In this document: one piece after another, positions 1 to 64,000 of the stretch
How the letters are laid out: each line of letters opens with the position of its first letter
Numbering within the stretch: position 1 is the first letter of the stretch
Source: Acidimicrobiales bacterium
GTDB lineage: Bacteria > Actinomycetota > Acidimicrobiia > Acidimicrobiales > MedAcidi-G1
Assembly (NCBI GenBank): GCA_029242745.1
Contig: JAQWTI010000012.1
Span: 1 to 64,000, forward strand
DNA: 64,000 nt
Reading direction: 5' to 3'
Program-made: the position numbers and the translations under genes
Notes under the pieces: model-generated
Databases searched by the model: none
What the model was told of the DNA's origin: nothing
What the model saw: the letters and a program-made list of their open reading frames with translations, nothing else

Positions 1-1
1 G

Positions 2-1561
2 CACGGTGTGGGGCGGCCCTCCACCTACGCCTCGATCATGGAGACCATCCAAAAGAACTACGTGTTCAAGAAGGGCACGGCGCTGGTACCCACGTTGAGT
101 GCCTTCGCCGTTACCAATTTGCTGGAGCGACACTTCCCACGGTTGGTGGACTTTGACTTCACGGCCGCCCTAGAAGACGAACTCGATGCCATCGCTAACG
201 GTGAACTTGATTTCGGCGATTTACTCAATGCTTTCTATTTCGGATCAGACAAGGACGAGGGTCTTCATAAAAAGGTCACGACCCGTCTGGGCGACATCGA
301 TCCCCGAGGTGTGAGCACAATTGAACTAGGGGTTCGTACGTCGGACGGTGCGCCAGTGGTAGCTCGCTTCGGCAAGTTTGGGCCATATGTAGCGGTGGAT
401 GATGAGACGGCCTCGATCCCTGATGATGTGCCACCTGACGAGTTGACGGTGACTCGTGCGCTCGAGTTTCTGAACGCACCTGCCGACCATGAACTCGGTA
501 CTGATCCGGAGACCGGACTCGTGGTGGTAGCCCGATCAGGGCGGTTTGGTGCCTACGTCTCCCTCGGTCGGCCACCGGATCGCCCCGCTCCATCTTCACC
601 AGAAGGTCAACTTATGGCCTTACCGGGCAACAAAAAGGAACTGCGTGTCGCTCTCGGCTACCTACGGTTAGCCGCCGGACGTATGGACATGTCTGTCGCT
701 CGACAGGTGTTGAACGTACCGAAACGCGGTGTCAGCCCAGCAGCCATTAAGAAGGTGGCTGAGGCGGTCGACGCTGGCCAGTCGTTAATTGATGTCCTGC
801 ACGACCCGGAGTCTCTTGGCATTTCAGCTAAGGCTTGTACTGGTATTGCTGCTTTCTTGGCCTTAGGTGACGAGTTGGCGGTGTTGCATTCAGAAGGACC
901 ACGGGCCATGGTCGAAGGAGCAATCGAACTTTCGGGCTACGGCGCAGAAATCCGGTCCGCAGAGGACGGGGGTGCCGTCCGACTAGAGAATCTGGAAAAG
1001 TTGGCTGACGCTGCTGGAAGATTTGAGAGTTTGGAGTCGTTGCTCGACGAGGTGGATCGACAGTCCGAAGCCGATGATCGTCCGAGACCCAAGACAGCAT
1101 CCCTCTTCCAGACGATGACAGTGGATCGGGTCACTTTTGAGGAGGCTCTCGAACTACTGAGCCTGCCTCGGATTGTTGGCGCTGACCCCGTCGATGGGGT
1201 GGAAGTCACCGTCCATAACGGGCCGTACGGTCCGTATCTCAAGAAGGGGTCTGATAGCCGCAATATTGAAACTGAAGAGAAGCTGCTCACTATCACGCTC
1301 GAAGAGTGCCTAACGCTGCTGGCTCAGCCTAAGCGACGTGGTCGCAGCACTCCGAAACCCCCGCTGCGTGAACTTGGTGTAGATCCAGAGAGTGGTAAGA
1401 CAATGGTGCTTAAGGACGGAAACTGGGGTCCCTACATAACCGACGGTGAGTACAACGCGTCGTTGAAGCGAGGTGACGCCGTCGAGGAACTTACTGATGA
1501 GCGGGCTGCTGAACTTTTGGCCGAACGCCGTATGAAGGGCCCTGCTAAGAAGAAGCGTTGA
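2..1561 (+). CDS. topA: DNA topoisomerase I, C-terminal part (5' end outside window)
   Basis: This is the C-terminal part of type IA topoisomerase, which relaxes negatively supercoiled DNA. The reading frame is open from base 2, so the start and the catalytic Tyr region lie upstream of the window. The first visible residues, GRPSTYASIMETIQ, are the highly conserved topoisomerase I segment after the active site. They are followed by the end of the gate domain (LVPTLSAFAVTNLLERHFPRLVDFDFTA). After about residue 95 come several repeats of the Toprim-C-rpt type, each with an [FY]GPY or FGxYV core (GKFGPYVAV, GRFGAYVSL, NGPYGPYLKK, GNWGPYIT), as usual in actinobacterial TopA, and a basic tail ending KKKR. 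The GTG at 8 is internal, not a start. The gene precedes an exporter, tmk and holB on the same strand, a grouping common in actinobacteria. Confidence 0.95.
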   Translation, partial: HGVGRPSTYASIMETIQKNYVFKKGTALVPTLSAFAVTNLLERHFPRLVDFDFTAALEDELDAIANGELDFGDLLNAFYFGSDKDEGLHKKVTTRLGDIDPRGVSTIELGVRTSDGAPVVARFGKFGPYVAVDDETASIPDDVPPDELTVTRALEFLNAPADHELGTDPETGLVVVARSGRFGAYVSLGRPPDRPAPSSPEGQLMALPGNKKELRVALGYLRLAAGRMDMSVARQVLNVPKRGVSPAAIKKVAEAVDAGQSLIDVLHDPESLGISAKACTGIAAFLALGDELAVLHSEGPRAMVEGAIELSGYGAEIRSAEDGGAVRLENLEKLADAAGRFESLESLLDEVDRQSEADDRPRPKTASLFQTMTVDRVTFEEALELLSLPRIVGADPVDGVEVTVHNGPYGPYLKKGSDSRNIETEEKLLTITLEECLTLLAQPKRRGRSTPKPPLRELGVDPESGKTMVLKDGNWGPYITDGEYNASLKRGDAVEELTDERAAELLAERRMKGPAKKKR

Positions 1562-1602
1562 GGGGATATTCGTCTCCGCCCGGGCTGCTGGTTTCTCTCC
1601 CG

Positions 1603-1608
1603 TAGAGT
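1603..1608 (+). promoter_or_regulatory. -10 box (TAGAGT) for leaderless-type start
   Basis: TAGAGT ends 6 nt before the GTG at 1615. This fits a sigma-70-type -10 element that would place the transcription start at or next to the start codon. No convincing -35 is visible. The assignment is inferred from the same spacing before several other genes in the window. Confidence 0.4.
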
Positions 1609-1614
1609 GAAAGG

Positions 1615-3045
1615 GTGATCGGAGCGACGGGACGGGACCCGGGCGGCCCACGTCCTGGGGATGAATTCACCCCGTTCTTGCCGCTCGAGGGGCGGCCACC
1701 GCTACGGGTCCGCCTGTTTGGCACTCCGGCTTTCTTTCGTTTGTGGATGGCTCAAGTCGTTTCTGCTACAGGTGACTGGCTTGGGCTGCTGGCCATCTCA
1801 ATCTTGGCCATAAGGGTTGGTTCGGGCAATGAGGGGGCGGCACTGAGTCTTGTGCTGGCAGCCCGTATCGTCCCCGGTTTCTTTTTCGGCCCTATAGCCG
1901 GTGTGCTTGTGGACCGTTGGGATCGAAAGCGCACCATGGTGACCTGTGATGCAGGTCGTGCTGCGGTGATGTTGGCCCTTCCATTCGTAGACACGTTGAT
2001 CGGCCTGTTCGCGGCATCGCTCCTGCTCGAAGCCTTCACAATGCTCTGGGGGCCAGCCAAGGAGGCTTCGGTCCCTCACGTGGTTCCCGCCGATCAACTA
2101 GCGAGCGCTAACTCTTTGTCGCTGGTTGCTGCCTACGGGACCTTCCCCATTGGGGCTGGGCTTATGGCCCTTTTTGGACGCCTATCTACGGCCCTGTTTG
2201 ACTCTGCTTGGGCCGACAACGTTCGATTAGACGATATGGGCTTGGCCTTTTACGCCAATGCTCTGTCGTTTATGGTCACTGGCTGGTTGATCTTGACTCT
2301 GGATCTGCCTAAACGTTCGCGAGACCAGAAGAAGGCGACTAACGGCAGCCGCGCTGCTCTTGCCCATCCGATTGCCGAGTTTCGCGAAGGGTGGCGCTTT
2401 GCTTTCGTGAACCCGGTCGTGCGCACTGTGAACATGGGTTTAGCGACCGGACTGATGGGTGGCGGAATGCTGGTGCCCTTGGGGGCTATCTATGCCGACG
2501 AGGTTTTAGGGGCTGGGAAGTCTGGTCTGGGGGTGTTAATCACCGCGTTGGGCTTGGGAGTTGCCGCAGGGGTAGGACTGGTTTCCTCATTGCAGCGGCG
2601 GCTGGATAAGGCACGTACCTTTACCATGGCACTGGTAGGGGCAGGTGTATTTCTGGCCCTGGCAGCATCAATCAGTCAGGTCCACGCGTCGACAGCCATG
2701 GTGTTTGGCATCGGAATCTGTGCTGGCGCTGTCTACGTTCTTGGCTTCACCCTCTTGCATGAGAACGTGGACGATGAGATGCGAGGCCGGGTGTTTTCGA
2801 CCTTCTACCTGCTGGTCCGGGGTTGTGTCCTACTGGCCTTGGTGGTGGGACCACTCATGGAAGACCTACTGGATCGAATATCTAGCCTCCTGTGGGATCG
2901 CCGTCTGGATTTGTTTGGAGTAGGCATTGACGTGCCGGGGGTCCGCCTCACGCTCTGGTTGGCGTCGCTCATTATTCTTGCGTCAGGAGCTGTTGCCGTC
3001 GGTTCTCTTAAGGCTGGGATTCGTAGCGGGGAGCAATCGTCGTGA
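1615..3045 (+). CDS. MFS-family exporter
   Basis: A 476-residue polytopic membrane protein of the major facilitator superfamily, in the EntS/drug-efflux-like group. The N-terminus has the usual first helix (FFRLWMAQVVSATGDWLGLLAISILA) and a loop-2 signature, GPIAGVLVDRWDRKRTMV, equivalent to the MFS motif A. A long cytoplasmic loop near residues 225-255 separates two six-helix halves. The transported substrate cannot be read from the sequence. The GTG start lies 53 nt after topA and the stop overlaps the GTG of tmk (GTGA), so it probably belongs to the same transcription unit as tmk and holB. Another MFS protein (44654-45994) is only distantly similar. The family call is firm and the function open. 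Confidence 0.85.
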   Translation: MIGATGRDPGGPRPGDEFTPFLPLEGRPPLRVRLFGTPAFFRLWMAQVVSATGDWLGLLAISILAIRVGSGNEGAALSLVLAARIVPGFFFGPIAGVLVDRWDRKRTMVTCDAGRAAVMLALPFVDTLIGLFAASLLLEAFTMLWGPAKEASVPHVVPADQLASANSLSLVAAYGTFPIGAGLMALFGRLSTALFDSAWADNVRLDDMGLAFYANALSFMVTGWLILTLDLPKRSRDQKKATNGSRAALAHPIAEFREGWRFAFVNPVVRTVNMGLATGLMGGGMLVPLGAIYADEVLGAGKSGLGVLITALGLGVAAGVGLVSSLQRRLDKARTFTMALVGAGVFLALAASISQVHASTAMVFGIGICAGAVYVLGFTLLHENVDDEMRGRVFSTFYLLVRGCVLLALVVGPLMEDLLDRISSLLWDRRLDLFGVGIDVPGVRLTLWLASLIILASGAVAVGSLKAGIRSGEQSS

Positions 3046-3668
3046 ACGGCCGGTTTATTGCGGTGGAGGGCGCTGATGGGACCGGCAAGAGCACTCAGGC
3101 TCGCCTGCTGGCTGAGCGAATCGGTGCGCTGCTTACCAGAGAGCCTGGGGGAACGCCACTGGGTGAGCGCATACGCGATCTTCTGTTGGACCCGGCAGGG
3201 GACGCCCCAGTTGACCGAGCTGAGGCATTACTCATGGCGGCCGCCCGTGCCCAACATGTCGACGCAGTGATAGTCCCAGCGCTTGCCGCTGGCCGCGACG
3301 TGGTATCGGACCGTTACGTGGCATCGTCCATTGCCTATCAGGGCTATGGACGCGGCCTAGGCGATAAGCCAGTCAACGAGGTAAACCAGTTCGCCACTGG
3401 AGGAGTAACTCCCGACCTGGTCATCCTCATAGAAATCGAGGCCTCAGTGGCCACCAGTCGGCTAGGTCACGATCTGGCAGGCTCCTTAGATCGGATCGAG
3501 CGGGCCGGAGATGACCTTCAGTTGGTGGTAGCCGAGGCCTATCAATCAATGGCAGCCTCTGATCCTGAGCACTGGGCGGTCGTGAACGGCGCTGGGACCA
3601 TTGCCCAAGTGGCGGCTCGAGTGGCCAAGGTGGTGGATACCCGCATAGGCCTTCGGTCCGAGAGATGA
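3042..3668 (+). CDS. tmk: Thymidylate kinase
   Basis: Phosphorylates dTMP to dTDP with ATP, the last dedicated step to dTTP, in the cytosol. The 208 residues have the family length. The P-loop VEGADGTGKST is at about residues 7-17, the substrate-binding TREPGGTPLGERIR at 32-45, and the DRYVASSIAYQGYGRGL motif follows near residue 90 (the DR(Y/F) motif of TMP kinases). The GTG start overlaps the TGA of the upstream MFS gene by 4 nt, and the stop overlaps the ATG of holB (ATGA). Translational coupling of tmk with holB is a widespread arrangement and supports both calls. Confidence 0.96.
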   Translation: MNGRFIAVEGADGTGKSTQARLLAERIGALLTREPGGTPLGERIRDLLLDPAGDAPVDRAEALLMAAARAQHVDAVIVPALAAGRDVVSDRYVASSIAYQGYGRGLGDKPVNEVNQFATGGVTPDLVILIEIEASVATSRLGHDLAGSLDRIERAGDDLQLVVAEAYQSMAASDPEHWAVVNGAGTIAQVAARVAKVVDTRIGLRSER

Positions 3669-4789
3669 GCAAGTCGATTGATGTGTTTGATGGGGTAATC
3701 CCATTAGGTGATAAGGCTCTGTGGGCAACTGTTATCGGACAGGAGTCGGCCGTGACGCTCTTGAGGCGTGCCGCTTTTAAACCTGTCCACGCGTATCTCC
3801 TAGTCGGCCCCCGCGGTGCTGGACGGACCGAGGCGGCGCGTGCCTTTGCCGGCTCACTGTTTGCCGGAGCGGAGGGTGGGGTTGATAAGTCAGGTGATCG
3901 GCACCGTGGCTTGGCTGCAGCAGGGCGTCATCCTGATTTGGTTCTTGTGGAGCCTCAGGGCCGGGTGCTGTTGGTGGACGATGTGCAACGGATCATTAAG
4001 GAAGGTTGGCGATCACCGATTGAGGCCGACCGAAAGGTCATTGTGGTTGACCGGTTTGATACCGCTGAGCCGTCTGCTGCTGCCAGTCTGCTTAAGACAA
4101 TCGAGGAGCCGCCAACCTCCACGGTGTTTGTCCTTCTCGCTGAAGAAGTGCCGGATGAGCACGTCACGGTTGCCTCGCGTTGCGTGCGGGTAGACCTGCC
4201 GCCGGTCCCAGCCCCGTTGATAGCTGATGCGCTTGTAGCTGATGGGATTCCGGTTGAGAAGGCAATCGAGTTAAGTGAGGCTTCGGCAGGCAGTGTGGCG
4301 CGCGCCCGGTTATTGGCCACCGATCCAACTTTCTTGGGCCGCCGGGACAGTTGGCACTCGGTTCCAGGTCGCCTAGATGGATCAGGCTCTGCAATCGCCG
4401 TTGTGGTCGAGGAGTTGAAGGGTTTGATTGACGATGCCCAGGCACCGTTGGTGAGCCGACATCAAGATGAGCTCGAGGCTCTGTCTGAACGTGAGGACGC
4501 GTTCGGTAGCCGGGGATCAGGTCGCCGTGAGATAGCCGAGCGTCAGAAACGAGAGATCCGGCGACACCGGGACGACGAAATCCGATTCGGCTTGGCAACC
4601 TTAAGCAGGGCATATCTAGCGTTGTCGATTCTGGATAGTTCCTCTCCGTCCCAGGCGCTGCTGGCGGCTGTCGACCGCATTACCGAGGCTGGCGGAGATC
4701 TGTTACGTAACCCCAATGAGACGCTACTACTTCAGGCTCTCTTGTTGGACCTTCCAACGTTGCAGTTCGTTGGTGAGTTGCAGCCTTGA
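3665..4789 (+). CDS. holB: DNA polymerase III delta' subunit-like protein
   Basis: Clamp-loader subunit of the replicative polymerase. The 374 residues open with the AAA+ core: VIGQESAVTLLRRAA, HAYLLVGPRGAGRTEAARAFAGSL at about 40-65, VLLVDDVQRI near 100 and LLKTIEEPPTSTVFVLL near 140. These match the delta'/RuvB-like clamp-loader signature including the sensor region. The P-loop Lys is replaced by Arg (GAGRT) and there is no four-Cys zinc module; delta' does not need ATPase activity, so this is not alarming. A charged stretch rich in Arg/Glu around 285-305 precedes the helical collar domain. The ATG overlaps the tmk stop, and the stop overlaps a TTG start of the next gene. Confidence 0.88.
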   Translation: MSKSIDVFDGVIPLGDKALWATVIGQESAVTLLRRAAFKPVHAYLLVGPRGAGRTEAARAFAGSLFAGAEGGVDKSGDRHRGLAAAGRHPDLVLVEPQGRVLLVDDVQRIIKEGWRSPIEADRKVIVVDRFDTAEPSAAASLLKTIEEPPTSTVFVLLAEEVPDEHVTVASRCVRVDLPPVPAPLIADALVADGIPVEKAIELSEASAGSVARARLLATDPTFLGRRDSWHSVPGRLDGSGSAIAVVVEELKGLIDDAQAPLVSRHQDELEALSEREDAFGSRGSGRREIAERQKREIRRHRDDEIRFGLATLSRAYLALSILDSSSPSQALLAAVDRITEAGGDLLRNPNETLLLQALLLDLPTLQFVGELQP

Positions 4790-5571
4790 AATCTTTTGAC
4801 TCATCGACAATAGACGGGTTTCAGCATCCGATTAACACTCTGGAATACCGTCGGCGGTGCAGGGAGGAGTTGGAGGCTAAAGGCGCTCTTGTGTTGAGAG
4901 GCTTTCTTACTCGTGAAGCTATTGATCAGGTAGTGGGCGACGTAGGGCTGCGTGAAGATGAGGCCTATTACGCCACGTCAACTCATAATGTGTATCTGAC
5001 GCCCTCTGATTCAGACCTGCCGCCTAATCACCCGTTGAATCGGCAGGTCACCTCCAGCAAGGGCTTGATCGCAGACGACCAGATTCCCTCTGATTCACCC
5101 CTGCGAACGGTCTATGAGGATCCGTCCTTTCGGGACTTCTTGTGTGCGGTACTCGGCGTTGACAACATTCACCCTTATGCCGACGACCTCGCATCAATCA
5201 ACGTCCACTTCGCATCGACTGGCCGTGAGTTGGGTTGGCACTTCGATAACTCGTCGTTTGCCGTCACGATGCTGCTCCAAGCACCCGAAGGTGGGGGTGT
5301 CTTTGAATTTGCACCCAACTTGCGAAACGCTGATGCAGGGGAGATGGCCTTTGGCATGGTGGGATCAGTGCTTGACGGAGATCATCCTGTCGAGGCTCTG
5401 GTTTTCTCGCCGGGTGACCTCATCTTGTTCCGTGGCCGCAATGCTATGCACCGGGTTACTCCCACAGAGGGTTCGGTGCCACGACTGCTAGCGGCATTTG
5501 CCTTTAACGACCGTCCTGGTGTGTCGCTTTCAGAGTCGGCCCTGCGGACTTTCTACGGCCGGACCTCTTAA
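4786..5571 (+). CDS. Fe(II)/2-oxoglutarate-dependent dioxygenase-like protein
   Basis: A 261-residue protein with the double-stranded beta-helix oxygenase signature. The metal triad is visible as H152-x-D154 (LGWHFDNSSF) and H222 (NAMHRVTPTEG). An Arg at about 233 (VPRLLAAFAF) sits where 2-oxoglutarate is usually bound. The conserved DLILFRGRNAMHRV strand supports a phytanoyl-CoA-dioxygenase or prolyl-hydroxylase-like fold. The substrate is unknown. The TTG start overlaps the holB stop (TTGA), suggesting the last place in the tmk-holB unit; the next in-frame ATG lies well inside the conserved region, so TTG is preferred. The neighbouring gene is convergent. Confidence 0.8.
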   Translation: MKSFDSSTIDGFQHPINTLEYRRRCREELEAKGALVLRGFLTREAIDQVVGDVGLREDEAYYATSTHNVYLTPSDSDLPPNHPLNRQVTSSKGLIADDQIPSDSPLRTVYEDPSFRDFLCAVLGVDNIHPYADDLASINVHFASTGRELGWHFDNSSFAVTMLLQAPEGGGVFEFAPNLRNADAGEMAFGMVGSVLDGDHPVEALVFSPGDLILFRGRNAMHRVTPTEGSVPRLLAAFAFNDRPGVSLSESALRTFYGRTS

Positions 5572-5610
5572 GCAGTACCAGTGACGATTTCCTAGATGCA
5601 AGCGTCGCAC

Positions 5611-6399
5611 CTATTCAGGGGTGACATAGGCGGCTGTCAACCCACCGTCGACAGCAAAGTCGGTACCGGTGACGTACGACGACTCATCTGACGCCAGAAA
5701 GAGTGCAGCCGAAGCGATTTCGGCTGCCTCGCCGAAACGACCCATAGGTACATGGACTAGGCGACGGTGCTGTTTGGCCTCCGTGTCCAGGTACGACATC
5801 AGCAGTTCGGTACGTAATGGCCCAGGGCACAGGGCATTGACCCGGATGTGCTCCCGGGCGTGCAGAACCGCTAGTTCGCGGGTCATGGCCAAAACTCCAC
5901 CTTTAGACGCTGTGTAGGCCAGTTGCGGGGTGGCTGACCCGACGAGGGCCACAAAGCTGGCGGTGTTGATAACTGATCCACCACCCGCCCGTCTGAGTGC
6001 CGGGATACCGTGGCGACACCCGAACCAGACGCCCTTTAGATTGATGTCCATAGTGAGGTCCCACACTGCCTCCTCGGTTGATTGGGCGTCACCATCTTCG
6101 GCCAGCATGATTCCAGCGTTGTTGAACACCACATTGAGGTGTCCAAAGGCCTCCTCGGCGTCACTAATGGCTGCAGCCACTGAGGCTTCGACGGCCACGT
6201 CGGCGGTTAGCCCCACAGAGTGTCCCCCAGCGGCTGCAATTTCTGCAACTACGTCGGTCACCCCGTCACCGTCTCGATCGACGACCGCAACCTTTGCTCC
6301 CTGTTCTGCAAATAGCAGTGCGGTCTCGCGACCGATGCCAGCTGCCGCACCGGTGATAAATGCCGCTTTGCCGACTAGGCGACCTGTGGTGGTTTCCAT
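5611..6399 (-). CDS. Short-chain dehydrogenase/reductase
   Basis: Classical SDR oxidoreductase of about 262 residues. The cofactor-binding motif TGAAAGIG is near residue 15 and D at the end of beta-2 (AVVDRDG) suggests NAD(H) preference. The NNAG motif (VVFNNAGIM) is at about 85, the catalytic Ser lies in INTASFVALVG, YTASKGG gives the catalytic Tyr and Lys, and the PG motif (NALCPGPLRTELL) follows. The C-terminus SYVTGTDFAVDGGLTAAY is typical. The ATG at 6399 (METTTGRLVGKAAFITG) is chosen over the ATG at 6423 because the upstream nine residues precede the usual SDR start. The substrate is unknown. The gene stands alone, convergent with the oxygenase. Confidence 0.9.
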   Translation of the reverse strand: METTTGRLVGKAAFITGAAAGIGRETALLFAEQGAKVAVVDRDGDGVTDVVAEIAAAGGHSVGLTADVAVEASVAAAISDAEEAFGHLNVVFNNAGIMLAEDGDAQSTEEAVWDLTMDINLKGVWFGCRHGIPALRRAGGGSVINTASFVALVGSATPQLAYTASKGGVLAMTRELAVLHAREHIRVNALCPGPLRTELLMSYLDTEAKQHRRLVHVPMGRFGEAAEIASAALFLASDESSYVTGTDFAVDGGLTAAYVTPE

Positions 6400-6541
6400 G
6401 GGTTGAGCATCGCACACTTGCATCAGGCTCTGGCAGAGTAGACGTCTTAACTATTCTGGCCTCAGTGCCGAGAAGTCTTGCAGTGGGATTTTGGGTCGCC
6501 CGGTTTTGGTCGAGCGTCTAGGCGACGGGCGAGGAGAGAAG

Positions 6542-7408
6542 ATGACTACGACGGTAACTGTCACAGGGACAGGCACCCCTATCCCCACTCCCGATCGAGC
6601 CGGTCCAGGGGTTCTGGTCACGTATGAGCTGCCTAGTGGTGACTCTGTCCGCATTCAGATTGATGCTGGTCGAGGCACAGTGATGCGTCTTCTGGGGGCT
6701 GGTACCAGCCCGGGTGAGTTAGACGCCGTGTTCCTCACGCACCATCACTCTGACCACCTTGTTGGCCTTGATGACCTGTTACTGACCCGCTGGGTGATGG
6801 ACCGCACCCGCTCGTTGCCGCCGTTATCTGTAGTCGCCCCGGCTGGTCCCTGTACTCGGTTTGTGGATGGGTTGACTGAGCGCTGGTCTGAGGACCTTGC
6901 TGTGCGGTTGGCTCACACCGGATGGGAGCACGGACCAGCCTTCGATCTTGAAGGTTTTGACTATCCGGTTGTCCCTGTGGAGATTTGGCAGTGCAGTGGC
7001 CTCCGGGTTCTGGCTGGCCAGGTTCGCCACGAACCCGTGTATCCAGCGGTGGGTTACAGGATCGAGACACCAGACGGGGTAGTAGTGATCTCGGGTGACA
7101 CCTTGGTGTGTGATGAAATGGCAGAACTAGCAATCGGTGCTGATGTACTGGTCTATGAGGCAATGCGTTTCTCTGAAATCCGGCAACTACCCGTGCACCG
7201 ACAGTTCATACTCGATTACCACGCCGACACTGTCGAGATAGGTCGTCAAGTACGCAGTCTGGCAGTGCCAACTCTCTTGCTTACCCACCTGATCCCACCC
7301 CCCGAAAGTGATGAGGATGAGGCTGCCTTCATCGACGATGTGAGGAGCAGCGGATACGACGGTGAGGTAGTGGTAGCCCGTGACTTGACGTCGGTGGTCT
7401 TGGGCTGA
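6542..7408 (+). CDS. MBL-fold metallohydrolase (RNase Z / arylsulfatase-like)
   Basis: A metallo-beta-lactamase-fold hydrolase of 288 residues. The N-terminal VTGTGTPIPTPDRAGP strand is typical of the RNase Z/ElaC-like branch. The metal site is HHHSDH at residues 67-72, with further ligands expected at RHEP (about 162), SGDT (about 182) and LTHLIPP near the end. The start at 6542 is chosen because GAGGAGA lies just upstream; the TTG at 6491 would add 17 unconserved residues. It probably cleaves a phosphodiester or sulfate ester, but the substrate is unknown. The 185 nt to the convergent downstream gene hold only a weak inverted repeat (ATCAGG...CCTGAT, about 7487-7513) that could act as a terminator. 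Confidence 0.85.
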   Translation: MTTTVTVTGTGTPIPTPDRAGPGVLVTYELPSGDSVRIQIDAGRGTVMRLLGAGTSPGELDAVFLTHHHSDHLVGLDDLLLTRWVMDRTRSLPPLSVVAPAGPCTRFVDGLTERWSEDLAVRLAHTGWEHGPAFDLEGFDYPVVPVEIWQCSGLRVLAGQVRHEPVYPAVGYRIETPDGVVVISGDTLVCDEMAELAIGADVLVYEAMRFSEIRQLPVHRQFILDYHADTVEIGRQVRSLAVPTLLLTHLIPPPESDEDEAAFIDDVRSSGYDGEVVVARDLTSVVLG

Positions 7409-7593
7409 TTGGGTAGATCCACGAAGATTTGAGATGAACTTGGGGTGCTAAGACAACCAACCAAACATGTTTTCTGAGTTGGGCATCAGGGCTGGCTCCG
7501 GGCGGCCTGATCTGGCTACTGCTTAACGCGGTGGTGATCTGGTCTAGTAATAGTTGACAGGTGGACCGGCGGTTGGGCTTGGATCCAGTGTGA

Positions 7594-8307
7594 TTAATCG
7601 TCGTGAAGGACGAATCTGATCCGTTTAAAACCTTTGCCCTTGGACTCAGTTTTTGTTACCTCGAGACGCCCCACCTGGCCTGTAGACGACACGTGGGTCC
7701 CGCCATCAGCCTGTCTGTCGAGGCCGACGATATCGACCACTCGTATCTCGGTCACTGACTCAGGTATCAGACTCACCTTGGTACGGATGAGCTCACGATC
7801 CAGTACGGCATTTCCCCGGGGGATAAATGAGACCTCAATGGGGCGGTCCGCTGCGATTTCGTTGTTACACAACTCTTCTATCTGTATGCCGAAACCATCG
7901 GGGAGTTGGTCGACTTCAAAGTCCATCCGGCCTGACAAGGCTTCCATGTTGCCGCCAGTGACGACTCGCTTCCAGTGCTTCCACATGACCCCACATAGCA
8001 CGTGCATGGCAGTGTGGGTCCGCATCATCTGGCGTCGTCGATCGTCGTCGACCTGGCCGGTGACCAAGGATCCAACCTCGGGGACTGGTCCAGCCAGAGT
8101 ATGGAGTATGCAGCCTTCAACTGTCTGAACGTTGGTGACAGTAGCCGCTCCGGTAGCCCAAACTAGATAGCCAGTGTCGTGAGGCTGTCCCCCACTGGTG
8201 GCGTAGAAGGCTGTGCGGTTCAGTTCAACTCGGTCGCCATCAATAGCTACTATCTCTGCTTCGAATGAACGTAGGTCAGCGTCGTGTAGGTAGAGGCGTT
8301 CAGTCAT
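7594..8307 (-). CDS. AlaX-like alanyl-tRNA editing hydrolase
   Basis: A 237-residue free-standing homologue of the alanyl-tRNA synthetase editing domain, expected to remove Ser or Gly from mischarged tRNA-Ala. The N-terminal part (LNRTAFYATSGGQPHDTG) is the linker/beta-barrel found in AlaRS and AlaX-M. The zinc site is HTAMH (H98, H102) plus the distal ADGGTHV motif (H205); the Cys of the common CGGTH form is Asp here, as in many AlaX-M proteins. The start is the ATG at 8307 (MTERLYLHD), which overlaps the stop of the upstream Rieske-like gene as ATGA; the longer frame to 8376 would read into that gene. Confidence 0.88.
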   Translation of the reverse strand: MTERLYLHDADLRSFEAEIVAIDGDRVELNRTAFYATSGGQPHDTGYLVWATGAATVTNVQTVEGCILHTLAGPVPEVGSLVTGQVDDDRRRQMMRTHTAMHVLCGVMWKHWKRVVTGGNMEALSGRMDFEVDQLPDGFGIQIEELCNNEIAADRPIEVSFIPRGNAVLDRELIRTKVSLIPESVTEIRVVDIVGLDRQADGGTHVSSTGQVGRLEVTKTESKGKGFKRIRFVLHDD

Positions 8308-8762
8308 GGTCCTGGTGACACGCCATCGGCAAACCGAGCTACATCGATTCTGAGTTCCCCAGTGATCACTGTCCACTTGAGGTGCATTAATCCGGTCCCG
8401 TCAGCCGGCCAGGTGGTGGTCGGGTCGCAGCCGTTAATGAAGTGTTTTGCTTCCTTGTCCCACTGCACCAGGCAGTCGGCGCTGCCCGGCACTCGGGCTG
8501 ATACCGCTACCCACCCCATGGTCGGGTCGGTACCCGAGTGCCCCACCCAGATCGGGAGTTCGTTGCCTACTAAGTCAGGAAAGGGCACGGGCCCGTGTTC
8601 AGAGATCTCGACAGCCAGATTTGCAGCCTGAATGCCACGGAAATCTGGATCGCCCAACTGCACGTCGATAGCATCCGACGATCCGGCTAGTTGGAGCACC
8701 AGTGCTAGGGCAGCGACTGCACCGGCTAGGCCAACCACAGTTACTGCAACTGCCCGCTTCAT
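8304..8762 (-). CDS. Membrane-anchored protein with degenerate Rieske-like domain
   Basis: A 152-residue protein with one N-terminal hydrophobic segment (AVAVTVVGLAGAVAALALVLQLAG) and an extracytoplasmic domain of about 115 residues. The C-terminal half resembles the cluster-binding half of Rieske proteins in layout (DCLVQWDKEAKHFINGCDPT, then WPADGT and a final GELRIDV strand). The two Cys-x-His pairs that hold the [2Fe-2S] cluster are absent, so it is unlikely to carry one. The similarity is my reading of the pattern and weak. The ATG at 8792 is an alternative start. The gene is translationally coupled (ATGA) to the AlaX-like gene and divergent from sucC. Confidence 0.5.
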   Translation of the reverse strand: MKRAVAVTVVGLAGAVAALALVLQLAGSSDAIDVQLGDPDFRGIQAANLAVEISEHGPVPFPDLVGNELPIWVGHSGTDPTMGWVAVSARVPGSADCLVQWDKEAKHFINGCDPTTTWPADGTGLMHLKWTVITGELRIDVARFADGVSPGP

Positions 8763-8948
8763 GTCGAGGCGTATTCCTCGGGCAACGGTCATGGTTGGCT
8801 GCAACTCTCTCTTTAGTGTGTCTGATTCAGTGGAACGGAGGGTAGACGTCACACGTTCTGCTGGGGAGGGTGATCTAAATCTGAGCCTAGGATCAGGCGG
8901 TCTAAGGCTGCGAATACACGCAGGAAGAAATCGTCGGGAGGCGACCGG

Positions 8949-10109
8949 GTGGATCTGTTCGAGTACCAAGGTAAGCAGTTTTTTGCCCGCTACGGCATGC
9001 CAATTTCTGATGGCGAGATCGCCTTTACAGTGGATGAGGCTGTAGCAGCAGCTGAACGCCTAGGAACCCCGGTCATGGTTAAAGCCCAGGTTCATACTGG
9101 CGGACGGGGTAAGGCTGGTGGAGTCAAGTTTGCCGCCACGATTGATGATGTGCGCTCGCACGCCACATCCATCTTGGGTTTGGACATCAGCGGACACCTC
9201 GTAGGTCGAGTCTGGATCGAAAAGGCTTCCGATATCGCTGAGGAGTACTACGCCTCTTTCACCTTGGACCGGTCAGCCAAAAAGCATCTTGGGATGTTGT
9301 CGGTCGAGGGTGGCGTGGAGATTGAAACCGTGGCCGCTGACAACCCCGACGCCATCGCCAAAATCTGGATTGATCCTGTCGATGGGCTTGACGAGGCCAT
9401 GGCTCGTGACTGGGTAGGCGCTGCCGGCCTACCAGAGGCCGCTGTGGAAGGCACGGTGACCATCCTCCAGCAGTTGTACAGAGCTTATGTCGAGGGTGAC
9501 GCCGACTTGGTAGAGATCAACCCACTGATTCTGACTTCTGGGGGGCGGGTCCATGTTCTTGACGCCAAGGTCACGTTAGATGCCAATTCTATTTTTCGGC
9601 ATGCAGAGTACGCCGTCTATGACGAGACTCAGACTCGTGATGAACGTGAGACAGCGGCTCATGCTCGAGGCCTGCAGTACGTGGGCCTAGAAGGCTCGGT
9701 AGGTGTGATTGCCAATGGTGCTGGCTTGGCTATGTCTACGGTTGATGTGGTGAACCAGGTTGGGGGTAACTCGGCCAACTTCTTGGACATTGGAGGCGGT
9801 GCCAACGCCGAGGTCATGGCTGGTGCACTGGAGGTCATCAACAATGATCCAGCGGTGCGGTCTATCTTCATCAACATCTTTGGTGGGATTACCCGGGGTG
9901 AAGAGGTAGCCAAAGGCATTCTGGGCGCTCTTGAGCGCGTGGATATCGATGCCCCAATCGTGATTCGTTTAGACGGCACCAACGCTGACGAGGGACGGGC
10001 CATCTTAAAACCACATCTTTCTGAGAACCTGCAGATGGCACCGACCATGTTGGAGGCAGCCCGACGTTCTGTGGAGTTGGCTGACTCTGTTGAGGAGAAA
10101 GTCCTATGA
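8949..10109 (+). CDS. sucC: Succinyl-CoA ligase (ADP-forming) beta subunit
   Basis: Beta chain of succinyl-CoA synthetase, interconverting succinyl-CoA and succinate with nucleotide phosphorylation in the TCA cycle. The 386 residues match the family length. The ATP-grasp half starts MDLFEYQGKQFFARYGMPISDG and includes VMVKAQVHTGGRGKAGGVK. The CoA-ligase half contains GLQYVGLEGSVGVIANGAGL and FINIFGGITRGEEVAKG. The GTG start follows GGGAGG by a suitable distance. The stop overlaps the ATG of sucD (ATGA), giving coupled synthesis of the two subunits. sucCD followed by purN-purH is an order known from actinobacteria. Confidence 0.97.
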   Translation: MDLFEYQGKQFFARYGMPISDGEIAFTVDEAVAAAERLGTPVMVKAQVHTGGRGKAGGVKFAATIDDVRSHATSILGLDISGHLVGRVWIEKASDIAEEYYASFTLDRSAKKHLGMLSVEGGVEIETVAADNPDAIAKIWIDPVDGLDEAMARDWVGAAGLPEAAVEGTVTILQQLYRAYVEGDADLVEINPLILTSGGRVHVLDAKVTLDANSIFRHAEYAVYDETQTRDERETAAHARGLQYVGLEGSVGVIANGAGLAMSTVDVVNQVGGNSANFLDIGGGANAEVMAGALEVINNDPAVRSIFINIFGGITRGEEVAKGILGALERVDIDAPIVIRLDGTNADEGRAILKPHLSENLQMAPTMLEAARRSVELADSVEEKVL

Positions 10110-11005
10110 GTATTTTTATCGATGCTGAAACCAAAGTTGTCTACCAAGGCCTCACGGGTAGTCAAGGCCGGTATTACGGGCTTTTAAACCGCGATTACGG
10201 CACACAGGTGGTTGCTGGGACAAACCCCCGCAAAGCGGGGACTGATGTCGACGGTATTCCGGTGTATGCCTCGGTCGCTGAGGCCGTTGCTGAGTCCGGG
10301 GCTACAGCTTCGTGCATCTTTATCCCGGCACCTGGTGTGCGCGACGCAGTGCTGGAGGCGGCCGAGGGTGGAGTGCAGTTCATTGTTGCCATCACCGAGG
10401 GTGTACCAGCCCATGATGAAGCGGACTTATTCAATCGACTAAAGCGCGATCACCCTGGGGTACAGCTATTGGGCCCCAACTGTCCAGGAATTATCTCTCC
10501 TGGCCAGGCCAATATTGGTATTACTGCGGGACATATTGCCTTGCCTGGTGGTCCGGTGGGGATTGTTAGTCGTTCAGGCACCTTGACCTACCAAGCGTTG
10601 TATGAACTTCGTGAGAAGGGCATTGGTTGCACAACCTGTGTAGGAATTGGTGGTGATCCGGTGCCTGGAACGTCTTTTATCGATTGCCTTAGAGCTTTCG
10701 AGGCCGATCCTGAGACTGAGGCCGTAATGATGATTGGTGAGATTGGCGGATCAGCAGAAGAGGAAGCTGCTGAATTTATCGCTGAGCACATGACTAAGCC
10801 GATATCGGCCTACGTAGCCGGTGTGACAGCTCCTCCAGGCAAGAAGATGGGCCACGCCGGCGCCATCGTTTCCGGTGGTCGTGGTACCGCAGCGGCCAAG
10901 ATGGATGCCCTTCGTGACGCTGGTGTACGGGTGGGACTGAACCCCACCGAGGCTGGCGAACACATGGCTGACATCGTTTCAGAACTGACTACCAAACGGA
11001 GCTAG
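10106..11005 (+). CDS. sucD: Succinyl-CoA ligase (ADP-forming) alpha subunit
   Basis: Alpha chain of succinyl-CoA synthetase, carrying the CoA-binding Rossmann domain and the phosphorylated His. The 299 residues include GLTGSQGRYYGLLNRDYGTQVVAG (N-terminal CoA-binding domain), LLGPNCPGIISPGQANIGI, and GKKMGHAGAIVSGGRGTA near residue 250, which contains the active-site His. Length and motif order are normal. The ATG overlaps the sucC stop. The spacing of 36 nt to purN with its own -10-like box suggests purN has a separate promoter. Confidence 0.97.
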   Translation: MSIFIDAETKVVYQGLTGSQGRYYGLLNRDYGTQVVAGTNPRKAGTDVDGIPVYASVAEAVAESGATASCIFIPAPGVRDAVLEAAEGGVQFIVAITEGVPAHDEADLFNRLKRDHPGVQLLGPNCPGIISPGQANIGITAGHIALPGGPVGIVSRSGTLTYQALYELREKGIGCTTCVGIGGDPVPGTSFIDCLRAFEADPETEAVMMIGEIGGSAEEEAAEFIAEHMTKPISAYVAGVTAPPGKKMGHAGAIVSGGRGTAAAKMDALRDAGVRVGLNPTEAGEHMADIVSELTTKRS

Positions 11006-11028
11006 CAACAGCTTCGCGAGGGCACTGG

Positions 11029-11034
11029 TACGGT
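11029..11034 (+). promoter_or_regulatory. -10 box (TACGGT) before purN
   Basis: TACGGT lies 7 nt before the purN ATG and no Shine-Dalgarno sequence is visible in between. This is the leaderless-type layout repeated elsewhere in the window. No clear -35. Confidence 0.35.
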
Positions 11035-11041
11035 CGCCGAC

Positions 11042-11632
11042 ATGTCACTGGCGGTACTGGCCTCGGGAACCGGCTCAATTCTGGCTGCCATGGTTGAAGC
11101 CGATTTGCCTGTCGCCCTTGTGGTTGCAGACCGTCTGTGCCCCGCTGTGCGGTGCGCCGTCAGCCACGACGTGGAGGTTCTAGTGGTCCAACGTGAGTCG
11201 TTTGGGGCTGACTTCGACCGGGTCGGTTACTCGACGGTGCTGGCTGACCGGCTTACGGACCATGCCGTGACGATGGTGGCTATGGCTGGATTTGGAACCA
11301 TCCTGGGTCAACCCTTTCATGATCGGTTTGCTGGTCGGGTTCTCAATACTCATCCGGCCTTGCTGCCTGCCTTTCCAGGATGGCACGCTGTACGCGATGC
11401 TTTGACCGCTGGAGTTGGCGTTACGGGCTGCACTGTGCACCTAGCCACTCTGGAGGTTGATGCTGGTCCAATTCTTGCCCAAGAGGAGGTGCCGGTGTGG
11501 CCTGATGACGATGAGGCCTCCCTGCATGAACGTATCAAGGTGGTTGAGCGTCGTCTCTATGTTGACACGCTGCGGTCTATCCTCGACGGCGAAATTCTTC
11601 TCGAATCTGTATTTGAAGGAGCCAAGTCGTGA
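11042..11632 (+). CDS. purN: Phosphoribosylglycinamide formyltransferase
   Basis: Transfers a formyl group from 10-formyl-THF to GAR in de novo purine synthesis. The 196 residues contain the N-terminal LAVLASGTGSIL (phosphate-binding loop), the substrate/cofactor loop MAGFGTIL, the catalytic Asn and His in VLNTHPALLPAFPG, and the final catalytic Asp in VHLATLEVDAGPILAQEEVPV. The stop overlaps the GTG start of purH, so the two steps that consume formyl-THF are made together. folD two genes on supplies the cofactor. Confidence 0.95.
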   Translation: MSLAVLASGTGSILAAMVEADLPVALVVADRLCPAVRCAVSHDVEVLVVQRESFGADFDRVGYSTVLADRLTDHAVTMVAMAGFGTILGQPFHDRFAGRVLNTHPALLPAFPGWHAVRDALTAGVGVTGCTVHLATLEVDAGPILAQEEVPVWPDDDEASLHERIKVVERRLYVDTLRSILDGEILLESVFEGAKS

Positions 11633-13188
11633 GTCCACCAGCGACCCCTAGGCCTCCCCGAGCTTTGATATCGGTTTACGACAAGGCAAGGATCGTGGAT
11701 CTCGCCCAAGGCTTGGTGGAATTGGGCTGGGAACTCGTAGCGAGTGGTGGGACGACAACGCTTCTCTCTGGTCAGGGGATTTCGGTCACTGAGGTGGTCG
11801 AGATCACCCATGCACCGGAGATGCTGAATGGGCGAGTTAAGACACTTCATCCCGTGATCCACGGGGGCATCTTGGCCGACCGGTCTGACCCGACTCAGAT
11901 GAAGGACTTGTTGGACCGGGAGATCAGACCTATTGATCTGGTCGTTAGCAACTTCTACCCATTTTCGACTGATCCCGGGATCGATTCGATTGATATCGGT
12001 GGGCCTGCCATGGTTCGGGCCGCCGCTAAGAACCATGCGTTTGTTGGGGTGCTCGTTGACCCGGCTGACTACAGCGAGATATTGGCTGAGCTACGGGCTG
12101 ATGACTTGTTGTCCGAGAGGACACGTCGCCGTCTGGCCCGAAAAGCCTTTGCTCACAATGCGGCTTATGAGGCCGCCATCGTCCAGTGGTTTGATGGAGA
12201 TGAGTCGTCAGATCTGAATGTCGACCCATTGAAGCCGTCGATCCACTTGGCGTTAGAGCGGGTTCAGGACCTCCGGTACGGCGAAAATCCCCACCAAATA
12301 GCAGCTCGTTATCGCACTGTGGGGGTGTCAGGGTGTTGGGACACTGCTGTTACCCACGGTGGAAAAGCCATGTCGTATCTAAACCTCTTCGACACCGAGG
12401 CGGCTTGGCGGCTTGTATACGCTCTCGGAGCTTCAAATGGTCTGCAAGCGGACGAGCCGACGGCGGTGGTCGTCAAACACGGTAACCCCTGCGGCGTGGC
12501 AGTTCGCGCCAACGTCGCCGAGGCATGGTTGGCAGCCCACGAGTGCGATCCGGTATCAGCTTTTGGGGGCATCGTGGCTGTAAACCGAACGGTGACCATG
12601 GCCATGGCTAGGCCGTTGGCAGACGTGTTTACCGAGGTATTAGTGGCCCCGGGTTATGAGCCTGACGCCCTAGCCCATCTTAAGGGAAAGGCCAACTTAC
12701 GGATCTTGGAGGCTCAGGCGCCGACCTGGCCCGAACTTGACCTCCGTGGCATCGACGGAGGCCTACTGGTTCAGACTACAGACCGAGTTGTCGCCGATAC
12801 GTCACAGTGGGAAGTGGTTACCAAGCGGGAGCCCACGGGTGAGGAGTGGAGCGACCTGATATTTGCTTGGCTGGTGGCGGCCCGGGTGAGCTCCAACACC
12901 ATCGTGCTGGCCAAGGATCGCCAAGCGGTAGGTATCGGTGCTGGGCAGCAGAATCGCCGTGACGCCGGTCAGGTTGCCGCAGATAAAGCGGCTGGGCGAG
13001 CTGACGGCGGGGCATGTGCCAGTGACGCTTTTTTCCCGTTTCGTGACGGCCTCGACGTTGTGGCGGCGGCGGGAGCCACGGCGGTGGTCCAGCCAGGTGG
13101 TTCATTGCGAGACCACGAGGTGATCACAGCAGCCGACGAACAGAACATGGCCATGGTGTTTACCGGTGAGCGCCACTTCCGTCATTGA
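11629..13188 (+). CDS. purH: Bifunctional AICAR transformylase / IMP cyclohydrolase
   Basis: Catalyses the last two steps to IMP. The 519 residues show the N-terminal cyclohydrolase domain ([68 protein letters not shown]) and the C-terminal transformylase domain ([61 protein letters not shown], and a terminal FTGERHFRH). The GTG start is coupled to the purN stop. A gap of 79 nt then separates it from folD. Confidence 0.97.
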
Positions 13189-13267
13189 ACTGTCTTCAGG
13201 ACGTCGGTCCTTGGAGACCCCCATTTACTACTAGCCCCAACCCTTGTGGGAGGTAACGTCACCTCGT

Positions 13268-14119
13268 ATGACCGCAAAACTTCTTGCAGGGGCACCAGTC
13301 GCTGAGGCTGTCCTTGATGATGTCCGTGCCCGGGTTGACGTCTTGAAGGCCGCTGGGGTAACCCCAGGTCTGGGCACCATCCTCGTTGGTGACGATGGTG
13401 CCAGCGCTGGCTACGTCCGGAAGAAGCACGAGACTTGCGAATCGGTTGGCATCGCATCACACCACATCCAAGTGGGGGCTGACGATCCTCCGGATGCATT
13501 AGATGAGGCGGTGGCCCGGTTCAACGCGGACCCCTTGGTCCACGCCTACATCATCCAGCACCCGGTGGCTGATGGCTTCGACTTCAATGCTGCCCTGTCG
13601 GCTATGGACCCCGCTAAAGATGCTGACGGCCTTCATCCGACCAACCTTGGTCGGCTAGTCCTTCAGCAAGATGGGCCGGTGCCGTGCACCCCGGCCGGCA
13701 TCCAAGCCCTATTTATCCATTATGAAATCGAGATCGTCGGCAAGCATGTGGTTGTTATTGGACGAGGTCCGACCTTGGGTCGACCGCTTTCGCTACTACT
13801 GACCACCAAGGCCCTAGGTGCCAATGCTGCGGTCACAGTTGTCCACTCAGCGGTGCCCAACCTGTCCGACCTAACTCGCGAAGCCGACATCGTCGTGGCT
13901 GCGCTGGGCGTGCCGTCGTTTGTGCAGCCCGAGATGGTCAGGCCAGGGGCTGTGGTAGTGAGTGGTGGTATTTCCTGGGAGGGGAAACGGCTTTTAGCCG
14001 ACGTGGACGAGTCAGTCGGTGAGGTTGCCTCGTGGATTACTCCCCGCCTGGGTGGAGTGGGTCCGACGACAGTGGCGATGCTCCTACGTAACACCGTCGA
14101 AGCCGCTGAAGCTTCTTGA
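13268..14119 (+). CDS. folD: Methylenetetrahydrofolate dehydrogenase / cyclohydrolase
   Basis: Bifunctional enzyme interconverting 5,10-methylene-, methenyl- and 10-formyl-THF, supplying PurN and PurH. About 283 residues. Y49 and K53 (SAGYVRKKHETCESVG) form the catalytic YxxxK, and GRGPTLGRPLSLLL is the NADP-binding segment (usual form GRSxxVGxP). TPRLGGVGPTTVAMLLRNT is the C-terminal signature. The substrate-binding QLPLP motif reads QHPVADGFD here, and the NADP and C-terminal signatures also deviate slightly, so this is a divergent FolD. The ATG at 13268 is preferred over the GTG at 13244 because MTAKLL is the usual beginning. A TAACGT box 8 nt upstream could serve as -10. Confidence 0.92.
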   Translation: MTAKLLAGAPVAEAVLDDVRARVDVLKAAGVTPGLGTILVGDDGASAGYVRKKHETCESVGIASHHIQVGADDPPDALDEAVARFNADPLVHAYIIQHPVADGFDFNAALSAMDPAKDADGLHPTNLGRLVLQQDGPVPCTPAGIQALFIHYEIEIVGKHVVVIGRGPTLGRPLSLLLTTKALGANAAVTVVHSAVPNLSDLTREADIVVAALGVPSFVQPEMVRPGAVVVSGGISWEGKRLLADVDESVGEVASWITPRLGGVGPTTVAMLLRNTVEAAEAS

Positions 14120-14281
14120 GGTAGTTCGATAGTTGCTCTCTCGGTTTGACGTGGGTTAATTTTGCGTCACGTCTGACTGCCGTCTGATTTTTTACTGAGT
14201 TGTCAGCTGGTCGGGAATCTGGCTTAAATCGCCGTTTCCTCGGATCGGGGTTTCTCTGAGCTCGCCGGTGTCGAAAATCGG

Positions 14282-14287
14282 TAGGGT
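14282..14287 (+). promoter_or_regulatory. -10 box (TAGGGT) before icd
   Basis: TAGGGT ends 7 nt before the ATG at 14295, with no Shine-Dalgarno between. The layout matches the other leaderless-type starts in this window. The preceding 160 nt after folD hold no gene. Confidence 0.4.
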
Positions 14288-14294
14288 CAGCGGC

Positions 14295-15491
14295 ATGGCA
14301 GAAAAGATCATCATGGGCGCGGACGGCGCCCTTCAGGTACCAGTCAACCCCATCATCCCCTTCATTGAAGGTGACGGGACCGGTATTGACATCTGGCCAG
14401 CAGCTCGCCTGGTATTGGACGCTGCGGCGGCCAAGTACGGCCATACCGTGGAGTGGCGAGAAGTTCTGGCTGGCGAGAAGGCATATAACGAGACCGGCGA
14501 GTGGCTTCCTCAGGAGACCGTCGAGATATTCACTGATTACCTGATTGGCATTAAGGGTCCGCTCACCACCCCCATTGGTGGTGGGTTCCGGAGTCTCAAC
14601 GTGGCAATACGTCAGATCCTTGATCTGTATGTCTGCCTCCGCCCGGTGCGCTGGTTCCAGGGCGTGCCGTCGCCGGTTAGGCACCCCGAACTGGTCGACA
14701 TGGTTATTTTTAGGGAAAATACCGAAGACATTTACGCTGGCCTCGAGGTGGAGGCGATGACTCCTGACGCCCTCAAGTTACGTGAACTTTTAGAAGATGC
14801 TTTTGGGTGGCAGATTCGTGAAGACGCTGGTATCGGTATCAAGCCAATTTCCAAGATGGGATCACAGCGTCTTCAGCGCGCAGCCCTCCAGTACGCCGTA
14901 GACCGTGGGCTCCCCAGGGTCCACTGGGTGCATAAGGGCAACATAATGAAGTTCACCGAGGGTGCTTTCCAAAAGTGGGGCTACGAACTAGTCCGTGAGG
15001 AGTTCGCTGACGTGGCAGTTGGGTGGGATGACTGCGGTGGTGAACCAGGCGATCGGGTTCTGGTGCAGGACACCATCGCCGACATTGCTCTCCAGCAGGT
15101 TCTTACCCGTCCAGCCGAGTTCGACGTCATCGCCACGATGAACTTGAACGGTGACTATCTCTCTGATGCACTGGCTGCCCAGGTCGGGGGTATTGGCATA
15201 GCTCCGGGTGGTAATGCCAACTATGTCACTGGACACGGAATCTTCGAGGCCACTCATGGGACAGCGCCAAAATACGCTGGCCAGGACAAAGTTAACCCTT
15301 CGTCAGTCCTTCTCTCAGGTGTGCTTATGTTTGAACACATCGGCTGGCAGGAAGCTGCGGATGACATCGTGCAGGCTGTGGAGTCAGCGGTCACCGACAA
15401 GATCGTGACCTATGACTTTGCCCGTTTGATGGATGGGGCTACCGAAGTGAAGTGCTCGGAGTTCGCCTCGGCTGTGGTCGACCGGCTCTGA
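14295..15491 (+). CDS. icd: NADP-dependent isocitrate dehydrogenase (dimeric E. coli type)
   Basis: Oxidative decarboxylation of isocitrate to 2-oxoglutarate in the TCA cycle. 398 residues. [20 protein letters not shown] is the N-terminal family signature. [22 protein letters not shown] contains the substrate-binding Ser and Arg residues. [28 protein letters not shown] and [20 protein letters not shown] complete the active site and cofactor region. The ATG at 14295 (MAEKIIMG) is chosen; upstream in-frame triplets would run through the -10-like box. It is the homodimeric class and not the 80-kDa monomeric enzyme found in some actinobacteria. Confidence 0.95.
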
Positions 15492-15511
15492 GTTCCGAGT
15501 CTGGGTACACC

Positions 15512-17305
15512 GTGCCCGAAAGTGTGGTGCGCCGCGGTGTGCGGTTGGTTTGGCAGTCCTTGCGGCTACACCCTTGGGCCCACACCGCAGCGATTATGGG
15601 CGCCAACGTGTTCGCTCTAGCTGTCGTGGGTTTCACAGTCGTGATCGGGCGGATAACCGATGAGGTGATCATCCCCGGCCTAGACGGTGACGGGGTAACC
15701 CGAGGTTCGGTGGTTGGCGCAGTAATGGTGGTGGTGCTCGTTGGTGTGGTGCGGACCGCCTCGATAATGGTCCGGCGTTGGTTCAACATGCTGGCAACCG
15801 TAAAAACCCAACGCACTTGGCGCTGGGCTGTTACTGACCGGTTCCTCGATGTGCCGTTGGCCTACTACCGGTCCCGACCAGCGGGACAACTATTGGCCCA
15901 CGCTGACGCAGACGTCGAAGTCGCCACCTCGATGCTCAAGCCACTGGCATTCTCGCTTTCAGTGGTTGTGTTAGCCCTTGCTGCCTTGGTGAGCTTGCTG
16001 TTAGTACACCCGTTGTTCGCTCTGGTTGCCGTAGTGATGTTTCCCACACTGACCTTTCTCAATCGTCAGTTCACCCGGAAGGTGGAGGTTCCAGCGGCTG
16101 CCGGGCAGGAGGCTGTGGGGACGTTGTCAGGGATCGCCCATGAGAGCTTCGATGGCGTGCTGGTTGTTAAAACTCTGGGACACGAGAGGGTTGAACTAGA
16201 ACGATTCAGCAGTTCAGCCCGTGCCCTAAGAGAACATCGATTAGCGGTGGGTCGGCTCAGATCTAAATACGGGCCAGTGAACTATGCCCTGCCCCAACTG
16301 GGGATCATTGTCCTACTGATTGTGGGAGTCTGGCTGGTCGATAGTGGATCCGTGTCGATCGGTGACGTGGTCCGGGCTATGTCTCTGTTCAGCATCCTCA
16401 CCCTGCCGATGGAGATTCTCGGCTACCTATTCCAAGAGATGCCCCGCTCGGTGGTTGCTATGGACCGCATCAACGGGGTTATGGCGGAACCAGTCGAACC
16501 CCGCCCCAAAGCACCATTGACCTTCAAACACGGAACAGAGCGCGCGGTGGAGGTCGAATTTGATGCTGTGGGCTTCACTCATCCGGACGGCCTAGCAGTT
16601 CTTAACGGACTCAACTTCAGCCTAGAACCAGGTGAATCGGTGGCCCTAGTGGGTGCAACTGGCTCGGGTAAAAGCACGGCAGTGGCTTTATTGGCTGGTC
16701 TCGTGCCACCCACTGTCGGTGAGGTTCGCATCGGTGGTGTACCCACTACGGTGCTCGGCCCTGGGGGAGTAGCCGCCTCGGTGGCCACCGTCCTACAGGA
16801 GACCTTCCTGTTCGCCGACACTGTGCGGGCCAATCTGACGCTGGGGCGCGACGTCAGCGACGAAGAACTGGTCGGGGTGCTTACAGCAGCTTCGGCGGAT
16901 GGTTTTGTAACTGGACTAGAAAACGGCCTTGAGAGCGTGATTGGTGAGCGCGGAGTGACCCTGTCGGGTGGCCAACGCCAGCGTCTGGCTATCGCCCGGG
17001 CTCTGCTGCGTTGCCCCACCGTCCTTGTGCTTGACGACGCGACTTCGGCTATCGACCCGCTGATCGAGGAGGGAATCCTGGCCGCCCTGCGCCGCCCTAC
17101 CTTCGCTGCCGGGAATCGGATGACTCTGCTCGTAGTAGCCCATCGTCTAGCCACTATCCGCCTAGCTGACCGAGTCTTGTTCCTCAACGATGGGTCTATT
17201 GCTGCATCTGGAACCCACGAGGAACTCCTTGACGTTGAGGGTTATGCCACTTTGGCTCGTGCCTACGAGATGGCCGGAAGCCAACTACGTGGAGATGGAA
17301 ATTGA
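15512..17305 (+). CDS. ABC exporter, fused permease-ATPase (first half of pair)
   Basis: About 597 residues: an ABC type-1 transmembrane domain (six predicted helices, about residues 10-320) and a C-terminal nucleotide-binding domain. The Walker A is VGATGSGKSTAV, the Q-loop lies in VATVLQETFLFADTV, the signature is LSGGQRQRLAIARAL, the Walker B is VLVLDDATSAIDP with Asp instead of the catalytic Glu, and the H-loop is VVAHRLATI. The Asp after Walker B suggests a degenerate ATP site, typical of one partner in a heterodimeric exporter. The GTG at 15512 avoids overlap with icd; 15452 is an alternative. The stop overlaps the TTG start of the second half (TTGA). Confidence 0.87.
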   Translation: MPESVVRRGVRLVWQSLRLHPWAHTAAIMGANVFALAVVGFTVVIGRITDEVIIPGLDGDGVTRGSVVGAVMVVVLVGVVRTASIMVRRWFNMLATVKTQRTWRWAVTDRFLDVPLAYYRSRPAGQLLAHADADVEVATSMLKPLAFSLSVVVLALAALVSLLLVHPLFALVAVVMFPTLTFLNRQFTRKVEVPAAAGQEAVGTLSGIAHESFDGVLVVKTLGHERVELERFSSSARALREHRLAVGRLRSKYGPVNYALPQLGIIVLLIVGVWLVDSGSVSIGDVVRAMSLFSILTLPMEILGYLFQEMPRSVVAMDRINGVMAEPVEPRPKAPLTFKHGTERAVEVEFDAVGFTHPDGLAVLNGLNFSLEPGESVALVGATGSGKSTAVALLAGLVPPTVGEVRIGGVPTTVLGPGGVAASVATVLQETFLFADTVRANLTLGRDVSDEELVGVLTAASADGFVTGLENGLESVIGERGVTLSGGQRQRLAIARALLRCPTVLVLDDATSAIDPLIEEGILAALRRPTFAAGNRMTLLVVAHRLATIRLADRVLFLNDGSIAASGTHEELLDVEGYATLARAYEMAGSQLRGDGN

Positions 17306-19086
17306 TAGAGGGAGATCCTCGTCGGATCGACGGCGTCAGTGCTTTATCGGTGCTCCGACGAGGCCTCGCGGCTTCACCCGAGTTGCGGGTCGGGGCTGGC
17401 CAGACCGTGCTCATGGCTATGTCGGTTGCCGGAGGAAAGTTGCTGGTCCCCCTGCTGATCCAAGCGGTTATGGACCTCTCTATCACCGCCGATGGAATCC
17501 GCTTGGGCCGAGCGGCTGTCCTTTGCTCCTCGACAGTAGTTCTGGTGGTAGGAAGCATCTTCCTTGGGAAGGTGACCTACTTTCGGTTGGTTCAGACGGC
17601 TGAAAATGTGCTACTCGGCTTGCGGGTGCGTACTTTCGAACACATACATAAATTGAGTCTGGCCGAGCACTCGTCCTCAAGGAAGGGCGTACTCACTGCC
17701 CGGGTGACAAGCGACGTTGAGACGCTCACGCAGTTCGCTCAGTGGGGAGCCGTCGCTTGGGTCATCGACTCAGTCCAGATAGTAACCGTATTGATTATCA
17801 TGGTCGTCTACTCATGGCAGCTCACCTTGGTGGTGCTGTTGCTCCACTTACCGCTGTTACCCATTTTTCGGTGGATGCAGGCGCGTCAATTGATGGCTTA
17901 CGAGGAGCTCCGGACCCGGGTCTCGGACACTATGGGTGTGGTGTCCGAGTCGATCCACGGGGTCGAGGTGATTCGTGTGCATGGCCACCGGGAACCCATG
18001 CGGCGCCGGGTGCACCAGTCAATCGATGCCCAGTTTGATCAGCAGATGGTGGCTGCTAGGTATTTTTCACTGGTCCTACCTTTGAGTGACCTGTTCGGAG
18101 TGACAGCCATCGCCACAGTTATTGGTGCTGGTGTCTGGTGGGGCGAGGCCTGGGGTGTTAGTTCGGGCCAACTCGTGGCTTTCATCTTTCTTTGCAACCT
18201 TCTGGTTACGCCGATCACATCGTTAGGTGAGGTGCTCGACCAAACTCAAACCGCGCTGGCTGGCTGGTGGAAGATTCTCGACGTGCTCGACACTAAGGTG
18301 GACCTAGTCGATCCGTCTACGCCAGTGCCGCTGCCGACTGGAGCCCTCGGGGTGAGGGTTGAGGGGGTTGAGTTCTGTTACCGAACGGGTGGATTAGTAC
18401 TACAGGGGATCGACATCGACCTGTCGGCTGGCGCGTCTGTAGCCGTTGTTGGAGAGACCGGCTCAGGCAAGACCACATTTGCCCGTCTGCTGACCCGTCT
18501 GGCCGATCCCACAAGTGGACAGGTTTTGGTGGGTGGGGTGAATCTCAGGGATGTCTCTCCGGCTAGTCGGCGCCGGTCAATCCGGATGGTGCCTCAAGAT
18601 GGCTTTCTGTTTGACACCTCGGTTATAGACAACATCCGCTATGGGCGGGCTGGTGCCAGTGAGGAGAACGCGGTTGCTGCCATCGAAGCTTTGGGACTGA
18701 CGGACTGGGTGGGTGGTCTAGTTGATGGGATCCACACTCGTGTGGGTGAACGCGGTGAGGGACTGTCAGTTGGAGAGCGGCAGTTGGTTGCCCTAGCTCG
18801 GGCGCATCTGGCCGATCCGGGCCTGCTGGTGCTAGACGAGGCCACTTCAGCTGTAGATCCGGAGACCGAGACAACTCTGGAAAGAGCGATGGAACGTCTG
18901 GCTGCGGGACGGACCACGGTGAGCGTGGCTCATCGACTATCGACTGCGGAACGCTCGGATCTAGTACTGGTGTTTGACAACGGTCGAATCGTCGAGTCCG
19001 GACCGCACACGCAACTAGTAGACCAAGGCGGGATCTACGCCGGATTGCACGCCTCATGGCTGGGTGGAACCCGGCAGATGTTCTGA
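17302..19086 (+). CDS. ABC exporter, fused permease-ATPase (second half of pair)
   Basis: 594 residues with the same TMD-NBD layout as the preceding gene. Walker A VGETGSGKTTFARLL, Q-loop region IRMVPQDGFLFDTSV, a signature that reads LSVGERQLVALARAHL (SVGER for SGGQ), Walker B LLVLDEATSAVDP with the catalytic Glu, and H-loop VAHRLSTA. Together with its neighbour this predicts a heterodimer with one canonical and one degenerate ATP site, as in TM287/288 or BmrCD. Note that the catalytic Glu and the intact signature sit on opposite subunits, so one composite site combines both intact elements. The substrate is unknown. Confidence 0.87.
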   Translation: MIEGDPRRIDGVSALSVLRRGLAASPELRVGAGQTVLMAMSVAGGKLLVPLLIQAVMDLSITADGIRLGRAAVLCSSTVVLVVGSIFLGKVTYFRLVQTAENVLLGLRVRTFEHIHKLSLAEHSSSRKGVLTARVTSDVETLTQFAQWGAVAWVIDSVQIVTVLIIMVVYSWQLTLVVLLLHLPLLPIFRWMQARQLMAYEELRTRVSDTMGVVSESIHGVEVIRVHGHREPMRRRVHQSIDAQFDQQMVAARYFSLVLPLSDLFGVTAIATVIGAGVWWGEAWGVSSGQLVAFIFLCNLLVTPITSLGEVLDQTQTALAGWWKILDVLDTKVDLVDPSTPVPLPTGALGVRVEGVEFCYRTGGLVLQGIDIDLSAGASVAVVGETGSGKTTFARLLTRLADPTSGQVLVGGVNLRDVSPASRRRSIRMVPQDGFLFDTSVIDNIRYGRAGASEENAVAAIEALGLTDWVGGLVDGIHTRVGERGEGLSVGERQLVALARAHLADPGLLVLDEATSAVDPETETTLERAMERLAAGRTTVSVAHRLSTAERSDLVLVFDNGRIVESGPHTQLVDQGGIYAGLHASWLGGTRQMF

Positions 19087-19088
19087 CG

Positions 19089-19871
19089 GTGAGTGACCTA
19101 GGCGGGATTGACCGGATCAATCCGGTATCTGGCCGGTTGGCGAATGAGTGGGATGCATTAATTGGGGCACTGTCGCCGGTGGCTGACCGAATGGAGAGTG
19201 GGGACTGGCCGCCACCAGGTCCAATTGTCGTCGTGGCCCCCCACCCTGACGATGAGGTGCTAGCTGCTGGAGCCACACTGGCTGCGGCATCCGACGCTGA
19301 TACGGAAATCCGGATTTTGGCGGTCACTGACGGAGAGATGTCGCATCCGTACCTTGCTGCCGCCGGTCGGCGCGGACTAGTCGCAAGACGTTTAGCCGAG
19401 ACTGTCGCTGCGTACAAGGCCGTCGGGATTGTGGCTGACCGTCTGAGACTCTCGCTCCCTGATGGCGGTGCAGCGGGCCCCAGAGGCGCCTACTGGGAGG
19501 TCAAGTTAGCTGATGCCCTCACATCAGTTGTGGCCGGCGCCGCCCTCTGCCTGGTCCCGTTGGCATCGGATGGACACCCTGATCACGACGCGTGTGGGCG
19601 GATCGCTAATGAGGTATGTGGAAAGGCCGGTGTGCCGGTGGCCTCTTTTCCGATTTGGTCTTGGAACTGGGACGACCCAGATGACCCGGTTATCCCGTTC
19701 GAGAAGGCAGGCCGCTTCGCCGTGTCAGCCGAGCTACTGCACCGGAAGCTGGCTGGAATAGATGCCTACGCCAGCCAGGTCAACCCCGAAGACGGAAATC
19801 GGCCTGTTTTGCCGCCTGAGTTTCTCGCCCACTTCAGTCGTTCCTCCGAGGTGTTCCTCTTCCCTGCCTGA
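19089..19871 (+). CDS. PIG-L family deacetylase
   Basis: Zinc-dependent N-acetylglucosaminyl deacetylase fold of about 260 residues, the family of MshB/Mca and LmbE. The metal motif HPDDE is at residues 52-56 (VVVAPHPDDEVLAAGATL), and the later ligand motif is GHPDHDACG (about residue 162). The DGEMSHPY segment is usual. The GTG at 19089 starts 2 nt after the ABC gene stop; an ATG at 19056 inside that gene is an alternative. The substrate could be an acetylated amino sugar or a mycothiol-type conjugate; neither is shown by context. It sits directly behind the exporter pair, probably co-transcribed. Confidence 0.82.
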   Translation: MSDLGGIDRINPVSGRLANEWDALIGALSPVADRMESGDWPPPGPIVVVAPHPDDEVLAAGATLAAASDADTEIRILAVTDGEMSHPYLAAAGRRGLVARRLAETVAAYKAVGIVADRLRLSLPDGGAAGPRGAYWEVKLADALTSVVAGAALCLVPLASDGHPDHDACGRIANEVCGKAGVPVASFPIWSWNWDDPDDPVIPFEKAGRFAVSAELLHRKLAGIDAYASQVNPEDGNRPVLPPEFLAHFSRSSEVFLFPA

Positions 19872-19984
19872 AGAGTGTCCCATCTCGTAACCTGAGCCGG
19901 GTGTCACTCCTGCAGGGTGGGGCCGAACTGGGGAGCAATCGATAGTCTCCGAATACCAAGCAAACCAGTTGTCAGGAGCCCACC

Positions 19985-20974
19985 GTGAGCGCCACCCCTG
20001 TTCGAGTTGCCGTCACTGGCGCCGCAGGCCAGATCGGCTACAGCCTTGTATTTCGGATAGCCAGTGGAGCCCTTTTAGGTCCCGACCAGCCAGTTGTCCT
20101 GCAGCTGCTGGAAATCCCTCCAGCTATGGGTGCGCTAGATGGTGTAGCCATGGAACTTGACGACTGCGCATTTCCACTGTTGGCTGACATGGTCTTGAGC
20201 GACAATCCGGACACAGCTTTTAATGATGCTGAAATTGCACTGTTGGTTGGATCTCGACCCCGTACTGCGGGTATGGAGCGCCAAGATCTGCTTGAAGCCA
20301 ACGGTGCTATTTTTACCGTTCAGGGGCGGTCACTTAACGACCACGCTTCCGACGACCTGAAGGTTCTAGTGGTCGGCAACCCAGCTAATACCAACTGTCT
20401 AATTGCCATGAACAGTGCACCGGACGTCCCCAACGACCGCTTCACTGCAATGATGCGTCTTGATCACAATCGGGCCATGTCTCAGGTGGCCCGGAAAGTC
20501 GGTTGCCCGGTAAGTGAGGTGTCTCGTATGACTATTTGGGGGAACCACTCAGCGACTCAGTACCCCGATTTATTCAACTGCAAAGTACGAGGTGAGTCTG
20601 CAGCAACTGTGATTCACGATCGAGAATGGCTTGAAGGAGAGTTCATCCCTACTGTGCAGCAGCGTGGTGCGGCAATCATTGGGGCGCGTGGTGCATCAAG
20701 CGCGGCCTCAGCGGCAAACGCTGCCATTGACCATGTCCGCGACTGGGTCTTGGGAACTGATGAGGGAGACTGGGTCAGTATGGGTGTGCCGTCTGGTGGC
20801 AGTTACGGCGTGCCCGAGGGGCTTCTATGTGGGTTTCCAACCGTATGCGTCGATGGAACATGGTCTGTTGTAGAGGATCTCGAGCTTGACGATTTCTCTC
20901 GGGCTCGTATCGATGTCTCAGTCGCCGAACTGGATTCTGAGCGTGAAATGGTCCAGAGCCTCGGTCTTATTTGA
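19985..20974 (+). CDS. mdh: Malate dehydrogenase (NAD, cytosolic-type)
   Basis: Oxidises malate to oxaloacetate in the TCA cycle. The 329 residues match the type-2 (cytosolic/actinobacterial) family. [21 protein letters not shown] is the NAD-binding loop. [14 protein letters not shown] is the active-site mobile loop with its Arg residues, [15 protein letters not shown] and MMRLDHNRA follow, and [11 protein letters not shown] supplies the catalytic His. The GTG start follows CAGGAG at a good distance. The 113 nt before it hold no gene. Confidence 0.96.
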
Positions 20975-21023
20975 TAACAGCTGTCAGGAAGCGACAGTGT
21001 GTTGGTTTGGCTGACGAGTTGGG

Positions 21024-21371
21024 TTAGCCAGAGGCAAGAAGGTTGCCAAGGTCTTCGAGGAGATTTTTTGCTGTGACAAGTGTGCGCGGATCACCGCGCA
21101 GGATTAGATCTCCATCAATCACAGCCTTTAGTGGGTCCAACGAACCGTCCGCCATGGCCAGAGCCGTGGCCCTCTGGGTATGAAACGAAACGTCAGGTGT
21201 CTCGGCTGGGCCAAATTGGACCTGCACCGTTCCGTCAGCTACCGCTAGGTGCCATGTTGGGCCATCGGCTACCTGGTACTCCAGCATGAGGTTTATTCCC
21301 TCAGCCACAAAGCATCCATGGGCGGCTTCGGCAAGCGCCTCTATCCATTCATGGGTAAGGGGTTCGGCCAT
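21024..21371 (-). CDS. SCP2 sterol-binding-domain protein
   Basis: A 115-residue single-domain protein like the sterol carrier protein 2 fold, which binds lipids or acyl-CoAs in a hydrophobic tunnel. The pattern of a first helix (HEWIEALAEAAHG), a beta-sheet (WHLAVADGTVQVQFGPAETPDVSFHTQRATALAMADG) and the helix-strand pair with LKAVIDGDLILRGDPRTLVTAKNLLEDL is typical, the GDL/G segment especially. It is divergent from the PEP-mobile-domain operon, with 41 nt between the two ATGs, so the two may share regulation. The exact ligand is unknown. Confidence 0.75.
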   Translation of the reverse strand: MAEPLTHEWIEALAEAAHGCFVAEGINLMLEYQVADGPTWHLAVADGTVQVQFGPAETPDVSFHTQRATALAMADGSLDPLKAVIDGDLILRGDPRTLVTAKNLLEDLGNLLASG

Positions 21372-21412
21372 CTACGGAAGCCTATGGGCGGAGTCCAGAC
21401 CCAGAGGCGGGC

Positions 21413-21838
21413 ATGGTCTTATTGGGTCACCACGACTACGGTCCCGTATCAATGGGAGATACAGGTGAATTGGGACGCGGACAGAAGACCTACGACTTCG
21501 GAACTGTGAGAGGTCGGTGGCTTCGTCTCGAAGGTCCGGAGGACGTCGTGGCCCTGATGGATGCTGAGGATTCTGATGCTGGAGCTCAAGGTGTCGTTGC
21601 AGTTGTGCGCGATGCCGGAGCCACTTTTCTGGGTCCGATCTTTGCTGATTTGGCTGGCGTGGTTTGCACGGGTGGCACCATCCGTAGCCATATCGGAATC
21701 ATCAGCCGGGAGTACCGAATCCCTGGATTGATTGCTATGGAGTTCACTATCACGGACGCTTCCGAGCCAGCAGACGGGACGTTGGTAGAGATGGATGCTT
21801 CTGGTGAAGATGGCGTGTTACGTCTCCTGACGCCGTGA
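21413..21838 (+). CDS. Free-standing PEP-utilising enzyme mobile (phosphohistidine) domain
   Basis: A 141-residue protein whose second half matches the swivelling phosphohistidine domain of PEP synthase, PPDK and EI. The motif is VCTGGTIRSHIGIISREYRIPGL (shown here in part: TGGTIRSHIGIISREY), with H93 in the position of the phosphorylated His, followed by a strand rich in DGTLVEMDASGEDG. In PEP synthases this domain shuttles phosphate between an ATP-grasp domain and a PEP domain; neither is present here. The stop overlaps the GTG start of the next gene, so its partner may be that unknown protein. An ATG at 21452 is an alternative start. Confidence 0.75.
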   Translation: MVLLGHHDYGPVSMGDTGELGRGQKTYDFGTVRGRWLRLEGPEDVVALMDAEDSDAGAQGVVAVVRDAGATFLGPIFADLAGVVCTGGTIRSHIGIISREYRIPGLIAMEFTITDASEPADGTLVEMDASGEDGVLRLLTP

Positions 21839-22980
21839 GAACCTCGGAGACTGACTCTTTGGTTCGCAATCGGGTCAACGGCTGGATAAGTGCCATTAAC
21901 CCGGTCACGCGTCGTCTAGTTGGGGAGCGCACGGCGTACGAATCCCAGCTCATCCCAGTGAGTCAGTACGTGGTGGTCTCGTGTGTTGAAGCTTTCTTGC
22001 GATATCCCGAGGCCATCGAAGTCATCACCGCGGCCCGATCACCGGCTGATATTGGTTCAATGGCTCGCCGTCTAAGCTGCCAAGCCAACTCTGTGTTCTT
22101 ATGGGGTGTAGCCAATTTTTTCTTAATCGGTCGGAACGTGATGAATATGGTCGATCCGTCGCTTGACAGCGGTCCGGGGGGTCTGGCCCGGGCCGACACT
22201 GTGTTGGAATTCTGGGCTCAGACCTCGATGTCCTACCGAGGAGGTGACCATCTTCAGGCGGCTGAGGTTGGTGATCGCAACGACGTGCTGAGTGCCGCCT
22301 TGGTTGGAGCTCTGGTTGCTGGTGTAACGCCGGTCGATGACCAACGCCGAGAACGGGTCCGTCGGGCCAACGCCACCATCATCAATCACCTATTCCTTCT
22401 TTACTTCGATACACGCGTGGGCCATGGAGATACCGGGCCATATCGGTTGGAGGATGGTCGTACTTTGGTAGTACGCGACTACTTTCGACTGGGTCCCAGT
22501 GATTTCGCCTGGTCCAACGTGGCAACCGATGTGCCATTTCACAACCTGACAGCAGCCTTCGTGTTGGATGATGGAGTTGAGGTATCAATTACTGACTATG
22601 GCACCACTGTGTCTTCCCCGGAGGACTACCTTGAGCATTTAGTGGGATTTGGTCTATGGACCACTGACGGAGTAGCACCTGACGGTGTGCCACGGCCCTT
22701 ATGTGACGACGATATGGATCGGGTGGCGGCGGCCTGTCAAACCACTCAGAAGCGGCATTACCGCGACATTGTTGCTATGGAACGTGATCAGCGGATTGCC
22801 TGCGGGGCTTACGTCTACTTCACCTTCTTGCGTCCGTTCGCCGAACTGGCTGGTGTGGCTGACGAGATTGACTGGGCGTGCCCACGTGACATTTCTGAGG
22901 AGTTGTACCAACTAGTCACGGTCGAAGGTGACCCACCGGAACAGGATCCCGAAGCCTCACCGTTCGCTCTCTACAACTGA
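21835..22980 (+). CDS. Unrecognised protein coupled to the phosphohistidine-domain gene
   Basis: 381 residues that I do not recognise. The GTG start overlaps the stop of the phosphohistidine-domain gene by 4 nt, so the two are probably translated together. The protein is soluble-looking and mixed in composition. It has a helical first half (VNGWISAINPVTRRLVGERT, residues about 14-33; FLWGVANFFLIGRNVMNMVD near 88-107) and a central region with HLLF-type hydrophobics and conserved-looking Asp/His (NHLFLLYFDTRVGHGDTG, about 182-199). It could be the catalytic or acceptor partner of the phosphohistidine domain, but no ATP-grasp motif is visible. Function unknown. Confidence 0.8.
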   Translation: MRTSETDSLVRNRVNGWISAINPVTRRLVGERTAYESQLIPVSQYVVVSCVEAFLRYPEAIEVITAARSPADIGSMARRLSCQANSVFLWGVANFFLIGRNVMNMVDPSLDSGPGGLARADTVLEFWAQTSMSYRGGDHLQAAEVGDRNDVLSAALVGALVAGVTPVDDQRRERVRRANATIINHLFLLYFDTRVGHGDTGPYRLEDGRTLVVRDYFRLGPSDFAWSNVATDVPFHNLTAAFVLDDGVEVSITDYGTTVSSPEDYLEHLVGFGLWTTDGVAPDGVPRPLCDDDMDRVAAACQTTQKRHYRDIVAMERDQRIACGAYVYFTFLRPFAELAGVADEIDWACPRDISEELYQLVTVEGDPPEQDPEASPFALYN

Positions 22981-22982
22981 GT

Positions 22983-23723
22983 GTGGTGGCCGACCACTTG
23001 GTTTCCCACTGTTTGGCCTGGTGGGCAGAAGACGGGCGGATGGCCGGGCAACTGAATCTCAGGGTGGGGGAGTCTTTGCTTGATGCAGAACCAGCTCAAT
23101 TCGAATTCGGATTGGTGGAAGTGGCAGAGCCGTCAGTGTTGATCGTTGACCATGATGTGCTGCCGCCACGTGGCGGTGGCCTGGAAATCCGAGCATCAGG
23201 TCTCTGGGCTGAAGTGGTAGTTGAAGAGTTGCCTAGTTATGGACAAGGGCATGTGGGAGTAGGGCTGGAGGCGTTTGGGGTGGCTGTTGATGACCCGGAG
23301 GATGCTTGGAGAGGTGGTCCTGACCACCAGTTCCGTGGGGTACGAACCCCAGTAGGTCTAGATATTGGTGGGGAGTCGGTGGGCGCTCCGGTTGAGGGCC
23401 AATGGGGCGTAGGCGTGCCGTGCCGCTTCGTTGGTGAAGTGCTGATTGCGGACAGGGTGGTCGACTTTGACGGCTGGGGCTGGTGGATTGTAGGAGAGGC
23501 TGATTCGGTTGCAGCCACGGCATTGGTGCGACTCGACGATGGGACTTGGGACTGGCCGCACGTTGGACCGACTAGTTGGCAGATAGACGGCTTGGTCGGT
23601 CGAGCCCCGATTCTTGGCACTGGTTCAGAAGGGGTGCTGAGTAAGATTGACCGTCAGTTCGGCAGTGTTGTGCATGCAGACGGTCGCTGCGGGCTCGGCT
23701 GGATTGAGGAGTACGTGTCCTAG
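22983..23723 (+). CDS. Hypothetical beta-rich protein (possible lipocalin/AttH-like)
   Basis: 246 residues, rich in Gly, Val and Trp, with alternating hydrophobic pattern over most of its length, which suggests a beta-barrel. Segments such as GLEIRASGLWAEVVVEEL, VGVGLEAFGVAVDDPEDAW and GVRTPVGLDIGGE recall the AttH/tocopherol-cyclase-like barrel families (DUF7064/DUF7065) that carry an LEAFxVxLDDP motif; that is a tentative reading. It follows the unknown gene by 2 nt, so the three genes form one operon. The GTG at 22983 or the next GTG at 22986 could start it. The stop overlaps the stop region of the convergent DUF368 gene by 4 nt. Confidence 0.7.
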   Translation: MVADHLVSHCLAWWAEDGRMAGQLNLRVGESLLDAEPAQFEFGLVEVAEPSVLIVDHDVLPPRGGGLEIRASGLWAEVVVEELPSYGQGHVGVGLEAFGVAVDDPEDAWRGGPDHQFRGVRTPVGLDIGGESVGAPVEGQWGVGVPCRFVGEVLIADRVVDFDGWGWWIVGEADSVAATALVRLDDGTWDWPHVGPTSWQIDGLVGRAPILGTGSEGVLSKIDRQFGSVVHADGRCGLGWIEEYVS

Positions 23724-24652
23724 TCGGCGTCTCTGGGGCCTGCTGGACGCTGTCGAATCCGGCGTTCGACACCCAGAACTGCCACCACCATGCTGAGAGC
23801 CAGCAGGGTCGGCACCACCAGACCACCGGCAGTATCGGGCCAGCCGATAGAAGTACCTTCCACGGATTCTCCGGCGTGGCGACTGGTGACTCCAACGCCG
23901 TTAGGCCAAGGCCACAACACCCTCACTGAGCCAAGCAGTAGACCCACCATGCCGGCCAGCATCTCGTTTGGATAACCAGATAAAAGACGTGCCAACAGCG
24001 TCGAAAAGCAGAGCAGGCCGACTAAGGCTCCAGCCCCAAAAATCGCAGCTTCTGCAATCATTCGCCCATCAACGATGTCGATCATCGTGGTGTACATACC
24101 CAGCATGAGTAAAAGAAATGAGCCGGAGATTCCTGGCAGGACCATGGCACAAATAGCTATGGCACCTGACACAAAAAGGGCGGCTGCGGATGGCTCATCC
24201 ACCGGCGGACCCTGCCAGCCCAACGCTAGAAATAGTGCGATGCCGATGACGCCAGCGATGGCCACACGACCTGTAGTCCAAGTTACGTCCTGCTGGACGA
24301 CTATCGCTGAGGCGCCCACCAAGCCCAGAAAGAGTCCAGCCATGGGCTCGGGGTACTCCACGAGGGCGTCCTCGATCACGCTGGCAAGCAGCAGCACAGC
24401 GGTTAGGAGTCCAATTAGCAGTGGAATGAAAAATTCCCAGTCAATACGGGTGAACTGACGGACTGTTCCGCGGAGATCACCTCTGATGAGGTGGCGGATG
24501 ACCCCTGCGGCGTTATCGATATTGACAATGAGGCGGTTGTAGATACCAGTTAGTAGGGCAACTGTGCCGCCGGAGACACCTGGAACCAGATCAGCGGCAC
24601 CCATAACTGCGCCCCGAACAACTAACCCCAGGGTTTTTCGCAGACTGGTCAT
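23720..24652 (-). CDS. DUF368 (PopT-type) undecaprenyl-phosphate translocase family protein
   Basis: A 310-residue polytopic membrane protein. Two inverted-repeat signatures of DUF368 are visible: ADLVPGVSGGTVALLTGIY near residue 20-38 and VLPGISGSFLLLMLGMY near 170-187. Members of this family (PopT) have been shown to recycle the lipid carrier undecaprenyl phosphate across the membrane, alongside DedA proteins. About eight to ten hydrophobic stretches are present. The role here is by family. The C-terminus ends with a basic, Arg-rich tail (RRIRQRPAGPRDAD). The gene is convergent with the preceding operon and the stops overlap. Confidence 0.88.
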   Translation of the reverse strand: MTSLRKTLGLVVRGAVMGAADLVPGVSGGTVALLTGIYNRLIVNIDNAAGVIRHLIRGDLRGTVRQFTRIDWEFFIPLLIGLLTAVLLLASVIEDALVEYPEPMAGLFLGLVGASAIVVQQDVTWTTGRVAIAGVIGIALFLALGWQGPPVDEPSAAALFVSGAIAICAMVLPGISGSFLLLMLGMYTTMIDIVDGRMIAEAAIFGAGALVGLLCFSTLLARLLSGYPNEMLAGMVGLLLGSVRVLWPWPNGVGVTSRHAGESVEGTSIGWPDTAGGLVVPTLLALSMVVAVLGVERRIRQRPAGPRDAD

Positions 24653-24700
24653 GTTGCTATCCAGTTCATGTCACCTTCAAGATCATCTCGGGCTTAGTGC

Positions 24701-25126
24701 TCACGGTTTGGAAGCCAGATAGGGGCTAAGGCGATCGATCATCGAAGGTGGAAATCGGGTTGGCCGGCCGTTTGTCCCAGTTACCGCAGCTACAACGTCT
24801 TGGGTGGCCAATACTTGGTTGGTTCCAGACTCGGTATCTGTACGAAGAATTCTTTGTCCCCATAGTGACGAAGCTCGCCGGATTTTTAGAACTTCGGTCT
24901 CTACGAGAAGTTCGTCTCCACCCACAGCCGAGGCCAAGAATTTTGTGGAGATCTGGCTGACTATGAAACGGAAGCCCTCACTCTCGAGGTCGTGAAGTCC
25001 TAGCCCGACCTCGTCAAGTAGTTCAATTCTCCCAGTCTCGAATAACTGGACGTAGACACTGTGGTTCAGGTGACCGTAAGGATCTAGTTCGTAGAACCGG
25101 ACTTTGACGGGGTGGAGGTGGGGCAC
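24701..25126 (-). CDS. Acyl-CoA thioesterase (4HBT hotdog family)
   Basis: A single-domain hotdog thioesterase of about 141 residues. VRFYELDPYGHLNHSVYVQLFETGR is the 4-hydroxybenzoyl-CoA-thioesterase-type signature (shown here as YELDPYGHLNHSVYVQ), with the catalytic Asp in ELDPYGH. Central strands EGFRFIVSQISTKFLASA and DELLVETEVLKI complete the fold. The GTG at 25126 (VPHLHPVKVRFYELD) gives the normal length; a longer frame starting at 25159 (GTG) is possible. It is divergent from the alpha/beta hydrolase gene with only about 50 nt between the starts, so promoters must overlap or be shared. Confidence 0.85.
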   Translation of the reverse strand: MPHLHPVKVRFYELDPYGHLNHSVYVQLFETGRIELLDEVGLGLHDLESEGFRFIVSQISTKFLASAVGGDELLVETEVLKIRRASSLWGQRILRTDTESGTNQVLATQDVVAAVTGTNGRPTRFPPSMIDRLSPYLASKP

Positions 25127-25175
25127 ATTAACGACGCTAGCCCCACCCTCGGAGACCACGGGTACCCTCGGCGCC

Positions 25176-26039
25176 GTGGTAACGCAAACTCCTTTCGCTA
25201 TCGGGATCTTCTCGGAGTGCTTTGAGGCGGAAGCCACAGATAAAAACCACACTGATCTCCTTCCGGTCCTCTTGTTGTCAGGGGCTGATGCTCACTGCAC
25301 GCGGTGGGGCCCGACTCTCATCACACCGCTGCAGGTGCTTGGTCACCGGGTGGTTCGCTATGACCACCGTGACAGTGGCCTATCTACAAAAATGCCACCC
25401 GATGTCGGCTACACGTTGGATGACCTAGCAAACGACGCTTTAACCGTGATGAAGACCCACGGAATCTTGTGCGCCCACATCATTGGGCGATCGATGGGTG
25501 GCATGGTCGGCCAACTTTTAGCCCTTGACCACCCTGAGCATGTCGCCACGCTCACGTTGGTTGGTTCAACCCCCGGATTAGGTGACGAGCGCCTGCCGAT
25601 GGCTGCTGACTGGCTGCTGGAACTTATGACCGAGCGGCTGTTTGCTGAGCCGCCACTTTCTGATACTGACCGTGCAGCCTGGATAGTAGAACAAGAGGAG
25701 TGGTTCGCTGGGTCCCGTTTCGTTGAGGCAAATGAGTCGCGGCTCCGTAAGGCATTAGACGAAGTGGCCCGGTGCTGGTATCCACAGTCGGGTCACGGAG
25801 CGGCAGTGGGTGCCTCCCCGTCGCGGCTAGATCGCTTAGGTCAGATCACGGCACCCACTCTCGTGGTACACGGAACGGTTGATCCGGTGTTTAGCGTCGA
25901 GCATGCTCTGGCGCTCGCCGAGGGTATCCCAGGGGCTGAGCTTTGGCTGGTTGATGAACTTGGTCACGAATTGCCTGACAGCCTGTTACCCAAATTAGTG
26001 GAGCGACTCCGCACACTTTTTGCACAGTCCCGGAACTAG
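25176..26039 (+). CDS. Alpha/beta hydrolase
   Basis: 287 residues of the alpha/beta hydrolase fold. Oxyanion-type LLSGADAHCTRWGPT lies near the start, the cap/strand region VVRYDHRDSGLST follows, the nucleophile elbow GRSMGGMVG supplies the catalytic Ser, and VVHGTVDPVF and DELGHELPDSL provide the Asp and His of the triad. It resembles the group of 3-oxoadipate enol-lactonase or aclacinomycin methylesterase-like enzymes. The substrate is unknown. The GTG at 25176 is preferred because the upstream codons lie within the divergent gene. The 183 nt downstream to sdhB (convergent) hold no gene; a short CGATGG/CCATCG hairpin is there. Confidence 0.88.
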   Translation: MVTQTPFAIGIFSECFEAEATDKNHTDLLPVLLLSGADAHCTRWGPTLITPLQVLGHRVVRYDHRDSGLSTKMPPDVGYTLDDLANDALTVMKTHGILCAHIIGRSMGGMVGQLLALDHPEHVATLTLVGSTPGLGDERLPMAADWLLELMTERLFAEPPLSDTDRAAWIVEQEEWFAGSRFVEANESRLRKALDEVARCWYPQSGHGAAVGASPSRLDRLGQITAPTLVVHGTVDPVFSVEHALALAEGIPGAELWLVDELGHELPDSLLPKLVERLRTLFAQSRN

Positions 26040-26222
26040 TGCTGTTTCTGGAATCCGCCCTGGTGAGCACCCGTAGCCTGTATCAGTTGAACGTGAGGCA
26101 GTTGCATAATCGCGCTGCAGTCAAATAGTCAATCTGGAGTGGACTCGTGTCAGGCTGACAAGGCGCACTGATTTGCGACGGTTTCGATGGAGCCATCGTT
26201 AGCGAGGTAGCGACAGGCCAAC

Positions 26223-27005
26223 CTAGTGCTGTCCGGCTAATGCTCGATTTTTTATCTTTGCCTTCACATAGTCCCGGTTCATGAAGGCAATGAAGTCGAG
26301 CGAGATCTCCTTAGGGCAGGCCGCAGAACATTCACCGTGGTTGGTGCATGACCCGAAGAACTCCTCCATCGTCTCCACCATGTTTTCGGTTCGACTCCAC
26401 CGTTCAGCCTGGCCTTGCGGTAGGAGTCCAAGGTGACCGATCTTGGCCGATGTGAACAATTGGGCAGCCGAGTTAGGGCAGGCTGCCACACAGGCACCAC
26501 ACCCGATGCAGGCTGCAGCGTCAAACGCCATGTCGGCGGCCGCTTTAGGTACCGGGGTGAGGTTGGCGTCGGACGCAGCACCAGTATTGACCGAGATATA
26601 GCCACCGGATTCGATTATGCGATCCAGCGGCGAGCGGTCTACCGCTAAATCTCGAATTACTGGAAAGCCGGCAGCCCGGAACGGTTCAACGACAATCTCA
26701 TCTCCGTCATGGAACTCTCTCATATGTAATTGGCATGTGGCTGTGGCCGTCTGGGGCCCATGGGCTCGACCATTTATCATCACACCACACGTGCCGCAAA
26801 TACCCTCACGGCAGTCGCTCTCAAAGGCCAATGGCTCAGTACCGACCTCGTTGAGTTGCTCATTGAGCTGATCAAGCATCTCAAGGAATGAGGCATCCGT
26901 GCTAATGGTTTGCTGGTGAACTTCGAAGCCCCCATTTTCATTAGGGCCTTCTTGACGCCATACCTTCAGGGTTACGTTGATGGTCTCACTATGTCCAGAA
27001 CTCAT
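26223..27005 (-). CDS. sdhB: Succinate dehydrogenase iron-sulfur subunit
   Basis: Electron-transfer subunit of complex II, 260 residues. The [2Fe-2S] site is [10 protein letters not shown] with the distal Cys in TATCQLHM. The [4Fe-4S]/[3Fe-4S] sites are [12 protein letters not shown] and [12 protein letters not shown]. The ATG at 27005 has AAGGAG upstream. It is the last gene of an sdhC-sdhA-sdhB operon and ends convergent with the alpha/beta hydrolase. Long loops near residues 10-25 and 80-90 and the central [17 protein letters not shown] linker fit the non-classical b558-type enzymes. Confidence 0.96.
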
Positions 27006-27031
27006 ATCGAACCGCTCCTTCCAGCCTGCGC

Positions 27032-28996
27032 CTACTTGTACGAGCGCTGTGACAGCGCCACGTTTTCGAACGTCAATTCCTCACGGTGGCGGGTCTGGGC
27101 AGTACCGACCCCGTTCCATTCCCAAGCAGCGACATGTGAAAAGTTTTCGTCATCGCGTTGGGCCTCGCCGTCGTCTGTTTGATGCTCCTCGCGGAAGTGG
27201 CCCCCTGCCGACTCCTCCCGCTCCAAGGCGTCTCGAGCCATTAATTCTGCCAACTCGAAAAAGTCGGCCACCCTGCCCGCTTTTTCTAGTGATTGGTTGA
27301 GTGTTTTTGCACTACCTAGCACTCTCACATTGGTTTGAAACTCCTCCCGCAAGGTTGGGATCTCGCTAAGTGCCTTTTCCAAGCCGACTTTGCTACGAGC
27401 CATTCCGATGTAATCCCAAACAATCCGACCCAACTCTCGGTGGTAGTAGTCAACCGAGTGGGTGCCGTTGATTGAAAGCCACCGTTGTTGTTCGTTTTGA
27501 ACATCGGCGACCGCATTGGTGAATACTGGGTCGTCAGTGGGCACAGCCTGCTGGCCGAGCATGTCGGCAAGGTTGTCACCAATTGTGTAAGGCAATACAA
27601 AGTAGCCATCAGCCAGTCCCTGCATAAGGGCACTAGCGCCAAGCCGGTTGGCACCATGGTCAGAAAAGTTGGCCTCACCTATGGCGTACAGGCTGGGGAT
27701 AGTTGTCATCAGGTTGTAGTCCACCCAGAGGCCACCCATCGTGTAGTGGATTGCTGGGTAGATCCGCATCGGCTGTTCGTAGGGGTTTTCGCCAGTGATG
27801 CGTTGATACATGTCGAAGAGGTTCCCGTACTTAGCGGAGATGGCCTCTGCCCCATCGCGTGCTATAGCTGCTGCAAAGTCTAGGTAGACCCCATTTTTTA
27901 ACGGACCAACACCGCGACTCTCGTCACAAACCGTCTTGGCGTTACGCGAGGCGACATCCCGGGGCACCAAGTTGCCAAACGCTGGGTATTTGCGTTCCAA
28001 GTAGTAGTCGCGTTCGGCTTCGGGGATCTCTGCTGCCGACCGATTGTCGTCGAACCCCTCGGGGACCCAAATGCGACCGTCGTTGCGCAGCGACTCCGAC
28101 ATGAGAGTGAGTTTTGACTGGAAGTCGTCACTGACGGGGATACAGGTTGGGTGGATTTGAGTGAAGCAGGGATTAGCGAAAAAGGCTCCTTCTCGATGCG
28201 CTCGCCAAGCTGCTGTGACGTTGCACATCATGGCGTTAGTTGAGAGAAAGTAGACGTTGCCGTAGCCGCCGGTTGCAAGAACTACAGCGTGGGCTGAGTG
28301 TGAGGTGACCTCACCGGACAGGAGGTCCCGGACGATGATGCCGCAGGCCCGACCATCCTTGACTACCACCTTAAGCATCTCGGAGCGGGTGTGTAACTCG
28401 ACACTTCCTGCACCGACCTGACGCATCAGCGCCGAATAGGCGCCCACTAGCAACTGCTGGCCAGTTTGGCCTCGGGCATAGAACGTGCGTGATACCTGGG
28501 CTCCACCGAATGAGCGATTATCCAGCAACCCCCCGTAGTCACGAGCAAATGGCACGCCCTGTGCGGTGGCTTGGTCGATGATGTTGACTGACACCTCGGC
28601 CAAGCGATGGACGTTGGCCTCCCGAGATCGGTAGTCGCCTCCTTTAACCGTGTCGTAGAAGAGTCGGTGCACTGAGTCGCCATCGTTCGTGTAGTTCTTA
28701 GCCCCGTTGATGCCGCCTTGGGCTGCAATGGAGTGAGCTCGTCGGGGGCTGTCGTGGTAGGTGAAGGCCTTAACCCGGTAGCCAAGTTCACCAAGGGAGG
28801 CGGCTGCCGAAGCACCTGCCAGTCCAGTGCCAACCACGATTACTTCAAACTTGCGCTTGTTGTTGGGGTTGACCAACTTCATGGAGAACTTGTGGTTCTC
28901 CCATTTGGTGGCTATATCACCGTCAGGGACCCGCCCGTCGAGAGTTGGTCCTGCTGTCGTAGGGGTCTCTGGCATCGAAGCATTCATCTCATTCAT
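27032..28996 (-). CDS. sdhA: Succinate dehydrogenase flavoprotein subunit
   Basis: Catalytic subunit of complex II, oxidising succinate to fumarate with covalent FAD. About 654 residues. [22 protein letters not shown] is the FAD-binding Rossmann motif (seen here as [15 protein letters not shown]), [15 protein letters not shown] carries the flavinylated His region, and [15 protein letters not shown] and [12 protein letters not shown] lie in the substrate site. The long type of SdhA is found with a single cytochrome b subunit. The ATG at 28996 is preferred because GGAG lies 10 nt upstream; the frame extends to 29044. A gap of 17 nt follows sdhC. Confidence 0.96.
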
Positions 28997-29013
28997 GTGG
29001 TCGTTTCTCCGGC

Positions 29014-29853
29014 TCAGTGATCTAGTGCCTGCTCGGCGAGGCAAGCGTTGCCCTCAATCTCGCCGATCGGGCAGTATCGCTTGTCCTCATTGATCAGCCC
29101 GGCCTGAGTCAGAATTGGAAAACTCAGGTTGCCAACCAAGATGAGGCCAGCCAAAAAGGTAGCCAAGCCCCTCCGCAGTTGGTTGTAACGCGGGTTATTC
29201 ACGCCGAGGCTTTGGAACATTGACCAGGCCCCATGGAATATGTGCCAAGCCAGTGCCACGTTGGCAACTACGTAGAGCACTGCCACTGGCAGGTTGCCTA
29301 GTGATGTGGACACGTTGTGGTACGGGTCACCAGGTACGAAGGCATCGCCCAGCCACCATCCCCAGGTGAGGTCGGCCAGGTGGTAGAACAGGAAGAGAGC
29401 GATGATGGGCCCAGTCCAGCGCATTGTGCGACTGGCAAATGTTGCAGCCACGTGGTCTCGGCCACCTTCGTACTTCTTGGCTCCACTGATTCGACCAGCG
29501 TTTTCACTGGCGTTGCCACTCATTCGGCTCAGAGTGATTGCTGAGTGGAGGTGCAGAACAAACATGCCGAGTAGGCCAACGCGAAGCAGCCACAGAACGG
29601 CACCCTTCGGGATCAGACCGTTGCCTAGGGTGCGAAGTGACTCGGCGTACTTATGCATACCGGCTGGGCCTTCGTACACGTGGAGATTGCCGACCATGTG
29701 GACCAGCACGAAGCCGATTAGGCCGATGCCCGTGATGGCCATAACCCACTTCCGGCCTACAGCGCTCTGGTACAGGTTCAGTGGGAAAGGGTATTGGCGA
29801 CTTTGGGGTCGAACCGGCGTCACGCGGTAGCGCTGATCAGTGGTCTGGGCCAT
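29014..29853 (-). CDS. sdhC: Succinate dehydrogenase cytochrome b subunit (single-subunit b558 type)
   Basis: Membrane anchor of complex II, 279 residues with five hydrophobic segments. It binds heme b and quinone. The His residues on the helices are visible: [41 protein letters not shown] and [12 protein letters not shown]. That pattern matches the single-subunit SdhC of the b558 family, which lacks a separate SdhD. The start at 29853 has GGAGGAG directly upstream, better than the ATG at 29880. It is the first gene of the sdhCAB operon. Confidence 0.94.
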
Positions 29854-29925
29854 GGTCTCCTCCTCGCTTGTCGACCCCAAGGCGGCGGGCGGGACGACTT
29901 CTACTCGGATGGTAGCGGGCTCTGT

Positions 29926-32052
29926 TCAGTCAGCACCGATACGGCCTTCGTAGCGGTTGGTCACTGCATGGTCCTCGTCGATAGTCAGCTCTAGTTCGAG
30001 AACTACTGAGCCGGTGGCATCACCGAGGGGAACCTCGAAGGTCCCAATCATGGTGACTGAATCTGCTTGGAGAGATCCTCCCCATGATCGTTCAACAACA
30101 AGTCCTTTAGTCCCGATCAGGAGACGACTGTCTACTCTGCATTGGGAAATTGGTGCCCGGCCGTCGTGTACGACAAAAATCTGGGTCCGGAGTGTCGAGC
30201 GGGGGGCGATGGATTCTAGCGGTGGGTCAGCCACCACGATCGTTGGAGCGCATGCCGCCACGACAGTTGCGTATGCCGGCTTAGGGACTCGATGGTGATC
30301 GACCAGAGATCCGGAGATAGCTGCTCCCCCATCGAGTAGTCGGTCCAGAGTGAACCCCCCGGTGGGCCGGTATTTACGTCGACGCAAAGCTTCAATCTGG
30401 ATTCGCAGCAGGCGGGCCTGGTGTTCACGGGTGCTGGCTGCCCACTCCTCAGGACCTGGGTGATCACCGGGAGGAAACCGGCGGATCATTACATCTGCCT
30501 CTGCGCCGTGGTCATGGGCGAGACGCTCGAGATCGATTTCAGGCCACGATGCAGGGCTCAATGTCCCATCAGTTAAGGCCGGTGACTGTTGGGGGACGGA
30601 TTGGGCTCCGAAGGCTGAGACAAAACGACCAGCACGAGCGACTCGGTCTACGTATTCGGCCAAGTCGCCACGCCGCCCGCTGTACCAGCCGAACCACAAG
30701 TGGCTAGCAGCATCGTCGATTCGTGGTGGATTGGGCAGGACCCCAGCGTGGCTAATCACTGGGCGAGATGGATCTGCTTGCTCGAGAGCTCGGCGTATGG
30801 AGCGGTCTAGGAACGTTCGATTCCACGTGGGGATTTGCTGATCTATTTGACGGGGGACCGCCCGGGTTCGATCTACTGGATCTGGGGCATCGTGCGCGCA
30901 CCAAACTATTACTGACGGATGGTGTCCTAAAAGGTCGACCACGTCTCGGGCTTGTCGGGCCGCTTGGTTCCGGATCCCACGGTGGTAGCCGCCTGTTAGA
31001 GGTAGGTCCTGCCACAACAACAGGCCTGTTCGGTCAGCTTCGGCGTACAACTCAGGGGCTGATACGTGTCCGATTACCCTAAGGAAGTTCAAACCGGCAT
31101 TGCGCGCCAAAGTCAAGTCGGTAGTTGCTGATTCGACAGTGACTCGAGATAGATCACGTTCCAGTGGCGGGATTATCGCCCCTCGGAGGAACAGTTGCTG
31201 TCCGTTTATTGACCAGATTTGATTGCGCATATGAACAGAACGGAAGCCAGTGCGACGTAACGTCCGATCGCTTACTCGGCCGTCTTCGGTAGCCACGATC
31301 AATTCCACATCGTGTAGACGTTGTTCGCCCATTTCGGCCGGCCACCACAGTGGTGGTCGGGGGACCCGGATAGACCATTCGACCCGATTCTCTCCACCAG
31401 CCAACGGTTGCCGGTGACGGTGGTCGATCCCTAGCACTTTTGTATGGAAGATCACTTCCCGAGGCCGGTCAGTGTGAACCACGGCTCGAAAGGTCAGGGT
31501 GGCCACTGCTTCTGTTGCCTTGCTGCACACCACCCGGATGTGGAGCAGGGGAACTGGGCCGGTCTCACGCAACCGGACGTGGCGCCCTATCCCACCAGGA
31601 TTCCATGTGGCGATGCCCCGGCCGCCCTGTGTGGTTCCGGTAAGGGTCCGCTTCTCGTTCGGTTTACCAATGGGTGGACATGTGGCTTCCACAGCTAGAA
31701 GATGATCGGCACGAGAGCGAGCGGCAGCAGTGATCTCCAAAAGGTGAGGAGTGAACGAGCCTTCAGTGGGGCCGAGGTATGAACCGTTTAGCCATACATC
31801 TCCTTGGAAAGTGACTCCAGAAAATTCTAAAAATGTACGTCTCTCAGCTCCCGGAGGGGTAGTGGTGAACTGGGTCCGGTACAGCATCGGCCCATCAGAA
31901 TCTGTGAACGCTTGTGTGCTTCGCCAGGAGCCGGGCACAGTGATTTCTAGCCAGTTCCGGTCGTCAAGGCTCTCGAGTGGAAAGTCGCGTCGGAGGGCTT
32001 CGTCAGCCTCGATGGCCCGCCAAGGACCAGGTAGCGCCTCAGAGTGTTCCAT
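29926..32052 (-). CDS. GH2-like beta-glycosidase-fold protein with both catalytic Glu replaced
   Basis: 708 residues of glycoside hydrolase family 2 layout: an N-terminal jelly-roll (LEFSGVTFQGDVWLNGSYLG near 75), an Ig-like domain, and a TIM barrel starting near 290 (FLRGAIIPPLERDL). Typical beta-mannosidase/galactosidase motifs are present but altered. HPSVIVWCAHDAP has Ala389 where the acid/base Glu of the [AHG]NE motif belongs. RFVSAFGAQSVPQ has Ala480 where the nucleophile Glu of the VSE[FY]G motif belongs. Both substitutions are read directly from the codons. It would be a pseudoglycosidase, perhaps a sugar-binding protein. It is divergent from the MoxR gene across a duplicated intergenic region. 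Confidence 0.85.
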   Translation of the reverse strand: MEHSEALPGPWRAIEADEALRRDFPLESLDDRNWLEITVPGSWRSTQAFTDSDGPMLYRTQFTTTPPGAERRTFLEFSGVTFQGDVWLNGSYLGPTEGSFTPHLLEITAAARSRADHLLAVEATCPPIGKPNEKRTLTGTTQGGRGIATWNPGGIGRHVRLRETGPVPLLHIRVVCSKATEAVATLTFRAVVHTDRPREVIFHTKVLGIDHRHRQPLAGGENRVEWSIRVPRPPLWWPAEMGEQRLHDVELIVATEDGRVSDRTLRRTGFRSVHMRNQIWSINGQQLFLRGAIIPPLERDLSRVTVESATTDLTLARNAGLNFLRVIGHVSAPELYAEADRTGLLLWQDLPLTGGYHRGIRNQAARQARDVVDLLGHHPSVIVWCAHDAPDPVDRTRAVPRQIDQQIPTWNRTFLDRSIRRALEQADPSRPVISHAGVLPNPPRIDDAASHLWFGWYSGRRGDLAEYVDRVARAGRFVSAFGAQSVPQQSPALTDGTLSPASWPEIDLERLAHDHGAEADVMIRRFPPGDHPGPEEWAASTREHQARLLRIQIEALRRRKYRPTGGFTLDRLLDGGAAISGSLVDHHRVPKPAYATVVAACAPTIVVADPPLESIAPRSTLRTQIFVVHDGRAPISQCRVDSRLLIGTKGLVVERSWGGSLQADSVTMIGTFEVPLGDATGSVVLELELTIDEDHAVTNRYEGRIGAD

Positions 32053-32264
32053 GACCTGACGCTAGGCCTCGGACAGCCGAGTTTTGAGTCTGGTGTCGGT
32101 CGTTAGAGGTGTTCCCGACCGAACGACCCTTCGTCTGAGGTGGCTAGGGTCCACGCCATGACCTGACGCTTGGCCTCGGACAACTGAGTTTTGAGTCTGG
32201 TGTCGGTCGTTAGGGGTGTTCCCGATCGGACGACCCTTCGTCTGAGGTGGCTAGGGTCCACGCC
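32051..32264. repeat. 107-bp tandem duplication spanning the GH2/MoxR divergent promoter region
   Basis: Two head-to-tail copies, 32051-32157 and 32158-32264, begin with ATGACCTGACGCT and differ at about six positions. Each ends in CTAGGGTCCACGCC and is followed by ATGACC, in the second case the start of the MoxR gene. Both copies contain a TAGGGT box (32145-32150 and 32252-32257) 7 nt before an ATG, so each could act as a leaderless promoter. Inside each is an inverted repeat GGTCGTT...AACGACC (one mismatch in copy 2). The duplicated unit fills nearly the whole space between the two divergent genes. Confidence 0.9.
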
Positions 32265-33746
32265 ATGACCCGACCAGCCACTATCGGAGATCTGCGGGCT
32301 GCCGGCTGGGAATCAATTTCTGTTGCCTCCGAACTCCGACGCAATGTTGTGACTCGGATCCAATCCGGTGAGCCTCTCTTTCCAGAGGTTCTGGGCTACG
32401 AGAACACTGTGCTACCTCAGTTGGAGAACGCTTTGCTGGCTGGGCACGACGTGATATTTCTGGGTGAGCGAGGCCAGGCCAAGACACGCCTAATGCGCGG
32501 CTTGACCGGCCTGTTGGATGAGTGGATGCCGATTCTGGCTGGGTCGGAGATTAATGACGATCCCTACTCTCCAGTTTCTCGCTATGGCCGTGAGATGGTC
32601 GCTGAACTCGGTAACGACACACCGTTGGACTGGGTGCACCGGAGCGACCGATACGGGGAAAAGTTGGCTACTCCAGATACTTCTATCGCTGACCTCATCG
32701 GTGAGGTTGATCCCATCAAGGTGGCTGAGGGACGCTACTTGTCCGATGAGATGACCATCCACTACGGACTGGTGCCCCGCACCAACCGCGGCCTGTTCGC
32801 CATCAACGAACTGCCGGACCTTGCAGAGCGCATTCAGGTTGGCCTGCTCAATGTGCTTGAGGAAAGAGATGTCCAGATACGGGGACATAGAGTGCGTCTC
32901 CCACTGGATGTGGTTCTTTTTGCCTCCGCCAACCCTGAGGACTACACGAACCGGGGTCGCATTATCACGCCGCTCAAAGACCGCTTTGGATCCCAGATTC
33001 GAACCCATTATCCGTTGGATGTCGATGTAGAGATGGACATTGTGGTCCAACAGGCCCACATTCCTAGGATCGATGGGGTTCAGTTGGTGGTCCCTGATTT
33101 TATGACCCGCATTGTGGCCACAATTGCCCAAGAGGCTCGACACAGTCCACATCTGAACCAGCGGTCGGGCGTTTCGGTGCGTATGTCGATTGCCTGCCAA
33201 GAGGCTTTGGTTGCCAGTTCATTGCGTCGGGCAGTTCGAGCCGGCGAGCCGGTAGCTGTGCCTCGGGTGTCAGACCTAGAAGCCCTACCGGCAGCCATGG
33301 CTGGCAAGGTTGAGGTGGACAGCCTTGACGAAGATCGCGATGGGGAAATCTTGGCTCGTATTGTTCAGGCCGCCGTCTTGACGGTATTCCAGGACCTAGT
33401 GCCAGGAAGTCTGCACCGTGGGGTCGTCGAAGCCTTTGACGCACATGAGGGAGTGTCTACGGGAGAGGACCTAGGCGCTGGAGCATACGCTGAGGTGGTT
33501 GCTGAGGTCCCAGCGTTGGCTATTGCGTCTGCCGCATTGTTGGGTGATGAACCGGTGGAATCTGGTGGAGATCAAAGCCAACCAGCACTGTTGGCCAGTG
33601 CTGTGGAGTTAGTGCTGGAGGGTTTGCATCTATCCCAAAGATTAAACAAGCAGACCTTAGGTCCAAGATCTTGCTACATCGCTAGGAGTGAGGCCGCCGG
33701 AGGTAGAGAGTCCAATACAGAAGCCCCGAGAGGTGAAAGGCGTTAA
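32265..33746 (+). CDS. MoxR/ChlI-type AAA+ ATPase
   Basis: About 493 residues. An AAA+ domain related to magnesium-chelatase ChlI and sigma-54 activators. The Walker A is FLGERGQAKTRLMRG, followed by Walker B/sensor-like GLFAINELPDLAERIQ and VVLFASANPEDYTNRGRII. In actinobacteria this ATPase is typically encoded next to a VWA protein (compare Rv0958-Rv0959 in M. tuberculosis, after purH) and is thought to act as a MIDAS-coupled chaperone or metal-insertion machine. The start at 32265 follows a leaderless-type box. Its stop shares a TTAA palindrome with the stop of the convergent GH1-like gene. The C-terminal 25 residues (SCYIARSEAAGGRESNTEAP) look like an added tail. Confidence 0.85.
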   Translation: MTRPATIGDLRAAGWESISVASELRRNVVTRIQSGEPLFPEVLGYENTVLPQLENALLAGHDVIFLGERGQAKTRLMRGLTGLLDEWMPILAGSEINDDPYSPVSRYGREMVAELGNDTPLDWVHRSDRYGEKLATPDTSIADLIGEVDPIKVAEGRYLSDEMTIHYGLVPRTNRGLFAINELPDLAERIQVGLLNVLEERDVQIRGHRVRLPLDVVLFASANPEDYTNRGRIITPLKDRFGSQIRTHYPLDVDVEMDIVVQQAHIPRIDGVQLVVPDFMTRIVATIAQEARHSPHLNQRSGVSVRMSIACQEALVASSLRRAVRAGEPVAVPRVSDLEALPAAMAGKVEVDSLDEDRDGEILARIVQAAVLTVFQDLVPGSLHRGVVEAFDAHEGVSTGEDLGAGAYAEVVAEVPALAIASAALLGDEPVESGGDQSQPALLASAVELVLEGLHLSQRLNKQTLGPRSCYIARSEAAGGRESNTEAPRGERR

Positions 33747-35050
33747 GAGAGCGATAGGGGGGCGGGACGTCCAGTGATTTGTTGAGATAACCATCGCCCA
33801 CTGTCTTTGAGCCGGCGGTCTCGGGCGATTAATCCACGGGGCCCAGCGAAACCCGGTGCTGTTCCCCAGCCTGCGGTTGCGTAGCCGTCTATGAGGGAGT
33901 CGTGGAACAGGCCCACGATCGGTATTCCATCGTCTATCGCTGATTGGATTTGTCCGATTACGTCACGGAGCATTTCCTCGCGCCACTCGTCGTCGGTGGT
34001 CGATACTCCCCAACCAGCCACCACGAGGTTGCGCCCGTTGAGTCTGTGGTGTACCTGCCGGAGCACTGCTCCTAGTTCCTCTGGTAGCGGAGCAGCACCC
34101 GTGGCGTCTACCCGGGCAGTGGGTGGATATGGGCCGGGGGTGCCGCTCGCGTCCACCGTTACCGGGTGGTCACCAACTAAGCCGATTAAGTCAAAGGCGC
34201 CAGCCAATTCAGGTCTATCAGTTGGGGTTCGCCACGGCCAGGCCAATTCTCCGTCGGCTACAGCCCGAAGCCATGTATCCCACAGCACTCGTTTCCAGTG
34301 AAGGGCCTGTTCACGTGCCGGGTTGTCACTATTGGAACCGGGTTCGCCATGGCCGCTGCCATCACCAGGCAGCGCAGCAAAGATGGATGGGGTGGCGAAA
34401 ACGCCCATGACCGGAGCGTTGCCACTCTGAAGTAGTCGCCATGCGTCAAATGTTGCTTCAAGCGCGCCTTCGAGAACTATGCGGGCCTTCTCAGGATTAG
34501 TTCGACCAGGGGGACGGACGCCCAGTAGGTGGCCACGGACCGCTGAACCGATCGGATCCTCAATGGGTACCCATCCGGCGGCCAGATCTTCTAGAGCTTC
34601 GGCGGTGCGGTCCACATGGCGGGCCCACCAACTACTCCGACTCGATGTTTCGGCAAACCCACCTTCGTCATCGGCAAACCAACCCGGGAGCGTGCCGTTC
34701 ACTAGCGTGATCCATGGTCGCATCCCAGCATCAATAGCTGAGGAGAGAATGCTTCGGGCCTGTTCGAGAGCGCCACCATCGATTATTCCAGGCCGAGGTT
34801 CCAAACGGGCCCACTCAATGGTGATGCGGATGTCGGTGAAACCCAAGGAAGCGGCAAGGCGAAGGTCGTCGACGTGATCGCTAGCGAATCCAGCTCCAGC
34901 GCCGGAGGCGGAAACCCGACCCTCATCTTCCCAACGGGACCAATCGGCGGCCGGTGCCACTCCTTCGGCCGACAGGGACGAGTCGGTAACGCCCCACCGA
35001 AAGTCCTGCGCCCGTAGTTCAGATGGTGTGCTGGTTTCTCTGGTGAGCAT
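33743..35050 (-). CDS. GH1-like beta-glucosidase-fold protein with altered catalytic motifs
   Basis: 435 residues with the family-1 glycosidase pattern: FRWGVTDSSLSAEG (usual FLWGxATxxxQxEG), WSRWEDEGR, DHVDDLRLAASLGFTDIRI, IEWARLEPRPG and TLVNGTLPGWF. The acid/base motif [TF]xNEP reads PIEDP at 162-166, with Asp165 for Glu, and the nucleophile motif TENG reads AGWG at 345-348, with Gly346 for Glu. The Asn in TLVNGTLPGW replaces a His. It is therefore probably inactive as a retaining glycosidase. It is the second such protein in this block, after the GH2-like one. It lies behind the MaoC gene on the same strand, 7 nt apart, and is convergent with MoxR. Confidence 0.85.
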   Translation of the reverse strand: MLTRETSTPSELRAQDFRWGVTDSSLSAEGVAPAADWSRWEDEGRVSASGAGAGFASDHVDDLRLAASLGFTDIRITIEWARLEPRPGIIDGGALEQARSILSSAIDAGMRPWITLVNGTLPGWFADDEGGFAETSSRSSWWARHVDRTAEALEDLAAGWVPIEDPIGSAVRGHLLGVRPPGRTNPEKARIVLEGALEATFDAWRLLQSGNAPVMGVFATPSIFAALPGDGSGHGEPGSNSDNPAREQALHWKRVLWDTWLRAVADGELAWPWRTPTDRPELAGAFDLIGLVGDHPVTVDASGTPGPYPPTARVDATGAAPLPEELGAVLRQVHHRLNGRNLVVAGWGVSTTDDEWREEMLRDVIGQIQSAIDDGIPIVGLFHDSLIDGYATAGWGTAPGFAGPRGLIARDRRLKDSGRWLSQQITGRPAPLSLS

Positions 35051-35057
35051 GCCTGTC

Positions 35058-35903
35058 TCAGCCGTGCCGTGTCATTACACCAGAGTCAAAGACCACACGG
35101 TCGCTCACCCGAGTCTGGAACAGCACAGTGGGATCTTCGGTCTCCCAGATATGTATATCAAGAATCTCACCTGGCATAACCGGCGACTTGAAACGTCCAC
35201 TCATGCTGCCGAAGCGGCCCGGGTCTGATTCACAGACAGCATGCAGTAGCGCCCGTCCGGTGAATCCGTAAGTACAAAGGCCATGAAGGATTGGTCGGTC
35301 AAATCCGGCCGCTGAGGCGAAAGTCGGATCGGAATGCAGTGGATTTCGGTCACCGCTGAGTCGATAAAGCAGCGCCTGGTCGGCTCGGGTGACATACGAG
35401 ACCACGTGGTCGGCGTCTCGGTTGGGCACCACCCAGTCGGTCGCTGGGCCGCGGTCACCGCCCCAACCGCCCTCACCGCCGATAAACAAGCCCGAACTGG
35501 TTGACCACAACGGCTTACCGTCGGGGTCAGTGACTTCGGTCTCGAGGTATACGAGAGCCGCCTTGCCCTTATCCCAGATTGGGCCAACTTTCCCGATGGC
35601 GATTCCGGTGCCCTCAGCAGGGATTTCTCGATGGCAAGTGATGGCTTGTTCAGCGTGCAGGAGGAAGACTGGGTTGAAGCTGCCAAAGTCTGGAGTGCTA
35701 CCGCCACCCATCACTACTACCTGGGTGGGGAAGATTCGTTGAATAATCCCGTTGGAGTTCTCGGTCGTGAACTCCAATTCAAAACCAGTCGGATCGGCTA
35801 CACCGGCTCCGACCCCGAGGGCGTACAGCAGACTCTGCTTAGAAGTCCATGAGATTTCGGTGGGCTCGCCGGTTGATCCGGTGGAATCTGGGTTTATTGG
35901 CAT
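35058..35903 (-). CDS. MaoC-like (R)-specific enoyl-CoA hydratase
   Basis: 281 residues with a double hotdog architecture like the hydratase-2 part of peroxisomal MFE-2. The hydratase motif YRLSGDRNPLHSDPTFASAAGF supplies the catalytic Asp and His (about residues 182-195 carry SGDRNPLHSDP). FDRPILHGLCTYGFTGRALLH is the following conserved helix. It would hydrate trans-2-enoyl-CoA to the (R)-3-hydroxy form. In the DNA it is followed by the GH1-like gene, 7 nt apart, so the two may be co-transcribed; the functional link is unclear. It partly overlaps an opposite-strand small ORF at its 5' end. Confidence 0.9.
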   Translation of the reverse strand: MPINPDSTGSTGEPTEISWTSKQSLLYALGVGAGVADPTGFELEFTTENSNGIIQRIFPTQVVVMGGGSTPDFGSFNPVFLLHAEQAITCHREIPAEGTGIAIGKVGPIWDKGKAALVYLETEVTDPDGKPLWSTSSGLFIGGEGGWGGDRGPATDWVVPNRDADHVVSYVTRADQALLYRLSGDRNPLHSDPTFASAAGFDRPILHGLCTYGFTGRALLHAVCESDPGRFGSMSGRFKSPVMPGEILDIHIWETEDPTVLFQTRVSDRVVFDSGVMTRHG

Positions 35904-36031
35904 CTTGGCTCCCGTGGGCTCGTGATCTCGTCGACTCTGTGGTCATTGAATACGCTGATCGTCTGACTTACTTCGACGTCAACGCTACGGTCAAGTTAGT
36001 GGAGTATCCGAATGAGGGTTCGGCCCAGTGA
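35849..36031 (+). CDS. Small ORF coupled to the VWA gene (uncertain)
   Basis: A 60-residue frame whose TGA overlaps the GTG of the VWA gene (GTGA). It begins inside the 5' end of the opposite-strand MaoC gene. The second half (VDSVVIEYADRLTYFDVNATVKL) has a plausible protein-like pattern, the first half is Arg/Trp-rich. I do not recognise it. It might be a leader peptide that couples translation of the VWA gene, or only an open frame. A start downstream of 35903 (TTG/GTG) would avoid the overlap. Confidence 0.35.
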   Translation: MRFRWARRLIRWNLGLLASWLPWARDLVDSVVIEYADRLTYFDVNATVKLVEYPNEGSAQ

Positions 36032-38037
36032 GCGCGTCGTGGAGCCGACGACGGAGACGAGAGCCTACGTCGCGTCGCTCCATCTACTCACGGTGGGACG
36101 GCAATCAGAAGATCCCCAACTTGAACGCTGATGCCCTTTTGCGAGCCATGGGCGATGAACTGATTGAATATGGCGATCCTGAGGTTGTGATGCGGCGGAT
36201 GATTCACCAAGGCCTGGAGGTAGACGGACAGCGCCTCCAAGGATTAAGGGAGGTGTTGGACCGTCTGCGTCAGGCTCGCAGCGAACGACTAGAGCGCGAT
36301 GACCTGGGTGGTGTGTTCGCCGAGGTTGAGGATGCCTTGCGCCATGTAGTCAAAACTGAACGGGCCGTTATAGACGAACAAGCCGAGGAGTCGGCTGCCA
36401 CAAAGCGGGAATACCTTGATCTATTAGATTATGAAACTCTTGCTGGTCGGGTTCGGGGGCTTCAGAATCACGAGTTCGTGTCGGGAGAGGCCGAGCAGTA
36501 CTTTGAGGAACTTCTGGACCGTCTCCGCGACCAGTTGACGCAGCAGTTTGTTGATCGGATCGCAGATTCAGCCGGGTCTGTCAAACCTGATGACCGGGCT
36601 CGGATGATCGAGATGTTGTCGGGGTTGAACGCAATGCTTAGGGCTAGGCAGTTGGGTGTTGACCCAGCCGACGAAGCTCGGATATTTGATGATTTTGTGG
36701 AACGGTTCAGAGATTTCTTTCCTAAGACTCCCCAAAATCTCGACGAATGGCTGGAAGTCATGGCCGGGCGTATGACCCTCATGGCTCAGGTTATGAACTC
36801 CATGTCATCCGAGCAGCGGATCCAACTGCAGGAGCTTTCCGACCAGTTGCTAGAAGATTTGGATCTGCAGTGGGAGGCGAGCCAACTGGGTGAAGCCCTT
36901 CGGGACCTGTTCCCCAAGATGGGGTGGGATAATTCGCAGGACTTCCGAGGTGACCAGCTAATCAGCATGGACGAAGCCATGGAAGCCATCGACGCCATTG
37001 CCGAACTCGATCAATTGGAGCAGCTGCTGCGGGGTGCCAACTCGCCGGGAGCGCTTGCTGAGATTGATATCGACCGAGTCCGTGATCTACTCGATGATGA
37101 GTCTGCTGACAGTCTGGAACGGTTGGCCAACATGGCTGAACTGCTATCTGAGGCTGGTTTGATTGAAAAGACAGAGGGCCGCCTGCAACTAACGCCCCGA
37201 GCTGTCCGTCGACTTGGCCAGAATGCTCTCGGAGATCTCTACCGACGGCTTAGTCGGGACCGGGCTGGTCGCCATGACCAGAAGCATGATGGTTCCGGCC
37301 ATGAACGGGAGTACACCACCCGGGTCTGGGAGTTTGGCGATCCGTTTGATTTAGACATCGAGGCCACGGTACGTAATGCGGTAGCTAGGACCGGGCGCGG
37401 GACCCCAGTTTCGCTGAGTGTGGAGGACTTTGCTGTCGAACGCACTGAGTCCGAGGTGCAAGCGTCCACCGTTCTTATGTTGGACCTGTCGCTTTCGATG
37501 CCTATGAAAGGAAACTTCCTACCTGCCAAGAAGACGGCTATGGCTCTCCATCAGCTCATGGCTAGTCAGTACCCACGTGACTACCTGGGGGTGGTGACAT
37601 TCAGCGAGGTGGCGCGCGAGATCCAACCTGAGCGCCTACCTGAGGTGTCGTGGGATTATGTGTATGGCACCAACATGCAGCATGGCTTTGCTTTGGCTCG
37701 GAAGATGCTGGCTGGTCAGTCGGGGAATCGGCAGATCATCATGGTGACCGACGGGGAGCCCACGGCTCACTTGACTGATGATGGTCTGCCCCTTTTCAAT
37801 TATCCGCCAACCAGGGAGACGGTAGATCGCACACTTCGAGAGGTCCGGCGCTGTACCCGTGAGGACATCCGGATCAATGTCTTCATGTTGGATGCCACGC
37901 CCCATCTAACTCGGTTTATTGAGCAGGTAACTCGGCTGAATGGGGGGCGGGCCTTCATGACTGATAATCGAGAACTTGGGAACTATGTGTTGATCGACTT
38001 TGTCGAACACCGTCGAATGGCTCGTTCTCGCCGTTGA
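36028..38037 (+). CDS. VWA-domain protein (partner of the MoxR/ChlI ATPase)
   Basis: 669 residues. A long helical N-terminal region (about 1-430, many Glu/Arg/Leu, likely coiled coils such as LDRLRDQLTQQFVDRIAD) precedes a C-terminal von Willebrand A domain. The metal-ion-dependent adhesion site is visible: DLSLSMPM (DxSxS), the Thr in YGTNMQHG, and MVTDGEPTAHL. A cationic start (SWSRRRRREPTSRRS) may bind partner or nucleic acid. The family is usually encoded directly after the MoxR/ChlI ATPase; here two opposite-strand genes lie between them. A TGA to WhiB gap of 207 nt follows. Confidence 0.88.
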   Translation: MSASWSRRRRREPTSRRSIYSRWDGNQKIPNLNADALLRAMGDELIEYGDPEVVMRRMIHQGLEVDGQRLQGLREVLDRLRQARSERLERDDLGGVFAEVEDALRHVVKTERAVIDEQAEESAATKREYLDLLDYETLAGRVRGLQNHEFVSGEAEQYFEELLDRLRDQLTQQFVDRIADSAGSVKPDDRARMIEMLSGLNAMLRARQLGVDPADEARIFDDFVERFRDFFPKTPQNLDEWLEVMAGRMTLMAQVMNSMSSEQRIQLQELSDQLLEDLDLQWEASQLGEALRDLFPKMGWDNSQDFRGDQLISMDEAMEAIDAIAELDQLEQLLRGANSPGALAEIDIDRVRDLLDDESADSLERLANMAELLSEAGLIEKTEGRLQLTPRAVRRLGQNALGDLYRRLSRDRAGRHDQKHDGSGHEREYTTRVWEFGDPFDLDIEATVRNAVARTGRGTPVSLSVEDFAVERTESEVQASTVLMLDLSLSMPMKGNFLPAKKTAMALHQLMASQYPRDYLGVVTFSEVAREIQPERLPEVSWDYVYGTNMQHGFALARKMLAGQSGNRQIIMVTDGEPTAHLTDDGLPLFNYPPTRETVDRTLREVRRCTREDIRINVFMLDATPHLTRFIEQVTRLNGGRAFMTDNRELGNYVLIDFVEHRRMARSRR

Positions 38038-38177
38038 TCAGGTTGGGTTCACGTCTTGAGTATCGCTTCTGAATCCAGCCAGCCATTTATTTATCGAGAG
38101 AAAACCTTGATTTTTCTTGCAATTCGGGGAATGACAGTGGTGTAATTCCAATAGAGGAACTTCTTTGGAGGTTCTGG

Positions 38178-38195
38178 GGAACCGAAACCGGTTCC
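38178..38195 (+). promoter_or_regulatory. Palindrome cluster upstream of whiB
   Basis: GGAACCG-AAAC-CGGTTCC forms a 7-bp hairpin or a dyad operator. Just after it come GACCGGTC and GGTTAACC (38207-38224), so the 60 nt before the whiB start hold three small palindromes rich in ACCGG. They may bind regulators, possibly WhiB-family partners. Nothing more can be said from the sequence. Confidence 0.4.
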
Positions 38196-38244
38196 AGCGG
38201 CCGGATCGACCGGTCGGTTAACCGGTGAAAGGCGTAACAGCAAG

Positions 38245-38529
38245 ATGGGAATGATCGCAAAACCTGATCTAGACACGGAATGGAAGGACTCGTCGAACTG
38301 TCTTGGCGTGGATCCGGACCTGTTCTTTCCTGAGCGCGGGGCCAGCACTCGAGAGGCTAAGGAAGTGTGTCGGGGATGTGTCGTGAGGGAGGACTGTCTG
38401 GAGTACGCGCTGTTAAACGGTGAGAAGTTTGGCATCTGGGGTGGAATGAGCGAGCGAGAGCGTCGCCGTATCCGACGACAGCGTGCTTTGGAACGTCAAG
38501 CTGTTGCCCGAAGTGCTGAGGCTGTCTGA
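38245..38529 (+). CDS. WhiB-family iron-sulfur transcriptional regulator
   Basis: 94 residues with the actinobacterial WhiB signature: Cys19, Cys42, Cys45 and Cys51 (C-x22-CxxC-x5-C) that bind a [4Fe-4S] cluster, followed by GIWGG (64-68 region) and a basic tail RRRIRRQR that contacts DNA or sigma-A. WhiB proteins are confined to actinobacteria and their phages. The ATG at 38245 is close to a second ATG at 38251. It is followed by tatA and paired with another WhiB gene 760 nt downstream on the other strand. Confidence 0.95.
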   Translation: MGMIAKPDLDTEWKDSSNCLGVDPDLFFPERGASTREAKEVCRGCVVREDCLEYALLNGEKFGIWGGMSERERRRIRRQRALERQAVARSAEAV

Positions 38530-38611
38530 GCATTATTGCTGGTCAAGAACTGTTTTTGCCAGGACGTTCCTCGGTGGACCGAGTGCTGTGGCCAGTGGCT
38601 GAGACAGTGAG

Positions 38612-38617
38612 TAGAGT
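38612..38617 (+). promoter_or_regulatory. -10 box (TAGAGT) before tatA
   Basis: TAGAGT ends 6 nt before the tatA ATG, with no Shine-Dalgarno in between. A leaderless transcript is likely by analogy with the other sites in the window. Confidence 0.45.
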
Positions 38618-38623
38618 CGTGTT

Positions 38624-38812
38624 ATGAGCACTCTCGCATTTCTGGGTACCCAGGAGCTGGTTATCGTTGCGGTCATTGCATTGGTCTTGTTTGGTGGGAA
38701 CCAGATTCCAAAGTTGGCTCGCAACCTTGGTAAGGCCCAAAAAGAACTTCAAAAGGGGCTGGCTGAAGGTCAGGCGGAGGTTGATGCCGAGCCTGATACG
38801 GACAGTAGTTAA
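38624..38812 (+). CDS. tatA: Sec-independent protein translocase TatA
   Basis: 62-residue TatA of the twin-arginine translocation system. LGTQELVIVAVIALVLFG is the N-terminal helix that oligomerises to form the pore, GGNQIPKLARNLGKAQKELQKG is the amphipathic helix with the conserved FGGNQIPKLAR motif, and an acidic tail (DAEPDTDSS) ends it. No tatC is seen in the window. A leaderless-type box precedes the ATG. Confidence 0.95.
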   Translation: MSTLAFLGTQELVIVAVIALVLFGGNQIPKLARNLGKAQKELQKGLAEGQAEVDAEPDTDSS

Positions 38813-38884
38813 GGCTTAGAAGTTACTGAGCGGCCCGATGCTGGCCAGCTGGTGCCCATAAGGCCACCGGTACACTTCTCGCTC

Positions 38885-39160
38885 ATGACCAGTTTCTCTG
38901 ATGATCTCCCGCCCCAGCCACCGGTCGGCGACTTGAAGGTCGTCTATCTCGGCCCAGCCGCCCCCCACTGGGAGGTCCGGTCCAATTTTGGCGATCCACA
39001 CTTAATCGAGTCTTTTCGCGATCGGGTGCACGCTCGACTAATGCTGTTGCCGCCTCACGATCCCCAGTTCCGACGTAACCGGGAGCGAATCAACCGGGAT
39101 GCCGAGCGCGAGAACGTGCTTATCTCATGGGACCTCGGGTACGAAGAGGAAGAGATCTAG
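38885..39160 (+). CDS. Small hypothetical protein
   Basis: 91 residues, not recognised. The middle is mildly conserved-looking: VVYLGPAAPHWEVRSNFGDPHLIESF and RFRRNRERINRDAERENVLISWDLG in short form (NRERINRDAERENVLI), ending in an acidic EEEEI. TACACT (38871-38876) is 8 nt before the ATG, so the gene may be leaderless. No shadow gene in other frames is better supported. It sits between tatA and the hairpin cluster. Confidence 0.55.
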   Translation: MTSFSDDLPPQPPVGDLKVVYLGPAAPHWEVRSNFGDPHLIESFRDRVHARLMLLPPHDPQFRRNRERINRDAERENVLISWDLGYEEEEI

Positions 39161-39168
39161 GCGTGACA

Positions 39169-39279
39169 CGGTCCTAGTTGCCTCAATGGAGGCAACTAGG
39201 ACCGAAAACGACATCAGCCCCAACGCTTGGTTCGTCGGGGCTGATGCCGCAGTGAGGGGTGTGGAGGGGAACGCCCCTC
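39169..39279. terminator. Three hairpins between convergent genes
   Basis: 39169-39204 is a perfect 16-bp inverted repeat (CGGTCCTAGTTGCCTC, loop AATG). 39212-39246 is a perfect 10-bp stem (CATCAGCCCC/GGGGCTGATG) around a 15-nt loop. 39264-39279 is GAGGGG-AACG-CCCCTC. No long U tract follows either strand, so the first is an atypical terminator. The position between convergent genes supports bidirectional termination. Confidence 0.65.
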
Positions 39280-39292
39280 AGGGTTTGCTGCT

Positions 39293-39631
39293 TTAGGCTG
39301 CTATGGCGGTCAACTCGTTATTCCGAGCTGCTGTCCGGCGTGCGCGTAAAATTCTGCGGCGCTGGCGCTCGGAGCATCCACCCCAAACACCGTGTTCGAT
39401 TCGGTTGGCTAGCGCATAGTTCAGGCAGGGTTCAGTGATTTGGCAATCTGCACAGATCCGTTTGGCGAGTTCAACTCCAACACCGTCGTGGGGGAAGAAG
39501 ACGTCGGGGTCGCTGCCGGCGCATGCGCCGAGCGACATCCATGCAGATGCTGACCCCTCTGAATCTGAGGGGTTTCCTGTTGTGTGGAAAGCTTTTGGTT
39601 TGTGAGGTATTTCTAGAAGTTGGGTGTTCAT
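39293..39631 (-). CDS. WhiB-family iron-sulfur transcriptional regulator (second copy)
   Basis: 112 residues. Cys37, Cys60, Cys63 and Cys69 match the WhiB cluster motif, GVWGG is at 81-85, and Arg-rich RQRRRILRARR follows. A fifth Cys at 86 is extra. It carries about 30 residues before the WhiB core (TGNPSDSEGSASAWMSLGAC), unlike the first copy. The sequences of the two WhiBs differ clearly outside the motifs, so they are not a recent duplication. It is divergent from the phosphate transporter gene 357 nt away. Confidence 0.92.
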   Translation of the reverse strand: MNTQLLEIPHKPKAFHTTGNPSDSEGSASAWMSLGACAGSDPDVFFPHDGVGVELAKRICADCQITEPCLNYALANRIEHGVWGGCSERQRRRILRARRTAARNNELTAIAA

Positions 39632-39988
39632 GTCGGTTTATCACTCATTCCTTTGACTCGTAACGCGGCCCGAGTCGGTGGCCGCTCCGCCCAGGCGATC
39701 GCCCCGGACAACACAGTTCTCTCACATTGGACTTAAAACCTCCGTAAAGAGAAGATTTTGATTTACTTTGACGAGGTCAGCCGTAGCGGGCTAGTCGCCC
39801 CTCCCGCCCACTTCCAATATGAAGTGTCTGGTGGCTGAGCCAGTTACTTGAGGGAGTTTGTTTACCTTTTGTTTACCTAAAGGACAGGCAGCAGCAAGGA
39901 AGGAAATCTAAGTTACAACTGACTAGGTGGTTGGATATCTCTAATCCCGACCTTGTTAGCAACAGGAAAGGGCCAGCGTGGTTGCACA
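39632..39988. other. Intergenic region between whiB and the phosphate transporter
   Basis: 357 nt without a supported gene. It holds the promoters of two divergent genes. A direct repeat GTTTACC at 39860-39877 is described separately. The stretch 39735-39775 is A/T-rich (AAAGAGAAGATTTTGATTTAC), unlike the rest. I see no further repeat or RNA gene. Confidence 0.6.
39860..39877 (+). promoter_or_regulatory. PHO-box-like direct repeat (PhoP/RegX3 site)
   Basis: GTTTACC-TTTT-GTTTACC, two 7-nt cores in 11-nt spacing. Actinobacterial PhoP/RegX3 sites are direct 11-nt repeats with a GTTCACC-like core, so this fits one conserved pair with T for C at position 4. It lies 112 nt before the Na+/Pi cotransporter ATG, and a SenX3/RegX3-like pair is encoded 3 kb on. 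Confidence 0.65.
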
Positions 39989-41152
39989 ATGAGTGAATCT
40001 GCGAGTGAGTTGCCCTCCCTGAACCGGGTTGGTTCCCCTCAGAGGGAAATGCCCACGTTGGCTCGGGCTTTGCTCGTTGTAGCACTGTTGTATCTGTTTC
40101 TTACCGGTGTGGAGCTGCTCAGCGGTGGTTTCAAGACAATGGGTAAGGGTTTTGTCGATGGCCTCTTCGAAGGGGTCTCCAATCCATTGGCTGGCCTGTT
40201 CGTCGGCTTGTTGGCTACCGTGCTTGTGCAGTCTTCGTCAGTGTCGACATCGGTGATTGTCGGCCTAGTTGCCTCGGGGGTTGTCGGTTCTAGCGATGCC
40301 GTGCCGATGATCATGGGTGCCAACCTCGGTACAACGGTCACCAATACGCTCGCATCGCTTGGTCACGTGCGGCGTGATAATGAATTTCGTCGGGCATTTG
40401 CTGCAGCGACCGTCCACGATCTTTTCAACATTCTTGCTGTTGCTGTATTTCTCCCTATCGAACTTGCGACTGGTTACCTGTCAGAGACAGCTAGTTGGAT
40501 TACCGGGAAGGTGTTGGGGAGTTCTGGGGCGTCATTTAAGAGCCCCTTAAAGACGGCAGTGAAGAAACCAGCTGGCATCGTCAAAGACCTTTTGTCGGAC
40601 CTTGGTGCCCAGGGCAACTGGAAGGGGGGGTTGATGATAGTCATCGGCCTTGCCTTTATCTTCCTAGCGCTGGCCTTCATCACCCGAAACATGCGGCTCT
40701 TGGTTGCCGACCGGGTCGAGGCCGCCATCAACCGGGCGCTGAGCGCCGGATCAGGGATCGTTGCCATCATCTTGGGAACCATCATCACCATCTCGGTGCA
40801 GTCGTCTTCGATCACCACCTCGGTGCTCGTTCCTCTAGCTGCTTCTGGGGTATTGACCCTCGAAAACATTTATCCGGTGACCTTGGGAGCCAATGTGGGG
40901 ACCACGGTCACCGCCCTGCTGGCGTCATTGGCCACTGGCAACCCAGCGGCGGTCACTGTGGCCGTGGTTCACACCCTTTTCAACATAAGTGGGATCCTAG
41001 TTTTTTACCCTTTGAAGTCTCTCCGTCGTTTACCCATCCGGCTGGCCACAGGGCTCTCTGACCTCGCTGCGGAACGGCGCACCACTGCAATTGCTTACGC
41101 AGTGGGCATGTTTGTAGTCGTCCCCCTAGTCGGGGTGCTGCTTCTCCGATGA
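39989..41152 (+). CDS. Na+/Pi cotransporter family protein
   Basis: 387 residues, polytopic, of the NptA/Na-Pi cotransporter II family. Two QSSS repeats are the hallmark of the inverted topology (VLVQSSSVSTSVIVGL and VQSSSITTSVLVPLAASG), each with a following GANLGTTVTNTLASLG / GANVGTTVTALLASLA motif. It imports phosphate using the sodium gradient, an alternative to PstSCAB. Many family members carry a C-terminal PhoU domain; this one does not, and phoU follows as a separate gene. The ATG at 39989 follows AGGAAAGG and removes an extra 12 residues. A PHO-box-like repeat lies upstream. Confidence 0.9.
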   Translation: MSESASELPSLNRVGSPQREMPTLARALLVVALLYLFLTGVELLSGGFKTMGKGFVDGLFEGVSNPLAGLFVGLLATVLVQSSSVSTSVIVGLVASGVVGSSDAVPMIMGANLGTTVTNTLASLGHVRRDNEFRRAFAAATVHDLFNILAVAVFLPIELATGYLSETASWITGKVLGSSGASFKSPLKTAVKKPAGIVKDLLSDLGAQGNWKGGLMIVIGLAFIFLALAFITRNMRLLVADRVEAAINRALSAGSGIVAIILGTIITISVQSSSITTSVLVPLAASGVLTLENIYPVTLGANVGTTVTALLASLATGNPAAVTVAVVHTLFNISGILVFYPLKSLRRLPIRLATGLSDLAAERRTTAIAYAVGMFVVVPLVGVLLLR

Positions 41153-41243
41153 TGATGTGCACGATTATTCGCTTCTTTACCGTCCCCGATGCGCTTGTTG
41201 CTGCCGATACTGTCTCTATGGTCCAGTTAGGAGTCGTTACGCC

Positions 41244-41912
41244 ATGGTTATGAGTTTTTTTCGCCGCAATGATGACAGCGGCATAGATCGCATTGAGGCA
41301 CAGGTGCAGCGCATGGTCACCGACGCCCGGCATACCTTCGACTTAGCTATGAATGCCATCACCGGTGGCTCGGTGTCTTCTGTAGCTGAAGAAGTAAGGC
41401 GAACTGACCGCCAGATCAACATCACCGAGATGGAGATTCGGCGAGAGCTTGTTGTGCACTTTTCGGTTCACGCCGGTGGCGACGCCACTGAAATGCTTGT
41501 GTTCATGAACATGGTTAAAGACCTTGAACGCATCGGCGACTACAACAAGAATGTCTTCGACTTGGCTGAGGAAGGCGTGTCCTTTGCTGAAGCCGATGAC
41601 CTTGAACGAATTCTCGGATTTCGTGACGAAATCTCATCCCGAATTGCTCTGATGGGTGAGATCCTGACGGCCCGTGACGAGGAGCGGGCCAGGGCCTACA
41701 TCGCCCGAGGTGACGAACTCCGCCAAGAGTTCGATGCCCTAGTCGCCGACCTAGTTCACTCCACCGAGCCCGGCCTGCACGCCGTGCCTCGTGCTCTGCT
41801 CTACCGTTTCTTAAAGCGGATCACTGCCCACAGTTTGAACGTAGTGACCGCTGTGGTTATGCCCGTCGACCGCCTTGATTACTTCGACGAGGATAGTGAT
41901 ACCCGTATCTGA
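41244..41912 (+). CDS. phoU: PhoU-family phosphate regulator
   Basis: 222 residues, helical, with PhoU-like repeats; one conserved segment is FMNMVKDLERIGDYNKNVFDLA (shown as MVKDLERIGDY), the metal-binding ExxxD type. It would restrain phosphate uptake and modulate the sensor kinase when phosphate is abundant. The ATG at 41244 follows TAGGAG at 41229; the frame extends upstream to 41157 without evident similarity. It follows the transporter with a 91-nt gap. Confidence 0.85.
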   Translation: MVMSFFRRNDDSGIDRIEAQVQRMVTDARHTFDLAMNAITGGSVSSVAEEVRRTDRQINITEMEIRRELVVHFSVHAGGDATEMLVFMNMVKDLERIGDYNKNVFDLAEEGVSFAEADDLERILGFRDEISSRIALMGEILTARDEERARAYIARGDELRQEFDALVADLVHSTEPGLHAVPRALLYRFLKRITAHSLNVVTAVVMPVDRLDYFDEDSDTRI

Positions 41913-41975
41913 GTGTGGTTCAGTTCTTTTCTGAGGGTGCGGTGACCGAGCGTCCTAACTGGTGGTGTCAGCCCC

Positions 41976-41981
41976 TAGGGT
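41976..41981 (+). promoter_or_regulatory. -10 box (TAGGGT) before surE
   Basis: TAGGGT ends 6 nt before the surE GTG. No Shine-Dalgarno sequence separates them. Same layout as the other leaderless-type starts. Confidence 0.4.
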
Positions 41982-41987
41982 CAGAGT

Positions 41988-42779
41988 GTGCGGGTCTTAG
42001 TCACCAACGATGATGGAATCTCCTCACCCGGTCTACACGCGCTGGCTGCCGTTGTGGCGGCAGAGGGGCACGAACCAGTAATCGCAGCGCCCTCAAGCGA
42101 CTGGAGTGGGGCCTCGGCATGTCTCGGCCCCCTCGACGATCCTGATCGTGTACGAGTTGAACGAGTGGATGTAGGTGGTTTGTCGGCTATTGGATACGCC
42201 GTGGGAGCGCCACCGGCGCTGATCACGATGCTGGCTGACCTGGGTGGTTTTGGCCCTCCCCCAGATTTAGTGGTGGCGGGCATTAATCGTGGTCTGAATA
42301 CCGGACGTTCAACCTTGTTTTCAGGAACGATTGGCGCAATTCTAGCCGGCGAGCGATTCGGGCTGTCTGGTATGGCAGTCAGTGCTGACGTTCAGGTCAC
42401 CGGCACCACTGGTGCAGATGAACCAGTCCACTGGGAAACCGCTGCTGCAGTGGCTAAGACAGTCCTACCATGGTTGCTCTCCGCCCCGAGCCGCACGCTG
42501 CTAAATCTGAATGTTCCTGACCTAGCCCTGGCCGAGATACAGGGCATCCGGTGGGCTGGCTTAGCCCCGGTGGGTGGAGTTCGGACGGTAATCACAGGGC
42601 ATGACCCGACTGGCTTGAACCTTGACCTAGTAGTCAATGAGGAGCCGATGCCTAACAACTCTGATACAGCGCTAGTGCGCTCCGGTTGGACGACAGTGAC
42701 CCCGCTGGTGCCAACCAGTGCAGCCGAGTTGCCTCTGCCTGTCGACAAGTGGGAACAGGCGCTCGGGCTGGGAGACTGA
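41988..42779 (+). CDS. surE: 5'/3'-nucleotidase SurE
   Basis: Metal-dependent phosphatase acting on nucleoside 5'- and 3'-monophosphates. 263 residues. MRVLVTNDDGISSPGLHALA holds the two metal-binding Asp residues, APSSDWSGASACL is the substrate loop, and DLVVAGINRGLNTGRSTLFSGTIGAILAG is the conserved core with the metal-binding Asn and the Ser/Thr loop. Its position between phoU and the kinase may link it to phosphate scavenging. Start GTG at 41988. Confidence 0.94.
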   Translation: MRVLVTNDDGISSPGLHALAAVVAAEGHEPVIAAPSSDWSGASACLGPLDDPDRVRVERVDVGGLSAIGYAVGAPPALITMLADLGGFGPPPDLVVAGINRGLNTGRSTLFSGTIGAILAGERFGLSGMAVSADVQVTGTTGADEPVHWETAAAVAKTVLPWLLSAPSRTLLNLNVPDLALAEIQGIRWAGLAPVGGVRTVITGHDPTGLNLDLVVNEEPMPNNSDTALVRSGWTTVTPLVPTSAAELPLPVDKWEQALGLGD

Positions 42780-42783
42780 CCCT

Positions 42784-43917
42784 GTGGGTATCGCCGGTCG
42801 TCGACGACGTGCGGATTTTTTTAAGTACCGCGCCGCTTCTTCTGACCAGTTGCCAGGTCGGCGGGTGGCGTCTGAGTTGGGTGTAACCACATCGGGCCCT
42901 ACAAGTGCTGAGGCTCTTGACATGCTGTCGACTGGGATCGTGTTGGCCGACCGGACCGGGCAGATGGTCCGACGAAACGCAGCCGCTGATGCTCTTGTTG
43001 ACTCGTGGGACGATGGGGTTGTGGGCCGGCGAGTGCTGGAGCGGCTCAGTGATGCGGTACGGCCCGGCGCCAGCGCGACCATCGAGCAGGTCCGAACCCC
43101 AGGGGTTCAGCCGCGGGTTTACGAGGTGACTGTCCGGCCAGTAGGTGTTGGGTCACCCATTGGGCAGACCAGTAATGGGGCAGTGGCTCTGTTCGATGAC
43201 ATTACAGAGAGGGTTCGAGTCGAGGCGGTCCGACGAGATTTTGTAGCCAATGTAAGTCACGAACTCAAGACACCGGTTGGAGCGATCAGCCTGCTAGCAG
43301 AGGCGCTGGAGGGCGAACGAGATCTGGAAGTGGTGGAACGGCTTACCGGTCGTATCGGGAACGAAGCCCGACGTGTTTCTGATTTGGTGGAGGATCTTCT
43401 GGATCTACGGTCCATCGAGGAGGGTGATGTCGGAGGGGCCACCACTGTGGACCTAGTTGAGGTCGCTGCCGAGGTCCTCGAACGAGTTCAGCCGTTGGCT
43501 CAGAGGCGGGGCGTTTCTATGGAGGCCGGACTTCCTGCAGTGGCCCGAGTTATTGGGAACCATGCTCAGTTGCTGAGTCTGTTACGGAACTTGTTAGAGA
43601 ACGGCGTGAAGTACTCGGATGCTGGTGGCTCGGTACAACTTGATATTGCTAAAAATGGGGATGAGATGGTGGTACGTGTAGCCGACCGAGGAATAGGGAT
43701 TCCTCAGCGCGACCACGATCGAGTCTTCGAGCGTTTTTACAGGGTGGATCGGGCGCGAGCCCGAGACACTGGCGGCTCTGGTTTGGGCCTGTCGATTGTT
43801 CGCAACGTCGTGCAGGGACATCGAGGCAGCGTGGAACTTGCATCCCAGGAGGGGGAGGGGACAACCGTGACGGTACGTCTCCCAGTAGGGCTAGTGCCGC
43901 TAGGGGCGGACCTTTGA
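42784..43917 (+). CDS. SenX3/PhoR-like sensor histidine kinase without membrane helices
   Basis: 377 residues: a PAS-like domain (about 45-140), HisKA with the phosphorylated His159 in NVSHELKTPVGAIS, and an ATPase domain with NLLENGVKYSD, DRGIGIPQRDHDRVFERFYRVD and GGSGLGLSIV. Like SenX3 it would respond to phosphate status, by context beside phoU and the RegX3-like gene. Known SenX3 proteins have two N-terminal membrane helices; here the N-terminus (GIAGRRRRADFFKYRAASSDQ) has none. The GTG at 42784 begins just after surE; the frame extends to 42718 inside surE. The stop overlaps the regulator's TTG start. Confidence 0.88.
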   Translation: MGIAGRRRRADFFKYRAASSDQLPGRRVASELGVTTSGPTSAEALDMLSTGIVLADRTGQMVRRNAAADALVDSWDDGVVGRRVLERLSDAVRPGASATIEQVRTPGVQPRVYEVTVRPVGVGSPIGQTSNGAVALFDDITERVRVEAVRRDFVANVSHELKTPVGAISLLAEALEGERDLEVVERLTGRIGNEARRVSDLVEDLLDLRSIEEGDVGGATTVDLVEVAAEVLERVQPLAQRRGVSMEAGLPAVARVIGNHAQLLSLLRNLLENGVKYSDAGGSVQLDIAKNGDEMVVRVADRGIGIPQRDHDRVFERFYRVDRARARDTGGSGLGLSIVRNVVQGHRGSVELASQEGEGTTVTVRLPVGLVPLGADL

Positions 43918-44654
43918 GTGCTGTTCGCGTCCTCGTTGTCGAAGACGAGGCTTCATTCGCTGATGCCCTGCAGGTTGGTTTGGCTCGCGAGGGGTTCGAG
44001 GTCAATGTGGTGCACGACGGAGCTGCAGCACTCGAGGCTTTTGACCGCTGCCCTGTTGACTTGGTTTTGTTAGATCTGATGCTTCCAAAGTTGTCGGGCG
44101 TTGACGTGTGCAGGGAGATTCGAACAAAGTCCACGGTGCCGATCATCATGGTTACAGCGCGCAGCGAAGAGATCGACACAGTCGTTGGTCTGGAGGTAGG
44201 AGCAGATGACTATGTGACCAAGCCTTACCGGTTGCGCGAGTTGGTGGCTCGGATGCGGGCTGTTCTGCGTCGCGTCGATACGCCATCGTCCCTACCTGAT
44301 AGTGAAGGCCCTGTGGGGATAGATGAAGACGTGCCAAACGCTGGAAGGGTGCAGGTGGGCAACGTTGTGGTCGATCGTGATCGGCACGAAGTCATCGTGG
44401 AAGGTGCAGTAGTGCCTATTCCGCTTCGAGAGTTTGAACTACTGGCCTTTCTTATGGAAAACGCTGGCCGTGTGCTGACCAGGGACGTACTTATCGACCA
44501 CATCTGGGGTTACGACTACGTGGGTGACACCAAGACCCTTGACGTCCACATGAAGCGGATTCGAACACGCGTTGAGAAAGATCCTAAGAACCCAAACTTG
44601 ATCGTGACCGTTCGAGGGGTTGGTTATAAGGTTGAACGTTTGACACCATCCTAA
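43914..44654 (+). CDS. RegX3/PhoB-like OmpR-family response regulator
   Basis: 246 residues. The receiver domain has the phosphoacceptor Asp54 in VDLVLLDLMLPK and the acidic pair in VEDEASF (10-12), with Thr and Lys in IIMVTAR and DYVTKPY. The C-terminal winged helix (HLLREFELLAFLMENAGRVLTRD in part: LREFELLAFLMENAG) and VHMKRIRTRVEKDPKNPNLI are OmpR-type. The TTG start overlaps the kinase stop, so the pair is co-translated. It is the likely reader of the PHO-box-like repeat before the transporter. Confidence 0.92.
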   Translation: MSAVRVLVVEDEASFADALQVGLAREGFEVNVVHDGAAALEAFDRCPVDLVLLDLMLPKLSGVDVCREIRTKSTVPIIMVTARSEEIDTVVGLEVGADDYVTKPYRLRELVARMRAVLRRVDTPSSLPDSEGPVGIDEDVPNAGRVQVGNVVVDRDRHEVIVEGAVVPIPLREFELLAFLMENAGRVLTRDVLIDHIWGYDYVGDTKTLDVHMKRIRTRVEKDPKNPNLIVTVRGVGYKVERLTPS

Positions 44655-45994
44655 TGAGTAACAGCAGATCCCAGTCCAGACACCCAGTTGGCCCGTTTAC
44701 TCGGTTTGGCCGTACCCATGGTTTGGGAGCCATGTCAGACGCCATGTTGGCGGTAGCTCTCGCAGGTTCAATATTTTTTTCTATTGACCCTGGTGCAGCC
44801 CGCTGGCGGGTTGCGTTGTATCTGCTGCTGACTATTGCCCCATTTGCTGTGGTTACCCCGCTACTTGGTCCGCTGGTCGACCGGGTCCGGGGCGGGCGTC
44901 GGGGAATGATCGTGACCACGATCGTGGCCCGGTTACTGATTGCATGGCAGATGATTGAGCACATTGATGGGCTGCTTCTGTTCCCTCTGGCCTTTGGACT
45001 TTTGGTCATGCAGAAGACGTACTCGATTGCCAAGAGCGCAGTGGTTCCTTCGTTGGTCCGTAATCAACTGCAACTGGTAGAGGCCAACGCCAAACTGGCC
45101 ATGCTTAGTTCTGTGTGTTCGATGGTCGGTGCTGGCATCGGTGGTCTTGCACTACTTGTTAGTTCGTCCTCGCCTGCTGTGGTCGCAGTATTTGGATACG
45201 GCTTAACCTTGGTGGCGGCTATTCAGGTTCCTAAGGTCATGGTGGCTTCAACGCCTCCGTCGGCGGGTGAGCGAGCCGTCCTGCGCCAGCGAGGGATTCT
45301 CACTGCATCGTTGGCCATCGGGTTGCTGCGGTCAATAGTTGGTTTCACCTCTTTTTTACTTGCCTTCGAGTTCCGGGGCGGAGGAGACGGGGTGTCTATC
45401 GAAGTGGTCGGCAGGGCAGCTGGAGCTGGGTCTGGGGTAGTCCGGGGTGAATCGGTACTGGCAGCTGCGCCGGCGCCGGTTTGGCATTTTGGTTTAGTGC
45501 TGGGCTCGGTGGGCTTAGGGGCTTTCTTAGCTGCCCAGTTTGCTCCCATCTTGCGTCGACGTCTTCTGGAGGAGCGAATTATTCGCGGGGTGTTATTTGT
45601 GGGCGTGACGTTGGCTGGTCTTTCCGTTTGGGTGGGAGAACTGTGGGGAGCGGTACTGATTGGCGGCACAGTTGCCATGTGTAGTGGAACTGCCAAACTG
45701 GCCTTTGACTCACTAGTTCAACGTGACGCTCCGGGCGCCAATCACGGCCGGTCGTTCGCAAAGTTTGAGGGACGTTTTCAACTGGCATGGGCCATTGGGG
45801 CCTTCCTTGCGGTGTTTTTGCCGCTACCAGTCGAGGTGGGTTACCTTTTCATTGCTGCACTTTTCGCTGCGGCACTCACGTGGTTTGGCTTGGCAACACC
45901 GCCTATTCCTCGAATCCAGACCCCCGAGGAACCAGATCGGTCAGATGGCCAGTTTGGTTTCTGGGGTCGTAGTGAACTCGACGAGGGGAACTAA
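44654..45994 (+). CDS. MFS-family transporter
   Basis: 446 residues, about ten to twelve hydrophobic segments with the MFS pattern: VALYLLLTIAPFAVVTPLLGPLVDR near 55-78 (motif A-like PLVDRVRGGRRGM) and a second half from about 205. The substrate is unknown. The ATG overlaps the TAA of the regulator (TAATG), so it belongs to the phosphate-island operon by position. A Ser/Arg-rich start (MSNSRSQSRHPVG) precedes the first helix. It is convergent with the DUF2342 protease. Confidence 0.8.
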   Translation: MSNSRSQSRHPVGPFTRFGRTHGLGAMSDAMLAVALAGSIFFSIDPGAARWRVALYLLLTIAPFAVVTPLLGPLVDRVRGGRRGMIVTTIVARLLIAWQMIEHIDGLLLFPLAFGLLVMQKTYSIAKSAVVPSLVRNQLQLVEANAKLAMLSSVCSMVGAGIGGLALLVSSSSPAVVAVFGYGLTLVAAIQVPKVMVASTPPSAGERAVLRQRGILTASLAIGLLRSIVGFTSFLLAFEFRGGGDGVSIEVVGRAAGAGSGVVRGESVLAAAPAPVWHFGLVLGSVGLGAFLAAQFAPILRRRLLEERIIRGVLFVGVTLAGLSVWVGELWGAVLIGGTVAMCSGTAKLAFDSLVQRDAPGANHGRSFAKFEGRFQLAWAIGAFLAVFLPLPVEVGYLFIAALFAAALTWFGLATPPIPRIQTPEEPDRSDGQFGFWGRSELDEGN

Positions 45995-46045
45995 TAAAGG
46001 GGCGGAAGTTGGTCCTCGGTGTTGAGGCCCCAGGTTCCGGTGCCT

Positions 46046-47332
46046 TTAGTTCGTTGGTGGGTCCAGTAATTCGAGGCGGGCTAGCCACAGACCGGGAGCA
46101 TCGACTTCTGATGGGGTAGGTAGGCATTGAGCCCCCTCCCACAGTAAGGACAAACCCTTCTCTCCAGCTCGTTCCACGACACCAACCACAAACGCCGCAC
46201 CCCGATCGACTTGTTCTTGGGTCAGGTTTAGGCCAAGGATTCGCTCCACAAAACGATCCGCGTCGGTGGTGGTCACCCGCCGCCTGCGGACAGCTTCGGT
46301 GACTTGGTCGTACGAACGAATCAGTCCGTTACCGACAACATCCATCACATGGTCGACCACTCCGACTATTACGGCGACCAGGGCCTCAAGGAGGGGCAAC
46401 AACTCTTCCTGTTCCGACGAACGAACGGCACCCAGCACGGCCTCAGGATCCAGCGCACCCTGGAGACGAGCTAGGGCATCAGACCCAGCTAGCGAATCCA
46501 ACCCCTCTCCCCCAAGATCTAACCCCTCAAAGTCCAGTCCCAGTCGGCCCCCCAATTCAGAGGGGTCGTTGCGGAACGCCCCCGCATGCTGCACCAATAG
46601 GTTGCTGATGGTGTCGCGGATGTGAGGTACCCCGAGCACCGCATGGTGAGCAACCTCGTGGAGGCAGATCCAGAGCCGGAGGTCTTCAGGTGGAAGGCTC
46701 CAGTTGGTGCCGAATTCTTCAATGTTGGGTGCGACGATGAGCAGGGTGTCAGCGTCAGGTCCACCAGTGGGTCTTGGGATGGGCAGGTCATAGGTCCCTA
46801 GGCTGCGGAGGGCAAGACGGCCGACCATGGTGCCGGTGGTCATTCCAGCCATCATGGGGGCCATGGCGGCCATTAGCCCCGAGAGCCAGTTGAGAGTTTG
46901 CTCACTGTGGGGGTCACCAGTATCGATTCCCAGATCAAGGCCCTCGTAGTTGTCGACGAGGTCGGTAGGGAGTTGAGCCATCTTTGACAGGTATGGCCGG
47001 TACGCATCAACTGATGACGAAGCCCAGACGGTGCGGTTCACCGGTCGGACGGAGAGTTTTCCGGAGCGGGCCACGGTCAGTCCGGTCCGATCAGCTACTT
47101 GAAGTTCGGCTACCCGGACCAATGATTCGTATTCCATGCGGACTATCGGGTCGACATTGGGTTCGCTGCTTCCCTCAGAAGCGATGGCCATGGCGATCTG
47201 GCGCGCCGGGTCAGATCCCGGCTGGCTTACCTCAGGCTTACCCATACCAGATAGGTCTGTTCCTGGGAAAATGTCACCGAACGATTTTTGGAAGAGGACG
47301 AACGGGTCCTCTGTTGGATCCTCAGAGCTCAC
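46046..47332 (-). CDS. DUF2342 zinc-dependent metalloprotease
   Basis: 428 residues of an actinobacterial family also described as an F420-biosynthesis-associated protein. The active-site helix HEVAHH (LWICLHEVAHHAVLGVP, about 222-232) is the HExxH zinc site. An N-terminal acidic/flexible segment (MSSEDPTEDPFVLFQKSF) precedes it. The helical C-terminal part (about 290-400) is typical. The natural substrate is unknown. It is divergent from the epimerase gene by 60 nt. Confidence 0.85.
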   Translation of the reverse strand: MSSEDPTEDPFVLFQKSFGDIFPGTDLSGMGKPEVSQPGSDPARQIAMAIASEGSSEPNVDPIVRMEYESLVRVAELQVADRTGLTVARSGKLSVRPVNRTVWASSSVDAYRPYLSKMAQLPTDLVDNYEGLDLGIDTGDPHSEQTLNWLSGLMAAMAPMMAGMTTGTMVGRLALRSLGTYDLPIPRPTGGPDADTLLIVAPNIEEFGTNWSLPPEDLRLWICLHEVAHHAVLGVPHIRDTISNLLVQHAGAFRNDPSELGGRLGLDFEGLDLGGEGLDSLAGSDALARLQGALDPEAVLGAVRSSEQEELLPLLEALVAVIVGVVDHVMDVVGNGLIRSYDQVTEAVRRRRVTTTDADRFVERILGLNLTQEQVDRGAAFVVGVVERAGEKGLSLLWEGAQCLPTPSEVDAPGLWLARLELLDPPTN

Positions 47333-47392
47333 AAGGGCACTCTATGGGCATGATTTCCTTCGAGTACCCGCATTCACGATGATGGTTAAGTG

Positions 47393-48463
47393 ATGATTCG
47401 AGTCGTTGTTACCGGATCGACGGGTGCAGTCGGCAGAGAAACCTGTGTGGGCCTTGCTAAGGCGGGATATGAGGTTATTGGCTTAGATCGCCGGTCTAGT
47501 AACCCTCCGGCTATCGGAATCGACCTTCGAACGGTGGACCTGGCGGTGACAGACCTTCGGGCCCAACTAGAAGGGGTCGACGTGGTCGTGCACTTGGCCG
47601 CCGGGGTCACGGCTGGTGATTCGGGATCAGACCTTGGACGAGATCGCCTAGTTGTTGTCGAACGCCTTCTCGCCGCAGCGTCTACTTCTGGGGTAAAGCA
47701 CCTCGTCTTTCGGTCGTCAGCTCTGGTCTATGGCGCTTGGCCTGATAACCCGGTCCCATTAACCGAAGATGCACCGGTGCGTCCGTGCCCAGATTTTGCT
47801 TTCGCTGTCCATCGAGCCCGTATGGAGGAGTTAGCGACTGCTTGGGCTAATGAGTCTGCTGACAGGACCTTGACGGTATTGCGGAATGCAGTGACTGTCG
47901 CTGAGGAGAGGCCTGGTGGCTTGGCCACGGTGGTGGGTGCTGCAGCATCGATACGTAGCGATGAGGGTGAGCCGCTTGGGCAGTTTCTCCATTCTGACGA
48001 TTTGGCTTCTGCCGCCGTATGTGCTGTGCAGTCCCGTTACCACGGACCGTTGAACGTGGCACCCGACGGCTGGATCGGTGTAGAGGTTATGGCCGAGTTA
48101 GGTGGTCCCGGTCCTCGACTGCGTCTGCCTGGGCCGTTGGCCGCTTTGGTTACCCGAGTTCTTTGGAAGTTGGGCTTATCGCCGGCACCTCCTGGATTTT
48201 TCCCGTACTCGGTGCATCCGTGGGTAGTTGCTAATGATCGGATCCGTGGCCTCGGATGGGAGCCCACCCATTCGAACGAGGAGGCATACGTGGCCGGCCA
48301 CGAACCCGGCCTACTGGATCGTATGGATGCCCAGGACCGTCAACAGATCTCCCTTACTGTGGCGGGGGTACTGGTGCTCACCATGGGATGGTTATTGGTC
48401 CGTTTGGCCAAGCGCCCCCGGGAGTCGGGCCGAGCACCCTACGATGCGAAAGATGGTCCGTAA
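47393..48463 (+). CDS. NAD-dependent epimerase/dehydratase-like protein with C-terminal membrane helix
   Basis: 356 residues of the extended SDR fold. VTGSTGAVGRETCVGLAKAGYEV is the nucleotide-binding motif (VTGSTGAVGRET here), and VVHLAAGVTAGDSG and VFRSSALVYGAW follow. The catalytic YxxxK is replaced: the position reads FAVHR in DFAFAVHRARMEEL, so Tyr to Phe and Lys to Arg, implying an atypical or non-catalytic SDR. Residues about 315-340 (ISLTVAGVLVLTMGWLLVRLA) form a C-terminal membrane anchor. The start could be GTG 47390 or ATG 47393. The end overlaps moaE by 20 nt. Confidence 0.82.
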   Translation: MIRVVVTGSTGAVGRETCVGLAKAGYEVIGLDRRSSNPPAIGIDLRTVDLAVTDLRAQLEGVDVVVHLAAGVTAGDSGSDLGRDRLVVVERLLAAASTSGVKHLVFRSSALVYGAWPDNPVPLTEDAPVRPCPDFAFAVHRARMEELATAWANESADRTLTVLRNAVTVAEERPGGLATVVGAAASIRSDEGEPLGQFLHSDDLASAAVCAVQSRYHGPLNVAPDGWIGVEVMAELGGPGPRLRLPGPLAALVTRVLWKLGLSPAPPGFFPYSVHPWVVANDRIRGLGWEPTHSNEEAYVAGHEPGLLDRMDAQDRQQISLTVAGVLVLTMGWLLVRLAKRPRESGRAPYDAKDGP

Positions 48464-49067
48464 GACTCCCTTCGGTTCTCACGCCGATGAAGCTGTTGTC
48501 GCGGCTGGTACCAGTGGTGGGTTTGGGCCCAGCGACAGTGACAGTGAGACTTGGCTTGGGTTGTTCCCTGCCCCCCTGCCTATTGACGAGGTGACCCGGT
48601 GGATAGGGCGATCTGACTGTGGGGCTGTGGTGGTATTCCGGGGTGATGCGCGTAACCACGCTCAAGGACGTGTCGACGTCGCCGCACTGGAATATGAGGC
48701 CTATGAGTCTCAGGTGGTGCCGCGCCTAGGACGTCTAGCTGACGAGGCACGAAAACGTTGGCCAGACCTCGGTCGCATCGCCTTGATTCACCGTTCTGGT
48801 CTGCTGGCCATCGGGGATGCGGCAGTGATAGTGGCTGTGTCATCACCCCACCGGGAAACAGCATTTGAGGCCGGTCGTTGGTGTATTGACACACTGAAGG
48901 AAACCGTGCCGATCTGGAAGCGGGAGACCTGGGCCGGTGGTGAGCATTGGGGTGTCGACGCTCAGCATGTAGTCGATGTGCCCGAACTCGGAGTGGAAGC
49001 GGCGTTCTCCCAGGAATCAGATGCTGCAAACACGGTTCAGCAAACAGATTCGGAGTTGCCCCAGTGA
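48444..49067 (+). CDS. moaE: Molybdopterin synthase catalytic subunit-like protein
   Basis: 207 residues. MoaE transfers sulfur from MoaD to precursor Z. The core LEYEAYESQVVPRLGRLADEA and IALIHRSGLLAIGDAAVIVAVSSPHRETAFEA and DTLKETVPIWKRE (in pieces under 20 residues: IHRSGLLAIGDAAVIV) matches, and the catalytic Lys lies in the last. The ATG at 48444 is used; about 40 residues precede the usual beginning and look unstructured. No moaD is seen nearby. Stop overlaps the GTG of the next gene. Confidence 0.85.
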   Translation: MRKMVRKTPFGSHADEAVVAAGTSGGFGPSDSDSETWLGLFPAPLPIDEVTRWIGRSDCGAVVVFRGDARNHAQGRVDVAALEYEAYESQVVPRLGRLADEARKRWPDLGRIALIHRSGLLAIGDAAVIVAVSSPHRETAFEAGRWCIDTLKETVPIWKRETWAGGEHWGVDAQHVVDVPELGVEAAFSQESDAANTVQQTDSELPQ

Positions 49068-49375
49068 ATCCGGCCGTGCTTTTCTTAGTTGGTGGGGCTG
49101 CTCTAGCCGCAGCACTGTCCTCGGTTGTTTGGTTGTTCAGCCGCCCGAAGAGAGTGATCGAGGATCCAAATCAGGTGAGAGCAAATTTGCGGGCCCTTCG
49201 AGAAGGCGTCCGTGGAGGCTCTCCGCTCCCGAAGGTAGGCAATGGTGGCCCTGGTGGGATCAGGGTACTTGGGGCCGCTCCGGCTGAAGGTGAGTCGGTT
49301 AAGGACGAGACGTCCGAGGTGGGACTATCGGGCAACAGGCTTCCAAGAGCAGCCGGACCGGGTCAGTGCACCTGA
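49064..49375 (+). CDS. Small single-span membrane protein
   Basis: 103 residues. One hydrophobic segment (LFLVGGAALAAALSSVVWLF, about 6-25) then a basic, Gly/Pro-rich tail (RVIEDPNQVRANLRALREGV). I do not recognise it. The GTG overlaps the moaE stop (GTGA) and the TGA lies 1 nt before the mreB ATG, so it is part of the moaE-mreB unit. Confidence 0.6.
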   Translation: MNPAVLFLVGGAALAAALSSVVWLFSRPKRVIEDPNQVRANLRALREGVRGGSPLPKVGNGGPGGIRVLGAAPAEGESVKDETSEVGLSGNRLPRAAGPGQCT

Positions 49376-49376
49376 G

Positions 49377-50381
49377 ATGGCACGTGACTTGGCTATCGAT
49401 CTTGGTACGGCGAACACGCTTGTCTACGCGCGCGGCGAGGGGGTGGTGTTGGCTGAACCTTCGGTAATCGCAATCAACGAACGTTCGGGCGAGGTGCTTG
49501 CCATGGGAGACGAGGCTTGGCACATGATTGGCCGCACTCCCGAACACGTTGTGGCCAAGCGGCCGCTGCGGAAAGGTGCCATTACTGACTTTGAGGTAAC
49601 CCAGCGAATGGTGCGCCTATTGCTAGAACGAGTCGGTGTAAGTCGTTTCAACCGACCAAAGGTTCTGATCTGTGTTCCGTCAGCCATCACGGCGGTCGAG
49701 CGTAGGGCTGTCACGGAAGCAGCACGACGGGCTGGTGCGGCTGATGCCCAGTTGATTGAACAGCCGTTGGCTGCAGCAATCGGTGCCAATCTCCCGATCT
49801 CTGAACCCGTCGGCAACATGGTGGTGGATATCGGAGGCGGCACATCGGAGTCCGCCCTGCTGTCGCTTGGCGGCGTGGTTGCCCTCGAAGCCGTTCGGGT
49901 TGGGTCATTTGACATCGACGCTGCCATCCAGGCCTATATCCGTCGAGAGTACGGGCTAGCCATCGGGGAACGTACTGCTGAGGAGATCAAGTGGACAATC
50001 GGTTCTGCGGCACCGATGCCAGATGAGGGTCGAGCCGAGGTCAAGGGTCGAGAGTTGATGAGTGGACTGCCCAAGACAGTTGTGCTGACCCCGTTGGAAA
50101 TCCGTCGGGCTATCGAGGAGCCGGTAGCGGCCATGGTTGAGTCGGTGGTGCAGTGTCTAGCTCAGGCGCCACCTGAGCTGGCCCAAGACCTGATGGCTCA
50201 CGGCATCTGTTTGGTGGGTGGCGGCAGCTTGCTCAGTGGCCTCGACGTGCGGATCGCAGAGGAAGTTGGGGTTCCGGTAGTCCCCGTTGAGACACCGATG
50301 GAGTGTGTGGTGCTGGGTGCCGGGCATTGCATTGAATCGTTCGAGGCCATGCGAGTGATGTTTATGGAAGGCCGGCGCTAG
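49377..50381 (+). CDS. mreB: MreB-like rod-shape actin homologue
   Basis: 334 residues of the actin fold. DLAIDLGTANTLVYARGEGVVL is phosphate-1, VVDIGGGTSESALLSLGG is phosphate-2, and CLVGGGSLLSGLDVRI the adenosine motif, each as expected for MreB. It would organise peptidoglycan synthesis along the side wall. The usual mreCD genes do not follow. The ATG at 49377 begins at the conserved MARDLAIDLG; an earlier frame from 49242 overlaps the small gene. Confidence 0.93.
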   Translation: MARDLAIDLGTANTLVYARGEGVVLAEPSVIAINERSGEVLAMGDEAWHMIGRTPEHVVAKRPLRKGAITDFEVTQRMVRLLLERVGVSRFNRPKVLICVPSAITAVERRAVTEAARRAGAADAQLIEQPLAAAIGANLPISEPVGNMVVDIGGGTSESALLSLGGVVALEAVRVGSFDIDAAIQAYIRREYGLAIGERTAEEIKWTIGSAAPMPDEGRAEVKGRELMSGLPKTVVLTPLEIRRAIEEPVAAMVESVVQCLAQAPPELAQDLMAHGICLVGGGSLLSGLDVRIAEEVGVPVVPVETPMECVVLGAGHCIESFEAMRVMFMEGRR

Positions 50382-50421
50382 TGGGTCTCCTACTATCAGA
50401 GTTTGTCGTCACTCGGGTTTG

Positions 50422-51177
50422 TCATTGGGGGCTCTGATCTACCCCCAGTAGGTCTTCGGCGGCTTGACGGACTTGCCAGTCCCGGTCATCGAGTGCTTTT
50501 GTTAGCGCTGCTTCGACATCTCTACCCTCAAAAGCTGCGAGAGCCAGTACCGCCCGCCGACGAATGGTGGCTCGCTGGTCAAGGCCAGCTAGTACTGCTG
50601 CCAGCCCTGATACATGACCCAGCGCCCCCAAGGCAGCCACCGCGGCCTCACGACACAGTGGGTCTTCGTGGCCAGGGTTGCTGGGACCGGTGCCGGCCAC
50701 AGCGACCACCGGGTCGATGAAGACCTCTGCTAGATCGGGGTTTTCACCGGCCGCCCAGCAGGCCATCTCGACAACTGTGGGGTCGGGGTCCGTTAGAAGG
50801 GTGGGAAGTTGTTTGGCAGCTACACCGACAACTTCATCGGCATTAATCATCGGGTCACCCAAGATCTCGATTGCCCGGCGCCGCACAGCCGGATCAGAAT
50901 CCATAAGCCCGATAGCCAACTGGGTGGCCAGTTCCTCTGCAGATAGTGCAAGTGGGGTGCGGCCGATACGGGCGAGAGCCCCGAGGGCAGCGGAGCGGAC
51001 AACTGATGATGGGTCGGCTGCTAGGGAACGTGCCGTATCAAGATCAGAAGTATGTCCCGCCATCACTGCTCGTCGACGTCGTTCAGCTACTTCGTATGTC
51101 GGTGGAGGATCTGGATGGACGTGCCGATTTCCTGGTAGATCGGTTCCTTCTTGGGGCTCAGAGGTCGTGTCGGTCAT
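50422..51177 (-). CDS. HEAT-repeat protein
   Basis: 251 residues made of repeated helix pairs of the HEAT/PBS lyase type, e.g. DPSSVVRSAALGALARIG, DSDPAVRRRAIEILGD, DPDPTVVEMACWAAGE, DPLCREAAVAALGALG, DQRATIRRRAVLALAAFEG and DRDWQVRQAAEDLLG. Each has the D-x-[AV]-V-R-x-x-A-x-x-[AL]-[LA]-x-x-[IL]-G core. Such proteins scaffold other proteins; the partner is unknown. The N-terminus (1-40) is Pro/Arg-rich. It is 13 nt after the small membrane-protein gene on this strand. Confidence 0.85.
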   Translation of the reverse strand: MTDTTSEPQEGTDLPGNRHVHPDPPPTYEVAERRRRAVMAGHTSDLDTARSLAADPSSVVRSAALGALARIGRTPLALSAEELATQLAIGLMDSDPAVRRRAIEILGDPMINADEVVGVAAKQLPTLLTDPDPTVVEMACWAAGENPDLAEVFIDPVVAVAGTGPSNPGHEDPLCREAAVAALGALGHVSGLAAVLAGLDQRATIRRRAVLALAAFEGRDVEAALTKALDDRDWQVRQAAEDLLGVDQSPQ

Positions 51178-51190
51178 TGAGCAGGCCCAG

Positions 51191-51484
51191 TTAGCCGATG
51201 GCCTGTTCGATTAGAAACCCTGAGAGGAAGAGAAACACGCCGATAGCCGTGGCCACCGCTATTCCGCCGAATATCACGAATGTTGCGAGGAGAACTAACG
51301 ATCGGAGTCGCTGCCACCAACGTATTTGGGCTTTTTTGCCAGTGACTACGCGTCTGGGAGGCTGGAACCAAATTCCGAGGCGCGCCCCTGGGCCCCAGCG
51401 TCTGTCCGTTGCGTATTCCAAGTCACCTGACGGTGGCAGTGGCTTGCTCCTCGTGAAGACTCGAGTTAGTGGCCGATGCTCCAT
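51191..51484 (-). CDS. Small membrane protein
   Basis: 97 residues. A cytoplasmic basic half (residues 1-60, with RRVVTGKKAQIRWWQRLRSL) and a long hydrophobic C-terminal segment (LVLLATFVIFGGIAVATAIGVFLFLSGFLI, about 63-92) that may span once or twice. Not recognised. A strong AGGAGGG lies before the ATG at 51484. It is the first of a two-gene unit with the HEAT protein and is divergent from the Lon-like gene. Confidence 0.6.
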   Translation of the reverse strand: MEHRPLTRVFTRSKPLPPSGDLEYATDRRWGPGARLGIWFQPPRRVVTGKKAQIRWWQRLRSLVLLATFVIFGGIAVATAIGVFLFLSGFLIEQAIG

Positions 51485-51553
51485 TAGTTCACCCTCCTAT
51501 GACGTGGGCTACACCTGTTGGATACTGCGGCTTGCGTGGCAGGCTGGACATCC

Positions 51554-52642
51554 ATGGAGGAGAACTTACCGGCGGGCGACCCGGCGGACCGGCCAGTTGG
51601 TTCCTCGGCGCGCAGTGCGTCACAGCGACTCTGGGGTGCACTGTTCTTGTTGTTGGTGGGGGCGGCACTTCTAGCAACGTTTGTGCGGGTTCCTTATTTT
51701 GTGTTCCGGCCTGGCTCGGTTCAACCGCTCAGCACCAAGGTGTCTGTCACCACTGGTGAACGATTTAATGCCGTGGGCGAGATCTACTTCACGACGGTCC
51801 GACAAGACGCCACGGTGAACGGTTGGGAATGGCTAGAGGCCCGGATGAGACCGTCACTGGCTCTTATTGAGGAAGATCAGATTCTTGGTGGTCGAAGCCG
51901 AGATGAGAACCGTGCGTTCAATATTCAACTGATGCGGGTCTCGAAGTCCACGGCGGTGGCCGTGGCGCTCCGTTACCTGGGTATAGACCCGTTTCGATCC
52001 ACTGGCGTAGGTCTTGCCGAGGTCGTCGGCCCATCAAACGGGCTACTAACCACCGACGATGTGATCTTGACCGTTGATGGCGAACCTGTATTTGAGGCCA
52101 TGGAACTAGTCGATGCAATCAGGGGCCGGGGTCCGGGAGACATAGTGAACTTGGTGGTGGAGCCGGTCAGGGGTGGAACTGAGCGGAGAGTTTCAGTTGT
52201 TCTCGGAGAGCGAGAAGATGACCCCGAAGTTGGATTTCTTGGGGTGGTTCCTCAGACCCGATGGGAAGATGTTGCTGATCTTCCGGTCGATATTCTGGTA
52301 AATACCGGCCAAGTAGGTGGAAATTCAGCCGGCTTGGCGCTGACGTTGTCGATACTGGACCTTGTGACCCCGGGTGAGTTGACCGGTGGGCTTCAGGTGG
52401 CAACTACCGGGACCATCGACCCGGCAGGCATGGTCGGTCCGATTGGAGGAATCGTCCAGAAGGTGGTGGCGGCTCGTGATGGCGGTATGAACCTCATGTT
52501 GGTTCCGGTCGACGAGGTCAGTGAAGCTCGTAACCACGCTGGTTCCATGGCTATAGAGGGTGTATTGAATTTAGAAGATGCGTTGGCGGTCCTGGCCCGT
52601 TACGGCGGTCAAACGCTGGACCTGCGCCTTCCCACTGAGTGA
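51554..52642 (+). CDS. Lon-like membrane-anchored PDZ serine protease (YlbL type)
   Basis: 362 residues. One N-terminal membrane helix (LWGALFLLLVGAALLATFV), a PDZ-like domain (about 150-220, GVGLAEVVGPSNGLLTTDDVILTVDGEPV) and a Lon S16 proteolytic domain with the Ser-Lys dyad: Ser258 in VGGNSAGLALTLSIL and Lys303 in GIVQKVVAARDGG. The active site faces outside. Such proteases occur in many Gram-positive bacteria. The ATG at 51554 is preferred over 51518. Confidence 0.88.
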   Translation: MEENLPAGDPADRPVGSSARSASQRLWGALFLLLVGAALLATFVRVPYFVFRPGSVQPLSTKVSVTTGERFNAVGEIYFTTVRQDATVNGWEWLEARMRPSLALIEEDQILGGRSRDENRAFNIQLMRVSKSTAVAVALRYLGIDPFRSTGVGLAEVVGPSNGLLTTDDVILTVDGEPVFEAMELVDAIRGRGPGDIVNLVVEPVRGGTERRVSVVLGEREDDPEVGFLGVVPQTRWEDVADLPVDILVNTGQVGGNSAGLALTLSILDLVTPGELTGGLQVATTGTIDPAGMVGPIGGIVQKVVAARDGGMNLMLVPVDEVSEARNHAGSMAIEGVLNLEDALAVLARYGGQTLDLRLPTE

Positions 52643-52707
52643 CGGGGAACCATCCGCTGGCCGTTATGAGCTTGAATGCGAAGTGGGTTGGCAGGTCATC
52701 TCAGTCG

Positions 52708-52713
52708 TAGGCT
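52708..52713 (+). promoter_or_regulatory. -10 box (TAGGCT) before the UPF0182 gene
   Basis: TAGGCT ends 6 nt before the ATG at 52720 with no Shine-Dalgarno between, the leaderless-type layout. Confidence 0.35.
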
Positions 52714-52719
52714 CTGGTA

Positions 52720-55700
52720 ATGCGCCCTGAAGACGCCCCTCCACCCAGTTCACGCCCTTTTCCTCGGCCTTTTCGTCGGTCTGGCCGGTCGATGAAGTTT
52801 CGGATGATTGCTGGGATAGTCGTCTCAGTTGCCATCGTATTAATGCTCTCACTTCGGGGTATAGCTGGATTTTGGACCGACTACTTATGGTTCGATGCGC
52901 TCGGCCACAAGGACGTCTTTGTGTCAGTATTTGGAGCCCAAGTGGTCTTGGTGACTCTGTTTACCCTCCTCTTTTTTGGGATCTTGTTCACCAATCTGAC
53001 AGTTGCTGACCGCTTGGCACCCCCCATTCGTCCACCCGGCCCCGAAGAGGACCTACTCCGGGGCTATCACCTGTTGGTTGGTCGTCGTCGTTGGTTGGTG
53101 CGCTTCGTGCTATCGGCACTATTTGCCTTGGTGGCAGGTTTCGGTGTGAGTGGTCGATGGGAAGAGTGGCTGCTGTTTACCAACGGGATGGATTTTGGTG
53201 TCGTTGATGCCCAGTTCGGTCGCGACATCGGCTTCTATGTGTTTCGACTGCCGTTCTTGTCCTTTGTGGTGGGGTGGCTTTTTGCCACGCTGATGGTGGC
53301 ACTGTTTGTCACCACGCTGTTTCATTACATCAATGGTGGAATCCGGTTGCAGACGACCGGTGAACGAGTCCAGCCTGCCGTCAAGGCCCACCTGTCGGTG
53401 CTGCTCGGTCTCATTGCCCTAGTTAGGGCCGGGGATTACTGGCTGGCTCGCTTCGAGTTGACTACCTCGGACCGTGGCGCAGTAGACGGTGCGACTTACA
53501 CCGATGTGAAGGCTCAACTCCCAGTTATCAATCTGCTTATCCTTATTTCTCTTTTCGCAGTGACGCTGCTCATTCTGAATATCCGTCGGCGGGGCTGGGT
53601 GCTCCCCACCTTGGCCGTTGGCCTTTGGGCGTTCGTGGCGCTTGTGATGGGCAATATCTACCCGGCTGTTATCCAGAGTCTTCGTGTGCAGCCAGCCGAG
53701 TCCGAAAAGGAGGCGCCTTACATCGAGCGCAACATCTCGGCAACCCGAGTGGCCTACGGACTTGATGCCATTGCCGAGGTGCAACTTACCGACTTCGATA
53801 ACCAGGTCACAGCAAGTGACCTCTTGGCCAATAGGGGGACTGTGCGCAACATCCGCACGCTGGATCCACTTGTGGTGCAGGGTACGTTCGACCGGCTACA
53901 GGGTGAGCGTGAGTTCTATGCCTTCACCGATGCAATGGACACGGACCGGTACACGATTGACGGTGAGACGACTCAGGTGCTGCTTGGTACCCGTGAGTTG
54001 GAGTTAAACCAGACTCGGTCCTGGGAAAACCAACACGTAGCGTTCACTCACGGCTACGGCGTGGCTATGGCTCCTGTGAGCCGGGTGAAGGGCTCAGGCG
54101 ACCCAGACTTCTTAGTAGGCGACTTGCCGGTGTCAATCGATCCGTCTGTAGAGGTGACGCTGGACCGGCCACAGATATATGTCGGTGAGGGCCTGGATGG
54201 TTACGCAGTGGTGGGGGCGAGTCGCGACGAGGTCGACTTCACTGACGAGAATCAGGAAACTCAGGCCATTAGGTACGCCGACATCGGCGGCGATGGCGGT
54301 GTAGCCATGGGTTCCTTTGTTCGGAAGGTGGCTTTCGCTCTTAGGTTTGGGGAGTTGGAGCCCCTGATCTCCAACTTCATCACTGATGAGTCTCGTGTGT
54401 TCTATGTCCGAGATGTACGAGATCGGGTTGAGAAGTTAGCGCCATTCCTGCACTTCGACGCTGACCCATACCCGGTGTTAATCGATGGCCGGATCGTCTA
54501 CGTGGTAGATGGCTACACGACTACCGATCGCTACCCCTATGCCCAACAGGCTTCGGTGGGGGAGTTGCCTCGCTCCAGTGGACTACGACACGACTTGAAC
54601 TACGTGCGCAACTCGGTGAAAGCCACCGTAGATGCGTTTACTGGTGAGGTTATTTTATACGTGACTGATGAGACTGACCCATTGGTGGCAGCGTTCTCAG
54701 CAGCCTTCGACGGTCTATTTACTCCGATATCGGCTATGCCGCCCGGACTTACTAAACACCTGCGCTACGCCGAGGACCTTTTCCGACTGCAATCGGAAAT
54801 GTGGGGTGCCTATCACGTGGATGACACGGAGAACTTCTATCAGCGTGCCTCGGAGTGGGCGGTATCCCAGGACCCGGGTCGAACTGGGGAGGGTGCAGGA
54901 AATGTTGTGCTAGTTGACGAGCAGGGCTTCCAGATTGGGGTCCGGAACCGTCGTATGTCGCCCTACCGGATGATGATGGCGCTGCCTGAAGGTGAAGGTT
55001 CTTCTGCGGTCTTGCAATCTGGGGAGGAAGCAGAGTTCGTGATCATGCGAGCCTTTGTGCCGCTAGACGAGGATGATGCCCGTAAAGAACTTGCTGCTTT
55101 TATCGTGGGTCGGAGCGACGGGGATCATCTGGGTGAGTTGGTGGTGTACCGACCACCGTCATCTAATTTTGATGGCCCCGCACTCGCTGAAGAACGTATT
55201 CGTAATGATGAGGCAGTAGCCAGCCTCCAAACACTGCTAAGCCAGCGAGGATCGTCGGTGTTGTTTGGAGAGTTGTTGTTAGTGCCTGTTGAGAATTCGA
55301 TCCTGTACGTCCGGCCGCTGTATGTGCAGGCTGAGGGTGACAGTACGGTCCCAGAACTCGAGCGAGTAATCGTATCGGTCGGTGAGAAAGTGGTTATGGC
55401 CAATTCTCTTCAAGAGGCTCTTCAGGAACTGGTTGGTCAGACGCTAGATGACTTGTTCCGGGGTTTCTCGACTGGTGCTGACGGGAGTACTGCAGCTAGT
55501 GACGGGACTTCCAGTTCAGTAGACGATGGTGAAGGTTCGGGAGTTGTCGTGGCTGATGTCGGGACTCCGCTTCCTGACGACCTTGCCCAATTGGTAGCTG
55601 AGTTCGTTCAACTTCAGGCGGCTTCTGCTGCTGCGTTGTCCGAGAATCCGGCCGATTGGGCAGAGTTTGGGCTTATTCAGGCTCGGATGCAGGAACTAAT

Positions 55701-55728
55701 TGATGCTCTAGAGGCTGTGGCTGGCTAG
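52720..55728 (+). CDS. UPF0182-family membrane protein
   Basis: 1002 residues, the size of this actinobacterial and cyanobacterial family. About seven hydrophobic segments fill the first 320 residues (from RMIAGIVVSVAIVLMLSLRGIAG on, including LSALFALVAGFGVSG), followed by a long extracytoplasmic part with PAESEKEAPYIERNISATRVAYGLD as a family signature in pieces, and YLWFDALGHKDVF near 50. The tail (920-960) is acidic and low in complexity (SDGTSSSVDDGEGS). Function is unknown. The ATG at 52720 is retained although an ATG at 52792 gives a shorter start. Its 3' end lies 27 nt from the opposite-strand gene. Confidence 0.9.
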   Translation: MRPEDAPPPSSRPFPRPFRRSGRSMKFRMIAGIVVSVAIVLMLSLRGIAGFWTDYLWFDALGHKDVFVSVFGAQVVLVTLFTLLFFGILFTNLTVADRLAPPIRPPGPEEDLLRGYHLLVGRRRWLVRFVLSALFALVAGFGVSGRWEEWLLFTNGMDFGVVDAQFGRDIGFYVFRLPFLSFVVGWLFATLMVALFVTTLFHYINGGIRLQTTGERVQPAVKAHLSVLLGLIALVRAGDYWLARFELTTSDRGAVDGATYTDVKAQLPVINLLILISLFAVTLLILNIRRRGWVLPTLAVGLWAFVALVMGNIYPAVIQSLRVQPAESEKEAPYIERNISATRVAYGLDAIAEVQLTDFDNQVTASDLLANRGTVRNIRTLDPLVVQGTFDRLQGEREFYAFTDAMDTDRYTIDGETTQVLLGTRELELNQTRSWENQHVAFTHGYGVAMAPVSRVKGSGDPDFLVGDLPVSIDPSVEVTLDRPQIYVGEGLDGYAVVGASRDEVDFTDENQETQAIRYADIGGDGGVAMGSFVRKVAFALRFGELEPLISNFITDESRVFYVRDVRDRVEKLAPFLHFDADPYPVLIDGRIVYVVDGYTTTDRYPYAQQASVGELPRSSGLRHDLNYVRNSVKATVDAFTGEVILYVTDETDPLVAAFSAAFDGLFTPISAMPPGLTKHLRYAEDLFRLQSEMWGAYHVDDTENFYQRASEWAVSQDPGRTGEGAGNVVLVDEQGFQIGVRNRRMSPYRMMMALPEGEGSSAVLQSGEEAEFVIMRAFVPLDEDDARKELAAFIVGRSDGDHLGELVVYRPPSSNFDGPALAEERIRNDEAVASLQTLLSQRGSSVLFGELLLVPVENSILYVRPLYVQAEGDSTVPELERVIVSVGEKVVMANSLQEALQELVGQTLDDLFRGFSTGADGSTAASDGTSSSVDDGEGSGVVVADVGTPLPDDLAQLVAEFVQLQAASAAALSENPADWAEFGLIQARMQELIDALEAVAG

Positions 55729-55755
55729 ATCGCCCCTGGTGGGTCCTCAGTTTTG

Positions 55756-56262
55756 CTACTCAGGTTCTACTGGCTGCCAGCCACTCGTGCGCCCAGTTTG
55801 CGCAACGTTAAACGAGGACTGCGCGCCACGTGCTCTGGCTGGGGAGTCAGCGCTTAGGTCCTCAAAAGTCTCGTCGTCAGCAAGCAACGGGGTCGAGACG
55901 TGCAAACCAGTCGTCGGGATGGTAGCCAAGACTGGGTCGCCAGCCATGGCCACGCCGACATTGGCGGCCACCTCGGCGATTCGGGCCTCAAGGCCCACGG
56001 TGACTCGAGAGACCTCGGCAGACAGGCGGGCTATGTGGAGTCGAAGCTCCATAACATCCTCGCTGTCAGGGTCGACAGCGGCTCGGGTGCCGAGGGCGTC
56101 AAAGCGGTGTTCTAGAACTCTGATCCTTTCAGTGAGTTCACGCATTCCGTTGACCAGGTCGAGCAGAGTTTGGTCACTACTTGGTCCGTTGGCGACCATC
56201 TGTATTGCAGGCCGACGGCTACGGCGTTCTTCGGCCCGTCGGGGCTTTCGTCTAAGGGGCAT
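55756..56262 (-). CDS. Hypothetical protein with coiled coil
   Basis: 168 residues. A basic N-terminus (PLRRKPRRAEERRSRRP) is followed by heptad-like helices (VMELRLHIARLSAEVSRVTVGLEARIAE in parts) and a Thr/Asp-rich tail. I do not recognise it. The ATG at 56262 is used because the frame upstream would overlap the DUF3298-like gene on the other strand. Confidence 0.5.
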   Translation of the reverse strand: MPLRRKPRRAEERRSRRPAIQMVANGPSSDQTLLDLVNGMRELTERIRVLEHRFDALGTRAAVDPDSEDVMELRLHIARLSAEVSRVTVGLEARIAEVAANVGVAMAGDPVLATIPTTGLHVSTPLLADDETFEDLSADSPARARGAQSSFNVAQTGRTSGWQPVEPE

Positions 56263-56365
56263 AGGTTGATGGTAGCGATGGACAGGTCGCCGACGGGGTG
56301 TTCCGTTACTCGTGGCTACCATCTCGAATGTGCACTTCAGCTGTTTCCCACTCTCATACGGATTA

Positions 56366-57202
56366 GTGACTCGCCTTTTGGTCCTGGTGTTGGCCGTTAC
56401 GGCTTCTAGTTGTGCGGCAGCAGATGGTCGCGAAATGGTGGCTAATGGCATAGGAAAGACACCACCGCCTAGTGAGGCCACAGAACCCACCAGCTTGTTG
56501 CCTGAGGCGAAGGTACCAATGGGGTCCAATTCCGAGCCTGTTGTAGTGCAGGGGTCGGTGTATGTGGATTCAATAGCTGGGACAGTCGGAGGAAGGGGCT
56601 CCTACGAATTGAGCTATCCACAGTTGGATGGCCTCGCTCTAGACCATCCGGTAAACGTTGCACTTCGTGGGCCCATCGAGGAACTACGAGACGAATTCTT
56701 GACTGCTGTTTCTGAGCAATCGGGAGAGGATTCAACTAGGTCAGATTTTGAGGGTGATTCACTTCAAGGATCTGGGATGGTGTCCTTGCTGGATGAGCGG
56801 CTGGTCAGTGTGGTTTATGAATTCCGGGTTGAGTGGGCTGGCGCGGCTGACGTAGATGAGCGGGTCGAATCAGTTCTAGTTGATTTGAAGACGGGCACCG
56901 AGTTGAACCTAGGAGACCTATTTGTCTCGGGGAGCCCTTGGTTGGCGACGGTCGGATTCTTTGCTCGGCAGGAACTATTGAACCGGCTCGGAACTGCCGG
57001 GCTTTGGGCGGATGGACGGGGCCTGGAACTTGAGGCTGCAAATTATGCGGTATTTGGCGTGAGATCAGAGGGGTTAGTGTTTCGGTTCGGCCTTCATCAA
57101 GTGGCACCGGGTACTGCGGGAACTCCTGAAGCCATTATTGGTTGGGCGTCGCTGGTCGGTCTCATAGATCCAGAAGGGATCGCCGCACATCTAGTGAACT
57201 GA
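56366..57202 (+). CDS. DUF3298-like exported lipoprotein
   Basis: About 278 residues. The N-terminal hydrophobic stretch LLVLVLAVTASSC ends in a lipobox-like ASSC, so it may be a lipoprotein. The rest resembles the DUF3298/RsiV-like domain: RGSYELSYPQLDGLALDH, then VDLKTGTELNLGDLFVSGSPWL and YAVFGVRSEGLVFRFGLHQVAPG, which are the usual strands of that fold. The function of the domain here is unknown. The GTG at 56366 is chosen; 56312 is the longest frame. The 150 nt after it to the convergent mttB-like gene hold no gene. Confidence 0.65.
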   Translation: MTRLLVLVLAVTASSCAAADGREMVANGIGKTPPPSEATEPTSLLPEAKVPMGSNSEPVVVQGSVYVDSIAGTVGGRGSYELSYPQLDGLALDHPVNVALRGPIEELRDEFLTAVSEQSGEDSTRSDFEGDSLQGSGMVSLLDERLVSVVYEFRVEWAGAADVDERVESVLVDLKTGTELNLGDLFVSGSPWLATVGFFARQELLNRLGTAGLWADGRGLELEAANYAVFGVRSEGLVFRFGLHQVAPGTAGTPEAIIGWASLVGLIDPEGIAAHLVN

Positions 57203-57353
57203 TGTTGTTGAACGAGTCATAACCCATTTGGATTGGCCGTTGGGATGGCGGGCACATTTGGTCAAAGGCCAATTAGCGATGGTCATGGCCAGTAAGAAAT
57301 ATTGTCTGTTTGGCGCATAAGGCCGATTTGCACAAACCCGGTCCAACTCCAGA

Positions 57354-58928
57354 TCAGACCCAGTGACTAGAGCTGGTTAACTCACCAACCGGTAGTCGGA
57401 TATTGAATCGGTCTCGGACTCGGGCATCGCGATCGGGCGACACGTGCGACGGGAAGTGTGAGGTCAGTACCTCGTGCACCTGCACCCTGGCACGCTCGTC
57501 AACTGAGGTAGCACCGGCATCAAACCAGTCGTCAGTACTTAGTCGGTCACCAACCTCGGGGTAGATGTATTCGCTTTGCATCATGGAAAGTGTCTGATCT
57601 TGACCTAGGAAGTGGCCAGCTCCAAAGATCACCGACTTGACTGTTTCAATCGAGAGGGTGTCCGGCGTAACCTCGATGCCCCGGACAGTTCGGTTGACGG
57701 CACCGAGCATGTCGTTGTCGATGACCAGTGCCTCGTACGAGCAAGCCAGCAAGCTGGCCAACATTCCAGCTGATTCATAGACGAGGTTGGCGCCAGCGTG
57801 TCCAGCTAGCGCAACGGTTAGTCCCTTCTCGTGTCCAGCCTGATTGTCGGGCATTTTTGAGTCACTCATGCCGGCAGCCACACCGGACGGTAGGCCTAGC
57901 CAGTTGGCTACCTGGGCGCCAGCAGCGTTCAGTACCGCCTCTTCACCTGAACCTCCAGTCATGGCGCCAGTCCGCAGATCAGAAACGAATGGCCAGAGGC
58001 CCATCACGCATGGGTGACCGGGGTTTAAGAGGTTGACGCATGTCAGTGCTGAAAGGCACTCGGCGAGGGCCTGAGTTAGAGATCCGGCCAGTGCAGCAGG
58101 TGAGGTTGCGCCTGCTTGTCCAGCTGATAGCAGGTTGATGGGCATGCCGGTATGGACCTGAGCGACCATCGAACGTACGGCATCTTCGGCATAGCGCAGG
58201 GGTGGTACGACGAAGGTGTTGTTAGCCACGCAGAATGGCCTTTGGGCAAAACTGCCGGGCTGGCCGCCAAGCATTTCGTCAAACATGTCAACAACTTCGT
58301 ACACATGTTCAGGTTGAAAAAATGATGTGCCAATCGGTTTTGAGGTTCCCATGGCCACTGCGTAGGCGGTGTTCAGGTCAAGATCGCGCGACTCGACCAT
58401 GTCGCGAGCTACAAGTGTGCGGACGTGGAAGTGAACGTGTTCGAGGGTGTCGACGAGACGGGCAACGTCATACAAATCCTGAAGATTGGACGGCCGGTGC
58501 TTGCGGGTTTCGTGCTCCCAGACTGATACGGCAGCACCAGCAGTACCGAAGTGGACCCGGTTGCCACCGACCACGATGGATCGGTCGTCGTTGAACCCAT
58601 GCCAAGTGAACTCTTTGGCTGCCATATCTATGGCGTCTTCCACTAGAGATCGGGGGAAGTGCAGCCGCTCATGTTCATCAACCCAACCTCCGGCGGGTAC
58701 AACCACCTCGATAAATTCCGGGATTGGGGTGCCCATACCGAACTCTTCGAGCATGGTTAGGGCTGTTTCGTAGATAGTGCGGCATTCGTAGTCGGTCAGT
58801 GGTTTGTAGGCACCGCCAGCCTGGCCTGGGCGAACAGCTTTCTCGTCGTCAGCGAGTCCGGCAGCCCGAGCAGCTACCCGTGCGGCCCGACCCCCCGCTC
58901 GTCCAGTGCGCTTCCCTTGGCCACTCAT
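57354..58928 (-). CDS. Trimethylamine methyltransferase (MttB)-family protein, no pyrrolysine
   Basis: 524 residues of the MttB superfamily: GTAGAAVSVWEHETRKHRPSNLQDLYDVARLVD in its conserved first half, TSFFQPEHVYEVVDMFDEML and LNAAGAQVANWLGLPSGVAAGMSDSKMPDNQAGHEKG toward the active site (in pieces). True MttB carries an amber-coded pyrrolysine; no in-frame TAG is present, so this belongs with the non-Pyl members such as the glycine betaine:corrinoid methyltransferase MtgB. The substrate is not fixed. It overlaps the preceding flavoenzyme gene by 4 nt (ATGA) and is last in that unit. No corrinoid protein gene is seen. Confidence 0.88.
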   Translation of the reverse strand: MSGQGKRTGRAGGRAARVAARAAGLADDEKAVRPGQAGGAYKPLTDYECRTIYETALTMLEEFGMGTPIPEFIEVVVPAGGWVDEHERLHFPRSLVEDAIDMAAKEFTWHGFNDDRSIVVGGNRVHFGTAGAAVSVWEHETRKHRPSNLQDLYDVARLVDTLEHVHFHVRTLVARDMVESRDLDLNTAYAVAMGTSKPIGTSFFQPEHVYEVVDMFDEMLGGQPGSFAQRPFCVANNTFVVPPLRYAEDAVRSMVAQVHTGMPINLLSAGQAGATSPAALAGSLTQALAECLSALTCVNLLNPGHPCVMGLWPFVSDLRTGAMTGGSGEEAVLNAAGAQVANWLGLPSGVAAGMSDSKMPDNQAGHEKGLTVALAGHAGANLVYESAGMLASLLACSYEALVIDNDMLGAVNRTVRGIEVTPDTLSIETVKSVIFGAGHFLGQDQTLSMMQSEYIYPEVGDRLSTDDWFDAGATSVDERARVQVHEVLTSHFPSHVSPDRDARVRDRFNIRLPVGELTSSSHWV

Positions 58929-61372
58929 ATGCGCAGCCTTTGGTTCGAAGGGTCATATGCCGGCCCGTCCAGCACGGTCAGGGTGTGACGTTCACCGAAT
59001 AGGACAACCTCAAAGGTTGAGCCGGGGGCCTCAAATGCCGGTTCGACGTATGCGAAGGCCAACGACTTCCCGACAGTGTGACCCCAGACGCCACTAGTGG
59101 TGATGCCCATACAACGCGAACCGTCCCCCGTCGGGTCGTAGCAGGGTTCATTTCCACGACAGTCCGAATCGGTGGCGTCAACTTGGCAGTACACGAGTAC
59201 CTGTTCTAGTTGGACCCCAGTGCAGTCATGGTCAAGGCTTCGACGCGAGAGGGTGGCATCTCGGCCGAGAAATTCTCGGCCGGAGTCAAGATCGACGAAA
59301 CGTTCAAGGCGAGCTTCAATGGGTGTTATCTCGGTGGTGAGCTCACCACCCCAAGCCTTGTAGGCCTTTTCCATGCGCATGGTGTTCATGGCTAAGGAGC
59401 CAAAGTGGACCATGTCATATGGTTCACCAGCGGCGATTAAAGCGCTGTATAACTGGGGCATCTGATCAATGGGGTGGTGAATTTCCCAACCCAACTCTCC
59501 AACGTAACTGACCCTAAGAACAGTGCAGTCGACACCGCCGATTTCGACCTGTTGGCAGGTCAGCCACGGCCAGGCGTTTGACGAGAGGTCGGCATCTGTG
59601 CAGGCGATCAGCACATGGCGGGCCTGGGGGCCGGTAACGGCGAGGATTCCCACCTGCTCCGTCAAGTCTTTAATGGCTACATTTTCACCAGGGAGAGCAT
59701 GCTGCTGCAGCCAGTCCATGTCGTGGCTGGTGCCGGAAATGGCTGAGTTGAGGTAGAACTGCTCAGCGTCTAGCCGAGTGACAGTCATCTCGCCTTCGAT
59801 GCCGCCCAGTTCCGTAAGTAAGTGGGTGAGACGAATTCCTCCATCTCGAGACGGCAGTTGATTAGCTGAGAGTCGGCTGAGTAGAACCGCAGCGTCAGGT
59901 CCGATCACGCTGAACTTCGCGAAGGCGGAGAGGTCAGCAATACCGACCCGATCTCGGACGCCATTGCACTCAATGCCGACGATGTCGTGGGCGTTGGATC
60001 GGCGCCACGAGTACTCTTCGGGCTCGCCGTAATAGCGGGGGCGCTCCCACCCCCACACATCTTGCCACTGGGCGCCTAAAGCATCTAACTGATCGGCGAT
60101 AGGAGTTCGTTTCATCGGTCGACCTGCTGAGCGGTACTCACCGGGCATTCGTACTTGGTACATCTCGTGGTACTCATCGATGGATTTGTCAATCGTGTAC
60201 TGCAGGTCGGACCAGGGGCCGAAGCGGCGGGGGTCCATCTCGCGCACGTTGATCTCCGTCTGACCGTGAACCATCCACTGTGCGAGGTATTTCCCAGCAC
60301 CTGGGCCTTGGGTAATGCCGATGGATGCGCCAGCACAGAACCAGTAGTTGTGGTGGCCAGCAGCTGGTCCCATCAGATAGCCCCCGTCTGGGGTATGGGT
60401 GATGGGCCCACTGACGACTTGTTTGATGCCGGCGTCGGCAAATACTGGGAAGCGTTCAGCTGAGATCTCGAGCCAGGGGGCTAACTGCTCCAGATCAGGT
60501 GAAGTTAGGTGAAAATGGAGATTCCAGTCGATCCCATCGAGACCGTAAGTAACGGAGTTCTGGGTCTCGTAAGGGCCGATGAGTAGTCCATCAATCTCTC
60601 GGCGGTAGTAACACGACGAGCGGGGGTCGCGAATGACGGGCATCTCAATGTTGCAGGCCTTCATGGCGTCGATCGGCTCGGTGACGAGGTACTGGTGGAT
60701 CATTGAGACGATCGGCACGTTGATGCCTGACATAGCACCGACTTGAGGGGCGTAGTGACCGGCTGCGTTGACCACATGGTCACAGGTGACCTCACCCTTG
60801 TCGGTGGTAACGAGCCAGCGACCGTTAGGGAGTTGGGTAACTCCGGTAACCAGAGTATGGCGAGCGATCTGGGCCCCAAGTTGACGGGCTCCTACAGCCA
60901 TGGCGTTAGTGGACCCTGTGGGGTCAGACCAACCGTCGTGCGGGGTCCAGAAGCCAAGGACGACATCGTCGATGGACTCCATAAGAGGGGCCTTGTCGCG
61001 TATCTCGTCGTGGCCGATGAGGTGCGACTCGATCCCTAGCGAATCGAGCATGGCGTTTACGTAGCTATACCACTCGGCTTGTTCGTGGTTGACAGCTAGG
61101 CGAATAGCCCCACAACCATGCCAGCCAGTGGCCATACCGGTCTCTTCCTCAAGGGTCTTGTACAACTCAACTCCATAGGCATGGACTTTTGCCATGTTGA
61201 GGCTGCCGATGAAGTGGGGGACTAAGCCAGCGGCGTGCCAGGTTGAGCCTGAGGTGAGCTCTCCCTTCTCGATTAACAGAGTGTCGGTCCAGCCTTCGTG
61301 GGCCAGATGGTAGAGAAGGCCGACGCCCATGGCGCCGCCTCCAATGATCACACATCGCGTGTCATTACGCAT
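58925..61372 (-). CDS. Dimethylglycine/sarcosine dehydrogenase-like flavoenzyme (DAO + GcvT domains)
   Basis: 815 residues. The N-terminal FAD-binding motif is CVIIGGGAMGVGLLYHLAHEG, and SGSTWHAAGLVPHFIG supplies the His that is covalently linked to FAD in dimethylglycine and sarcosine dehydrogenases. After about residue 430 comes the folate-binding GcvT-like half (VGIADLSAFAKFSVIGPDA, VGELGWEIHHP) where the released one-carbon unit is taken up by THF. Oxidative N-demethylation of dimethylglycine or sarcosine is the likely reaction. The ATG at 61372 is used. It is the first gene of the unit with the MttB-like gene and faces the initiator tRNA. Confidence 0.92.
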   Translation of the reverse strand: MRNDTRCVIIGGGAMGVGLLYHLAHEGWTDTLLIEKGELTSGSTWHAAGLVPHFIGSLNMAKVHAYGVELYKTLEEETGMATGWHGCGAIRLAVNHEQAEWYSYVNAMLDSLGIESHLIGHDEIRDKAPLMESIDDVVLGFWTPHDGWSDPTGSTNAMAVGARQLGAQIARHTLVTGVTQLPNGRWLVTTDKGEVTCDHVVNAAGHYAPQVGAMSGINVPIVSMIHQYLVTEPIDAMKACNIEMPVIRDPRSSCYYRREIDGLLIGPYETQNSVTYGLDGIDWNLHFHLTSPDLEQLAPWLEISAERFPVFADAGIKQVVSGPITHTPDGGYLMGPAAGHHNYWFCAGASIGITQGPGAGKYLAQWMVHGQTEINVREMDPRRFGPWSDLQYTIDKSIDEYHEMYQVRMPGEYRSAGRPMKRTPIADQLDALGAQWQDVWGWERPRYYGEPEEYSWRRSNAHDIVGIECNGVRDRVGIADLSAFAKFSVIGPDAAVLLSRLSANQLPSRDGGIRLTHLLTELGGIEGEMTVTRLDAEQFYLNSAISGTSHDMDWLQQHALPGENVAIKDLTEQVGILAVTGPQARHVLIACTDADLSSNAWPWLTCQQVEIGGVDCTVLRVSYVGELGWEIHHPIDQMPQLYSALIAAGEPYDMVHFGSLAMNTMRMEKAYKAWGGELTTEITPIEARLERFVDLDSGREFLGRDATLSRRSLDHDCTGVQLEQVLVYCQVDATDSDCRGNEPCYDPTGDGSRCMGITTSGVWGHTVGKSLAFAYVEPAFEAPGSTFEVVLFGERHTLTVLDGPAYDPSNQRLRI

Positions 61373-61514
61373 GATGTGTTTGCACCATCGAGGCACGGGC
61401 TTGGCTCACGGTCGGGACAGTAGTCACAACGTTTAGGGGACGGCAATGGGTTGGCAAGTTTTCTGAGGTCCTCGTCGGGTAGGCGCGTTGGTAGGGCGCC
61501 GTTAGCCTTCCGCT

Positions 61515-61591
<77 letters not shown>

Positions 61592-61596
61592 AGTTG

Positions 61597-61630
61597 AAGG
61601 CCCGAAATCGTAACGGTTTCGGGCCTTTCT
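61597..61630 (+). terminator. Rho-independent terminator after tRNA
   Basis: A perfect 11-bp stem, AAGGCCCGAAA and TTTCGGGCCTT, with a 9-nt loop (TCGTAACGG) and a short T run. It directly follows the tRNA CCA. Confidence 0.85.
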
Positions 61631-61722
61631 GGTTGTTCAGACCAGGTGCTGCAAGGCTCGTGTCATGATGACTTGTGTCGCTATAGACGGGATGGGTACT
61701 TGCCTTAGGTGGAGATGATCTG

Positions 61723-62451
61723 TTGACAGCAGGGATGCTTGGAAAATGGTCGGTGCGGGCCCAGAACCTGCCGGAGCATGCCAGTAACCCAATCCACACC
61801 GATGAGGGGGGAAGGGCTGCGGGTTTTGATGCTGCGGTTGTTGCTGGGGTGACTGTCTACGCGTACTTGACACGGCCGGTAGTCGAGGCATGGGGGGTCG
61901 AGTGGCTATCTCGGGGCACTGCCGAGATCCGTTTCACCAGTCCCGTGATGGACAACGACCCAGTCGACTGTGTGCCTGAGGAGTTTGACGGAGGAGCCAA
62001 GGTTTGGGCCATGGTCTTCGGGAAATCGAGGGCCCGACTCATCGCGACTCCGTCGCCTGACGATCGTGCCTTCGCAACTGGCCCCCTCCACGAACTGTTT
62101 GAGCAGCAGGTTGAACCATTGGTTGGAGAGTGGGAGAACTATGGGCTCCGTGCTGGAGACGATTTAGGGCTCTACGCCGAGACGGGCATCGTCCACCCTG
62201 CGGTCTGGCCTTCCCTAGCAAACTCTGTCGTAAAACGGAACCTCGTGGAGGGACCCTGGATCCACACCCGAAGCCGGATCCGCCATCACAGCACGGCCCA
62301 AGTCGGGGCTGCAGCGGTGGTTGATGCCGTCTTGGTTGACCGGTTTGAGACACGTAGTGGTTTGCGGGCCGTGCTGGATGTGCGGATCAGTGTCGATGGG
62401 GTGCTGGTGGCCAGCCTTGAACACGAGGCACTCGTGTCCCTCCACCCCTGA
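61723..62451 (+). CDS. Double-hotdog (MaoC-like/acyl-CoA binding) protein
   Basis: 242 residues with two hotdog folds. The first half (SNPIHTDEGGRAAGFDAAVVAGVTVYAYLT, parts) resembles MaoC-like hydratases, with NPIHTDEGGRA near the catalytic site, and FTSPVMDNDPVDC follows. The second half has the strand pattern VGAAAVVDAVLVDRFETRSGLRAVLDV and HEALVSLHP. The catalytic Asp/His pair in the first half is partly kept. It may act on an acyl-CoA, but the substrate is not clear. TTG at 61723 has GGAG 8 nt upstream; the ATG at 61735 is an alternative. Next gene in 280 nt; that gap holds nothing evident. Confidence 0.65.
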   Translation: MTAGMLGKWSVRAQNLPEHASNPIHTDEGGRAAGFDAAVVAGVTVYAYLTRPVVEAWGVEWLSRGTAEIRFTSPVMDNDPVDCVPEEFDGGAKVWAMVFGKSRARLIATPSPDDRAFATGPLHELFEQQVEPLVGEWENYGLRAGDDLGLYAETGIVHPAVWPSLANSVVKRNLVEGPWIHTRSRIRHHSTAQVGAAAVVDAVLVDRFETRSGLRAVLDVRISVDGVLVASLEHEALVSLHP

Positions 62452-62731
62452 TGACAGCACTCATGGCCGGCCGACTGGCCTGCCATCACTCGCAGACGAG
62501 GGTGTTCCATCGCCAAAAATGTTGATTGGGTTTACTTAGACCCCAAGGGCTGTCTCCAGGGCCTTCCAGATGAGGTGATTTAAGAACACCGCTGAACCTT
62601 CCCGTTTGTCGATATAGCAGATCTACGGGACTAGCCCGCTTACAGGTTCTGCTATTGCAATGCCATGGTTACGGTGCTCCCCTGCCGGCACCTCGCTGCT
62701 ACCAGAGTTGACACGGTTGCTACGGTTGTCC

Positions 62732-63241
62732 ATGACCGAAATACGTGTGGAACGAACCATCCAAGTCCAGCGGGTAATTGCAGCCGCACCGGCGGCCATC
62801 TTCCAGGTGTTGGCCAGTCCCGCTGGGCACGTAGCAATTGACGCCTCGGGCATGCTCATGTCGGCTAGTGGGCCCCCAGTGGCCGCCGTGGACGACCGTT
62901 TTACCGTCCAGATGGATCGTGAATCGTTGCAAGACTTTCCGCTAGGTGAGTACGAGGTCATCGTGGTCATAACCCGGTTTGAGCAAGATCAGGCAATTGC
63001 TTGGACGGTCGATGGAGCACTCCAACCACCAATCGGACACGTGTATGAGTACGAACTGGAACCGGCTGACGGCGGAACCCTCGTCACCTCTACCTATGAC
63101 TGGTCAAGGATTCATCCGGATTGGGAGGCGGCCGCCGAAAGTATTTTCCCAGTCATCTCTGAAACCAACCTACGAGCGACCTTAGGTATCCTCGCTCGGA
63201 CCGTGGCACCTGGTGCGGCTCGCCCAGGCGCTGGCGACTGA
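62732..63241 (+). CDS. SRPBCC-family protein
   Basis: 169 residues of the START/Bet v1-like fold (SRPBCC, polyketide cyclase or hydroxylase activator type). IQVQRVIAAAPAAIFQVLASP is the first strand and helix, GEYEVIVVITRFEQDQAIAWTV the central sheet, and GTLVTSTYDWSRIHPDWEAAAESIFPVISETNLRATL the final strand and long helix, in pieces. It binds a hydrophobic ligand in a cavity; the ligand is unknown. The ATG at 62732 is used as it fits the domain; TACGGT sits 5 nt upstream. The selenoprotein gene follows after 28 nt. Confidence 0.8.
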   Translation: MTEIRVERTIQVQRVIAAAPAAIFQVLASPAGHVAIDASGMLMSASGPPVAAVDDRFTVQMDRESLQDFPLGEYEVIVVITRFEQDQAIAWTVDGALQPPIGHVYEYELEPADGGTLVTSTYDWSRIHPDWEAAAESIFPVISETNLRATLGILARTVAPGAARPGAGD

Positions 63242-63269
63242 CAGCATCTCTAGACGGAGCCGATGACCG

Positions 63270-63821
63270 ATGGCATGGATAGAGACGATTCGTGAAGACG
63301 AGTGGGATGGCCCGCTTGCAAACCTGCTCACCGCCGTAGTGGACCCCGGTCACGACCGGGTCGACAACATCATGCAGATCCACTCGCTGAACCCACAGGC
63401 CATGACCGCCCACGTTGGCCTCTACAGGTCGGCAATGACTGGCACAAAGACCTTACGTAAGGTCGAACGTGAGCTCCTTGCCTTGATTGTTAGTCGCTAC
63501 AACGATTGTCATTACTGAATAATCCACCACCGGCGCGGTCTGCGTCGGCTACTACGAGATGATGCCCTTCTATCAGCCATTGATGAAGATTGGCGGACCG
63601 CTGGTATGTCGGAGAAGCGGTTGGCCATGCTGGCATATGCAGAGAAGTTGACGGGTCATCCCGGAGATGTCGTCGAAGCTGACATAGTGGGCCTTCGAGA
63701 TGTGGGGTTCAGCGACCGAGACATCCTTGACATCTGTGAGGTAGTGGGCTACTACGCCTATGTAAATCGCATCGCTGACGGCCTTGGTGTATCACTCGAA
63801 TCGTGGCTTCCGGCCACATAA
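63270..63821 (+). CDS. AhpD/carboxymuconolactone decarboxylase-like peroxidase-related selenoprotein (in-frame TGA at 63516)
   Basis: 183 codons with one in-frame TGA at 63516-63518. The first part (82 residues) ends NDCHY and the continuing frame reads IIHHRRGLRRLLRDDAL, then WRTAGMSEKRLAMLAYAEKLT and SDRDILDICEVVGYYAYVNRIADGLGV. This is the normal course of the AhpD-like peroxidase-related enzymes, whose active site is CxxC in NDCHYCxxHH. Here the TGA sits precisely at the second Cys, giving Cys80-His-Tyr-Sec83. A SECIS-like hairpin starts in the codons after the TGA. The ATG at 63270 has GGAG 10 nt upstream. A sequencing error or true stop is the alternative, but the downstream frame is fully conserved. 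The partner reductase is not seen in the window. Confidence 0.85.
63519..63563 (+). promoter_or_regulatory. Bacterial SECIS-like hairpin after the TGA
   Basis: A 7-bp stem CCGGCGC (63530-63536) and GCGTCGG (63542-63548), with one G-U pair, closes the loop GGTCT. The loop begins at the 19th nucleotide after the TGA, the same position as GGUC in the SECIS of E. coli fdhF, and the shared sequence is GGTCTGC. A weaker lower stem ATAATC/GATGAT (63519-63524 with 63558-63563) may extend it. It lies inside the coding sequence, as in bacteria. Confidence 0.75.
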
Positions 63822-63835
63822 TGGCCAAGTAGACC

Positions 63836-64000
63836 TCAGTCGAATGCGGGCATTACCTCGTCACAGAACAACTGCATGGAACGTTTCTGCTCTTCAAGAC
63901 CTAGGCCGAGACTCGCGTAGTAGATGAACTCGTCCACGCCGAGAGTTTCATAGCGGCGGAGTTTTGCGATGACCTCGGCTGGGGTACCAAACAGTAGGTT
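63836..64000 (-). CDS. Luciferase-like monooxygenase, C-terminal end (5' part outside window)
   Basis: The last 54 residues on the minus strand, running off the window. The frame reads LLFGTPAEVIAKLRRYETLG, then VDEFIYYASLGLG and a final MQLFCDEVMPAFD. This is the usual C-terminal pattern (GTPxEVxxxLxxLxxxGVDxFxxx, and MExFxxEVMPAF) of LLM-class flavin-dependent oxidoreductases. The start and the flavin- or F420-binding part are not in the window. It is convergent with the selenoprotein gene, with 14 nt between the stops. Confidence 0.8.
   Translation of the reverse strand, partial: NLLFGTPAEVIAKLRRYETLGVDEFIYYASLGLGLEEQKRSMQLFCDEVMPAFD

Follow-up and report, generated by a model that had tools for sequence, protein, structure and literature searches.

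The window, by which we mean the whole 64,000-nt stretch of DNA analysed, is the start of C18, one of the 55 contigs that make up a draft genome of 2.44 Mb. Near its end, on the forward strand, lies an AhpD-like (TIGR01926) gene at positions 63270-63821, with 183 codons followed by a TAA (63819-63821), and the sole in-frame stop between its ATG at 63270 and that end is a TGA at 63516-63518, codon 83; the initial annotation had described a frame interrupted by one TGA and no other stop, and the sequence bears this out. The motif around the TGA reads NDCHY(TGA)IIHHRRGLRRLL, which places the putative selenocysteine (Sec, U83) at the second position of a CxxU active site, C80-H81-Y82-U83. On the same strand, a candidate bSECIS hairpin, CGGCGC-GGUCU-GCGUCG, occupies 63531-63547 with its GGUCU loop at 63537-63541, 18 nt past the UGA, and by eye a possible Shine-Dalgarno GGAG can be read at 63256-63259, its last base 10 nt upstream of the ATG. 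Directly upstream, also on the forward strand, is an ORF at 62660-63241 that resembles SRPBCC/polyketide-cyclase proteins (Pfam score 24.3, under the cut-off of 27.4) and that, judging from the gap of 28 nt, is perhaps co-transcribed with the AhpD-like gene. The open length past the TGA is weak evidence alone, since six of the window's 133 open frames that run for 80 codons or more to a TGA stay open for another 100 codons or more past it, the AhpD-like gene (100) included; it is homology that decides.

Using the read-through product with Cys put in place of Sec, we obtained a match to TIGR01926, "peroxidase-related enzyme", that spans residues 3-174, and hence the TGA, with 132.3 bits (cut-off 81.8), and a match to the Pfam CMD family of 39.9 bits (cut-off 23). 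Eight distinct PDB sequences were matched by the product, the best being 3c1l, 2oyo, 2pfx and 6k40; the best solved structure aligned over residues 31-172, gap-free at the TGA, and in the three PDB alignments inspected it is the second Cys of CxxC that lies opposite the TGA codon. The placing of the TGA on the second Cys of an NDCHYC motif, as first proposed, is thus confirmed by alignment with TIGR01926-type proteins, and the family motifs that had been named downstream are indeed present after it. The product is far under the family cut-off of AhpD proper (TIGR00777, 16.2 against 191.95), and NF041238, the AhpD-related (seleno)protein model, gave 47.3 bits where its cut-off is 175; this CFYUT type (the motif according to the model's name) is a distant relative with a CxxU domain.

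The AlphaFold model of the product (mean pLDDT 81.9, pTM 0.76, termini poorly predicted) retrieved the same four PDB entries at the top, with TM scores of 0.78-0.80, and so has the helical CMD/AhpD fold. These Cys-containing "peroxidase-related enzymes" have the same fold and active-site frame and, in structural alignments, 30-34% identity to the product; they carry CxxC in the inspected alignments where the AhpD-like gene has CxxU. The debrominase Bmp8 (6ohj/6ohi) was also matched by the model, with TM scores of 0.74-0.75 at 16-17% identity. In PA0269 a five-residue proton relay has been described (Glu36, Cys48, Tyr50, Cys51 and His55), the corresponding relay of AhpD being Glu118, Cys130, His132, Cys133 and His137, in the spacing of E68-C80-Y82-U83-H87 (PMC3141380). 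The product shares the relay residues of PA0269 as well as their spacing, E-12-C-2-Y-1-C/U-4-H, and since this spacing equals that of both PA0269 and AhpD, U83 would occupy the place of the second catalytic Cys.

We searched 61 genomes, namely the window's own and 60 relatives with one per species, of which 49 gave some match and 39, including its own, gave a strong best match (E values of at most 1.8e-34, with identities of about 40-80% when its own gene is set aside). Each of the 39 strong orthologues, two of which are identical (L033 and L034), has one internal TGA, always at the same aligned codon, and E68, C80, Y82 and H87 are invariant in all 39. The other ten matches are weaker (E 3.5e-23 to 9.5e-4), and the three inspected were Cys proteins in G040 and G054 and a fragment in G014. 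Further TGA-bearing weaker rows were found at G045, G040:C117, G006:C3 and G014:C73, and second copies within genomes of the 39 have Ala (G012:C39) or Cys (G013:C27) at the Sec position. The initial annotation had allowed that relatives might show an ordinary TGA stop with unrelated sequence after it; instead they keep the TGA and the same protein beyond.

In a named genome collection 435 relatives were found and the best 80 kept. We would expect this search to catch close Cys forms, because one search pattern held CHYC and the other lay elsewhere in the protein, and among these best 80 of 435 loci the Sec codon is TGA in 79 and TTA in one (L106). Thirteen of the 80 have exactly the same CDS as one of the 39 strong orthologues. 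By title, 72 of the best 80 are actinobacterial (Acidimicrobiales, Acidimicrobiia, Candidatus Microthrix, Actinomycetota etc.), and the remaining eight are titled bacterium, Planctomycetaceae or Armatimonadetes. The TTA locus (JAJRYI010000263.1, 3460-3999) has an intact hairpin and represents a single-base error or a recent loss. In a draw of 396 genomes from the phylum, including the window's own, 46 matched at E 1e-20, and the 30 loci returned comprise 13 with TGA and 17 with Cys codons. Elsewhere, 322 plasmid records match the AhpD-like protein, all at less than 60% identity, and none of 18 pattern-matching stretches in viral contigs encodes a relative of it. One odd ORF close to the end of a contig, L071 (G014:C86), fuses a luciferase-like start with the last ~20 residues of the AhpD-like protein and is probably a chimeric assembly.

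The first 45 nt after the TGA align without gaps in all 39 strong orthologues with GGTCT invariant, and this pentamer stands at exactly +18 from the TGA in 39/39 orthologues and in all 79 TGA loci among the best 80 of 435 named relatives, against 0/17 Cys homologues. RNAalifold recovered the hairpin with its GGUCU loop unaided. Across 35 distinct rows and six pairs, 91.4% of cells were paired with nine double-change cells, values reached by 0/500 shuffles on either count; the enlarged set of 97 distinct GGTCT rows (taken from 105 distinct TGA rows after eight distant rows without GGTCT were dropped) gave 95.9% paired cells and 22 double changes, again with 0/500 shuffles for both, these being shuffles that leave kinship among the rows in place. 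Some controls on the 35 rows were weaker: "further pair types" were reached by 32/500 shuffles, and sliding the partner by +2 gave as many double-change pairs (4) with far fewer paired cells, the 97-row set behaving alike under the slide. Folding of single sequences yields the hairpin in 24/39 orthologues at 60 nt, 36/39 at 45 nt and 37/39 at 35 nt; L066, one of the two missing at 35 nt, appears by eye to have a stem of its own, shifted in register, about AGGUCU. Of the 39 orthologues, 34 reach the limit of -7.5 kcal/mol when 35 nt are folded, and the five weaker ones belong to one genus. Synonymous choice is nearly frozen in the codons of the loop (G90 GGT 39/39, R89 CGC 37/38, L91 CTG 37/39), while away from the hairpin those Gly, Arg and Leu residues that are conserved in at least 36/39 are encoded by four to six synonyms; a two-fold codon elsewhere in the gene, Y162, is also invariant (TAC 36/36).

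The two strands of the window together contain 2213 TGA triplets, of which five have GGTCT at +18 and only that of the AhpD-like gene also has a stem of at least five pairs. Its hairpin, with a 5-nt GGUCU loop, a stem of 6-7 bp, a spacing of 18 nt and an MFE of -12.4 kcal/mol, lies within the limits given for bSECIS elements (a loop of 3-9 nt with G in its first two positions, a stem of 4-16 bp, a spacing of 16-37 nt and an MFE of -7.5 kcal/mol or lower; PMC13188914). In the bSECIS of E. coli fdhF, GGTCT stands at the same 21-nt offset from the U of the UGA, although the protein is different, the stem has another sequence and RNAfold gives a longer, interrupted stem there. Eight distant TGA homologues (L181-L185, L187, L188 and L190; 36-44% identity) have no GGUCU at +18, and any bSECIS element of theirs would differ in loop or spacing. 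A search of Rfam with positions 63300-63800 returned zero matches at E values up to 5. Finally, we built a covariance model of the hairpin (R1) with the window's own sequence among its training data, so that its top match follows from the way it was made. With 150 of the 1811 initial candidates scored, it gave 17 further places in the same genome, none with an E value below 0.022, and at the first eight of these the TGA-split frames gave no convincing second gene.

The genome encodes the machinery that such a gene needs, and the absence of it, which the initial annotation had named as fatal to its proposal, is not what we found: selA, selB, selD and tRNA-Sec all occur in the same genome. The tRNA-Sec scores 67.5 bits (gathering score 47) and is called SeC(tca) by ARAGORN, nine further matches to its model all being under the gathering score; selB scores 265.1 bits (cut-off 242.25) and has the C-terminal winged-helix domain SelB-wing_3; selA scores 401.5 bits (cut-off 267.9) and selD 343.6 bits (cut-off 125). 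Both selA, which adjoins selB, and the tRNA-Sec are on contig C46. Only scores above the cut-off were counted, because below it every one of the 14 control genomes has matches to three of the four models; above it lie five controls for tRNA-Sec, two for selB, one for selA and two for selD. In the 61-genome set, 38 of the 39 genomes that carry the TGA gene have selA above cut-off, as do 10 of the remaining 22; the exception among the 39 is G026 (85% complete), where selA was not seen despite the TGA gene. In the phylum draw, selA at E 1e-30 was present in 14/14 genomes with a TGA match, 24/32 with non-TGA matches only and 232/396 overall, which indicates that the gene requires the machinery and that Cys forms do not exclude it; as the genomes are related, these co-occurrence counts are not independent.

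The genome's selD gene (C11:14443-15387, forward strand) itself contains an in-frame TGA (GAG-TGA-GCK); the hairpin predicted for it has a loop different from GGUCU, and therefore SelB here may accept various loops. A second CMD-family gene (C50:85153-85635, reverse strand; L004/L207) has an in-frame TGA in NECPI-TGA, a CxxU, followed by a predicted hairpin, and over the 61 genomes one internal TGA is present in 12 of its 15 strongest matches (E <1e-24, its own included); it is probably another selenoprotein, of a known CMD-like kind. Both of these TGA candidates were missed by R1, and their hairpins look different.

Compared with six of the eight relatives having at least 74% identity, the AhpD-like gene has pN values of 0.12-0.16 before the TGA and 0.12-0.15 after it, with pS values of 0.58-0.69 and 0.61-0.81, respectively. 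For six closer pairs among the relatives, pN stays under pS before as well as after the TGA, barring L052/L054 downstream, where differences are few and pN (0.013) is about equal to pS (0.014). The upstream and downstream parts of the gene are under similar purifying selection. In an IQ-TREE analysis of 136 distinct rows, the gene is placed in a clade of 107 that comprises 106 Sec rows, one Leu row and no Cys row (support 94/86, slightly under the starred level), and the 19 Cys rows are placed elsewhere on the tree. The Sec label requires five changes on the tree, and well-supported branches force at least four of them; most rows were picked as best matches to the AhpD-like gene, and long branches call for caution over the deep joins.

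From these comparisons we consider it almost certain that the TGA at 63516-63518 is read as selenocysteine. The CxxU selenoprotein of the initial annotation finds support in the Sec machinery, the conserved TGA, the covarying hairpin and the selection acting past the TGA, and its read-through product is matched to TIGR01926 across the codon. A draft assembly in 55 contigs could in principle harbour a nonsense mutation in a Cys gene, real in a pseudogene or false through a sequencing error, and that reading is refuted by the comparative data: with TGA at the same codon in every strong orthologue, and in all but one of the best 80 of 435 named loci, a base-calling error is untenable, selection past the TGA resembles that before it, and the hairpin is conserved and covarying, so that we reject it as extremely improbable. 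A still slighter chance attaches to a genome-wide reassignment of UGA to Trp or Gly (codes 4 or 25), for which the in-frame TGA and nothing more can be cited; it is contradicted by terminal TGA stops, both in the ORF directly upstream and in 26 of the 39 orthologues, which use TGA as their own terminal stop, and the codon sits at the catalytic Cys of the homologues. We therefore rejected an alternative genetic code as well.

Very probably, then, the locus as a whole is best explained as a peroxidase-related AhpD-like selenoprotein, with Sec inserted through SelB and a bSECIS and a redox mechanism at the active site. SelB carrying Sec-tRNA-Sec would bind the GGUCU hairpin, the start of which is 12 nt past the UGA, and would deliver selenocysteine at position 83 of what is predicted to be a small, all-helical enzyme of the CMD/AhpD fold. 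In this enzyme C80 and U83 would form a selenenyl-sulfide redox pair, with E68, Y82 and H87 as the proton relay; U83 would be the reactive nucleophile toward peroxide or another oxidant, and, by analogy with AhpD, a cellular thiol or dithiol reductant would restore it, the C80-U83 cycle thus presumably serving peroxide or disulfide chemistry. That the product catalyses thiol/selenol peroxidase or disulfide-reductase chemistry is a probable assignment. AhpD has been termed the adaptor of AhpC (PMC3141380) and its relay spacing is identical, which leaves about a one-in-four kind of chance, in plain terms a minority case, that the selenoprotein is an electron-transfer adaptor, a peroxiredoxin disulfide reductase as AhpD is for AhpC, and not itself a peroxidase; against this speaks, weakly, that no AhpC was recognised among the few neighbours scanned. 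Improbable, and clearly more so than an adaptor, is a selenoprotein with a reaction other than on peroxide, for example Sec-dependent reductive dehalogenation, as the presence of CMD-fold Bmp8 among the structural matches might suggest: Bmp8, at its 16-17% identity, comes behind the peroxidase-related proteins at 26-34%, and none of the five neighbours scanned is halogen-related.

The surroundings of the peroxidase-related selenoprotein gene gave no functional lead, with 86 loci compared and five neighbours scanned. Of these 86 loci, each taken with a few kb on either side, only those whose AhpD-like protein is 74-80% identical contain strong matches to the MaoC-like, SRPBCC, luciferase-like and downstream PhyH-like neighbours; PhyH and SRPBCC are what we take these neighbours to be. 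Further upstream in the window, on the reverse strand at 57354-61396, an MTTB-family methyltransferase gene adjoins a gene with DAO, FAO_M and GCV_T domains, presumably dimethylglycine-dehydrogenase-like, and the pair is possibly involved in methylamine or betaine demethylation.

AhpD-like selenoproteins are of a known kind, because they have been listed repeatedly: in a 2005 study of the Sargasso Sea as "AhpD-like protein" (CxxU) with 27 sequences (PMC1088965), in 2006 as two AhpD-like (COG2128) selenoproteins in genomes (PMC1794560), in the 2008 GOS analysis as "AhpD-like 1" (COG2128, CxxU, 299 selenoproteins beside 902 Cys homologues) and "AhpD-like 2" (pfam02627, CxxU, 70) (PMC2398784), and in a 2026 table as TIGR01926 CxxU, with GenBank MCB9421940.1 and the 2005 paper cited (PMC13188914). 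The novelty implied by the initial annotation was thus too high, TIGR01926/COG2128 CxxU being already a listed selenoprotein family. With the proteins of 2005, 2008 and 2026 the present gene shares, as far as their descriptions go, the CxxU, the family model of the 2026 table and a bacterial SECIS after the UGA; those of 2005 and 2008, compared by description only, came from metagenome sequence, and here the gene is in an assembled genome with the full Sec machinery. Searches of the open-access literature, with most subscription papers outside their scope, returned nothing on the subject by title for Acidimicrobi* with selenoprotein, and only the review for TIGR01926 as a selenoprotein, so the assignment of an AhpD-like selenoprotein to the Acidimicrobi* lineage may be unreported in that literature. 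The gene is a well-founded further member of a known selenoprotein family, of modest novelty, and what is added is its genomic home, a clade without a Cys form in the sample and a clade-wide bSECIS.

It is tempting, and in our judgement doubtful, to suppose that the AhpD-like enzyme of this clade is now Sec-only, with the bSECIS freezing three codons of the protein. In its favour, the 107 clade members in the tree include no Cys form; against it, the named relatives in view are the best 80 of 435, and the GOS counts for AhpD-like 1 put Cys homologues well beside the Sec members (PMC2398784). Were it true, it would suggest that the enzyme is no mere Sec variant and carries out a reaction that Cys cannot support here, a selenium-dependent detoxification of peroxide or of halogenated organic compounds.

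Gene callers that treat UGA as a stop only split such genes in two (PMC13188914), so that annotation may overlook a redox enzyme that many actinobacterial metagenome-assembled genomes carry. The clade is a nearly pure Sec set, whose covarying hairpin has the loop and spacing of E. coli, and it is useful both for training selenoprotein finders and for asking what keeps Cys from replacing Sec.
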